Origin: a virus
DNA: 38,744 bases
Strand: one strand, 5' to 3'
IMG/VR virus record: IMGVR_UViG_3300015164_000004
Location: 1 to 38,744 of that record
The translations under genes and the position numbers were made by a program. Shown here piece after piece: positions 1 through 38,744 of this stretch. The notes under the pieces are model-generated. The model was given only the letters and a program-made list of their open reading frames with translations. It was not told the DNA's origin and ran no database searches. Every line of letters starts with the position of its first letter. Positions within the stretch are counted from its first letter, which is position 1.

Positions 1-152
1 AAACGCATGTTATCTACATATTCATCGTAATGTCTTAAAATATCTCTAGCTCTAGACTCGTTGTAAGGGTACTCAGATCTAACTCCATCCTTCCATTCTA
101 ACCAATACATCAGCTTATTATTGGTATCTTGAACTATCTTAACTGGTTTCAT
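1..152 (-). CDS. Hypothetical protein, N-terminal part (cut by left edge)
   Basis: An open frame starts with ATG at 152 and reads leftwards off the window without a stop (50 codons seen). It begins MKPVKIVQDTNNKLMYWLEW and is rich in Tyr, Arg and Asp. I do not recognise a family. The ATG overlaps the TGA of the preceding gene (ATGA at 149-152), the usual sign of translational coupling in this phage, and this supports the start. It is the last visible gene of the leftward operon that begins near 739. Function unknown. Confidence 0.7.
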   Translation of the reverse strand, partial: MKPVKIVQDTNNKLMYWLEWKDGVRSEYPYNESRARDILRHYDEYVDNMR

Positions 153-535
153 ATTTTAATTTCCTTTTCTTGTAATCCAAGTCTAACTAAATCCTCTGAA
201 GCTTTCTTCTCTTCAGGAGTACGTCTATTATTTTGATCATCTATTTCCTTCTGTACTGAAGGTTTGTTAGTAGGTAGGTTTAACCTAACCATACAATCCC
301 CTACGTCTGAATTATACCAAGCAGCATCTGCGTATTCCCTAATTAAAGCTAATCTGTTATCCATTCCAGGCCAACACTTACCAATGTCGTAGACAACAAA
401 GTCATCCCACTCAGCAATCTTTTCTATGTACCCATCAAACTTCTCTTCAAACCTTTCAAGCCTAGCTTCTTTTGAAGAAGAAGTATATTCCCAATTCCAT
501 TCATCCATCATAATTAACTGATAACAAGTACCCAT
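149..535 (-). CDS. Hypothetical protein, 128 aa
   Basis: The frame could open further upstream at a GTG (562), but I chose the ATG at 535. The GTG would overlap a separate 29-aa gene, and the ATG follows that gene's stop by one base and has AAAGGG about 7 nt upstream. The protein begins MGTCYQLIMMDEWNW. The middle contains a Trp/Asp-rich stretch (around IAEWDDFVVYDIGKCW), and the C-terminus is highly charged with many Lys/Glu. It has no signal peptide or membrane segment. No family recognised. It sits between the zinc-ribbon microprotein and the gene that runs off the left edge, in one co-directed operon. Confidence 0.75.
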   Translation of the reverse strand: MGTCYQLIMMDEWNWEYTSSSKEARLERFEEKFDGYIEKIAEWDDFVVYDIGKCWPGMDNRLALIREYADAAWYNSDVGDCMVRLNLPTNKPSVQKEIDDQNNRRTPEEKKASEDLVRLGLQEKEIKI

Positions 536-536
536 G

Positions 537-626
537 TTATTCCCTTTCTTTACACCAGACACAAAGGTCTGAGTCTTTAGTAGCTTTATGTTTCTTACAT
601 CTCTTACATAAGGGTCTATTTAACAT
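537..626 (-). CDS. Zinc-ribbon microprotein, 29 aa
   Basis: A 29-codon frame encodes MLNRPLCKRCKKHKATKDSD followed by LCVWCKERE. Two CxxC knuckles (CKRC and CVWC) about 15 residues apart are the classic zinc-ribbon pattern, and the rest is basic. It overlaps the stop of the 39-aa gene upstream (its ATG lies within TGT TAA) and ends one base before the next ATG, so its position is locked between neighbours. A nucleic-acid or protein-binding role is an inference from the fold alone. Two similar-sized zinc ribbons lie on the other strand at 1588 and 2108. Confidence 0.65.
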   Translation of the reverse strand: MLNRPLCKRCKKHKATKDSDLCVWCKERE

Positions 627-739
627 TTCCAAATCCATTTAACTTCAGGGTACTTAATTTCAAAATCTCTTATTTCTTGATCTGTGAATGAAGCTTCTAT
701 AGAACTTCCATCTCTTAAGGTAAACAACCATTTATTCAT
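620..739 (-). CDS. Small hypothetical protein, 39 aa
   Basis: ATG at 739 is preceded by AAGGAAAAG at a suitable distance, giving MNKWLFTLRDGSSIEASFTD and ending KWIWKC. It resembles a single small beta-rich domain (a WLFTLRDG strand, then alternating polar/hydrophobic residues). No family recognised. It is the first gene of the leftward operon; its leader lies in the divergent promoter region at 740-828. Confidence 0.65.
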   Translation of the reverse strand: MNKWLFTLRDGSSIEASFTDQEIRDFEIKYPEVKWIWKC

Positions 740-742
740 TTA

Positions 743-771
743 TTGACTTTTCCTTTCTATTGTGTTACTAT
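743..771 (+). promoter_or_regulatory. Sigma70-type promoter for the rightward operon
   Basis: A -35 box TTGACT (743-748) and a -10 box TACTAT (766-771) are separated by exactly 17 bases. Transcription would start near 778 and run into the gene at 829. It lies between two divergently oriented operons, as expected of a control region. Two boxes with ideal spacing make this a good match to the host housekeeping promoter. Confidence 0.7.
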
Positions 772-784
772 TGTGCCCAAGGAC

Positions 785-814
785 TATATATGCATGTATG
801 GTCTACTTAAACAA
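785..814 (-). promoter_or_regulatory. Weak candidate promoter for the leftward operon
   Basis: Read on the minus strand there is TTGTTT (809-814) and TATATA (785-790) with an 18-base spacer. The -35 is poor. The position just upstream of the gene at 739, back to back with the rightward promoter, is the main support. Confidence 0.35.
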
Positions 815-828
815 AGGATAAATATATT

Positions 829-1287
829 ATGGCCAAATACAAAGGTAAACACGTTACCGTAGACTCCATCGTAAGGGGTTCTGAAGATCATTTCATGATA
901 ACTTTACTTGATGGTGAAGTCAAGCGAGTCAGTGTCTCTGAACTTACTTTTACTCCAGAAGAGAAGACTAAGTTAATCAATGAAGATGCTAAGTTCTTAA
1001 AGGATAATCCTTCTGTCTATAAGACATTTGAAGATGTCGATAAGGAAGTTGAATTGAATAAGAAGAATAAGCTTGAGAAAGATAATCTCGCGTACGACCG
1101 TCTCAATCCTCTTGCAGAGAAGTCTGCAGAAACTAAGCAAGCAGAAGCCAAGACTGAAGCTAAGCATTTAGAAGATAAACGTTTAGAAGCTAATAAGTTA
1201 GCTAATAAACAATCTCAGGTAGGCTACGACCCTCGTCCATTAGCCCCCAGGCAGTTTTCACATACTCCAGTAGAAGTGAAACACTAA
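829..1287 (+). CDS. Hypothetical charged protein, 152 aa
   Basis: First gene after the rightward promoter; AAAGGA lies about 11 nt before the ATG. The N-terminal half (to about residue 50) looks like a small beta-domain, beginning MAKYKGKHVTVDSIVRGSED. The second half is a Lys/Glu/Ala-rich helix (residues about 70-125, many EAK and NK units) likely to form a coiled coil, followed by a Pro-rich tail. No known family. It could be a small virion-associated or scaffolding-like protein, but nothing in the sequence proves it. Confidence 0.7.
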   Translation: MAKYKGKHVTVDSIVRGSEDHFMITLLDGEVKRVSVSELTFTPEEKTKLINEDAKFLKDNPSVYKTFEDVDKEVELNKKNKLEKDNLAYDRLNPLAEKSAETKQAEAKTEAKHLEDKRLEANKLANKQSQVGYDPRPLAPRQFSHTPVEVKH

Positions 1288-1288
1288 C

Positions 1289-1456
1289 ATGGATGTAGGT
1301 CTTTTATTTTGGTTCTTAATGATCCTATGGGGCTTAGGTCTCATAGGAACATGGACTAACTGGAACAGTCCCTGGCTTTTAGGTGGTAGTGCAGTCCTTC
1401 AGTGGATCTTACTTGCCCTCTTAGGCTGGAGACTCTTCGGTCCCATTCTTAAATAA
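1289..1456 (+). CDS. Small membrane protein, 55 aa
   Basis: ATG at 1289 two bases after the previous stop. The protein begins MDVGLLFWFLMILWGLGLIG and has two hydrophobic stretches (about residues 4-21 and 31-50) joined by a short Trp/Asn linker (TWTNWNSPW), so it should form a helical hairpin in the membrane. This would suit a holin-like or superinfection-related protein, but the main lysis cassette is elsewhere (14.9-16.3 kb). Function unknown. Confidence 0.6.
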   Translation: MDVGLLFWFLMILWGLGLIGTWTNWNSPWLLGGSAVLQWILLALLGWRLFGPILK

Positions 1457-1458
1457 CC

Positions 1459-1578
1459 ATGTTCGATTTGAAAGAAATTAAGCGTCTAGCTTCTGAATAT
1501 GAGGAAACTCAAAAGCAGAAGCTTGACCTTATTCTAACTAAATTAGATTTAATATTAGATAGACTAAAAGTTAATTAA
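1459..1578 (+). CDS. Small coiled-coil protein, 39 aa
   Basis: ATG at 1459 two bases after the previous stop. It begins MFDLKEIKRLASEYEETQKQ; leucine/isoleucine spacing continues as heptads to the end (KLDLILTKLDLILDRLKVN), giving an almost wholly helical, amphipathic peptide. No family assigned. Confidence 0.55.
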   Translation: MFDLKEIKRLASEYEETQKQKLDLILTKLDLILDRLKVN

Positions 1579-1587
1579 GAAATTAAC

Positions 1588-1680
1588 ATGGCACCGATAG
1601 GTTGGAATTGTAAGCACTGTGGTGCTTGGAATATAGGTCACTACGTAAGTTGTTATTACTGTAATAAGGCTAGAGATTAA
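1588..1680 (+). CDS. Zinc-ribbon microprotein, 30 aa
   Basis: Thirty residues beginning MAPIGWNCKHCGAWNIGHYV and continuing SCYYCNKARD. The knuckles CKHC and CYYC are 11 residues apart, a minimal zinc ribbon of the kind found in ribosomal and transcription-factor ribbons. It overlaps the next gene by one base (TAATG). It is unrelated in detail to the ribbons at 537-626 and 2108-2197 apart from the CxxC pairs. Confidence 0.65.
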   Translation: MAPIGWNCKHCGAWNIGHYVSCYYCNKARD

Positions 1681-2108
1681 TGGATAGAAGTCCTCAAGGC
1701 TGGACCTTAGATACTCTTGCTAAACATCTTACAGATAAGATTGCAGATGTAGAAGCAAGAACTAAAGAACGATTTGATCTTTCTAAACAAGCCATAGATT
1801 CTGCTCTAGCTGCTGCAGAGAAAGCTATTACTGCAGCTATGGCTGCTGCTGAGAAAGCAGTTACCAAAGCTGAAATAGCTGCTGAGAAACGCTTTGACTC
1901 TGTAAATGAATTCAGAGCTGCTATGAAAGATCAGACAGCTAGCTTTGCAGATAAAGTTCAGACTGACTTCAGACTAGCTTCAGTTGAAAAGAAGATAGAG
2001 AATAGCTCCGGACGTAGCGAAGGTATAGGTCAGTTCTGGGGTTGGATTGTAGCTGGGGTGGGAATAGTAGTAGGGATAACAATGGTGTTAACGAGGTTTA
2101 TACGATAA
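1680..2108 (+). CDS. Coiled-coil protein with C-terminal membrane anchor, 142 aa
   Basis: A long helix occupies residues about 10-105 with tandem Ala/Glu/Lys units (AAEKAITAAMAAAEKAV, then AAEKRFDSVNEF). One membrane segment lies near the C-terminus (about residues 118-138). The AAEK...EKRF-SVNEFR pattern recurs in many phage proteins of unknown role, often with a C-terminal membrane segment, so this is a real conserved gene. Tail-anchored topology would leave the coiled coil on one side of the membrane. A lysis-related (spanin-like) role is possible, but it lies far from the endolysin. Start overlaps the stop of the zinc ribbon upstream. Confidence 0.75.
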   Translation: MDRSPQGWTLDTLAKHLTDKIADVEARTKERFDLSKQAIDSALAAAEKAITAAMAAAEKAVTKAEIAAEKRFDSVNEFRAAMKDQTASFADKVQTDFRLASVEKKIENSSGRSEGIGQFWGWIVAGVGIVVGITMVLTRFIR

Positions 2109-2197
2109 TGTGGGTATGCCCTAAATGTAAGTCTGATAATGGATTTAAAGAACTAGTCTGTTTCAAATGTGGTCTTAAACGTACTTCAGATGATTAA
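2108..2197 (+). CDS. Zinc-ribbon microprotein, 29 aa
   Basis: Begins MWVCPKCKSDNGFKELVCFK and ends CGLKRTSDD. CPKC and CFKC form two zinc knuckles. Its ATG overlaps the previous stop (TAATG). The third sub-30-residue zinc ribbon in the first 2.2 kb of the window. DNA, RNA or protein binding is inferred only from the fold. Confidence 0.65.
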   Translation: MWVCPKCKSDNGFKELVCFKCGLKRTSDD

Positions 2198-2270
2198 AGC
2201 TACTAAACATAACCCTCCTTTAGTCCATGCGGATGTAAAAGAAAAGATATACGGGAATAAAACAAAATGA
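2190..2270 (+). CDS. Possible micro-ORF, 26 aa
   Basis: ATG at 2190 overlaps the end of the zinc-ribbon gene and its TGA overlaps the ATG of the next gene (ATGA at 2267-2270), the pattern seen for real neighbours here. The peptide MIKATKHNPPLVHADVKEKI plus YGNKTK has no recognisable feature. Without it there would be a 69-base gap in an otherwise gapless operon. Confidence 0.4.
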   Translation: MIKATKHNPPLVHADVKEKIYGNKTK

Positions 2271-2452
2271 CTGATGTACCTCAACATACTTTAGATGGCC
2301 CAGCCCATCAAGCTTCTGAGCACTACTGGCGTAAAGGCTTAGATAGTCTCAAGGACGCTTTCAAACTCAATTCAATTACCAATCAACAAGATACACAAGC
2401 TATGCAGAGTAACAGGATTTCTGACTCTGTTCCACGGAGGAAAGAAGATTAA
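2267..2452 (+). CDS. Small hypothetical protein, 61 aa
   Basis: Begins MTDVPQHTLDGPAHQASEHY; polar, Gln/Asp-rich, no membrane segment or metal-binding motif. It overlaps the following gene by one base (TAATG at 2450-2454). Part of the small-gene run between the promoter at 743 and the first structural genes. No family recognised. Confidence 0.6.
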   Translation: MTDVPQHTLDGPAHQASEHYWRKGLDSLKDAFKLNSITNQQDTQAMQSNRISDSVPRRKED

Positions 2453-2619
2453 TGTCTTTACCAATTATTAACGTCGATAAACAACGTAGGAACTTTCCAG
2501 GTTATAGTAAGACAGTCTTAACTGAAGCTGACCAAGAGGAAGTTATGGAAGGTGGGACTACAGAAACAGATTACTCCGATAATCAGGAAAGAAAAGAAGA
2601 AAAGGCTGAACGTGAATGA
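2452..2619 (+). CDS. Small acidic protein, 55 aa
   Basis: Begins MSLPIINVDKQRRNFPGYSK; the C-terminal half is strongly charged (Glu/Lys/Arg) and probably disordered or helical. It overlaps its neighbours at both ends (TAATG, AATGA). No family recognised. Confidence 0.6.
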   Translation: MSLPIINVDKQRRNFPGYSKTVLTEADQEEVMEGGTTETDYSDNQERKEEKAERE

Positions 2620-3230
2620 CTGCTAAACAAATCAACGGACGCTTTGCTCCAGATGGTTCTGAGTACGTCTGTATTACAGATGGTGCTGGCAACTTAGGAG
2701 ATACTACCCTAACTGCAGCAGTAACTCAATCTGGTACATGGACAGTTCAACCAGGTAATACTGCAAACACTACTGCATGGAAGGTAGATGGCTCTGCCGT
2801 CACTCAACCAGTATCTCTAGCTACTCTACCAGTAACTAACGCAGGGACATTCGCAGTACAACCAGGATCTTCTGCCTTAACAGGAGGTATTCCTTCCACT
2901 GCAAGATTACTCTCTGCAGCAGGAACCTCTGGAGATGCGACTAACGTAAAGGCTTCCGCAGGTAGAGTTTACTCTATTCAAGGTGCTAACGTAGCAACTT
3001 CTGCTAGGTATCTTAAGTTATACAACTCTGCATCCGCTCCTACAGCAGGTGCAGGTACTCCAGTTAAAACCTTATACATTCCTGCTTCTTCTGCCTTCGT
3101 GTTCGATTGGCCTGTAGGTCTAACTTTCTCTACTGGAATAGGTTTTACCTTAGTCACGACTTCACCAGATAACGGTTCTACTTCAGTTACCGCAGGTGAT
3201 ATCTTAGCTCTTAACATAGATTACGCCTAA
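2616..3230 (+). CDS. Fibre- or decoration-like structural protein, 204 aa
   Basis: Begins MTAKQINGRFAPDGSEYVCI. The first half carries Thr/Val/Gly-rich imperfect repeats of the type TQSGTWTVQPG and NAGTFAVQPG, familiar from phage fibres, neck appendages and head decorations. The second half (about residues 95-204) looks like a compact beta-sandwich (YLKLYNSASAPTAG, LNIDYA at the end). No catalytic motif. It is immediately followed, with a one-base overlap, by another fibre-like gene, so the two probably form one surface structure. The position before the terminase gene, away from the long fibre at 11 kb, is unusual. Confidence 0.7.
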   Translation: MTAKQINGRFAPDGSEYVCITDGAGNLGDTTLTAAVTQSGTWTVQPGNTANTTAWKVDGSAVTQPVSLATLPVTNAGTFAVQPGSSALTGGIPSTARLLSAAGTSGDATNVKASAGRVYSIQGANVATSARYLKLYNSASAPTAGAGTPVKTLYIPASSAFVFDWPVGLTFSTGIGFTLVTTSPDNGSTSVTAGDILALNIDYA

Positions 3231-3973
3231 TGTCTGGTTTCTCTCAATTAAATCCTGTCCCCGTTCTTAACGGTGGAACAGGAGGAACTACCAGCACCGG
3301 ATCAGGTGCAGTAGTTTTAGCTACTTCTCCAACTTTAATTACACCTGTTTTAGGTGCGGCTACAGCAACAACCCTAAATGGGTATTTTTTGAATACCACT
3401 ACAGGTACATCAGGGTTTACCTTCGGGGCTAATTCAGCACTTACCCTTGCCGCAGGTAAGACTTTCACTTGTAATAACACACTTACTCTTACCGGAACAG
3501 ATGGTATTACTGCTTCATTAGGAGCAGTAGGACAAGTTCCAGGTATTGCTACTAGTACAGCAGCTTCTGCAGGTAATGTTGGTGAAGTTATTACCAGCGA
3601 TATTCCCTTCGGTTCTGCAGTTTCTTTAACAACTTCCACTGATGCTAATATAACTTCCATTACATTAACCGCAGGTGATTGGGACGTTAGAGGTGCAATA
3701 ACTTTTACGCCGGGTGCTAGTACTACGAACACCTATCTGCGCTCTAGTCTTTCCACTACTTCAGCAACACACGATGGAACTTTAGGACGCGCGTGCGCGA
3801 TTGCGTATCCATCTGGTACTGTTATTGGTGCAAGTGGTTTTTCTGGACAAATAGCTCCTAAAGTATTCACGGTAACTTCAGGAACAACTGTAGTTTACTT
3901 AACTGCCAGAGCAGATTTTGCTGTCTCTACAATGGTTGCTTACGGTAATCTAACAGCACGTAGAGTTAGATAG
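3230..3973 (+). CDS. Tail-fibre-like protein, 247 aa
   Basis: The N-terminal part (residues about 10-60) has the Gly/Thr/Pro repeat NGGTGGTTSTGSGAVVLATS followed by SPTLITPVLG, a module frequent in phage tail fibres. The middle is Thr/Gly-rich beta. The C-terminal third (LTAGDWDVRGAIT to VYLTARADFA and a basic RRVR tail) resembles a receptor-binding or fibre-tip beta-domain. It overlaps the preceding gene by one base and ends just before a membrane-protein gene. Short fibre or fibre tip are equally possible. Confidence 0.7.
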   Translation: MSGFSQLNPVPVLNGGTGGTTSTGSGAVVLATSPTLITPVLGAATATTLNGYFLNTTTGTSGFTFGANSALTLAAGKTFTCNNTLTLTGTDGITASLGAVGQVPGIATSTAASAGNVGEVITSDIPFGSAVSLTTSTDANITSITLTAGDWDVRGAITFTPGASTTNTYLRSSLSTTSATHDGTLGRACAIAYPSGTVIGASGFSGQIAPKVFTVTSGTTVVYLTARADFAVSTMVAYGNLTARRVR

Positions 3974-3978
3974 TTGTT

Positions 3979-4281
3979 GTGGAATGGATTATACCTGTAG
4001 TCACTTTACTGACTATTCTTCTGTCAGTTAGTGGAAGTGCTTGGGCTTTAAGGGGTTCAGTTTATAATGAATTCTCCAAAGTAAAAGACAATTTTTATGT
4101 TAGATTAGATAGTATGGAACAGAACATTTTAGATAAACTTGAATACCATGAACGTCATGATGATCGTAGATTTGACAATGTTAACAACGACTTACTCACA
4201 ATTAAATTACGTAATGCTGCAATAGATGGACTAAAGACCTATGGCCTTCGCTCCCCCGAAGAAAAAACAGATAGTAAATGA
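3979..4281 (+). CDS. Single-pass membrane protein with coiled coil, 100 aa
   Basis: GTG start at 3979 (no ATG fits). The N-terminus MEWIIPVVTLLTILLSVSGS is a membrane or signal-anchor segment (residues about 4-24), followed by a charged helix containing YHERHDDRRFDNV. The 3' end overlaps the terminase gene by 41 bases. Genes of this shape often sit next to phage terminases; the role is not known to me. A spanin or holin partner is possible. Confidence 0.65.
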   Translation: MEWIIPVVTLLTILLSVSGSAWALRGSVYNEFSKVKDNFYVRLDSMEQNILDKLEYHERHDDRRFDNVNNDLLTIKLRNAAIDGLKTYGLRSPEEKTDSK

Positions 4282-5833
4282 AGAGCGAGAAAATAGGCGA
4301 ATAGAAGCAGAAGGAAGTTTACTTGCTTTTATTGAGTTAGTACATCCTAAAAGATTACTAGGCAATGTTCATAGACAAGTAATTAGTTGGTGGACTAGAT
4401 CAAATGCTAGTTCACATCAATTACTTCTTCTTCCTAGAGACCACATGAAGTCTGCTTTAGTAGCCTACAGAGTAGTCTGGGAAATAACTAAAGACCCTAC
4501 TCTTAGAGTCCTTTTCATTTCCTCTACTTCTAATCTTGCTACTAAACAACTTAAGTTTATTAAAGATATATTAACTTGCGATAACTATCGTCTCTATTGG
4601 CCTGACATGGTACATCCAGAAGAGACTAAGCGTGAGAAATGGACCGAGAGGGAAATATCAATAGATGACCCCAGACGAAGAGCTGAGTCTGTACGAGATC
4701 CTACTATTTTCACTGCCGGTCTTACTAGCAATATCGTTGGTTTGCATTGTGATATTGCTGTACTTGACGACGTGGTCGTCACAGGAAATGCTTATACCGA
4801 AGATGGTAGAGATAAAGTACTAGACCAATATTCTCTCTTATCCTCAATTGAAACTGGTGATGCAAGAGAATGGGTCGTAGGTACTAGATACCATCCTAAA
4901 GATTTATACTCCCACTTAATGGACATGGAGATCGAAGAATACGATGTTCTCGGAAACGTTACAAAAACAACTCCACTCTTTGAAAAGAATGCTGATTATG
5001 GAGTCAAAGAACAAGTCGAGTCCGTCGGAGACGGATCAGGTGAATTCATCTGGCCTAGACAGCAACGCTCAGACGGAAAGTGGTTTGGCTTCGACCGAGA
5101 AGTTCTCGATAGAAAGAGAGCACAATACCTTAACAAAACACACTTCAGGGCTCAATACTATAACGATCCACACGACGTTGGATCCTCAGTATTCAAACGG
5201 GATTTATTCCAATATTACGAACCAGGCTTCCTCTCTAGAAAAGAAGGAAAGTGGTACTTCAAAGGCGAACGGCTCAATGTCTTTGCTGCCGTGGACTTTG
5301 CCTTCACAGTCAATAAGAAATCAGACTATACCTGCGTCGTCGTTATTGGAGTGGATGGAAAAGGAAATTACTACGTTCTGGAGATCGACAGGTTTAGAAC
5401 TGAAAAGATATCCGAACAATTCAACCACATTCTTAAACTCTACGAGCACTGGGGCTTCAGAAAGCTCAGAGCAGAAGTGACTGCAGCTCAGAAGACAATC
5501 GTATTAGATTTAAGAGACAACTACATTAGACCAATGGGTCTAGCTTTCTCCATCGAAGAATTCTTACCAACTAGGTTTCTAGGCTCAAAAGAAGAACGTA
5601 TTACATCTTGCCTAGAACCTAAATACGCTAATAGACAAATATGGCATGCACCTACAGGTAATTGCCAAGTCTTAGAAGAAGAACTTCTATTTTCCAATCC
5701 TGCACACGATGACGTTAAGGATGCTTTAGCATCAGCAATAGACTTCGCTGTCGCACCAATGAACATATTTAGATCAATGAAGAACGCAATACCACTGATG
5801 AATTTTAACACCCGTTTCGGAGGGGTGAACTAA
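4241..5833 (+). CDS. terL: Terminase large subunit
   Basis: ATP-driven motor that packages phage DNA into the prohead and cuts it with a C-terminal nuclease. The ATPase domain shows a Walker A-like loop LLLLPRDHMKSALV (residues about 61-74), in which Met replaces the usual Gly before Lys. Walker B is DIAVLDD (171-177). A motif near GTRYHPKDLY probably serves coupling. The RNase H-like nuclease domain shows FAAVDFAFTVNKKSDYT (Asp near 352), an acidic residue in AEVTAAQKTIV, and a distal DDVKDALASAIDF. At 530 aa the length is typical. It is followed by the portal gene. The long Ser/Thr-rich frame inside it (4944-5480) is a shadow. Confidence 0.95.
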   Translation: MAFAPPKKKQIVNEERENRRIEAEGSLLAFIELVHPKRLLGNVHRQVISWWTRSNASSHQLLLLPRDHMKSALVAYRVVWEITKDPTLRVLFISSTSNLATKQLKFIKDILTCDNYRLYWPDMVHPEETKREKWTEREISIDDPRRRAESVRDPTIFTAGLTSNIVGLHCDIAVLDDVVVTGNAYTEDGRDKVLDQYSLLSSIETGDAREWVVGTRYHPKDLYSHLMDMEIEEYDVLGNVTKTTPLFEKNADYGVKEQVESVGDGSGEFIWPRQQRSDGKWFGFDREVLDRKRAQYLNKTHFRAQYYNDPHDVGSSVFKRDLFQYYEPGFLSRKEGKWYFKGERLNVFAAVDFAFTVNKKSDYTCVVVIGVDGKGNYYVLEIDRFRTEKISEQFNHILKLYEHWGFRKLRAEVTAAQKTIVLDLRDNYIRPMGLAFSIEEFLPTRFLGSKEERITSCLEPKYANRQIWHAPTGNCQVLEEELLFSNPAHDDVKDALASAIDFAVAPMNIFRSMKNAIPLMNFNTRFGGVN

Positions 5834-5834
5834 C

Positions 5835-7643
5835 TTGACTGGTAAGACCCTAGAACTATTAAATGTTATTTCTCCAGACCTTCTGGCCACACGTATCACT
5901 GAGAAGTGGTTACAGTGGGATAGCTTACGTAATGTAAAGAAGACTGACTGGGAAGAAATTCGTAGGTACGTCTATGCCACAGATACTACCCAGACCACTA
6001 ACAACCAGTTACCCTGGAAGAATAAGACTACAGTTCCTAAGCTCTGTCAAATCAGAGATAACCTCTACGCTAACTATACTGCAACAATCTTCCCACAGAA
6101 CCAAGATAAGTGGTTAATCTGGGAAGCTAATGAACATGATTCTAATTCAGTAGACAAGCGTGATGCCATTACTAATTACATGGCATGGGCTATAAGTCAA
6201 CCTTCCTTCAAGCATGAATTGGATAAAATACTATTAGACTACATCGACTTCGGTAATTGCTTTCTCACTGTCGAATGGATTGATGAGCGTATTCAAAAGG
6301 AAGATGGTTCAACTCAGATGGGCTACGTAGGCCCAGGCCTGAGACGCATCAGTCCCTTAGATATTGTATTCAACCCTACCGCAGAGAACTTCATTTCCTC
6401 TCCTAAGATCATCCGTTCTTTAATTAGTATGGGTGAACTTAAGAAGATGTTAGATAAGATGTCTAACAATGAGAATAGGGAAGCTTACGAAGAGTTATAT
6501 AAATACTTAAAGGATGTACGCTTTCATGCCAGAAACTTCCAAGGGGATTGGATACAAAGAGATCATCTCTATGCTATGGACGGCTTTACAAGTTTCAGAG
6601 CCTACCTTATGTCGGACTTCGTTGAAGTGCTCACCCTCTACGGAGATTGGTATGATCCGTACAACGATAAGTTCCAAGAGAACCGTGTTATTACTGTCGT
6701 AGACAGACATAAGTTAATTGATAATAAAGCTAATCCTTCCTTCTTCGGTTACCCCCCAATCTACCACTGCCCCTGGCGCAAGAAACAAGATAATCTGTGG
6801 GGAATGGGACCTTTAGACAACTTAATTGGTATGCAATACCGTATGGATCACATGGAGAACATGAAAGCTGATGTTCTTGATTTGATTACATACCCAGTGC
6901 AAAAGGTCAAAGGCTTCGTAGAAGACTTCACTTGGCAGCCAGGGGAGAAGATCTTTGTCTCAGATGAAGGTGACGTAGAACTTATCTGTCCTGATGTAGA
7001 TGCTCTTAAGGCTAACTTAGAAATACAGAACTTAGAACGTCTCATGGAAGAGATGGCCGGTGCACCTAGAGAAGCCATGGGCTTCCGTACACCAGGCGAG
7101 AAGACTAAGTACGAAGTACAACGCATGGAGAATGCAGCTTCACGTATCTTCCAGAACAAGTGCTTCCAATTCTCCGAGATGGGCTTTGAACCTGCAATCA
7201 ATGCCATGCTTGAATTAGCTAGGCGTAACCTCACAGGTTCCTTAGTAATCAAAGTATTCAACGATGATTTCAAAGTAGCTTCTTTCCAAACCTTAACTGT
7301 CGAAGACATCACAGGCATTGGTAGAATTAAACCTGTGGCTGTGAAACACTTCGCAGAACAAGCAGACTTAATTCAGAACTTAACTAACTTAACTAACTCC
7401 CCCCTATGGCCTACCGTTCAACCTCACTTCTCAGGTATTAAACTAGCCAAACTTGTCTCTAATATATTTGGTCTAGATAACTACGATGTCAATATTCCTT
7501 ACGTAGGGATGTCTGAACAAGCCGAAGGACAGAAGTTTGTCAATGCTCTACAAGAGCAAGTACACATGTCTGCAGGTACAGCTACAGGGTTAGGTGGAGA
7601 CTATGACTTACATTCTCAACCAGGACCACAGAGGCCACAGTAA
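5835..7643 (+). CDS. Portal (head-to-tail connector) protein
   Basis: Forms the dodecameric ring at one capsid vertex through which DNA enters and leaves. At 602 aa it is in the size range of podovirus portals. It begins MTGKTLELLNVISPDLLATR and has the usual mix of an N-terminal helical region, a long wing (GPGLRRISPLDIVFNPTAEN), and a C-terminal helical stem rich in Leu/Asn and Gln. The start is TTG at 5835, chosen because GGAGGGG lies about 11 nt upstream and no ATG fits. Order terminase-portal-small protein-scaffold-capsid supports the call. Its last base overlaps the ATG of the next gene. Confidence 0.9.
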   Translation: MTGKTLELLNVISPDLLATRITEKWLQWDSLRNVKKTDWEEIRRYVYATDTTQTTNNQLPWKNKTTVPKLCQIRDNLYANYTATIFPQNQDKWLIWEANEHDSNSVDKRDAITNYMAWAISQPSFKHELDKILLDYIDFGNCFLTVEWIDERIQKEDGSTQMGYVGPGLRRISPLDIVFNPTAENFISSPKIIRSLISMGELKKMLDKMSNNENREAYEELYKYLKDVRFHARNFQGDWIQRDHLYAMDGFTSFRAYLMSDFVEVLTLYGDWYDPYNDKFQENRVITVVDRHKLIDNKANPSFFGYPPIYHCPWRKKQDNLWGMGPLDNLIGMQYRMDHMENMKADVLDLITYPVQKVKGFVEDFTWQPGEKIFVSDEGDVELICPDVDALKANLEIQNLERLMEEMAGAPREAMGFRTPGEKTKYEVQRMENAASRIFQNKCFQFSEMGFEPAINAMLELARRNLTGSLVIKVFNDDFKVASFQTLTVEDITGIGRIKPVAVKHFAEQADLIQNLTNLTNSPLWPTVQPHFSGIKLAKLVSNIFGLDNYDVNIPYVGMSEQAEGQKFVNALQEQVHMSAGTATGLGGDYDLHSQPGPQRPQ

Positions 7644-7921
7644 TGTATTCCATTTGGACTAAACATCTCAAAGACAAAGAAGATAAAGACAAGTTCGAAG
7701 CGAGTATGAAGCATTCCAAATGGGTCTTAGAACGTCTGGATATAGTCCTAGACGAGATGCAGAGGAATGTAGAGACTACAGAAATAAATGCTAAAGTCTA
7801 TGATAAACCTAATTGGTCTCATTGGCAGGCGCATCATAATGGATACAAGAATTGTATTCAATCTATTAAGAAACTAATTAACCTAGACCAAAAGGAACAA
7901 CATGACAGACCAGTTACTTGA
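7643..7921 (+). CDS. Hypothetical protein between portal and scaffold, 92 aa
   Basis: Begins MYSIWTKHLKDKEDKDKFEA; mostly helical and charged, with two Trp-containing segments (PNWSHWQAHHNGY). It overlaps the portal gene by one base and the scaffold gene by 20 bases. Small helical proteins are often found at this place in podovirus head operons, but I know no defined role. No metal site or membrane segment. Confidence 0.75.
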   Translation: MYSIWTKHLKDKEDKDKFEASMKHSKWVLERLDIVLDEMQRNVETTEINAKVYDKPNWSHWQAHHNGYKNCIQSIKKLINLDQKEQHDRPVT

Positions 7922-8672
7922 GACAGACCCGTCTACAATAGATGACAATAAAGACTACTACTCTGAACTCGTAGGTGAAGGCAAGAAGTATAAGGATGAA
8001 AAGGCTCTGGCCAAAGCAGTAATGCACGGCACGAGCACTATTGATCTTTATAAGACACGTATGGATCAAATGCGTGAAGACATGCTTAAGTTACGAGAAG
8101 ATAATTTAGCCAAGGCTAACCTGGAAGATTTGATTGACCAACTATCAAAGAAACAGAATACAAATCACGAATTACCCCCTGTGAAAGAAGAGAAGCCGGG
8201 CATGAGCACTGACGACTTAGAAAGCTTATTTGAAACTAAACTTCAGCAACATGAACTGAAGAAGAAAGCAGATGAGAATTTAAATGCAGTCAGGGCTAAA
8301 CTTAAGGAACAATTAGGAGATAAAGCTCCTGAAATCCTTAAGCAACGTACACAAGAATTAGGATTAACTGATCAGGAAGTTAGTGATCTTGCTAAGAAAT
8401 CTCCTACAGCTCTCTTGAGAGTCTTAGGGTTAGAACAGCAGAATAACCAATCTTATTTTCAGTCGCCTCCTCGATCTGATAAGCGAACGGACAACTTCGC
8501 TCCCACTGGTGAAAAGAAACGCACGTGGTCGTACTATCAGGAACTGAAGAAGGCTAATCCTCAGTTGTACTACGATCCCAAAATAGCAGTCCAAATGCAG
8601 AAAGATGCCATTGAATACGGCGAAAGCTTTAGAGATGGAAACTACTATGTACGTGGACTACACGAACAATAA
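7902..8672 (+). CDS. Capsid scaffolding protein
   Basis: Helps coat subunits assemble around the portal and is removed before or during packaging. At 256 aa it is highly charged, helical and almost without Cys or Trp. It has coiled-coil stretches (residues about 45-85 and 105-155, including KKADENLNAVRAKLKEQLGD) and ends in a short Tyr/Arg-rich helix. That composition and the position directly before the major capsid gene are what define phage scaffolds; there is no sequence motif. It may also have the tail-end helix that binds coat protein. Confidence 0.8.
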   Translation: MTDQLLETDPSTIDDNKDYYSELVGEGKKYKDEKALAKAVMHGTSTIDLYKTRMDQMREDMLKLREDNLAKANLEDLIDQLSKKQNTNHELPPVKEEKPGMSTDDLESLFETKLQQHELKKKADENLNAVRAKLKEQLGDKAPEILKQRTQELGLTDQEVSDLAKKSPTALLRVLGLEQQNNQSYFQSPPRSDKRTDNFAPTGEKKRTWSYYQELKKANPQLYYDPKIAVQMQKDAIEYGESFRDGNYYVRGLHEQ

Positions 8673-8675
8673 CTT

Positions 8676-8694
8676 GTCAATCCTCTTGATTGAC
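8676..8694 (+). promoter_or_regulatory. Perfect hairpin before the major capsid gene
   Basis: GTCAATC (8676-8682) and GATTGAC (8688-8694) pair perfectly around the loop CTCTT, just after the scaffold stop. Only a TTT follows, so it is a poor intrinsic terminator. It could be an RNA processing or stabilising hairpin at the 5' end of the capsid message. The capsid ribosome site AAAGGA follows about 10 nt later. Confidence 0.55.
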
Positions 8695-8715
8695 TTTAAC
8701 TAAAGGACATAACAA

Positions 8716-9681
8716 ATGGCTGGCTTTACAGATGCCAACACTAGTTATTTAGTCCGAAGTAATATTTGGTCTCGTCAGATCAAAGAACTGCTTCTGGACG
8801 AACTTAACGCCATGAAGTTTGTCCGGATTATCTCTGACTTCCCAGATGGTTATACAATCAATATCCCAAGTATTGGTGAAGCCCATCAGGATGACTTTAC
8901 CGAAGGCCAGGCGATCAAGTATCGCTCTATGGACACAGGTAACTTCACCTTCTCTTTCGATCAGTACAAATATAGTGCTAATGCGATTTCCGAGAAGTTC
9001 AAGAGAGACAGCTACTATTCACAAGATGTGATCGCGGCCTTCGTGCCTCGTCAACATCGTGTGCTTATGGAAGGCGTGGAAACACGCATTCTTGCTGTCG
9101 CTAATTCCGGCCAGACTGCATCGGACCCCAACAACATTAACTCGCAGGCTCACCGCTTCGTAGCCTCGGGTACACAGAACTCTGCAGTTGCAATGACTCT
9201 TGCGGACTTCGCTCGGGCAGACATGTCTCTGTTCAAGGCGAACGTTCCTCTGAATAACAAAGTTGCAATCGTAGATCCTTCTGTGGCTTACACTCTTCAG
9301 ACTCAGACTAACCTTGTCAACCTCATCACTCCTAATCCCATGTGGCAGAGTGTTGCGTTTGACGGTGCTGTGACGGGCTTCAAGTTCCGTTTCAACATCT
9401 TCGGTTACGATCTGTATGTTTCTAACTACCTGCCCGCAGTGGGTAGTGAAACGGTCTCAAGTGTATCCGGGACAAATCTTGTTGCTAACTATCTCTTCTC
9501 TGCTACCCAAGGCGATACTTGTCCCTGGATGGGTGCATTTAGGCAGATGCCTACAGTGTACTCGGAGTTCAATAAAGATCTCCAACAGGAAGAGTATCTG
9601 ACCATTTGCGAATACGGTTTCAAGCTGTATCGCCCGGAAAACTTGGTCACCATTCTAACCAGCACAGCTGTTGTGTCGTAA
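8716..9681 (+). CDS. Major capsid protein
   Basis: HK97-fold coat protein, 321 aa. It begins MAGFTDANTSYLVRSNIWSR and contains the expected N-arm, an E-loop-like stretch around EGQAIKYRSMDTGNF, a helical P-domain (QHRVLMEGVETRILAVANSG) and a beta-rich A-domain towards the C-terminus. Size and position after the scaffold fit. Codons here end in C or G more often than in the flanking genes, which fits the most strongly expressed phage protein. A good ribosome site (AAAGGA) precedes the ATG. Confidence 0.92.
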   Translation: MAGFTDANTSYLVRSNIWSRQIKELLLDELNAMKFVRIISDFPDGYTINIPSIGEAHQDDFTEGQAIKYRSMDTGNFTFSFDQYKYSANAISEKFKRDSYYSQDVIAAFVPRQHRVLMEGVETRILAVANSGQTASDPNNINSQAHRFVASGTQNSAVAMTLADFARADMSLFKANVPLNNKVAIVDPSVAYTLQTQTNLVNLITPNPMWQSVAFDGAVTGFKFRFNIFGYDLYVSNYLPAVGSETVSSVSGTNLVANYLFSATQGDTCPWMGAFRQMPTVYSEFNKDLQQEEYLTICEYGFKLYRPENLVTILTSTAVVS

Positions 9682-9693
9682 GGAGGTGAACAT

Positions 9694-10221
9694 ATGAGTT
9701 CTGGAAATTGGTTAAACGCTGACGGTCTCTACCTTGAATTTGGTACGACTAAGCCAGCAACAGACGCTGCAGGCGACTATAAGGGCTTTGGTTCAAACCG
9801 GGTCTTTGAAGTTGTCTTGGATTTAACTACGTTAACTGCCACCGCAGGTGCGACGATTATATCTAATAATCTTCGTCCTATGGGTCCCAGTATGATGATT
9901 GAGCAGGTTGAGGTGTATACCGAGACTGCTGCAACAGGTACTGGTGCTGCACTTAATGTTGGTTTAATTAAGCAGGATCGTTCTACTGAAGTAGATTTCG
10001 ACGGTCTTATTGCTGCACTTCCTCTTACGAGCATGGATGTGCTCGGAGAGAAGACTACACTCAATGTCGGAAGTACGTATGCTGGTGCCTTGATTGGTGC
10101 TAAGCCTACGTCTACTGAGACTGGGCTGTATCTGTGTGCAGACTATGATACCGCTGCATTTACTGCAGGTAAGGTTCGTATTCGTGTTCTCTATCACGGT
10201 TACGGTACTATTACTCAGTAA
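9694..10221 (+). CDS. Capsid-associated structural protein, 175 aa
   Basis: The strongest ribosome site in the window (AAGGAGGTGA) lies before the ATG at 9694, pointing to heavy expression. The protein begins MSSGNWLNADGLYLEFGTTK and is Thr/Ala/Gly-rich and beta-predicted, with no catalytic motif. It lies 12 bases after the coat gene and before a terminator-like hairpin. A head decoration or minor head protein is the likeliest role, by position and expression only. Confidence 0.75.
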   Translation: MSSGNWLNADGLYLEFGTTKPATDAAGDYKGFGSNRVFEVVLDLTTLTATAGATIISNNLRPMGPSMMIEQVEVYTETAATGTGAALNVGLIKQDRSTEVDFDGLIAALPLTSMDVLGEKTTLNVGSTYAGALIGAKPTSTETGLYLCADYDTAAFTAGKVRIRVLYHGYGTITQ

Positions 10222-10229
10222 CTAAGCTA

Positions 10230-10257
10230 GGAGAGCTTCTTAACGGGGCTCTCCTTT
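10230..10257 (+). terminator. Hairpin terminator-like element
   Basis: GGAGAGC (10230-10236) pairs with GCTCTCC (10248-10254) around an 11-base loop and is followed by TTT. A short T-run makes it a partial terminator at best. It lies between two structural genes and may adjust their relative expression. Confidence 0.6.
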
Positions 10258-10277
10258 CCAATAACAAGGAGATAACT

Positions 10278-10865
10278 ATGGGTATTCCATATGATCTTGG
10301 CGGAAATGATATTTCCTGCAATAGTCTTGCAATTGGTGCCGCCACACCCGGAGCCACTGGGACTAGTATCTCAGGCTCTGAATTAACAGTTCTGGATAGC
10401 GTTACCCCAGGTACTGCTGCTGCTTCTAAAGCTTTAGTGCTTAATAGTTCCAGTGGTATTACTACAGGTCTTACTCTCTTAACTGCTACTACAGGTACTT
10501 TTGGTGCTCTGAACCATACAGGTCTTCTGACCCATGGTGCTGCATCTACCACTACCTCTAACGCTAGTTCAGTAACTTGTTCTAGCAATGCTGCTACGAC
10601 CACTACGCAGTATACTAAAATTACTTCAGAGTCTTTGACTACAGCTCACACTGCAAGTCAAGCACTTGTAATTACTTATACTGGTACTGCAACAACTGAC
10701 TTTGCTGTTGCAACCATAATCGGTGGTACTAATACACAGGGCGTTCCTGTGCTTAAGACTGCCTGTACAACTAATACTGTGACTATTACAATTCAGAATA
10801 ATGCAATTGCTACCAATGCTTTCAACGGTACGTTCATTATCTGGCTTCAAGTATTCAAAGCTTAA
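10278..10865 (+). CDS. Virion surface protein, 195 aa
   Basis: Begins MGIPYDLGGNDISCNSLAIG. Residues about 33-60 contain SELTVLDSVTPGTAAASKAL, a module widely seen in phage head-decoration and fibre proteins. The rest is Thr/Ala-rich beta, ending with a hydrophobic strand (FNGTFIIWLQVFKA). A ribosome site (AAGGAG) is present. Placed between two hairpins, it is probably expressed as part of the head block. It may decorate the capsid or form short head fibres. Confidence 0.75.
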   Translation: MGIPYDLGGNDISCNSLAIGAATPGATGTSISGSELTVLDSVTPGTAAASKALVLNSSSGITTGLTLLTATTGTFGALNHTGLLTHGAASTTTSNASSVTCSSNAATTTTQYTKITSESLTTAHTASQALVITYTGTATTDFAVATIIGGTNTQGVPVLKTACTTNTVTITIQNNAIATNAFNGTFIIWLQVFKA

Positions 10866-10874
10866 TTAACAATA

Positions 10875-10892
10875 GAGGGGCTTCGGCCCCTC
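10875..10892 (+). terminator. GC-rich hairpin with TTCG loop
   Basis: GAGGGGC (10875-10881) and GCCCCTC (10886-10892) pair perfectly around the very stable TTCG tetraloop. No T-run follows (ATCCC), so it may act as an RNA 3'-end stabiliser or a weak or factor-dependent terminator at the end of the head gene block. Confidence 0.65.
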
Positions 10893-10913
10893 ATCCCTAA
10901 AGGAAGAACATTC

Positions 10914-11078
10914 ATGGAACGACAAGAAATCCAAGACCGAATTAATCTTCTGTTAAAAGAACAGGAACAGGTTAAAACAGTACTCGGCTCTTACGAAGGA
11001 GCTATCCAAGATTGTAAGTATTGGCTACAGAAACTTGATACTCCTAATACAGAACCTGAAAGTCCAAAGGAAGAATAA
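10914..11078 (+). CDS. Small coiled-coil protein, 54 aa
   Basis: ATG at 10914 follows AAAGGAAGAAC, giving MERQEIQDRINLLLKEQEQV and ending TEPESPKEE. The first 40 residues form a heptad-patterned helix and the tail is acidic and Pro-rich. It sits directly before the long tail-fibre gene. No family recognised; a fibre chaperone or attachment helper is possible by position only. Confidence 0.65.
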   Translation: MERQEIQDRINLLLKEQEQVKTVLGSYEGAIQDCKYWLQKLDTPNTEPESPKEE

Positions 11079-11086
11079 TCTAACTC

Positions 11087-14000
11087 ATGGCTAAATTAAC
11101 ACTCAATGACTTAGTAAATCTGCAGAACGAAACTACTGCAGTTACATTAGTTAATGCTAATAATACTTTAATTGAAACTGCTCTGGAGAACACTCTCTCT
11201 AGGGACGGTACTTCACCTAATCAAATGGGTGCTGATTTAGACATAAATTCTCACCGAGTCATAAACGTATCTCCAGGTGTGGCTGGTACAGACGCAGTTA
11301 ACGTCAACCAGTTAAACTCCAGTTCTGGAGGTGGTGGTAGTGGAGGACTTCCTGTTGGAGGTTCTACCGGACAAATCTTAACTAAAGCATCTAGTACAGA
11401 CTTCGATGCAATATGGTCTGCAGCTTCATTAAGTTTACCTTTATCTGCGGCGTCAGGAGGTACAGGACAATCCTCCTATACTGTAGGAGATCTATTATAT
11501 GCTTCTGGTGCAACTACTCTATCTAAATTAGCAGATGTTGCAACAGGTCAAGTCCTTATTTCAGGTGGTGTAGGCGTGGCTCCAACTTGGTCGGCTACTC
11601 CCACAGTAAGTTCATTAACTTCAGTCGGTACAATTACTTTTGGTACAGGTACAATCTCAGGATTGAATGTTAAAACCGTTCCAAATTTAACTTTAGATTA
11701 CTTATTATTACTGGACAATGTAGGCCCTTCGTTTAAGAAGTTTATACCAGGATCTATTCTAGCAAGTTTGAGTGGTGTTCTTTCTGTTACTACAGATGGG
11801 ACTGCCTCTTTAGTAACTAACAGTATAACCAATTCTAAAATAGCAGTAGGTGGAATAGCTACTTTCAAAGGTAATCCAGGTAACAGCGGGGTTTATACAA
11901 ATACAGGTTTTACTCAAGATATTGATATCGCCTCTACTCAATTTATTACCCCAGTACTTTTAGATACAACTGGAGATCTTCTTTGGGTACGTAGAAATAA
12001 TACAACGCTCGGGTGTATTACTCCTGCTAACCTTGCAACTGCGTTAGGCGTAGGTCCTGCCGCAGGTGTGGCTAGTATTGATGGCGCTTCTGGAGTTCTT
12101 ACTGGGTATGCTAGACATATTTCTGATAACAGAATGTATGGGGGCTCTGGTAATTTAACCTTAACGGGGACATCTAATACTACTTTTGGTTTTGGTAGTG
12201 GAACTTCATTAACCACGGGGGTTTCTAATACCTTCTTAGGAAATGCTGTCGGAACAGGTACAACTACAGGCGGTGGTAACATAGGTATAGGTGCTTCTGT
12301 ATTAACACAAAATATAGATGGCGCAGAAAATACTGCTGTAGGTAATACAGCTCTTTACAACACTAGAGGTAATTCTCCTGGAACTGGTCAACGGTATGCA
12401 GGTGGAGTAGTGTCTGGACCAAACTACGGTGCTATTACAATTACACTCAGTAACCCAGGTACAATTAATTCCCCGGTTCACGGATTAACTCCTGGAGCAG
12501 CTATTGTTTTCGCTACAAATGGAACATTACCAAGCTCCTTTTCAAATAGTACAGGTGCTAGTCCAGACAATATAAATTTAATTGGTAAACCTTGGTACGT
12601 AGCTTCTTCAGGCCTTGCTACAGACTCTTTTAAGATTGCAGAGTATCCAGGTGGACCTGCACTACAAATAAATGGGTCTCAGTCGGGGACTCACGATTAT
12701 CTTTCTTACGGGGCTTATAGTGGATCAGAGAATACTGCTATAGGTTCTCAGACCATGTATGCAAATACCTACGGTCATTTTAACACTGCTTTAGGTTTAT
12801 TCGCACTACAGTGGGGGGAGTTAACTTCAGAAAATACTGCTCTTGGTAATGATGCTATGGTTTCTCAAACCTATGGTACAGGTAATACAGCGGTAGGTGG
12901 TAATTCTCTAGGAGGGGATTACGACCCTGTAGCTGGTGGAACTAGACCTGGTTCTACACACGTTGGATCAGAGAATACCGCTCTTGGTTTTAATTCCATG
13001 ATTGGGAAACAATTAGTTCATACTACACATACCGGTTATAATAATACAGCGGTAGGGACTAATTCTTTATTTCAACATAGTACTGGAGTTGGAAATACTT
13101 GCATAGGACATAGTTCCTTGGCTATTTGTGATGCTGGGGGGACTAATATTGCCTTAGGTTATGGGGCATTAAATACACTTACAAGTGGAAGTAGCAATAT
13201 TGCAATTGGATTTTTTCCTGGTACGACCAGAGCAAATCCAGCTTTTAACTCAGCTCTTCCAGCTGCTTCTTTGTATACTCCTGCAGATATTACTTCTTAC
13301 CCAAACATACCTTTTACAGGAACTAATAATATCTTCGTAGGACATGGTTCTTCAGGTCTCTGCGGAATTGAAGCCGGGGCTGGTAACGTATTCTTAGGAA
13401 ATAACTTAGTAGCTGCATCAGACACTACTAATAACATTTACATCGGAGATGGTGCAGGCCATATCCGTATGCAAGCTAATTCTTCCGGTGTCTGGCGTAT
13501 TAATAATCTTACTGCAGGTGCTGTTTCTTCGGCCAGTGATGGAACACTTTCAAGTGGAACCCTTACTGTACCTCTCGGTGGTACAAATAAAACTTCTTTC
13601 ACTGCTTATTCAGTACTTTGTGGAGGAACTACTTCTACAAGTGCACTTCAGAATGTAGTTGGAGTAGGTACTGTAGGACAAGTTCTTACTTCTGCTGGTG
13701 CTGCTGCTCTCCCTGCTTGGGCAGATGCTACTGTAGGGGGTACTGTTAATGGAGGCACTGCGGGACAGCTTGCTTACTATGCAACCACTACTACAGCAGT
13801 TTCTGGAAATGCTAATGCAACTATAAGTGGTGCTGCTGTTACATTAGGTGTAGCCAGCTCCGCTACTGGACAACTTAAGTTAGCTAACAGTACTAACGCT
13901 AACGTAATTACTGTTCAAGCTCCTGTTACTTCTTCTTCCTATACTTTCAAGCTTCCTACTACCGCAGGTTCAAACACTAACGTTCTTTCTACAGATGGTT

Positions 14001-14857
14001 CAGGTAACTTATCCTGGTCTGCTTCTGGAGGTACAGGAACTGTAACAAGTGTTGCTACTTCATACCCACTATCTGGTGGAGCAATTACAACTACAGGTAC
14101 TTTAACTTCAGTCGGACCTACATTCTCAGGAAAACTTTCAGTTACATCTACAACTCAACTTACATTCTCTCCATACAAAGGAGATGTAATTAAGATTGGT
14201 GGGGTTGTATACCAAATTCCCAGTGCAGGAATAACTACTGGAGGAACAACTTCAGGGCTAAGTGCAAACTCAAATTACTATGTCTATGTATTTAATAATT
14301 CAGGTACACTAAATATGGAAATATCTGCTACAGGACATGCTACCAGTTCTACAGCAGGTAACATTGGTACTGAAATCAAGACTGGAGATGATACTAGATC
14401 TTTAGTTGGGATGGTTAGAACAAATGGTAGTACACAGTTTGTGGATAGTGCTGCTACTAGATATTTAATAAACTGGTTTAATCGTAAACCTAAATATGCA
14501 AGTAATACACAAAGTGGGTCAGTTACCCTCAATACTTATACAACATTAACGGGGGGTACAGACCCTGCATTTTTAGCGTGGAATGGCGACAGTGTTATGC
14601 TTGCAGCCTCTGGCTATGGGTCTAATACCAACGTTGGAGCAATTCAATATTTTGCATTAGGTATTTTAGGAACAATTACTGGAAATAGTGACGTACAAGA
14701 CCAAGGTTCCACTGCAGGTTACTTCTGTGCATTCGCTATAACAGATGCTTATGAAATATCTGGGGATGGAAGGTACACTCTTACCGCTCATGGCGCAGCC
14801 TCTGCAGGAACCTCCACGTATCCGCGAATACTCTTACAAGCATTATTACACATATAA
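11087..14857 (+). CDS. Long tail fibre / receptor-binding protein, 1256 aa
   Basis: Trimeric host-binding fibre. Residues about 1-65 (TLNDLVNLQNETTAVTLVNA, then LSRDGTSPNQMGADLDINS) match the particle-anchoring N-terminus common to many phage fibres. Residues about 115-200 are Gly/Thr repeats (SGGTGQSSYTVGDLLYAS). Residues about 355-720 hold many NTAVG/NTALG/NIAIG units spaced 20-40 residues apart, like the YadA-type left-handed beta-roll of bacterial adhesins. After another repeat linker, the last 200 residues resemble known fibre tips (TFSPYKGDVIKIGGVVYQIP). No chaperone cleavage motif is evident. It is by far the longest surface protein and lies directly before the lysis cassette. Confidence 0.88.
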   Translation: MAKLTLNDLVNLQNETTAVTLVNANNTLIETALENTLSRDGTSPNQMGADLDINSHRVINVSPGVAGTDAVNVNQLNSSSGGGGSGGLPVGGSTGQILTKASSTDFDAIWSAASLSLPLSAASGGTGQSSYTVGDLLYASGATTLSKLADVATGQVLISGGVGVAPTWSATPTVSSLTSVGTITFGTGTISGLNVKTVPNLTLDYLLLLDNVGPSFKKFIPGSILASLSGVLSVTTDGTASLVTNSITNSKIAVGGIATFKGNPGNSGVYTNTGFTQDIDIASTQFITPVLLDTTGDLLWVRRNNTTLGCITPANLATALGVGPAAGVASIDGASGVLTGYARHISDNRMYGGSGNLTLTGTSNTTFGFGSGTSLTTGVSNTFLGNAVGTGTTTGGGNIGIGASVLTQNIDGAENTAVGNTALYNTRGNSPGTGQRYAGGVVSGPNYGAITITLSNPGTINSPVHGLTPGAAIVFATNGTLPSSFSNSTGASPDNINLIGKPWYVASSGLATDSFKIAEYPGGPALQINGSQSGTHDYLSYGAYSGSENTAIGSQTMYANTYGHFNTALGLFALQWGELTSENTALGNDAMVSQTYGTGNTAVGGNSLGGDYDPVAGGTRPGSTHVGSENTALGFNSMIGKQLVHTTHTGYNNTAVGTNSLFQHSTGVGNTCIGHSSLAICDAGGTNIALGYGALNTLTSGSSNIAIGFFPGTTRANPAFNSALPAASLYTPADITSYPNIPFTGTNNIFVGHGSSGLCGIEAGAGNVFLGNNLVAASDTTNNIYIGDGAGHIRMQANSSGVWRINNLTAGAVSSASDGTLSSGTLTVPLGGTNKTSFTAYSVLCGGTTSTSALQNVVGVGTVGQVLTSAGAAALPAWADATVGGTVNGGTAGQLAYYATTTTAVSGNANATISGAAVTLGVASSATGQLKLANSTNANVITVQAPVTSSSYTFKLPTTAGSNTNVLSTDGSGNLSWSASGGTGTVTSVATSYPLSGGAITTTGTLTSVGPTFSGKLSVTSTTQLTFSPYKGDVIKIGGVVYQIPSAGITTGGTTSGLSANSNYYVYVFNNSGTLNMEISATGHATSSTAGNIGTEIKTGDDTRSLVGMVRTNGSTQFVDSAATRYLINWFNRKPKYASNTQSGSVTLNTYTTLTGGTDPAFLAWNGDSVMLAASGYGSNTNVGAIQYFALGILGTITGNSDVQDQGSTAGYFCAFAITDAYEISGDGRYTLTAHGAASAGTSTYPRILLQALLHI

Positions 14858-14870
14858 ACAAAGGAAAAAT

Positions 14871-15638
14871 ATGTTAGAAAACCTTAAAGCTGCCAACCTT
14901 AAGCGTTGGAGTAATATGAAAGTTAATACTTCTGCTATTACTGGCTTAGACAAAGTAGCCAAACGTTTGGTTGCTTCTAAGGCGCGTTATCAAGCAGTTG
15001 AAGCTAAGACCTCGGTGCCTTGGCCTGTGATTGCAGTTATCCACGAGCGCGAAGCTTCTCAAAGCTGGATGGCCAATCTTGCGCAGGGAGACAGGTGGGA
15101 TCGCGTTTCCACTCATATTCCTCGCGGTCAAGGCCCGTTCAAGTCTTGGGAGGAAGCAGCTATCAATGCACTCAAGACAGACCGCCTCTCCACATGGGGA
15201 GATTGGTCTGCTGGAGGTATGCTTGCTGCCTTGGAGAAGTACAATGGTTTAGGATACCAATCCAAAGGTATTCCTTCTCCGTATGTCTGGTCTAAATCTG
15301 ACCAGTACAAGTCTGGTAAATATGTCTCTGATGGTGTGTTCTCACGTACTGCAGTAGACGTACAAGATGGTTGTGCCCCTCTACTCAAGCGTATGATGCT
15401 CTTAGACCCAACCATTGATAAGCAATATCATTGGAATACTCCAGGTTCAGTTGCTAGTTCAGCCCCTGGTGTAATCGCCGTAGGTGCTGTTGCTGCAGGT
15501 GCTACTGCCATTGCAACGACTCCTCCACAACATATGCACTGGGCCATCATAGGTACAGTAACTGCTCTAGTTGTAGGTATCGTAGCCTGGTTAGTTTATG
15601 AATATAGAAACACCCCGGAGATCGTAGATGTTAAGTAA
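14871..15638 (+). CDS. Endolysin (muramidase-like) with C-terminal membrane segments
   Basis: The start is the ATG at 14871, preceded by AAAGGAAAA; the longer open frame from 14745 overlaps the fibre gene and is unlikely. In 255 aa, residues 49-61 read VPWPVIAVIHERE, where the Glu in HERE is the probable catalytic acid of a lysozyme-like fold. It is followed by LAQGDRWDRVSTHIPRGQGP and LEKYNGLGYQSKGIPSPYVW, typical of phage muramidases. The C-terminus has a strong membrane segment (about 224-242) and a weaker hydrophobic Ala/Gly stretch before it (about 193-210), so the enzyme may be membrane-tethered. The next gene overlaps by 11 bases. Confidence 0.85.
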   Translation: MLENLKAANLKRWSNMKVNTSAITGLDKVAKRLVASKARYQAVEAKTSVPWPVIAVIHEREASQSWMANLAQGDRWDRVSTHIPRGQGPFKSWEEAAINALKTDRLSTWGDWSAGGMLAALEKYNGLGYQSKGIPSPYVWSKSDQYKSGKYVSDGVFSRTAVDVQDGCAPLLKRMMLLDPTIDKQYHWNTPGSVASSAPGVIAVGAVAAGATAIATTPPQHMHWAIIGTVTALVVGIVAWLVYEYRNTPEIVDVK

Positions 15639-15972
15639 CTTCTGGGATGGTGTTAAAGTATTCTTCAAGCGTTCTGAGACTGTCTTCCTTGCACGTCTAG
15701 AAACTATTACTGGTGTTGTTATTGCTGGTGTAGGGGCTATGGATTGGTCTCCTCTATTATCTCTCAACATTCAGTCTGGAATTGATAGTACTGTAGTGAT
15801 GTGGTTAGGCGGTATCTCTGCTGCCAAAGGCATAGTCACCGAATGGGCACGTAGACGTAATGATCCAGTACTTGCATTGAATGCAGGCGATGACACTAAA
15901 GAAAACATAGCGGCTGCTAAGAAGTCGGCTAAGCAAACTATTACCAAGGTAACTAAAGAAGAAAAGAAGTAA
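15628..15972 (+). CDS. Probable holin, 114 aa
   Basis: Begins MLSNFWDGVKVFFKRSETVF. Hydrophobic stretches occur at about residues 25-45 (ITGVVIAGVGAMDW) and 50-70 (VVMWLGGISAAKGIV), followed by a long charged Lys-rich tail. Two membrane segments with a charged cytoplasmic tail fit a class II holin, the pore that releases or activates the endolysin. It overlaps the endolysin gene by 11 bases and the next membrane protein gene by one. Confidence 0.65.
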   Translation: MLSNFWDGVKVFFKRSETVFLARLETITGVVIAGVGAMDWSPLLSLNIQSGIDSTVVMWLGGISAAKGIVTEWARRRNDPVLALNAGDDTKENIAAAKKSAKQTITKVTKEEKK

Positions 15973-16346
15973 TGTGGACCTTTCTGTTAGGTTTAATCCC
16001 CTCTGCTTTTAGTTCTATTAAAGATATAACTTCAGCTATTTCAAATGAAAGAATAGCTGCCATTGGGGCTTCTACCAAGAAAGAACAGATCGCTGCAGAG
16101 GAAAGGGCTAACGCCCTTTCTTCTCAGCGAGATGTCCTCATTGCACAGAGTTCACACTCTAACTTACCTGTGTACATAGGTGCAGGTTTTGCCGTAGGCC
16201 CTATGGTCTACTTAAACAAGATCTTCATCTACGATAAAGTAATGGGGATAGGTTCTACAGACCCACTAGATCCTAACCTCTGGACTGTGGTAACCATAGT
16301 TCTAGGTGGGTATTTCCTGTATTCAGGTCTAAGGATATTTAAATAA
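15972..16346 (+). CDS. Lysis-cassette membrane protein, 124 aa
   Basis: Begins MWTFLLGLIPSAFSSIKDIT. An N-terminal hydrophobic segment, a helical Glu/Lys/Ala region with a coiled-coil pattern (TKKEQIAAEERANALSSQRD), and two C-terminal membrane segments (about 66-84 and 104-121) give a multi-pass protein. It could be a holin or antiholin partner of the gene before it, or a spanin-like protein; the coiled coil between membrane parts slightly favours the latter. One-base overlaps on both sides. Confidence 0.65.
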   Translation: MWTFLLGLIPSAFSSIKDITSAISNERIAAIGASTKKEQIAAEERANALSSQRDVLIAQSSHSNLPVYIGAGFAVGPMVYLNKIFIYDKVMGIGSTDPLDPNLWTVVTIVLGGYFLYSGLRIFK

Positions 16347-17479
16347 TGGCTTCACAAACTCTCCTAGAAATGACTCAAAGTATCTTGAGTTCTCTGGACT
16401 CAGATCAAGTTAACTCTATCTCAGATACTGTGGAGTCCCTTCAAGTAGCTAGTCTAATTAAGAATAAATATTATGATATTCTTAATAGAGGTAACCTTCC
16501 TGAACAGAGAAACTTACTTCAACTAACTGCCTCTGGAGATAGTACTCAACCTACCTTGATGTATGTTCCTGAAGGTGTCTTAGACATAGACTGGATTAAG
16601 TACTTCGACTCTAACCCAAACAACTCTCAAGAGGTAAGTCAGTTTGGTTCTTACTCCCATGGCGTAAACACAGATATAGTTTCTACTACTAACTGGACTA
16701 CTACATCTTCTACTTCTAATTCTATCTCTACAGGCGCACATACCTTTACTGTATCAGCTAGTCTACCTATTACAACTAACCAAGGTGTAATCTGTCAGTC
16801 TGGAACCAACAGTATGTTTGGTACTGTGACTAGCTACTCTAGTACTACATTAGTAGTTAATATTACTTCTATCATAGGGTCAGGTACGCACACAGACTGG
16901 GTAATAACCAATAGTGACTCCGGTTCTGTTCCTGGTTATAAATATGTAACTCTATTAGGTATAGACCAGTTCTTAGATATGATTAATAGGTTCAATCCTT
17001 CTGAGGACAACGTACGATCCTTCACCTTCCAAGAAGGTGGTTTGAACTTCACCTTCTATTATAAGAATGATATTCAACCTAGCTATTGTACTGTAATTGA
17101 GAATAGGTATGTAATCTTTGATAGCTATGACTCTAACTACGACAGTACACTTCAATCTAGTAAGACACTGTTCTATGGACTTAAAGTTACTCCATTCACA
17201 ATGGTGGATAGCTTTGTACCTGATCTAGATGACGATAAGTTTGCTCTCTTAATCAATGAAGCTAAGTCTTTAGCCTTCTATGAACTAAAACAAATGCCTC
17301 ACCCTAAAGCAGACCAGGAGATTAGGCGTCAATGGTCTTCTGTACAGAAGGGTAAGGCAGTATCTAATAAACCTACAGCTTTCGAACAACTGTCTAACTT
17401 CGGTAGAGTCCCACGTACAGGTGGTTACTCTAGTGGAGGTTATGGCGCATATAAATGGATGAGGCAGTCTGGACCATGA
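16346..17479 (+). CDS. Tail tubular protein A-like (head-tail adaptor)
   Basis: Equivalent of T7 gp11, which joins the portal to the tail nozzle. It begins MASQTLLEMTQSILSSLDSD, then TVESLQVASLIKNKYYDILN, the four-helix start typical of this family, and returns to family sequence at FALLINEAKSLAFYELKQ. At 377 aa it is much longer than T7 gp11 (196 aa). The extra length includes a Ser/Thr/Gly beta-module (about residues 115-195, ending TSIIGSGTHTDWVITN) that also occurs in the tail tubular B gene. It overlaps the next gene by four bases (ATGA). Confidence 0.88.
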   Translation: MASQTLLEMTQSILSSLDSDQVNSISDTVESLQVASLIKNKYYDILNRGNLPEQRNLLQLTASGDSTQPTLMYVPEGVLDIDWIKYFDSNPNNSQEVSQFGSYSHGVNTDIVSTTNWTTTSSTSNSISTGAHTFTVSASLPITTNQGVICQSGTNSMFGTVTSYSSTTLVVNITSIIGSGTHTDWVITNSDSGSVPGYKYVTLLGIDQFLDMINRFNPSEDNVRSFTFQEGGLNFTFYYKNDIQPSYCTVIENRYVIFDSYDSNYDSTLQSSKTLFYGLKVTPFTMVDSFVPDLDDDKFALLINEAKSLAFYELKQMPHPKADQEIRRQWSSVQKGKAVSNKPTAFEQLSNFGRVPRTGGYSSGGYGAYKWMRQSGP

Positions 17480-17796
17480 CTATTGATACACAGAACTATA
17501 AATATAATACTACTCCCAATGTAGAGTTAATGTTAAGGCCTATTGAAGGTTCTCCTAAGAACTCCATGGGTCTTACAGACAGACGTTTGTTCACAGGTGA
17601 GAATAAGATCCATCTAGCAATGGACCCACAGACTTGTCTCTGGACAGTCAAGTATGACTCTGGAGCAGTCCCTGAGAAGCTTAAGGGTAAGTACACAAAG
17701 TACAAAATGTTATTAGATTTAACTAAAGAATATTTCAAGAAACGTAATGTAGATATAGTAGAAATTAGAGATAAACAACTTGCCCCAACAGCCTAA
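17476..17796 (+). CDS. Hypothetical tail-region protein, 106 aa
   Basis: ATG at 17476 overlaps the previous stop (ATGA), so I prefer it to the in-frame start seven codons upstream. The protein begins MTIDTQNYKYNTTPNVELML, with a basic, beta-alpha pattern and no known motif. It overlaps the TTG start of tail tubular B by 17 bases. A small protein between nozzle genes is common in such phages; role unknown. Confidence 0.75.
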   Translation: MTIDTQNYKYNTTPNVELMLRPIEGSPKNSMGLTDRRLFTGENKIHLAMDPQTCLWTVKYDSGAVPEKLKGKYTKYKMLLDLTKEYFKKRNVDIVEIRDKQLAPTA

Positions 17797-20041
17797 TATT
17801 TCAGTCGAGAATAACTTTAAGTTAGGTCTGAAGACTGAATTCACTGGACTTAACTTCCCGGAGAATGCTTCTACAGACACAGACAACTGTGTCTTTTCTT
17901 ACATAGGAGAAGTCTCCCGTAGGTTAGGTATTGACTTCGAAGAGAACTTCGAACTGGTTAATATTGATCGCAATTTATCTGCAGTAACCTATTTCAAATG
18001 GTTGAATGCAGGTGGGGATGGCTTACATCCACTAGTAGTTCTTCAAGCTGGAGAGTTTCTTTACTTCTATTCTATTGCTGATTCCACAAATACCAGTCCT
18101 TTATCTCAACACAGACTCTCTGCAACAGTAAGCTTAACTACCTTTATTCCTTCTGGAGGTACCTCTCCATTCAATCAAGAATGTCAATTTGCAGAAGGTA
18201 ATGGTTATCTTTTTGTCTTTCACCCTACCTTAGATCCCTTCTATTGTACCTATTCTACAGGTTCAGTAATCACAGCAACTCCAATTACAGTTAAGATTAG
18301 AGACTTTGAAGGTATTGTTGAAAGTGGTTTGGATACAACCAGACCTACTGGCGTCACAGATATCCACAGGTATAATCTAGCCAATCAAGGTTGGGGTAAG
18401 TTCTGGGCTGACCCATCAGGAACAGCTAATTCCGCTACAATAGGGCTTCATAGTTGGGTGCTTAGTTCTGCAAACAACCCAGTTAACGTAGGAGATATGG
18501 TCACAGGAATAAGTGTCAGTCCATCTACAACCATTGTAGGTACTGTAGTTAGCTATGTAGGGACAACCCTTAATGTTCAAGTTACTTCTGTAACAGGGTC
18601 AGGTACGTCTAGTACATGGACCATACGTCCATACCCATTCAAGATAGAAGTGTGGAATACTGCTGTAGGTAACTACCCAGCTAATTCAGATGTATGGTGG
18701 AACTATAAGAATGCCTCTAATGTCTTCGATCCTGCTACTACAATAGCTAATGTTACTGTTAATGCAGGACCAGCCCCTAAGGGTTTCTATATCTTAGATG
18801 CCTTTCGTCAGGACAGAGCTACTGCAGGACAAGTACCTGGACTGGCTGTAGTATCTACTCTAGTACGTCCTAAGACTGGTTCTTGGTTCGCAGGTAGAGT
18901 TTGGTATGCTGGCGTAGATGCTACCAGCTTCTCAGAGAATATCTACTTCTCCCAGATAGTATTAAACCCAACTCAGTTCGGGAAGTGTTATCAAATCAAT
19001 GATCCTACCTCAGAGGATAGATTTGCTCTTCTTCCTTCTGATGGCGGAGTCTTACGTATTCAAGGTGCAGGGGTAATATATAAACTATTCCCAGTACAAA
19101 ATGGTCTATTAGTCTTTGCTTCTAATGGCATATGGTTCATCACTGGAAGTCAAGGTGTAGGTTTCACTGCTAACGATTACACTATAGTCCAACTATCAAA
19201 GGTACGTTCAATCTCAGGTACATCTTTCGTAGATGTCTTAGGTTGGCCTACTTGGTGGAATGAAGAGGGTATTTATAATATTACTCCTAACCAACCCGGA
19301 GGGTTGAATGTCAATTCTCTTACGGTGGGTACAATAGGATCTTTCTATGCTGACATTCCTCTTACTGCTAAGAGGTACGCCAGAGGCGACTACGATCCTC
19401 TTAACTACGTAGTACAATGGACGTATAGAGATGCTGAGGCAACTACTACAACTCAGAGATATGAGTTCAATAGAGTAATGAACTTTAATACCGCTACTTC
19501 TGCCTTCTACCCTTGGACTATATCTTTAATTACTAATGGTCCTACCATAAATGGAGTATGTTATGTTCCTGGTTTAGGAGGAATGAATATACCACCTTCA
19601 GCAATGAAGTTCATTACATCATCCTTGACTACAGGGCCTTCTTGGGAGTTTACCTTCTCAGAAGCTAGGGATGAAGATTACCAAGACTTTGCTTCTAACT
19701 TAGCTATTGATTACACCAGTTACTTTGTCACTGGCTATAAGATCTCAGGTAAAGCTGCAACTAGGTTTCAAGTACCGTATGTTTATTTATATTTGAATAG
19801 TGCCACATCCCAACAGTACAAGATACAAGGTAGATGGGACTTCTCAGCTAGAGGTACATCAGGTAGGTGGTCTACCTTTGAAGTAGCTGGAGTAGACTCA
19901 GCAGACTTCAATAAGTTCGTTAAGAGACATAGGATTAGAGGACGAGGTTTAGCCTTACAGATTAAAGTACAATCCATGTCTACCAAAGCCTTTAACATAA
20001 TGGGCTGGGCTATGTTTGAAGCAATAAACCAAAATGCATAA
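17780..20041 (+). CDS. Tail tubular protein B-like (tail nozzle)
   Basis: Equivalent of T7 gp12, which forms the tail nozzle below the adaptor. Length 753 aa, close to gp12's 794. The start is TTG at 17780 (MPQQPNISVENNFKLGLKTE), within the overlap with the previous gene. It contains the typical N-terminal stretch TGLNFPENASTDTDNCVF, a beta-propeller-like centre, and a C-terminal platform. Residues about 210-290 form the same inserted beta-module as in tail tubular A (VVSYVGTTLNVQVTSVTGSG). Followed by the internal virion protein genes. Confidence 0.9.
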   Translation: MPQQPNISVENNFKLGLKTEFTGLNFPENASTDTDNCVFSYIGEVSRRLGIDFEENFELVNIDRNLSAVTYFKWLNAGGDGLHPLVVLQAGEFLYFYSIADSTNTSPLSQHRLSATVSLTTFIPSGGTSPFNQECQFAEGNGYLFVFHPTLDPFYCTYSTGSVITATPITVKIRDFEGIVESGLDTTRPTGVTDIHRYNLANQGWGKFWADPSGTANSATIGLHSWVLSSANNPVNVGDMVTGISVSPSTTIVGTVVSYVGTTLNVQVTSVTGSGTSSTWTIRPYPFKIEVWNTAVGNYPANSDVWWNYKNASNVFDPATTIANVTVNAGPAPKGFYILDAFRQDRATAGQVPGLAVVSTLVRPKTGSWFAGRVWYAGVDATSFSENIYFSQIVLNPTQFGKCYQINDPTSEDRFALLPSDGGVLRIQGAGVIYKLFPVQNGLLVFASNGIWFITGSQGVGFTANDYTIVQLSKVRSISGTSFVDVLGWPTWWNEEGIYNITPNQPGGLNVNSLTVGTIGSFYADIPLTAKRYARGDYDPLNYVVQWTYRDAEATTTTQRYEFNRVMNFNTATSAFYPWTISLITNGPTINGVCYVPGLGGMNIPPSAMKFITSSLTTGPSWEFTFSEARDEDYQDFASNLAIDYTSYFVTGYKISGKAATRFQVPYVYLYLNSATSQQYKIQGRWDFSARGTSGRWSTFEVAGVDSADFNKFVKRHRIRGRGLALQIKVQSMSTKAFNIMGWAMFEAINQNA

Positions 20042-20049
20042 AGGACACA

Positions 20050-20622
20050 ATGGACCCGTTTAGTATGATGTTAATGATGGGAGCAGGCTTAGGACTCCAA
20101 GCGATTGGAGCAGGCATAAGCACGTCTGCTGCCTCAGATATTAACAAAGCCCAGAAACAACAGATCCAACTGGAACAACAAGTTGAACAACAACGTAAGA
20201 TCCAGATGGAGAATGAAAGTAGACGTATGAAACTGGAGAACTTACGTAAGGTTCAACAGGCTCAGTCTATGGGCATGGTTGCTGGTTCTAACCAGGGTGC
20301 TCTATTTGGTACAGGCTTCCAAGGTGGACAACAGCAAGCTTCTTCCCAAGGCATGTGGAATGAACAAGGGATGAACCAAAATTTACAGACTGGTGAGAAC
20401 ATCTTCGGTATTAATAGTCAAATCTCTCAACAGAAGATCCTCCAGGCTAACGCAGGACAACAAGCTCAACTAGGCTCTGCCATCACTTCCTTTGGGGGTT
20501 CTTTAATGGGCTCTGTCAATGCTTTCGGTAGAGTAGCCTCCGGCTTTGGAGGTAACCCTAAGACCACAACCTCAGGTTCTGGAGGGAATATCTATGGGCC
20601 GTACCAAGGAACCTTTTCTTAA
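20050..20622 (+). CDS. Internal virion protein, gp14-like, 190 aa
   Basis: Begins MDPFSMMLMMGAGLGLQAIG, a hydrophobic N-terminus followed by a Gln/Glu coiled coil (residues about 35-75) and a Gly/Gln-rich C-terminus. Size and composition match T7 gp14 (196 aa), an ejection protein that inserts into the outer membrane at infection. It lies directly after the nozzle gene and before the two large internal proteins. AAGGA ribosome site. The similarity is in layout and composition, not a motif. Confidence 0.8.
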   Translation: MDPFSMMLMMGAGLGLQAIGAGISTSAASDINKAQKQQIQLEQQVEQQRKIQMENESRRMKLENLRKVQQAQSMGMVAGSNQGALFGTGFQGGQQQASSQGMWNEQGMNQNLQTGENIFGINSQISQQKILQANAGQQAQLGSAITSFGGSLMGSVNAFGRVASGFGGNPKTTTSGSGGNIYGPYQGTFS

Positions 20623-23600
20623 TGCCTGAAAATTACTCCTTAGATACTACTCTTCCTGATCCAGGTGGCGAGTCCTTCTCTGTAGATACTTCTTCAGAGA
20701 GAGTAGCTACGCCTCTTACACCTCAGATTGCACAGCAACGTGCAGCTAAGGTAATGATCGGTATGCCTGGGTTCACAGACTATGAGTCTGCTCTTAAGTC
20801 CATCAATGATGGTACTGAAGTTCAATTACGTAATCAAGCTTCTATGTTCACTGACATGCAGAAGCTCCAGCAACGTCAGAGTGCTATTAGTCACTTCGTC
20901 AAAATGAAGGGTACTAATCTAGATAAAGAAGAGACTGGCTTCGTAGATAAATTAATCAACAGACCACCTAATACTAGACCTGAGACTGTCTTTGAAGAGA
21001 ACTACTCTTCTGTTCTTCTTAATGGTCTTAAGGAAGCTGCCACTAGGAACCCAGACTCCTGGTGGAATGAAGCTTATCAATTAGTGCCTAAGACTATGGA
21101 GAAGTCCATGGCAATAGGTTCTGATCTAAAGACTAAGCAACAACATGCTGATAACTTAGATGAGAAGGCTAATCGTGCTGCGCAAGAACAAGGCTATGTA
21201 GGCGCAGGCATAGATATGATTAAGAACTTTACCTATTTGTATAAGGTTCTTAAGCTCTCTGATATGTCGGAGAGAGGTGCTCTACTCGTAGGTTCTTCCT
21301 TAGATAAACAAGTAGGTAAGATGTACCGTCTACCTAATGATGAGTTTGTCAAGAAGACTACCGAGATTGTAGATAGATTAATTAAAGATAACCCTTCTGC
21401 TGCCGTAGCCTTTACTAAGGCACTCAAAGGACAGACTTATGCAGATAAGTTATTTGAAGACATAGACGCAGTTACAAACGTAATGGGTTTAGGTAATGCT
21501 GCCAAAATAGGTATGCCTACACTAAAGACTATCCAAGCTTCTAATGCAATTAAGAGTGCTGTTAAACAAACAGTTCAGACTGTAGACGCTCCTAGATTCT
21601 TACTTCCTGCTGAGATAGATGCTGCAGGAAGAAACTTCCCTAAGCAGATTACTACTCAGGAAGGCCCTCGTCTGATGCTTCCTGCCGAGATTGGCAGGGC
21701 TCAGGAAGGACTTAATCCTGCTAGGTTAATGACTCAAGAAGAGATTGGAACAGCTAAAGGAGCTATGCCTATTAAGGGTGAAGCTGGTCCTAGGCTCATG
21801 TTCCCATCTGAGATTGATAAAGCTCAGCGTGGCTTAGCCAATGCTGGGCGTATGCCTATTGAGCAGATACTCAGGGCAAGACAAGGTGTTGAACAACTCA
21901 CTAAAGATACTAGTGTTCTTAATAAAGATTGGACTGTTAATACTGAAGAGTTAAACGGTGTCTTAACACAACCTAAACATGATCCTGTTTCCCCTTCTGC
22001 AATATCAGAGGCTGTAGGTGATCCTAAGAGAGCCGGTCTTCAACAAGCTACCAGAGAATTAGGTAATAGCTTAGCTGGTACAGGTAACCCTATTCGTAAC
22101 TCTATTGAGTCCTTACAACAGGCATTCTCTAACACTGTCTCAGACTTAACTAAGAACCCTGGTAGATTAGGACAAGAGACAGTCAATAGAATTATAGAGA
22201 AGACACAACAACTGTCTACTTCATTCTCTGAAGCTGTAATGAACAATATGAAGGTAGAACGTCTTCCCTTCATGCTTTCAGTACAGAAGGAAGCTCAGAA
22301 GATATTAGAGAACCATGTAGAAGGTTACTACCCTGGTCTTGAGAACCATATTATGAATATAGGTGTTCGTAAGGATCCTGTGGATAATGTCTACTACCCT
22401 ATGTTTGTAATGGGTAAATCAGGTACAGAACAGTTCGGTTCCTATCCTTTAGCTCGTAATTTCATCTTAAATAATAGATTAACTAAGTTGGCCGAAGTAG
22501 TTAGAACTGATACTGGAGAAGTAGTAACTAAAGGTGTATTTCAAAAGGGTATTGGTTACCACGTAGTTCTTACGTCTAAGGCAGTAACTGAAACAGACCC
22601 AATCATCAGACACTTAGTAGAAACCAACCTAGAGAAGACTCCAGGTAATATCTTATCTGTATGGAATGCTAGACTAGGTACAGGTATTACTCCTAATGAA
22701 ACTCTATCGCTAGAGAATTCTCTGAATAGAGAAGTAGCTACCTATGGTACTAACAACTATTATGAACTAATCAAAGAACACAACAAACCTATTCAACAAC
22801 TTAGAGGCTTCTACGGTACTAAGAAACGTGAAGTCTGGAACGAATGGCAACAGGTAACTCAAGATATTCGTAAGGCTCGTGAGGTCGATCCTATCACTGG
22901 ACAGTTGCTCAAGGGTACGGAAGTTATACGTAACCCTGCTGACCTGGATAGATGGTATCAGAATATACACCAACGTAATCCTTCTGAACAAGAGACAGAA
23001 GCCTTCTATGCTTTCAAACGCTTAGAAGAGCTTAAGAATGCTTGGAAGGATCAAACAGCACACACCCTTAAGTTAAGAGAAGGTGCACAGACACATACTG
23101 TTTATACTCTAAAGTATACTCCAGACAAGTCTGGTAATACCAGTTCTATTGGGCATACCTTTGATGGTTCTCGTATTGATCCTTCAGACTTACCTAAACA
23201 AGGACACTCTGTTCTTGTTATGGGTAAGCAGCAAGGTCAAGAGAGGATCATGCAAGCTCTAGATATACGGACATTAGAAGCTTTACAAAATGGTACAGCT
23301 ACAGCATTCAAGGTCTCTAGACCGCACGAAATGCCCTTAGCTAACGTCAGTGAGAGAGCTGCTCAAACTATGCCTGAGTATGTGGTGTCTCACCCAGACT
23401 TAGGACACATCTCTGAACCACTGAGGTTTCGTAAGTTACCTAGAGAGACACCAGATTTTGACTATGAACACTTCACAGTCCAGCCTGAGATGATCCATGA
23501 TGCAGTAACAGATAAACACATATTCTTAAGAGACAAGACTCTCTCTGCTCATGTCGTAGGCGAAGAAGCTCGTACATTCACTAAGAACTTAAATGAGATT

Positions 23601-25895
23601 AGAATAGCCCTGCAGAAGGAAGATCTTGCAGGTGCGCAAGCCGCTCACGCTAAGAGTGGTATGTACCAATCTTTCTCTGATGTACAGAAATGGTTTACTC
23701 CAGATATTGTAGGCTCCGAGGGAACTGTTGTACCCCCTAAGTTCAGATTAGACATTCCATTCCATGCTGTACCTAGAGGTAAATTATCTATTGAGACTAG
23801 TAAGGTCTTAAGAGAACAGTTCGGTACTAAGTTCCGAGACATGTCTTCTGAAGGCTATGGTAGGTTCTTCGAAGGTAAGACTGATCCTTACGATGTCTTC
23901 ACCATGACTAATGAAGGTACTAAACAGAACCCTGTATTCAAGACTGCCCCAGTTAAGTATATCTCTCCTGTTCAATCTATCAATAGAGCATTGAATAGGG
24001 TCGTAGACCAAGCCTTCATGGTTGACTATAAAGTATTCTCTGTAGAACATTGGGTACAAGAAGCTAAAGAACTAATGGCTGCTTCTAAGGAAGATATCCT
24101 TCAGTCTCCTTACTACCACTTCTTCAATCCTACCCCTCTAGCTGGTTTGTCTGCTCAAGATACTGCTAGATGGAATACCTTGATGACTGCTCACTACCAG
24201 ATCAAACAGTTCTTAGGTATTCAAGATACTACTTCTTCTTTCTTACATTCAGCTACACAGAAACTCTCAGATAGTTTGTATGCTAAAGACTTTACTAAAC
24301 TAGCTTTAGTGCCTGGTTGGTTACTTCCTAAGGTACGTGATCCTGCTTCCTTCGTCAGAAGTTTAACCTTCCATGCTACTATGGGTCTATTTGCTCCTGC
24401 TCAGATCATGGTTCAATTACAATCCTGGGCTACCATCAGTGGTATAGCAGGAGCTAAGTACGCTGCACCAGGAGCTAAGGCTTCCTTAATGCACATGTGG
24501 GCTAGGTTCAGTAGTGATCCTAATATCATTGCTAAATTAGATGAAATGGCTACTCATCAACTCATTCCAGGTTCTTCTCGTTGGAAGTCTGGTGAGTTCA
24601 CAGAGGCTAGAAACTTACTTAAACGATTTGGCTTCGAACACGTAGGTTCTGAATACGCTAACTTAGATAGTTATCTTAAGAATGATCTTGTGGGTAATGA
24701 AGCTAGACAGTTCCTCGATTGGGGTACTGTATTCTTCAGAGAGTCTGAGAAGAACATCAGAGCTGGTGCTTGGTACACTGCCTATAGAGAATTTAGGGAT
24801 GCTAACGCTGTAGGTGCTATCTCTGAAGCACAAGCTAGAGGTATTATGAATAGAGCTGACTTGCTCTATACTAATATGTCTAGGGCTTCCACTTCATCCT
24901 TCGGTAAAGGTATCCTTTCCATTCCTACACAGTTCTTACACTATCAATTGAGACTTGCTGAGTTGATGTTAGGTAAGAGACTTACTGCTGTAGAACGTAC
25001 TAGATTGTTTACTACTTATGGCGCACTCTACGGTATTCCTGCAGCTACAGGACTCACAGGTCTTCCTGGTGCAGACTACATTAATAAATGGAGTCAAGAA
25101 GGGGGTTATGTAAATGCTACTAAAGACTCTAATATGCTTCAATGGGCTAACTCTGCAGTTACCCAAGGCTTACCTGCTACGTTAATAGCACTCTCAACTG
25201 GCAACTGGTATAACATCCCAGAGCGATACGCACCTACAGGTTTCCAACAGTTGAGGGACGTAATGCGCTCTGATAAGACTGTATGGGATATATTCGGTGG
25301 TGCTACATATGGTAAAGGTAAACAAATCTGGGATAACTTAGATGGCTTTACTAGCGCCATGCGTTCCTGGATTAACAATGATGGTGATTTCAAACTTAAA
25401 GCCGAAGATTTAGTAGCACCTTTTAAAGCTGTTTCTGCAGTTAATGCAGTTGTCAAATTAAAGATGGCCTTAGAAACTGGCAGATGGATGAACAGTAACG
25501 AAGGTTACTTAGGGGATGTTGCTTTAATGACTGGCCTAGGACTAAATCCACAAGAAGCTTCTGGCATGTACACTAAACAGTGGACTATGGCAGAAGAAAA
25601 AGAAATGGAAAACAAAGCTGTTAAAGAAGCTGTAGTTGAAATGCACAGAGGCTTCAGAGCTATTCAGGATAACAACCAAGACCAAGCTAACGATTACTTT
25701 AGGAGAGCTAAGACTATTTTAGTTAGGAGTGGTTATCCCATTGAGAAGTATGGACAGTTCATCTCTATTGCTGCTAAAGGCAATGAAACATTAATTAACA
25801 GTTCAAACTACGACTACTACCTGAGAGCTGTGCCTACTACACGTAAACCTCAGGCTATCCCATCCTTCTTACAAACACTTCAAGGACAGAAATAA
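20622..25895 (+). CDS. Giant internal virion (ejection) protein, 1757 aa
   Basis: The largest gene of the window, in the place of T7 gp15/gp16. It begins MPENYSLDTTLPDPGGESFS and is largely helical and polar. Five imperfect repeats around a P(R)xLxPAEI core occupy residues about 322-425. The C-terminal third has hydrophobic helices (for example FGKGILSIPTQFLHYQLRLA, near 1430) and Gly/Pro-rich turns that could line a DNA translocation channel. I see no lytic transglycosylase motif of the kind in T7 gp16. It is probably ejected into the cell with DNA. One-base overlap with the gene before it. Confidence 0.82.
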   Translation: MPENYSLDTTLPDPGGESFSVDTSSERVATPLTPQIAQQRAAKVMIGMPGFTDYESALKSINDGTEVQLRNQASMFTDMQKLQQRQSAISHFVKMKGTNLDKEETGFVDKLINRPPNTRPETVFEENYSSVLLNGLKEAATRNPDSWWNEAYQLVPKTMEKSMAIGSDLKTKQQHADNLDEKANRAAQEQGYVGAGIDMIKNFTYLYKVLKLSDMSERGALLVGSSLDKQVGKMYRLPNDEFVKKTTEIVDRLIKDNPSAAVAFTKALKGQTYADKLFEDIDAVTNVMGLGNAAKIGMPTLKTIQASNAIKSAVKQTVQTVDAPRFLLPAEIDAAGRNFPKQITTQEGPRLMLPAEIGRAQEGLNPARLMTQEEIGTAKGAMPIKGEAGPRLMFPSEIDKAQRGLANAGRMPIEQILRARQGVEQLTKDTSVLNKDWTVNTEELNGVLTQPKHDPVSPSAISEAVGDPKRAGLQQATRELGNSLAGTGNPIRNSIESLQQAFSNTVSDLTKNPGRLGQETVNRIIEKTQQLSTSFSEAVMNNMKVERLPFMLSVQKEAQKILENHVEGYYPGLENHIMNIGVRKDPVDNVYYPMFVMGKSGTEQFGSYPLARNFILNNRLTKLAEVVRTDTGEVVTKGVFQKGIGYHVVLTSKAVTETDPIIRHLVETNLEKTPGNILSVWNARLGTGITPNETLSLENSLNREVATYGTNNYYELIKEHNKPIQQLRGFYGTKKREVWNEWQQVTQDIRKAREVDPITGQLLKGTEVIRNPADLDRWYQNIHQRNPSEQETEAFYAFKRLEELKNAWKDQTAHTLKLREGAQTHTVYTLKYTPDKSGNTSSIGHTFDGSRIDPSDLPKQGHSVLVMGKQQGQERIMQALDIRTLEALQNGTATAFKVSRPHEMPLANVSERAAQTMPEYVVSHPDLGHISEPLRFRKLPRETPDFDYEHFTVQPEMIHDAVTDKHIFLRDKTLSAHVVGEEARTFTKNLNEIRIALQKEDLAGAQAAHAKSGMYQSFSDVQKWFTPDIVGSEGTVVPPKFRLDIPFHAVPRGKLSIETSKVLREQFGTKFRDMSSEGYGRFFEGKTDPYDVFTMTNEGTKQNPVFKTAPVKYISPVQSINRALNRVVDQAFMVDYKVFSVEHWVQEAKELMAASKEDILQSPYYHFFNPTPLAGLSAQDTARWNTLMTAHYQIKQFLGIQDTTSSFLHSATQKLSDSLYAKDFTKLALVPGWLLPKVRDPASFVRSLTFHATMGLFAPAQIMVQLQSWATISGIAGAKYAAPGAKASLMHMWARFSSDPNIIAKLDEMATHQLIPGSSRWKSGEFTEARNLLKRFGFEHVGSEYANLDSYLKNDLVGNEARQFLDWGTVFFRESEKNIRAGAWYTAYREFRDANAVGAISEAQARGIMNRADLLYTNMSRASTSSFGKGILSIPTQFLHYQLRLAELMLGKRLTAVERTRLFTTYGALYGIPAATGLTGLPGADYINKWSQEGGYVNATKDSNMLQWANSAVTQGLPATLIALSTGNWYNIPERYAPTGFQQLRDVMRSDKTVWDIFGGATYGKGKQIWDNLDGFTSAMRSWINNDGDFKLKAEDLVAPFKAVSAVNAVVKLKMALETGRWMNSNEGYLGDVALMTGLGLNPQEASGMYTKQWTMAEEKEMENKAVKEAVVEMHRGFRAIQDNNQDQANDYFRRAKTILVRSGYPIEKYGQFISIAAKGNETLINSSNYDYYLRAVPTTRKPQAIPSFLQTLQGQK

Positions 25896-28025
25896 ATGGC
25901 TACCCTAAACCCACAAGTCCCTGATACCCAAGACCCTAATTACTTATCTTATTCTAAAGGTATACCTCAACCTGACTTCAAGAGTCCTCTAGGGGTAGCT
26001 CTTAAGGATGTAGGTAATATGATTGAAGGTGGTATCAAGGGTGCTGATGAAATCATCAAGGCTTACTCAGAAGACTTAACGCATAAGACAATTACACCTT
26101 TAGTAGAACAAGAGAAGCATGAGTTAGAAGGTGTCTACAACGCAGTATCTAACCAGCCACTAGATACTAACTCCACCAAGACAGACATGCCCAAGTCTCT
26201 CAAGGACATGCCTAATATGTTAGGTGCTTTACAGTCTGCTAAAGCTAATGGTACTCTATCTGAGACTCACTATAAGGCTGCTGTAGATGCTGCCATTAAG
26301 GACGTCAAAGGTTCTGTTCCTCCAGGTTACTGGGATTATGTCAATCAGACTGCTTCTAAGATCACTGGCTACAACGTAGCCTCAGGTTATCAAGAAGCTC
26401 TCAGGGCAGATATTAATACCTTTCTTAAGCAAGGTAACGATCAGAAGAACCAGGCTTTAAGAGCTGCTGAGACTGCTTCCCACGAAGGTACAAGCTACGA
26501 AGGTCTTGGGGGTAACTACTGGGTTAACCACATTTCCAATGGGGGTGAACTACAGAAGTTCTGGGACTGGCAGACTAAGGCTAATGCTTACAAAGGAAAG
26601 TTAGCTACACTTAAAGCTGGTGTAGAGTCTGAGGAAATGGTTGATAAATACAATGTTAAACAAGTTACTAACGTAGCCAACAACGTCCTATCACAGAAGT
26701 CTACGGACTTCGTAATGGGTATGGAACAGGTTGCTAAAGCCTATGGGGTTCTTGTAGATGCTGACGGTAATGTCAAAGGTAACCCTACCCAGATGCAACA
26801 ATACCTTCAGTTAGTTAAACAGAAGGAACAAGAGTACTATAAAGCTGCTGAACTGGCTGGTAATGAGATGGTTGGCGGTAGACCTATGAAAGCTTGGCTA
26901 GGTGAAGACTGGTTTAAGCGTGTTCAATCCTACGGTAAGATGTTTGAATTAGCTAAGGACGATATCACAGATGAGAAGTCTGGACGTAGCGGTCACATAG
27001 CTAGAATAGTTAAGGCTGATGCTGAGCATTCCGAATGGCAGATGACTCAAGGTGATAGTGGTTATCTGTTTAGGGCTATCGCATGGGCTAAGAAGAATGC
27101 TGACCCAGAGACCTCTAAGATACTCCTAGAACAATCTGTACTTCCTAACCTAAAGAGTATGGACTTAAACAATCACTTCAAGATTAATATGTTAAAGATT
27201 GTTAATGGTAATTCTACCATGAAGGATGCCTTCCAGAAGGCTAGAGATGCTGATATGGACGTTCCTAAGTACTTAGATGAGCTTACCGATAGAGTACGTA
27301 AGATTGTAATTAATCCTCAAAATAGTGTTGAATTAAGAACCAATACTCTAGCTGCTCTAGTTGATCCTAAGAACAGAGACTTCATAGCTAAACTGGATCC
27401 TGAGTATATTGATAACAAAGGTGTACGTCATCCAGGTCAAGCAGGTATCTTTGCTTTATATACTTCTAAACAATTTGCTGACTCAGTAAATGAACTGGGG
27501 ACTAAGAACCCAGATATTAAGAATGAATACTTAGACTGGGTACAATCTACAGCACGTAAGGAATTATTCCAACCTGCCTTACAGAAGTTTGGTACTATGG
27601 CCCTAGGGGATGAGTCAGGTGTCTACCAAGTAACTTATAATGATAAAGACTTCAGCTTCGAAGTCTTAGGTAAGAATAAAGAGTCTCTTAACTACACCAG
27701 AAAGTTTATTAAGACTGGTGAACAAGTACCTTTTGTTTCTAATACTATCAATAACATCAATAGTTACGCTAAGTCCCTAGCTACTGTAGGTAAATCCCAA
27801 GGTTTATCTGATGAGAAGATTAATCAGTTCATCCTTCAATCTATCTTAGAAGGCCTGCCTGGTGGACAAAATGCAGAGAACCTGAAGCGTATTGCTGAGA
27901 TACCTGGCATACCTGCGGCTATGGCTAGAGCCATGTCTGCTAAGGGTATTCAAGATAAGTTCTTAAAGGATGCTGAAGAAGGTGTCCGAAAGAACTTCAA
28001 GAAAGAAAATAAGTTAAAGGAATAG
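25896..28025 (+). CDS. Internal virion protein, gp15-like, 709 aa
   Basis: Begins MATLNPQVPDTQDPNYLSYS. An N-terminal segment PLGVALKDVGNMIEGGIKGA followed by long polar helices matches the pattern of T7 gp15-type ejection proteins (747 aa), which line the channel formed at infection. No enzymatic motif. It starts immediately after the stop of the giant protein. The C-terminus is strongly basic (KNFKKENKLKE). Confidence 0.82.
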   Translation: MATLNPQVPDTQDPNYLSYSKGIPQPDFKSPLGVALKDVGNMIEGGIKGADEIIKAYSEDLTHKTITPLVEQEKHELEGVYNAVSNQPLDTNSTKTDMPKSLKDMPNMLGALQSAKANGTLSETHYKAAVDAAIKDVKGSVPPGYWDYVNQTASKITGYNVASGYQEALRADINTFLKQGNDQKNQALRAAETASHEGTSYEGLGGNYWVNHISNGGELQKFWDWQTKANAYKGKLATLKAGVESEEMVDKYNVKQVTNVANNVLSQKSTDFVMGMEQVAKAYGVLVDADGNVKGNPTQMQQYLQLVKQKEQEYYKAAELAGNEMVGGRPMKAWLGEDWFKRVQSYGKMFELAKDDITDEKSGRSGHIARIVKADAEHSEWQMTQGDSGYLFRAIAWAKKNADPETSKILLEQSVLPNLKSMDLNNHFKINMLKIVNGNSTMKDAFQKARDADMDVPKYLDELTDRVRKIVINPQNSVELRTNTLAALVDPKNRDFIAKLDPEYIDNKGVRHPGQAGIFALYTSKQFADSVNELGTKNPDIKNEYLDWVQSTARKELFQPALQKFGTMALGDESGVYQVTYNDKDFSFEVLGKNKESLNYTRKFIKTGEQVPFVSNTINNINSYAKSLATVGKSQGLSDEKINQFILQSILEGLPGGQNAENLKRIAEIPGIPAAMARAMSAKGIQDKFLKDAEEGVRKNFKKENKLKE

Positions 28026-28028
28026 GAC

Positions 28029-29006
28029 ATGGGTGTTGGTACTTCCGACGGTGACTACTATGAACATGAGATGGAATATAGTCTAGCTCAACACATAGAT
28101 GTTACACCTAACATAGATATCCCTAATCCTAAGCCTTATAAGAATAAGGAAATGAATACTTGGGATGCTAATGACTTCTATGATGCTATGTGGGATGATC
28201 ATCAACAGACACTAAAGAATAAACAAGGTAAACCTACTGAGGAAGAGATGTTCAAAATGTCTCCTGCTCAATTAAGACAATACGTAAAGCCTACGGCAGA
28301 TCCTCTTGATTATACCCATAGATTTAATACACCTTTAACTGAACAGGAACAAACTCAGTTTGATCAGAAGTTTAGTAAGGGAGATAAGTACGACTATGAT
28401 ATGCAGGGTTGGTTTAAGTTAAATCAAGATAAGATGATGGGAGAAGGACAACACTTCCCAGATACATTCAAGAAACCTAATCACCCTACCTTCTCAGATG
28501 AGAGTATTTATCATGGAGGTGAATACCAAGGTGGTAAGTGGGGTAACGAAGACGGTAAAGATACCTTTACTCCGGGGGACACTAATATGAACTTACACGG
28601 CAGAGATAGATTACAAGACTATTTCAAGTCTACCGAACCAGATGTAATACTTAAACAACCTGAGAAGAGAGGGGATTTATTTGGTGTTCAAGATAAAGTC
28701 CGATTAGCTATGGATGTAACTTCAGGTAAAGGTGGTATAGGAGGTCTGTTTCAAAAGGGTAAAGAAGCTGGTGGAGGTGGAATAGCCCCACTTAATAAAT
28801 CTGCTAACGATAACGTAAGAATACAAGATCAAGACTACTTTATCGAACCACCTTCTATTAAAGATTTACAAGCTGCAGCCAAAGCTAGGAACTCTTTAAG
28901 CAACTTAGGTCCAGAAGAATATAGAAGAGAGCTTAAAAGACGTGGCATTCCAGATTTAGAAATGTGGTATAAATCAATGGAACAGAAGCCCTTTATCTTC
29001 GATTAA
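28029..29006 (+). CDS. Virion-associated protein of unknown role, 325 aa
   Basis: Begins MGVGTSDGDYYEHEMEYSLA. It is rich in Asp, Lys, Tyr and Gly. Residues about 145-175 read HFPDTFKKPNHPTFSDESIY, a segment that recurs in phage virion proteins near the ejection genes and usually precedes a GGKW stretch, as here. The C-terminus is helical. Last gene of the rightward late block, three bases after the previous stop and just before the strong terminator at 29037. Confidence 0.7.
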   Translation: MGVGTSDGDYYEHEMEYSLAQHIDVTPNIDIPNPKPYKNKEMNTWDANDFYDAMWDDHQQTLKNKQGKPTEEEMFKMSPAQLRQYVKPTADPLDYTHRFNTPLTEQEQTQFDQKFSKGDKYDYDMQGWFKLNQDKMMGEGQHFPDTFKKPNHPTFSDESIYHGGEYQGGKWGNEDGKDTFTPGDTNMNLHGRDRLQDYFKSTEPDVILKQPEKRGDLFGVQDKVRLAMDVTSGKGGIGGLFQKGKEAGGGGIAPLNKSANDNVRIQDQDYFIEPPSIKDLQAAAKARNSLSNLGPEEYRRELKRRGIPDLEMWYKSMEQKPFIFD

Positions 29007-29036
29007 ACTTAATACATTCTCAAGACAATAAAAAAT

Positions 29037-29071
29037 AGCCCCTCCGGCCATTGCTGGCTAGAGGGGCTTTT
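29037..29071. terminator. Strong bidirectional intrinsic terminator
   Basis: AGCCCCTC (29037-29044) pairs with GAGGGGCT (29061-29068), with an inner GCCA/TGGC stem, followed by a T-run on the plus strand. On the minus strand the same hairpin is followed by a run of six T (from 29036 downwards, after one A). It sits where rightward late genes meet leftward early/middle genes, so it can stop transcription from both sides. Confidence 0.9.
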
Positions 29072-29131
29072 AGTTTGTGTAGGGTGAGACGGCTAGTTCC
29101 CCCAGCCTCTCTTATGGTTGTTACTTACTAC

Positions 29132-29716
29132 TCACTGGACAGGGAGTTGTTCGAACTTCTGGAGGGCAGCCAGACCCTCAGCTGCAGGGAGAATACGGAT
29201 GATATCCTCAACCTTGGTGGCCTCGTCCCGCATCATAGCGATGTAGGCATCGTAGCCCTTCTGATCAGCAGGCTCAGTCCGCCAGTCGATGTAATCGAAC
29301 GGACGGTTGTGGTAAACATCCTCAACCTTCCACGTACCATCAGCATTCACTGAATTCTTGTACGTGAACTTACCCTCGGTGAGACGCTTCACAATCTCAC
29401 CAGGCGTCTTCGGAAGATCATCCCACCGGAGACGGAAGGTATTACAAGCCTCGCATTCCTTCTGATCCTTGATATTCCAGAGACGAGAAATGAGATACTC
29501 AACCTTCTCTGCATCCGGGTTAGTGTTTGGGACATTCATCGTAGCGTTGATGTTGGTGTACATATCTTGTTCCTTTTTCTTTGTGCACCTAGCTGCTCTT
29601 TCTTTTAAGGTCAGAGCAGGGACTGCTTGGCAAGGTTTGCTTTCCTCGCAACAATCTAAATCAATATAACCTACTGAAGGAACCCTAACGTTGTCTATCA
29701 AATCGTAGTACTTCAT
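29132..29716 (-). CDS. Hypothetical protein, 194 aa, possibly two-part
   Basis: I chose the ATG at 29716 because GGAG lies about 7 nt upstream. The protein begins MKYYDLIDNVRVPSVGYIDL, with a Cys-rich N-terminal part (DCCEESKPC, later RC). An internal ATG at 29563 also has a good ribosome site (AAGGA), and from there codons become richer in C/G at the third position. The C-terminal 144 residues (beginning MYTNINATMNVPNTNPDAEK) may therefore be made separately, with a CEAC knuckle and a TWKVEDVYHNRPFDYIDWRT stretch. No family recognised. Last gene of the leftward block before the terminator. Confidence 0.7.
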   Translation of the reverse strand: MKYYDLIDNVRVPSVGYIDLDCCEESKPCQAVPALTLKERAARCTKKKEQDMYTNINATMNVPNTNPDAEKVEYLISRLWNIKDQKECEACNTFRLRWDDLPKTPGEIVKRLTEGKFTYKNSVNADGTWKVEDVYHNRPFDYIDWRTEPADQKGYDAYIAMMRDEATKVEDIIRILPAAEGLAALQKFEQLPVQ

Positions 29717-29732
29717 TACATTCTCCATAAAT

Positions 29733-29768
29733 AAAGGCCCCGCCTAGCAAAACTAGGAAGGGCCTTTT
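29733..29768. terminator. Hairpin terminator
   Basis: AAAGGCCC (29733-29740) and GGGCCTTT (29760-29767) pair, with an inner CCTAG/CTAGG stem and CAAAA loop. A T-rich tail follows on the plus strand (TTTTGTTTGTT). On the minus strand the tail is TTTATTTA, directly before the ribosome site of the gene at 29716, so it could partly stop leftward transcription or act as an attenuator. Confidence 0.75.
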
Positions 29769-29772
29769 GTTT

Positions 29773-29819
29773 GTTGTAGGCATCTCCGTAGTATTTGCGG
29801 TACTACGTTCCCTTACAAC
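29773..29819. other. Two-tier RNA hairpin after the 47-aa gene
   Basis: An outer stem GTTGTA/TACAAC (29773-29778 with 29814-29819) encloses a perfect inner stem CGTAGTA/TACTACG (29787-29793 with 29801-29807) with a 7-base loop TTTGCGG. It lies between the 47-aa gene's stop and the terminator. T7-type phages carry RNase III processing hairpins between genes; this could be one, or a 3'-end stabiliser. Strand not certain. Confidence 0.5.
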
Positions 29820-29822
29820 AGA

Positions 29823-29966
29823 TTAAAGAACTACTTTATCTTTAACTTCTTTGGGTTCTTGGTAACCATTACGCTTGAGGAACTCTGGGAGATCAAGGTT
29901 ACCTTCCTTATATACCAACTCCTGCGGCTTCTTATCTGCGGAGTCTTCGCGACTATTAACATCCAT
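29823..29966 (-). CDS. Small acidic protein, 47 aa
   Basis: ATG at 29966 preceded by AAAAAGGAAATC, giving MDVNSREDSADKKPQELVYK and ending KDKVVL. Its start directly follows the stop of the next upstream gene. No family or motif recognised. Polar, probably folded around the GNLDLPEFLKRNGY segment. Confidence 0.6.
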   Translation of the reverse strand: MDVNSREDSADKKPQELVYKEGNLDLPEFLKRNGYQEPKEVKDKVVL

Positions 29967-30107
29967 TTAGATTTCCTTTTTAATTAACCAAACTTGTTTA
30001 GGGAAAGGTTCGTCTGTAAAACCAAACCCTATTGAGTTTTTAGGTGCAAATGTACTGTGCACCATTTCACAGTTATTTTCGTTTAGGTTGTCTAATTCTA
30101 TTTGCAT
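29967..30107 (-). CDS. Small hypothetical protein, 46 aa
   Basis: ATG at 30107, beginning MQIELDNLNENNCEMVHSTF and ending QVWLIKKEI. It overlaps the HNH-like gene by 35 bases at its 5' end and abuts the next gene exactly. Contains a GFGFTDEPFPKQVWLI strand pattern. No family recognised. Confidence 0.55.
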   Translation of the reverse strand: MQIELDNLNENNCEMVHSTFAPKNSIGFGFTDEPFPKQVWLIKKEI

Positions 30108-30306
30108 GTCTACTTACTACTTTTGTAGGCACATGGTCTAAAGAACCTGTTCTATGAAAACCTAAATGATCTAATTCTTTACCATCACCTTTATGTACTC
30201 TACCAGCTCTCATAGCCTTACGTCTAGCTTTATTTCTGGCTTCTCTACGTTTAACCTGTGTAGGAGTATCCTCCCATCTATTCTCGCGAGCATAATTATG
30301 AGCCAT
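30073..30306 (-). CDS. HNH-like small basic protein, 77 aa
   Basis: Begins MAHNYARENRWEDTPTQVKR. A very basic helix (RREARNKARRKAMRAGRVHK) is followed by GDGKELDHLGFHRTGSLDHV and a final VVSRHANRIRQ. The KxxDH...N pattern resembles a family of small phage proteins related to HNH nucleases, in which DH is the metal-binding part. The canonical final Asn/His are only partly recognisable (RHANR). Nicking endonuclease or DNA-binding protein. Its ATG overlaps the preceding stop (TGATG). Confidence 0.65.
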   Translation of the reverse strand: MAHNYARENRWEDTPTQVKRREARNKARRKAMRAGRVHKGDGKELDHLGFHRTGSLDHVPTKVVSRHANRIRQPKRK

Positions 30307-30506
30307 CAGAACTTAATTGTATCTACCTCCTGTTTAACTACAACCTTGAGATGTACCTGGTCTTTGGACAAGTCTCCAAATTGTATATTTTCTATGTATG
30401 TTTGATCTGGTATCTTACGTACAGCATGTAACCAAGCTGCTACAATACTAACTAAATTATCTCTAGAGATCTCAACCGGAACTAACTCTATATTCTTGTA
30501 GTTCAT
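30306..30506 (-). CDS. Small hypothetical protein, 66 aa
   Basis: The ATG at 30506 has GAGG about 6 nt upstream, so I reject the longer in-frame start at 30590. It begins MNYKNIELVPVEISRDNLVS. Mixed alpha/beta, with VHLKVVVKQEVDTIKF at the C-terminus. It overlaps the gene upstream by 35 bases and the gene downstream by three. No family recognised. Confidence 0.6.
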   Translation of the reverse strand: MNYKNIELVPVEISRDNLVSIVAAWLHAVRKIPDQTYIENIQFGDLSKDQVHLKVVVKQEVDTIKF

Positions 30507-30639
30507 GGTTGGCCTCTTCTTCTCTGATCTCAACGATCTTTCTTTGCCGTACATGACTGTGTGCGGGCTTCGGGGTACTCTTCTTCTCACTAACTTTAAG
30601 TCTTTCTAATCTATCTTGTGGGTGTTTTAATCGGGTCAT
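30472..30639 (-). CDS. Small basic protein, 55 aa
   Basis: ATG at 30639, inside the end of the HAD gene. Begins MTRLKHPQDRLERLKVSEKK, then Pro/His/Arg-rich, ending HELQEYRVSSG. A nucleic-acid-binding role is suggested only by its basic character. It overlaps both neighbours (29 bases upstream, 35 downstream). Confidence 0.5.
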   Translation of the reverse strand: MTRLKHPQDRLERLKVSEKKSTPKPAHSHVRQRKIVEIREEEANHELQEYRVSSG

Positions 30640-31054
30640 AACCTAATAACTTATTTGCTTTAATTAAGTCTTTATTTCTTAAACCGTAGATTGGGGATAC
30701 AGCTACATGGTGTTTATGTAAAGGAGCTTTAATCGAGTCATCATCTAATATGGCAAGGTAATTACTTTTACAGTAGTTATCTATAAGCCAAGAACATATC
30801 TCAGAGGTACGTACATGGTTTAGAAATGGAGTTTCAGAACTCCAACTTAAACCTAAGTCTCTTAAGTATTTCTTAGCTTCTTCATCTCTTCGCCAAGTAC
30901 TAGAAAGAACAACTGAAACATCTTCTTTACGTTGATTATACCAAGTTAAATACCTATCTAATAACTTCTGGTCTACTCCGGTAAATTCCTTGTACTTCTC
31001 TTTAGTTCCTCTTTTATTAAGGACACCATCTATATCTAAGAACAACACTTTCAT
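30611..31054 (-). CDS. HAD-superfamily phosphatase-like protein, 147 aa
   Basis: Begins MKVLFLDIDGVLNKRGTKEK. D7 and D9 in LDIDGVL are the HAD nucleophile and acid/base. Motif II is LSSTWRR (Ser/Thr near 51-53), and an acidic cluster ILDDD near residue 98 can bind the Mg. This matches the small HAD domain found in phage and in RNA-repair (Swiss-Army-knife) proteins, which removes phosphates from nucleic acid ends or nucleotides. Substrate unknown. Its ATG overlaps the previous stop (ATGA at 31051-31054). Confidence 0.8.
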   Translation of the reverse strand: MKVLFLDIDGVLNKRGTKEKYKEFTGVDQKLLDRYLTWYNQRKEDVSVVLSSTWRRDEEAKKYLRDLGLSWSSETPFLNHVRTSEICSWLIDNYCKSNYLAILDDDSIKAPLHKHHVAVSPIYGLRNKDLIKANKLLGYDPIKTPTR

Positions 31055-31212
31055 GTGTCTACCGGCTTAACTAGAGGAAGCTCTATTATACCATACTCAA
31101 CTAGAATTTCCAATACTCTTTCTGGAGTAACTTCATTCTCCTCTAGTATCTCTTCTAGAGAATAGGTTTGGAGAATGCGTTCATATTTAGAGGACTCCTT
31201 GTAACCAAGCAA
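31051..31212 (-). CDS. Small hypothetical protein, 53 aa
   Basis: No ATG fits; I take the TTG at 31212, with AGGA about 9 nt upstream. The peptide starts LGYKESSKYERILQTYSLEE and ends LPLVKPVDT. The YSLEEILEENEVTPERVLEI segment resembles a short helical motif seen at the end of many small phage proteins, so the frame looks real. It overlaps the membrane peptide gene upstream and the HAD gene downstream. Confidence 0.55.
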   Translation of the reverse strand: MLGYKESSKYERILQTYSLEEILEENEVTPERVLEILVEYGIIELPLVKPVDT

Positions 31213-31276
31213 TTATCAGTAATCCTATAAATGTAGCTGTACTTCCAATGAAGACACCTAAGATAATATCTTTCAT
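31187..31276 (-). CDS. Membrane micropeptide, 29 aa
   Basis: ATG at 31276, just after the stop of the endonuclease I gene. MKDIILGVFIGSTATFIGLL followed by IIAWLQGVL is a single membrane segment. Ribosome site is weak (AAAGGGC). Role unknown. Confidence 0.5.
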   Translation of the reverse strand: MKDIILGVFIGSTATFIGLLIIAWLQGVL

Positions 31277-31277
31277 G

Positions 31278-31634
31278 TTATAGCCCTTTCAACCAATCCC
31301 TCGGGATTGTCTCGAATGCATACCTAAACCCATAACGTATGCACCACTTCTCATATTTCTTATTGTATGAATAAAATAATAATCTAATATCTAACTCAGG
31401 GTGTAATTTCTTAACAGCAACTAACTTACGTTTAGCTTCAGGTCTGAAATAACCTTTAGTCTCTACGTATATCTTCCCAAGAGGGGTGTTGATGATAAAA
31501 TCAGGAAGATAATAGCCAGCAAGAAGGTAGGTAATACGTTCAGTCTCATAACCAAAACTAACCTTTGATTTCTTAAGTTGCTTACTAATCTTCTCTTCAA
31601 ACTTATTACGTAACTTCAATGTAGTGCACTTCAC
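31278..31634 (-). CDS. Endonuclease I (Holliday-junction resolvase), T7 gp3-like
   Basis: Cuts branched DNA and Holliday junctions during recombination and packaging. 118 aa. The PD-(D/E)XK active site is visible: Glu 13/14 in KFEEKISKQL, Asp45 in YYLPDFIIN, and Glu58/Lys60 in IYVETKGYF. Then come KKLHPELDIRLLFYS and a C-terminal IPRDWLKG, which match T7 gp3 closely in order and spacing. It is shorter than gp3 (149 aa), mainly at both ends. It sits in the DNA metabolism block and overlaps the gene upstream by 29 bases. Confidence 0.9.
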   Translation of the reverse strand: MKCTTLKLRNKFEEKISKQLKKSKVSFGYETERITYLLAGYYLPDFIINTPLGKIYVETKGYFRPEAKRKLVAVKKLHPELDIRLLFYSYNKKYEKWCIRYGFRYAFETIPRDWLKGL

Positions 31635-31794
31635 CCCTTTCAGATGTCTTCTTAATTAATATTGGGTAATCACTGTTGGGCTTAGCACTTACACCAAACC
31701 AATCTCTAGTAGGGTAGCCTAAATCAGAATGGTTCCTTCTGTAACCTCTATAGGTTGAGTAGTGCCTTGGAGTTCCTTGTTCTCTTTTGATCAT
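31606..31794 (-). CDS. Small basic protein, 62 aa
   Basis: ATG at 31794, preceded by AAGGA at 8 nt, is preferred to the upstream in-frame start at 31836. Begins MIKREQGTPRHYSTYRGYRR; rich in Arg, Tyr and Pro. It overlaps the gene on each side. No family recognised. Confidence 0.6.
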   Translation of the reverse strand: MIKREQGTPRHYSTYRGYRRNHSDLGYPTRDWFGVSAKPNSDYPILIKKTSERGEVHYIEVT

Positions 31795-31987
31795 TGGTGT
31801 GTTCCTTAATGAAGGATATAAGTTCACCACAGTCAATCACTAAGTTAGGGTCTACTCCACCTAAAGCAAGAGCTTCTGGTGTTGCATCTGGGTTCTCAAC
31901 TACAATGTAACCTTCAGCAGGCTGTGGGGAATAACCCTCACAGATAGCAGTTAAAGTTTTAATCCAGTCTCTATGTTTAGCATTCAT
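31748..31987 (-). CDS. Hypothetical protein, 79 aa
   Basis: ATG at 31987 has GGAG at 7 nt, better than the ATG four codons upstream. Begins MNAKHRDWIKTLTAICEGYS; the middle EGYIVVENPDATPEALALGG and DPNLVIDCGELISFIKEHTN suggest a small alpha/beta domain. No family recognised. Confidence 0.6.
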   Translation of the reverse strand: MNAKHRDWIKTLTAICEGYSPQPAEGYIVVENPDATPEALALGGVDPNLVIDCGELISFIKEHTNDQKRTRNSKALLNL

Positions 31988-32006
31988 TACAAACTCCATT
32001 ATAATC

Positions 32007-32198
32007 TCAATCTATAGGTTTGTCTAGTCCGTAATAGTGCTCATACCTGTTGTAGCAGTTTACGTGGAACCATACATCGTCTTTAAGAAAGTCACTCTCA
32101 GGGTATCTGTGTCCTTCTCCAGCTATAATAAACAAACCACACTTATGACATAGAACATTCTCTCTAGTCACCTGATCAGTGATATACGGTTTGTCCAT
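32007..32198 (-). CDS. Zinc-binding small protein, 63 aa
   Basis: Begins MDKPYITDQVTRENVLCHKC. Ligands CHKC (17-20) and HVNC (45-48) form a four-ligand zinc site with a 24-residue loop, like a LIM/treble-clef type. It overlaps the nuclease gene by 23 bases. DNA or protein binding is an inference. Confidence 0.65.
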   Translation of the reverse strand: MDKPYITDQVTRENVLCHKCGLFIIAGEGHRYPESDFLKDDVWFHVNCYNRYEHYYGLDKPID

Positions 32199-33000
32199 TC
32201 TTATCTACCTCTCTGATGTATTGTTTAGTTCTTACATCATATGGAAGTCTTGAGACATTAGTTAAATAGACTGGTCCGTTGGCGTAGAGGAAGGTCCTGA
32301 GGTCAGGGAAGCAACAGTACTTATATGAGCTGTAACTAGCCTTTGTATCGAGCTTAATGTTGCCAGAGCTTCCGTCTTCGACTGTTTGGCATTCACAGCT
32401 CGGTGGACTAGGCAATCCAACAATACTTTTATAGTATCGTATTCTAGCTGTAATAGGTTCTGGCCTGACTGTGTGTTCATATAAGCACATATGTCCTAGT
32501 TGTTTATCTACTGCTAATAGGTAACCCTTATCCTTCACTCGGACAAGAGGGTCCTGAGCACTTGCCACCACGTAACCGTCGAGCTGATCCAAATAACCGA
32601 ACATATCGTCGAGGTGTAAGGTCTTGTTTTTGAACTTGAGGAAAGACTTACTAGCAGCAGATTTAACATCAACGGTGCAACCGTCAATGATGCAGTCGCG
32701 ATGACCAAGGACTCCATCGAGTTCAAGTTCATCTTGCTCTCCTGTTACCTCATGTCCTGCTGCTTTAGCTAACTCAATGGCTAACTGTTCAATTACATGC
32801 CCGAACATAAACTTGAATTCAGTCCAAGGTTGCATCTTTTCAGCTAGCTCAGGATGATGTATTGAATACCATAAAGCTCTAGGACACTGTGATCCCATCT
32901 GAGATAGACGTAAGGAAGGTTTATGTATTTCCTTCTTTCTATCGAAGGTACTCTTTAAGTGATATCCATCTTTCAGAACCTTCTGAATATCAGGTATCAA
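32176..33000 (-). CDS. Cas4/RecB-like PD-(D/E)XK exonuclease, 274 aa
   Basis: Probably degrades host or recombining DNA from ends. Visible active-site parts: Glu71 in GHVIEQL, Asp102 in GHRDCIIDG, Asp111-Val-Lys113 in TVDVKSAA, and the RecB-family QxxxY at 139-143 (QLDGY). One Cys near the N-terminus (Cys39, CPRALWY) and three or four at the C-terminus (202, 204, 229, 230) follow the Cas4/AddB arrangement that holds an Fe-S cluster. The TTG at 33000 is the only upstream start and has no ribosome site, so the true start is uncertain. Length is normal for phage members. Confidence 0.85.
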   Translation of the reverse strand: MIPDIQKVLKDGYHLKSTFDRKKEIHKPSLRLSQMGSQCPRALWYSIHHPELAEKMQPWTEFKFMFGHVIEQLAIELAKAAGHEVTGEQDELELDGVLGHRDCIIDGCTVDVKSAASKSFLKFKNKTLHLDDMFGYLDQLDGYVVASAQDPLVRVKDKGYLLAVDKQLGHMCLYEHTVRPEPITARIRYYKSIVGLPSPPSCECQTVEDGSSGNIKLDTKASYSSYKYCCFPDLRTFLYANGPVYLTNVSRLPYDVRTKQYIREVDKNGQTVYH

Positions 33001-33014
33001 CGTAGTAATATTAG

Positions 33015-33272
33015 TTATTGTAATATCCTCTGCATGATTAAGATTGATACTTTACCTAAGCCTACATAAAAGGGACCTGCAAATGGAATTGCTAAGGTCA
33101 GTACTAAAGTCTTCTGTAAGATACTTAACTTACTCCAGACATCTTTCTTCTCTTCCTTCTTCTCTTCCTTCTTACCGTCGCCTTTACGTTCCTTAATTAA
33201 CTCTCGTACTTCCTTCATCTCTTCTAATTCAAGAAAACGTTCAATGTAGCTATGACGTGGGTTCTTAGCCAT
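33015..33272 (-). CDS. Tail-anchored membrane protein, 85 aa
   Basis: ATG at 33272 with AAAGGAACG upstream. Begins MAKNPRHSYIERFLELEEMK; a Lys/Glu-rich helix (residues about 28-45) is followed by a hydrophobic stretch at about 50-80 (LVLTLAIPFAGPFYVGLG). One or two membrane passes. It is the first protein gene after the long structured region. Role unknown. Confidence 0.65.
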   Translation of the reverse strand: MAKNPRHSYIERFLELEEMKEVRELIKERKGDGKKEEKKEEKKDVWSKLSILQKTLVLTLAIPFAGPFYVGLGKVSILIMQRILQ

Positions 33273-33292
33273 GACGTTCCTTTCCGGGCTTC

Positions 33293-33332
33293 GGGAGAGG
33301 ATTTACAGTTTCCCTACCTCTCCCACCCTTTT
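33293..33332 (+). terminator. 8-bp hairpin with T-tract on the plus strand
   Basis: GGGAGAGG (33293-33300) and CCTCTCCC (33317-33324) pair perfectly, and the plus strand continues to TTTT at 33329-33332. It would stop plus-strand (antisense) transcription. Read on the minus strand it has no T-tract and lies 20 nt before the membrane-protein gene, where it could mark or protect the 3' end of the upstream structured RNA. Confidence 0.6.
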
Positions 33333-33339
33333 GTTATTA

Positions 33340-33381
33340 TTAAGGAGGCTGCTGTGTCTGTTGTTTAAGTTCCAGATACAT
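33340..33381 (-). CDS. Possible 13-aa leader peptide
   Basis: ATG at 33381 has an ideal GGAGG 8 nt upstream and encodes MYLELKQQTQQPP, ending 15 bases before the 8-bp hairpin. Placement before a hairpin and a downstream gene resembles a leader peptide. It is short enough to be chance. Confidence 0.3.
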   Translation of the reverse strand: MYLELKQQTQQPP

Positions 33382-33637
33382 TAACCTACCTCCGTTTTAT
33401 ATTAGGGTGGGTTTAGTCTATCCAGTCCCTTCAGCTAGGCGAGCTTACTTACAGACGAGCTGTGTATTAGCCCGGTTTCACTGGCCTTTGCTTACTTCTC
33501 TCTATCTTCCTCAGCATCCCTTGGACAGCAGAGAGTGAACCTAGATAAACATTCTGCTCTTGTCTCTCCCTCAGAAGGAGGCTTTAGGAGCAGTTATTAC
33601 TATTTGCCTAGCCGCGTATACCAATTCCGCCAGCTAT

Positions 33638-33700
33638 TGAGGACTTGAACCTCCACGTCCCGTTCTAGGATACTAGGGACAGCTAGGACTTTCCGTTGTT
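33638..33700 (-). other. T-loop arm with flanking hairpin, tRNA-like fragment
   Basis: On the minus strand GAGG-TTCAAGT-CCTC (33639-33653) is a textbook T-arm. Upstream, GTCCC and GGGAC pair around a 14-base loop. A TAGCTGT further upstream can pair with ATAGCTG after the T-arm. The acceptor-to-T-arm span is only about 55 nt, with no D-arm, so it is not a normal tRNA. Confidence 0.4.
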
Positions 33701-33932
33701 CACTTCAACCATTGTATCTCCGATGTCCAGAGACCCTTCATGGTGATGGCATGAACAGGTACGTCTTTGCAATACGTACTTCCCTACCGAGACTTGCTTC
33801 ACGACGGTTGCTTTACCAGCTATAGCTTTGCAAGCTATTAAGATGGACGGCTTTCCTTCCGGCTTACATACCGAGGTAAGTCTTAGGATTAGGTCGGGCT
33901 TTTGGACAGCCACACAAGGACTACATCCTAGA

Positions 33933-33949
33933 GTAGGGATCGAACCTAC
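33933..33949 (-). other. T-loop arm (TTCGATC loop)
   Basis: GTAGG-TTCGATC-CCTAC on the minus strand is a perfect five-pair T-arm. A possible outer stem (AGGGACT with AGTCCTT) leaves a ten-base insert between the T-arm and the acceptor strand, which excludes a standard tRNA. Confidence 0.45.
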
Positions 33950-34501
33950 AAGCCTTGGTACTCACTACTGTTACTCGCCCAAATCGGGAGTCTCCACAGT
34001 ACATAGGGAGTCCCTCCGTCTATGGCCTTAGGTAGGACATTCACCTGTTAAGAAGCTTTCGCCTGAATAACAGGATAGGCTTAGCCAGTGTAACCTGCTT
34101 CCCTGGCGTGGTGACCAGGACCATTCAGCCTGGGACTGTCCCATTCGAATGGCGTTACACCGCAGTCTAATGGCTCTCTCACCGAGAGGAGGGTGTAATC
34201 CCATTATGCGTTCCCTCGTTTGTTTTGCTTTCACAGATTGAGTGTCTGTGTGATTACCAGACCAGCATTGGCCGTCTACCCAAGGTTTTGCACCCTCTGT
34301 TTCGTATTACAGCATCCTAATTCTAGGTAAGGCCCCTAAGCATTGCGGGGAAACTGGTGAGTAATCCTATGTCTCAAGGTAAGTCCCAAGTAGAGACGAA
34401 CCTCGGGCTAGCGCCCTTGTGAAGTAAGGTCGCTGCTAGGGTGCAGACCCCCAGCATATGCGAACGTGGGTACGCAACTCCCACAACTCTTCCCGACGAC
34501 A

Positions 34502-34518
34502 TCAGGCCTCGAACCTGA
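34502..34518 (-). other. T-loop arm (TTCGAGG loop)
   Basis: TCAGG-TTCGAGG-CCTGA on the minus strand is a perfect T-arm. GGCGGTA upstream can pair, with wobble pairs, with TGTCGTC after it, giving an 84-nt element. Its interior does not form standard D and anticodon arms (ACAG/CTGT closes a 15-base loop). Confidence 0.45.
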
Positions 34519-34650
34519 CTTACAGCCTCGCTAGCTTTTACTGTTGCCGTTATCTGGGCTTGAGCTTCCCTACCGCCGGTAAACAGCCGGTTAAGTAGCT
34601 ATTATCTCTGTTGCTTAGAGATGCTGCGATTTTAATTCGCTAAGTAAATA

Positions 34651-34745
34651 GGCCTGCGGAGGGACTTTAACCCCACCTCCCCCGGTTTCCCGTCGAGTCA
34701 CGTCGATCCATCAATGGGGGGCTCTTGCTGTTGAGCTACGCAGGC
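34651..34745 (-). tRNA. tRNA-like element with expanded anticodon arm
   Basis: Starting 5 nt after the SSB stop, GCCTGCG and CGCAGGC form a perfect seven-pair acceptor stem. TA is followed by a four-pair D-stem (GCTC/GAGC) whose loop AACAGCAA lacks the usual GG. CCCCC/GGGGG form the next stem, and a T-arm GGGG-TTAAAGT-CCCT has A in place of the invariant C56. The CCCCC/GGGGG stem closes 32 bases instead of 7. Those bases contain a TCGA/TCGA hairpin and a CGG-GAAA-CCG hairpin, so no anticodon can be read. It may be a tRNA with a short intron, or a tRNA mimic at the head of the structured region. CCA is not encoded. Confidence 0.5.
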
Positions 34746-34750
34746 TTAAT

Positions 34751-35257
34751 CTAAAAATACTGTGGTTGTTTCTCTAATCCCTCAACAGCCTTCAACTGTT
34801 CAGGGTTATAATCCTTACGTTCATAAGGTACTAAGTTATCTACTCTGACACTATATAACCTAATGGCAGAACCTCTCTCTGTCTTCTTAAAGGGATTAGT
34901 GAAGGGGTAATATTCAAACTTACAAGTTACATCTGAACCATTCCCTATTGCAACACCCTTCATAGGTTTACCATCTTTATCTACAACTTCTACTGGCTGT
35001 AGCTGAGTCTCCTTACCTTGCCATATCTTAACGCAAGGTCTCTTAGCATTAATCCAAGAACCTTCTTCATCTTCTGTAAGTTCATTCTTAATGCCAGTGA
35101 TCCCTTCCTTACCTTTCTTCAAGGTATTGAAGATATCAATAGATGCTGGGGTAAGGTATAAAGGCCCACCCCAGTACCTATACTTAGGATCAGGAGCATC
35201 TACTTTGAAGAACTTAACCTTACCTTGTAAGTATACCCAATCAAATCCCTTAACCAT
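34751..35257 (-). CDS. Single-stranded DNA-binding protein, T7 gp2.5-like
   Basis: Coats single-stranded DNA in replication and recombination. 168 aa from the ATG at 35257; the longer TTG start at 35269 sits on the ribosome site AAAGG and is unlikely. Begins MVKGFDWVYLQGKVKFFKVD. An OB-fold pattern of strands follows: KYRYWGGPLYLTP, RPCVKIWQGKETQLQPVEVV, DVTCKFEYYPFTNPFK, and SAIRLYSVRVDNLVPYE. The tail ends QPQYF; gp2.5 also ends in an aromatic Phe, but the strongly acidic tail is absent here. It lies next to the DNA polymerase operon and directly before the structured RNA region. Confidence 0.85.
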   Translation of the reverse strand: MVKGFDWVYLQGKVKFFKVDAPDPKYRYWGGPLYLTPASIDIFNTLKKGKEGITGIKNELTEDEEGSWINAKRPCVKIWQGKETQLQPVEVVDKDGKPMKGVAIGNGSDVTCKFEYYPFTNPFKKTERGSAIRLYSVRVDNLVPYERKDYNPEQLKAVEGLEKQPQYF

Positions 35258-35414
35258 TGATGTGTTCAACCTTTAATATTTCAATATCTACTGCCTCAGG
35301 ATAAGACTTCTCAATCTCTTCGTGGATCATTTCATTAGTCCAATTATCTGTATTACCTTCAATCTCAATTGCCCCGAAGGTAGGGACATCATACGAAAAC
35401 TTAGCTTTCAGCAT
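35250..35414 (-). CDS. Small hypothetical protein, 54 aa
   Basis: ATG at 35414 with a strong ribosome site AAGGAG. Begins MLKAKFSYDVPTFGAIEIEG and continues as an acidic helix to ILKVEHING. It lies between DNA polymerase and SSB and overlaps the SSB start by eight bases. No family recognised; a replication accessory is possible by position. Confidence 0.65.
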   Translation of the reverse strand: MLKAKFSYDVPTFGAIEIEGNTDNWTNEMIHEEIEKSYPEAVDIEILKVEHING

Positions 35415-35426
35415 ATTGTTTTCTCC

Positions 35427-37376
35427 TTAATGTGTTAAGTACCAATTCTTCCCTATGGTGTACTTCTTAGTATCTTCATTGAAGTACGAACCAGCCATAG
35501 GACACTTTAGTTTATAGTATTCTCCTGCTTCCTTAATTGCTTCTGCTTTTACCTTAGCTATTTCTAAGGCTAATGTCAAGTCTCCTTTTACTTCAGATTG
35601 AAGTTCATCGTGGACTATATCTACAAACATCCATTTCTTTAAGAGTTTTTCCTGTAGTAACTTAGTATCAATAATGGTTGCTGCTTTCTTGACGATGATG
35701 GCTTCTCCTGATTGGAGATACCCAGACATCGCGAGATGTTCTCTGTCCCTGGTACTAAGTCCCGGGATCTTAATTTGTCTACCGTCCAACCCAAGGAAGT
35801 AGCCTCTCTTCGCATCTTTAGGAAACGTTTCTCGTTTAAGTTTAGCCCACCCTTTGTACTTGTCCAGTAGATTTTCAACTGCCTCTTTTGCTTCGGATAC
35901 ACTACATTCCAAAACCTGAGCCAGTTTAGAGAAACCTGCACCCAAGAGGAGCGCATAAATAAATCTCTTGGCAGCTTGTCTAGATTTACATACACGACCA
36001 ATGACTCTTTGGTTAAGCGAATGAGGATCGGTTTTGTCATTCTTACGTCCCTCCACTAGAGCTTTGGTAAACTCTGGATCATCTATAAGATGAGCAAATA
36101 TCCTAAGCTGTATTCCTTCTGCATCTACTCCTACAAGTTGATCTCCAATCCACAACTCTCTTAGTTCTTTACCTAATAATTTAACAGTACCGTTGGTATC
36201 GTGTTCTCTAGGTATATTAGCTGTATTAGGGTTCTGATGGGCCATACGCATGGACCATGCCCCAATCCCTTGGAAGCGCCCATGTATTCGCCCATCTTCT
36301 TTAACTAACCCTAACCATTCAACTAATGATCTCCTACGCGCCTCAAGGAGAATACGCTTCGCCAAGAGACGCGCAGGAGGTGGAGCACTATCAGGCAATG
36401 TACTTAAGTTCTGTTCATTGACACGCCAACCAGTCTTCTTAAAGCCTTCAAGGCGCGCCTTTTCAATGTCCAATTCAGGACTCTTCGGTGATTTCTTTCT
36501 GAGAATGTTACATTGTCGTTCGCAGTCGATATGAGTCTGTGTCTTATCTTCCGGGGACCAACCCGAAGTATTGAGTACTTGAATGATTTGTTTATGCGAG
36601 GATGGGTTAAATTCTTTGGTTGTAGTATGGCGATACGATACCCCAATCTCATACTCATGAATTCTATCCCACAGGGACCTCGGAACTGAAGTCTTGTTGA
36701 TCGTGCCATACTTGGTACTCTTCGGTATGAACTCACGTATTAGGACTTCTTGTGGTGGGAAAGCTTTTAGTATGTCTTTATCTAATCCTTGAAGAGTTTC
36801 CATAACGCTAAGAAGCAGTTTATTAGCGGAAGTAACATCGAAGCCGAAACCGTTGTCATGAAGATCGTTACAGATAAGTTGAAATCTATGTTCCAGATCA
36901 ATAGAAGAAGCCCAAGCAGGATCGAGGATAATCCTAGAGAAATTAGAGTATATCCTAGCGCATATCTCAACATCTCTGACACAGTAGTCCTCCATCTCTT
37001 TTGAGTACTTAGACCAGTCTGAGAACTTACCCTTCTCTAAGCCAAACTCTTTACCATACTGCTCAATAGAATGTCCACCCTCTCTGGAATAGTCTACTAG
37101 CTTGCTAACAATAAGAGTATCAATGGTATGCCTATGGATATCAGTTCTATTGAAACCAATAAGATCCCTAAGTACAGGATAGTCATAACCCAGAAAGTTG
37201 TGACCGATGTACCTGTCTGCTTGATGGAGAAGCCTGAGGAGTCTCTCTTTCTCTTGAACATTGTCTGTAACCTCCCTGAAGATGTGTAACTCACCAGTCT
37301 CCACACACTTACAGACTACTACCCATATCTTCGTAGGCTTAAGACCATTGGCTTCAACATCTATAACTAATTCCAT
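35427..37376 (-). CDS. DNA polymerase, family A (T7 gp5-like) with 3'-5' exonuclease
   Basis: Replicative polymerase, 649 aa (T7 gp5 704). Exonuclease: Asp6/Glu8 in VIDVEANGL, Asn/Asp in IGHNFLGYDYPVL, and YCVRDVEI. Polymerase motif A is GVDAEGIQLRIFAHL with Asp418. The O-helix RQAAKRFIYALLLGAG covers 466-481, and motif C is VHDE with Asp590. Gln423 stands where the steric-gate Glu normally is, and Leu478 replaces the conserved O-helix Tyr of T7 and E. coli Pol I. Tyr474 is at the Phe/Tyr762 position. The thumb insertion that binds thioredoxin in T7 is not obvious. Promoter region at 37394-37480 lies just upstream. Confidence 0.93.
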   Translation of the reverse strand: MELVIDVEANGLKPTKIWVVVCKCVETGELHIFREVTDNVQEKERLLRLLHQADRYIGHNFLGYDYPVLRDLIGFNRTDIHRHTIDTLIVSKLVDYSREGGHSIEQYGKEFGLEKGKFSDWSKYSKEMEDYCVRDVEICARIYSNFSRIILDPAWASSIDLEHRFQLICNDLHDNGFGFDVTSANKLLLSVMETLQGLDKDILKAFPPQEVLIREFIPKSTKYGTINKTSVPRSLWDRIHEYEIGVSYRHTTTKEFNPSSHKQIIQVLNTSGWSPEDKTQTHIDCERQCNILRKKSPKSPELDIEKARLEGFKKTGWRVNEQNLSTLPDSAPPPARLLAKRILLEARRRSLVEWLGLVKEDGRIHGRFQGIGAWSMRMAHQNPNTANIPREHDTNGTVKLLGKELRELWIGDQLVGVDAEGIQLRIFAHLIDDPEFTKALVEGRKNDKTDPHSLNQRVIGRVCKSRQAAKRFIYALLLGAGFSKLAQVLECSVSEAKEAVENLLDKYKGWAKLKRETFPKDAKRGYFLGLDGRQIKIPGLSTRDREHLAMSGYLQSGEAIIVKKAATIIDTKLLQEKLLKKWMFVDIVHDELQSEVKGDLTLALEIAKVKAEAIKEAGEYYKLKCPMAGSYFNEDTKKYTIGKNWYLTH

Positions 37377-37393
37377 ATTTGATTAAATAATCC

Positions 37394-37422
37394 TTGACAA
37401 GTTAAAGAAAAAGTATTATAAG
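37394..37422 (+). promoter_or_regulatory. Near-consensus sigma70 promoter pointing right (antisense)
   Basis: TTGACA (37394-37399), 17 bases, TATAAG (37417-37422) is the best promoter match in the window. It points rightwards, against all nearby genes, so it would start an antisense transcript near 37429 running through the other promoter. No plus-strand gene follows. Confidence 0.6.
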
Positions 37423-37436
37423 CGGCGATCTGCCGC
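37422..37436. other. GC-rich hairpin in the polymerase leader
   Basis: GCGGC (37422-37426) and GCCGC (37432-37436) pair around GATCT. It lies between the minus-strand promoter and the polymerase start, and at the very start of the antisense transcript. It could slow early transcription or fold in the leader RNA. Confidence 0.5.
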
Positions 37437-37450
37437 CGGTCTGATATACA

Positions 37451-37480
37451 CTTATACCCTACCTAAGGCACTAAAGTCAA
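37451..37480 (-). promoter_or_regulatory. Sigma70-type promoter for the DNA polymerase operon
   Basis: On the minus strand TTGACT (37475-37480) and TATAAG (37451-37456) are 18 bases apart. Transcription would start near 37444, about 70 bases before the polymerase ATG, in the right direction for polymerase, SSB and the genes beyond. Confidence 0.6.
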
Positions 37481-37482
37481 CA

Positions 37483-37500
37483 GTCTAGTAAGGACTAGAC
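37483..37500. promoter_or_regulatory. Inverted repeat next to the -35 box (operator candidate)
   Basis: GTCTAG and CTAGAC form a perfect six-base inverted repeat around TAAGGA, ending three bases from the -35 box of the polymerase promoter. This is where a dimeric regulator would bind. It could instead be a hairpin in an overlapping transcript. Confidence 0.4.
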
Positions 37501-37526
37501 GCATAGGGCGGTCATCTTAGCCCCAT

Positions 37527-37706
37527 CTAAGCCACATATTGCTGCAGATAGTGGTTGAATATCCTCTGATCTGTCTCTGCAATATTCTGTCCTTGTTCAT
37601 CCTTAACATGTTTGAAGTGGTTATAGGACTTCTTACTCTCAATCATACTCAACCAGGCCTTGTGCCTGGTATTTTCATTTCCAGTATATCCAATTATATT
37701 ATTCAT
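37527..37706 (-). CDS. Small hypothetical protein, 59 aa
   Basis: The ATG at 37706 overlaps the end of the upstream gene by 8 bases and is preferred to the in-frame start at 37751. Begins MNNIIGYTGNENTRHKAWLS and continues with a helical KSYNHFKHVKDEQGQNIAET stretch. Last gene before the polymerase promoter region. No family recognised. Confidence 0.6.
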   Translation of the reverse strand: MNNIIGYTGNENTRHKAWLSMIESKKSYNHFKHVKDEQGQNIAETDQRIFNHYLQQYVA

Positions 37707-38067
37707 CTTTAATCTCTTCAGTTTCTTGTTGTTCTTGAGTCTCTTCAACAAACCCTATAGTCTCAAATAAGTCAAACTTACCACAGAATACCATAGGTAT
37801 CTGATACATTAACTGAGGTATCGTAGGTGTACTTAAGATTACTGCCTTCTCTGTTTTACCTCTAAGGTAGAACAGATGTAAGTTAGGATCTCTTAAGTCC
37901 TGCTTATTCCTCACTAGGAATATAGTACCTACAGCCATATTAGTAAAATAGTTACCATCTTCAGGAGGTTGCTTACCTCCAGTAATACTTCTCAATTCAA
38001 CCACGTTAGTTAATTCCTTTTCTTGTTCTTCAATGTTATTTAAGGGGCTTATTAAGCTTATATTCAT
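37699..38067 (-). CDS. Hypothetical protein, 122 aa
   Basis: The ATG at 38067 has GTGGAG just upstream and is preferred to the GTG at 38115. Begins MNISLISPLNNIEEQEKELT. The middle has a beta-rich core (NYFTNMAVGTIFLVRNKQDL, LHLFYLRGKTEKAVILSTPT) and the C-terminus is acidic Glu/Gln-rich. Soluble. Not recognised. Confidence 0.65.
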   Translation of the reverse strand: MNISLISPLNNIEEQEKELTNVVELRSITGGKQPPEDGNYFTNMAVGTIFLVRNKQDLRDPNLHLFYLRGKTEKAVILSTPTIPQLMYQIPMVFCGKFDLFETIGFVEETQEQQETEEIKDE

Positions 38068-38077
38068 AGGCTCCACC

Positions 38078-38089
38078 CCTTCTAGAAGG
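38078..38089. promoter_or_regulatory. 12-bp perfect palindrome before the 122-aa gene
   Basis: CCTTCTAGAAGG is a perfect palindrome 11 bases upstream of the ATG at 38067, overlapping the region of its ribosome site. It may be an operator half-site pair or a small hairpin affecting translation. Confidence 0.3.
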
Positions 38090-38154
38090 CCTCTCCTTGC
38101 CACACAGGAGGTCACCAGTGCGTTATTTTAGAACTTAGGTACCTACCTACCTGA

Positions 38155-38367
38155 CTACTTAGAATGTACTAGTTCAGGTAATTCTTTAGGTTTCTTAGTA
38201 CTCTCTACGATAGCAATACCTTCACAGAATAGATCAGGATCAAAGTTAAGGCAGTAACCACACCCAATCCTACAAGTGAAAGTGCCCAGTATTCCTCCAA
38301 CAGGCTTACTATATCTTGCATATAGGAACCCCAGTTCATGTCTACACTCCCTTTCTCTCTCAACCAT
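38155..38367 (-). CDS. Cys-rich small protein, 70 aa
   Basis: The ATG at 38367 overlaps the stop of the gene upstream by eight bases, so it is preferred to the longer in-frame start at 38478. Begins MVERERECRHELGFLYARYS. Five Cys lie in order: one near residue 8, then CRIGCGYC and a later C in LFCEG, so it may bind metal. Function unknown. Confidence 0.6.
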   Translation of the reverse strand: MVERERECRHELGFLYARYSKPVGGILGTFTCRIGCGYCLNFDPDLFCEGIAIVESTKKPKELPELVHSK

Positions 38368-38548
38368 TGTCTGTCTCCACTTCTTGAAGGCTGATGATTG
38401 TAATAGGGTAGTTGAAATTAGCACAACCGTCTCCGAAGTGGTTGGCTGAAGCATTAGCATCAAACCAGGTGTGAGCACTAAATTGGAAGGTGAAGTACTG
38501 AAGATCAGTTCCTAGTTCACGCTGGTAAGTAGCTAGCCATCTCTTCAT
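38360..38548 (-). CDS. Small hypothetical protein, 62 aa
   Basis: The ATG at 38548 has GGAG at 7 nt. Begins MKRWLATYQRELGTDLQYFT and continues with aromatic beta-like sequence (FQFSAHTWFDANASANHFGD) and an ITIISLQEVE strand. Looks like a compact domain. No family recognised. Confidence 0.6.
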   Translation of the reverse strand: MKRWLATYQRELGTDLQYFTFQFSAHTWFDANASANHFGDGCANFNYPITIISLQEVETDNG

Positions 38549-38642
38549 GATAGACTCCAATCTATAGTGGGTTGGTTCAATGAAGCTAATGAACTATTTA
38601 TTCTAGTAAATATTCTGGAACCTAAGAAACCATGGTTAGCAC

Positions 38643-38744
38643 CTAAGGGTGAAGGGTGGGAAGTATGTATGCTCCCAGAAATATTGAAGCTAGCAAGAGC
38701 ACTCCTGGCAATACCGCCAAGAGTAACAAATACCACGTGTCCTT
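38643..38744 (-). CDS. Membrane protein, C-terminal end (cut by right edge)
   Basis: An open frame enters from the right edge and stops at TAG (38643-38645). The 33 residues KDTWYLLLLAVLPGVLLLAS followed by IFLGAYILPTLHP form a strong membrane segment. The other minus-strand frame over this region is less protein-like. The following 94 bases to 38549 hold no convincing gene. Confidence 0.5.
   Translation of the reverse strand, partial: KDTWYLLLLAVLPGVLLLASIFLGAYILPTLHP

Follow-up and report, generated by a model that had tools for sequence, protein, structure and literature searches.

The window analysed here comprises all 38,744 nucleotides of IMG/VR virus record IMGVR_UViG_3300015164_000004. 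This record is a 38.7-kb phage genome related to the Cobavirinae/SIO1-like podoviruses, with its nearest terminase and polymerase matches in Lentibacter, Celeribacter and Roseobacter phages; a blastn comparison with isolated phages gave no match. The replication block lies on the minus strand in the order DNA polymerase, SSB-like gene, non-coding gap, small ORF and Cas4-type exonuclease, and the gap and its surroundings contain the following features:

32176-33000, minus strand: Cas4-type exonuclease (PHROG 1990, E = 3.6e-23), the query used for finding relatives
33015-33272, minus strand: small Lys/Glu-rich protein of 85 aa with a hydrophobic C-terminal helix; a similar ORF adjoins the mini-ORF in nearly all loci
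33293-33324, minus strand: G+C-rich hairpin without a T run, 3' of the mini-ORF; covaries in a cluster of relatives (helix 57)
33340-33381, minus strand: mini-ORF MYLELKQQTQQPP, 13 codons, ending in Pro-Pro-UAA, with the Shine-Dalgarno sequence GGAGG within 33382-33394
33382-34750, minus strand: body of a large structured RNA, inferred from the lack of a long ORF, a syntenic stretch in relatives, covariation in the family and model matches
33607-33687, minus strand: circularly permuted tRNA-like domain, found by a rule-based search and by a model whose input sequences did not include the window
33758-33780, minus strand: hairpin with loop TTGCAAAG, whose stem differs in sequence yet pairs in L002, L044 and L063
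33933-33949, minus strand: T-arm hairpin GTAGG(TTCGATC)CCTAC, with a weak model match at 33924-33949
34044-34074, minus strand: two-tier GAAA hairpin, seen in the window
34503-34517, minus strand: T-arm-like hairpin CAGG(TTCGAGG)CCTG, with a weak model match at 34466-34518
34651-34745, minus strand: cloverleaf resembling a degenerate tRNA in normal order, located 5' in the RNA, seen in the window only and not called by ARAGORN
34751-35254, minus strand: SSB-like gene on the 5' side of the RNA, 39-48% identical among relatives (Pfam SSB_T7, E = 0.06, below the cut-off)

The limits of the RNA body are assigned and not mapped, with the 5' limit set at the end of the SSB-like gene and the 3' limit at the start of the mini-ORF. 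The sense strand of the stretch is the minus strand, the same as that of the neighbouring genes.

An original prediction, made from this DNA alone, had described 33325-34745 as devoid of a protein gene, richer in G+C than its surroundings and adjacent to an SSB gene. No ORF of at least 80 aa was found in this stretch on either strand, but the 13-codon mini-ORF at 33340-33381 had been missed. The difference in base composition was borne out (G+C of 0.47-0.52, versus mostly 0.36-0.46 in the rest of the window), and the SSB assignment has weak support only, from the Pfam match below the cut-off; a scan with the SSB-like protein retrieved no relatives, its sequence being too variable. Also absent from that prediction were the permuted tRNA domains, the Pro-Pro-stop ending of the mini-ORF and the link of the mini-ORF to the membrane-protein gene.

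A hidden or recoded protein gene has only the length of the stretch and the economy of phages with DNA to recommend it. Besides the lack of an ORF of at least 80 aa on either strand, most gaps in the family alignment (207/267) have lengths not divisible by three, the changes are in line with base pairing, and no conserved reading frame was seen across the stretch in relatives. We see virtually no chance that this explanation is correct.

Conservation and covariation in related phages

A search with the DNA polymerase retrieved five relatives (L002-L006; 55-66% identity), and an alignment of the Cas4-type exonuclease retrieved 219 contigs encoding a Cas4 relative, 80 loci of which form our family sample. 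Near-duplicates among these leave about 70 distinct loci, and two (L091 and L100) are uninformative, as their sequence starts too near the exonuclease. Since loci were picked through a neighbouring protein, the presence of the RNA in them is not a selection effect. A syntenic non-coding stretch, mostly of 1.0-2.4 kb and again richer in G+C, occurs in nearly all relatives (about 78). In L115, about 3.5 kb upstream of the exonuclease (2519-6000) contains no ORF of at least 100 aa, a longer such stretch than in any other locus.

The presence of the cassette follows a clade pattern. Mini-ORF and non-coding stretch were both present in 15/15 polymerase relatives of at least 46% identity, and the cassette was missing in 20/20 of those at or below 42%, one of which (L172) has a lone Pro-Pro-stop ORF without T arms. 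The most distant locus of the family sample, L120, lacks the cassette, and a Pro-Pro-stop match there, with a UGA stop, is probably due to chance. In the isolates phiM6, T5S1, CRP-4, CRP-13 and HTVC115P, genes are packed against each other at the corresponding place. When all viral contigs were searched with a conserved 21-base motif, 13 matched; 12 of these were known family members by contig name, and the remaining one, L213, is also a member. Pattern matches were found in bacterial genomes as well; none of these encoded a Cas4 relative, and the host is therefore not obtainable from them.

Strong evidence for a structured RNA came from the T-arm hairpins. In the family loci, hairpins with a canonical T loop number 102 on the sense strand and 2 on the antisense strand, with 1.85 in dinucleotide shuffles. 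Their three outer pairs are formed in 254/288 cells, as compared to 136 ± 6.7 expected when strands are re-paired among loci, and every Watson-Crick pair type occurs at each of these positions. Hairpins with the loop GTCTCATTAGC behaved similarly, with 0/2000 re-pairings reaching the observed pairing. Both re-pairing tests are independent of any consensus fold. A consensus fold computed for a cluster of seven sequences comprises 298 pairs. Of these, 113 show two-sided change; shuffles gave 57.9 ± 4.9, and sliding gave no more than 35. Because the fold was derived from the alignment being tested, the slid comparison is inflated. Covariation is seen, among other helices, in the T arms (helices 24 and 34), in a capped acceptor (helix 25) and in the 3' hairpin (helix 57). 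The antisense of this alignment folds well too (-336 versus -368 kcal/mol for the sense), as expected when most pairs are Watson-Crick. Since the order of modules varies among loci, one common tertiary fold has not been shown.

The perfect stems from which the original prediction argued are not beyond chance in the single sequence (an 841-nt fold gave an unexceptional z = -1.2), and it is the covariation in the family that supports its view of the stretch as structured. The two-tier hairpin at 34044-34074 is present, its GAAA loop reading on the minus strand, and so are the several T-loop arms, at 33639-33654, 33933-33949, 34503-34517 and, in degenerate form, 34652-34675, all on the minus strand. 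The stretch had been proposed to be either a GOLLD- or ROOL-like RNA or a new class. An Rfam search of the window and 14 relatives at gathering thresholds (GOLLD, ROOL, OLE, HEARO, group I/II introns and tRNA among the models) gave no match to a known family, and a lax search to E = 10 of the window region retrieved only NEAT1_2 and Bacilli-1, both chance matches; the new class is supported by covariation, strand asymmetry and a fixed position in about 78 relatives. A lack of covariation, conserved reading frames in homologues or tRNA calls would have refuted the proposal; covariation is strong, and neither long reading frames nor tRNAs turned up.

The Rfam result also bears on whether the stretch could be a self-splicing intron, another known ribozyme or a known ornate RNA that has diverged beyond the reach of Rfam. 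Group I/II introns and ornate RNAs do reach a comparable size with extensive structure, but no match was obtained in the window or the 14 relatives, the stretch lies between genes and not within one, and the mini-ORF would be left unexplained; we consider this very improbable. From comparative sequence evidence alone, we hold with high confidence that 33293-34750 (minus strand) is a member of an undescribed family of large structured phage RNAs of about 1-2.4 kb.

Several further elements recur in the family or mark the window. The GTCTCATTAGC hairpin, whose stem covaries, was observed in L043, L053, L054, L056, L061, L062, L064, L074, L075, L081, L086, L106, L108, L113, L114 and L118; a G-C and a U-G pair leave a 7-nt loop, CUCAUUA, in which position 33 is a U and the anticodon positions read CAU, so that the hairpin resembles a stand-alone anticodon arm. 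The motif CCGGTG(A/G)CAGACG...GATCAG(T/C)C is highly conserved and occurs at 24 distinct places (for example in L044, L061, L111 and L115); an A-to-G change paired with a U-to-C change, seen by eye, suggests a short helix that encloses an internal loop of conserved sequence. For the AGTATCCTAG loop, a simple flank test was negative because the distance of the stem start from the motif differs, and the hairpin is visible by eye only. The cloverleaf at 34651-34745 sits directly after the SSB-like gene and has a 7-bp acceptor (GCCTGCG/CGCAGGC), a D arm without GG and, in its degenerate T arm (34652-34675, minus strand), the T loop TTAAAGT; L002 has a plain hairpin instead. Processing of the RNA's 5' end might take place at this cloverleaf.

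tRNA-like domains in permuted order

In the domain at 33607-33687, an outer helix is formed by 33681-33687 with 33607-33613 and encloses a variable-arm hairpin (33657-33680, loop AGTATCCTAGAA), a T arm (33639-33654) and, at 33614-33632, U8-G9 and a D arm; a 5-nt linker replaces the acceptor. At many loci the T arm is followed by a short capped stem in place of CCA, such as CTAGCA-GT-TGCTAG in L061 and CCGTCA-GT-TGACGG in L082. Beyond the cap or linker come U8, G9, a leucine-type D arm (GCG...GG...CGC) and then a strand that pairs with the one before the variable region. As judged from these sequences, the domain is a tRNA read inside out, in which the anticodon stem serves as the entry, the acceptor is closed by a short loop or linker, and the T and D arms are kept.

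A rule-based search for such domains found 14 loci on the sense strand, a few of them weak, and none on the antisense strand or in shuffled sequences. Ten examples, not including the window or L002, were used to build a covariance model of the core from T arm to D arm, with the outer helix left out. The ten aligned domains gave a covariation of 0.669 versus 0.210 and a pairing of 97% versus 75%. This model matched the window at 33614-33654 (E = 3.8e-6), and the next three matches across the whole window, likewise on the minus strand, fell on its other T arms. When 81 loci were searched, the top 50 matches were all sense, ten of them being sequences used to build the model, and none of the 50 lay in the nine outgroups. 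The features expected of a permuted tRNA fold (a TTCRANY T loop, a D arm with GG, and covarying acceptor and anticodon stems) are present, with the acceptor of the window reduced to a linker.

T arms, leucine-type D arms and the cloverleaf-like 34651-34745 could also point to a decayed tRNA array, or to tandem tRNA genes with the 3' end of one abutting the 5' end of the next. ARAGORN called no normal-order cloverleaf tRNA gene, and no tmRNA, in the window or at the loci of 59 relatives, and the acceptor is closed. The acceptor caps go down to 2 nt, which leaves no space for a spacer and discriminator base. The permuted helices show covariation, and many loci have in common conserved loops and motifs that tRNAs are not known to contain. 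The tandem reading fails because no whole tRNA is present and the caps are too short, and we find a tRNA array scarcely credible.

A Pro-Pro-stop mini-ORF and a small protein at the 3' border

The 3' side of the RNA is bordered by a Shine-Dalgarno-led ORF of 7-33 codons ending in Pro-Pro-stop in all 78 informative family loci. Over 81 regions, 81 such ORFs were found on the sense strand and 2 on the antisense strand. The C-terminus is mostly (Q/R)PP, with Q or R at position -3 in 65/79 and a UAA stop in 76/79 (counts out of 79 include the probable chance match in L120). Apart from its C-terminal residues, mainly the last three, the peptide is variable. The Pro codons vary (CCT 96, CCA 30, CCC 19 and CCG 13), indicating that conservation acts on the peptide; one mark of a termination-arrest peptide, a conserved C-terminal Pro-Pro before the stop that is selected as peptide, is present. 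In E. coli, a C-terminal Pro-Pro before the stop arrested ribosomes in all contexts tested, leading to stop-codon cleavage and ssrA tagging (PMC3834316). By analogy, and with the host of this phage not known, we consider it probable that the mini-ORF arrests ribosomes.

Two other functions for the end of the mini-ORF were considered and rejected. A mimic of the anti-Shine-Dalgarno or 16S 3' end by CCTCCTTAA was ruled out because the third base of both Pro codons differs among loci. Pairing of the 3' end with the RNA body, as drawn in the consensus fold, lacks two-sided change in helices 21, 22, 26 and 27 and shows it at one pair only in helix 32.

The mini-ORF stop usually lies 40-100 nt ahead of the next start, with a hairpin between them in most loci; a G+C-rich hairpin was found in 61/79, as compared to 21 in shuffled sequences, and is not universal. 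The small Lys/Glu-rich protein usually follows. Its hydrophobic C-terminal helix is clear in 59/79 (hydropathy above 1.6), with the window protein at 1.59. Many small ORFs, among them those of L042, L046, L047, L049 and L060, start with a Tyr/Pro-rich tail (for example MSWGPNYIYPPPPPSYPPYPPVYG), and others start with a charged tail, so that two N-terminal types are combined with much the same hydrophobic helix at the C-terminus. We regard the small protein as a candidate partner of the RNA, with no binding data.

A Shine-Dalgarno-led mini-ORF 40-100 nt before the next start, followed by a hairpin, is the usual layout of a leader peptide. The RNA might accordingly be a giant cis-acting leader, that is, an untranslated sensor whose mini-ORF encodes an arrest or attenuation peptide controlling the small protein and the exonuclease in the style of SecM, TnaC or MgtL. 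However, a ribosome parked at the stop leaves the predicted access to the next start unchanged (median 0.50 to 0.52), with a gain above 0.2 in only 3/79 loci, so that the hallmark of SecM/TnaC-type attenuators, a stall that alters a fold hiding the next start or a terminator, is not seen; this rests on fold prediction only and does not cover Rho-dependent control. Nor would a leader need 1.5 kb of covarying RNA, and the window hairpin has no T run. We regard such a leader as unlikely, without dismissing it.

The mini-ORF might instead be uninvolved, a part of the downstream mRNA next to an RNA-only cage of the GOLLD/ROOL kind. Large ornate phage RNAs do build homo-oligomeric cages (PMC12286853), and no well-supported pairing connects the mini-ORF to the RNA body. 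The constant joint occurrence of RNA and mini-ORF speaks against this, yet both could belong to one inserted cassette. We judge it rather improbable.

Proposed function and comparison with known large RNAs

The RNA, its permuted module, the mini-ORF and their co-inheritance are established by the above analyses. The reading that we favour goes further, proposing a new RNA family with permuted tRNA domains that forms an arrest-bordered, possibly membrane-linked RNP; as a whole, we give it a probability of about 0.45. The RNA would be transcribed within the replication operon, an inference made without RNA-seq. A ribosome on the mini-ORF would arrest at Pro-Pro-UAA, the 3' border of the RNA, as on YbeL-PP in E. 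coli. The stall may mark, and help to cut, the junction at which the RNA gives way to the downstream mRNA, with cleavage at the stop codon or at +12, and may leave the RNA associated with the translation machinery, while the small protein, as a candidate partner, would tether the RNP at the membrane. The specific role of the arrest as a border or cutting signal, the ribosome link and the membrane tethering are inferred with no expression data and remain doubtful.

A bolder possibility, which we see as a long shot, is a viral RNA machine that mimics the translation apparatus: the permuted tRNA elbows would grip host ribosomes and the mini-ORF would park a ribosome in cis, giving a membrane-linked particle. 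If true, such a ribosome-RNA particle would redirect or shut down host translation during infection.

Among known systems, GOLLD and ROOL are likewise giant, non-coding, ornate RNAs found in phages and prophages; they too occur together with tRNAs or tRNA-like elements, their function is unsolved, and GOLLD was reported to bind ribosomes in pull-downs (PMC12286853). The new RNA differs from them in lacking an Rfam match, in its size (1-2.4 kb versus about 0.6-0.8 kb and more) and in its fixed place in the replication operon beside a Pro-Pro-stop mini-ORF. GOLLD and ROOL lie near real tRNAs, whereas the new RNA has built-in permuted tRNA-like folds and no tRNA genes nearby. In the system of OLE RNA and OapA, a membrane protein is encoded near a large RNA and an RNP forms at the membrane (PMC12265935), which recalls the adjacent protein with a hydrophobic helix in most of our loci, for which there are no binding data; in contrast to OLE, the new RNA has no Rfam match, is of phage and not cellular origin, and has a mini-ORF with no counterpart known to us there.

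tmRNA, including its permuted two-piece forms, shares a tRNA-like domain opened at the anticodon stem and a short frame ending in UAA, but in the new RNA the acceptor is closed, the CCA end is absent, the frame has its own Shine-Dalgarno sequence and start, and ARAGORN and Rfam are negative. Permuted tRNA genes also carry tRNA halves in reversed order, and their acceptor ends are likewise connected in the primary sequence; here, unlike there, the cap is often too short for excision, the open end has no anticodon loop, and the domain sits within a large RNA. Arrest peptides such as TnaC, SecM and YbeL-PP resemble the mini-ORF as short translated frames whose C-terminal proline motif impedes termination or elongation; they differ in that our mini-ORF flanks a giant RNA on its 3' side, where a parked ribosome leaves the predicted access to the next gene unchanged.

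Searches of the open-access literature (most subscription papers were outside our scope) turned up work on GOLLD, ROOL and OLE but not this architecture. The general kind, a large ornate phage RNA, is known, and the family belongs to none of the classes tested; for the composite of permuted closed tRNA, Pro-Pro-stop mini-gene and small protein no counterpart was found. Very large structured RNAs of bacteria and phages are few, and their functions are unsolved. The new RNA is bigger than most, and its permuted tRNA folds, for which the literature searched gave no description, its predicted arrest mini-gene and its candidate partner offer three handles on the function of such RNAs.
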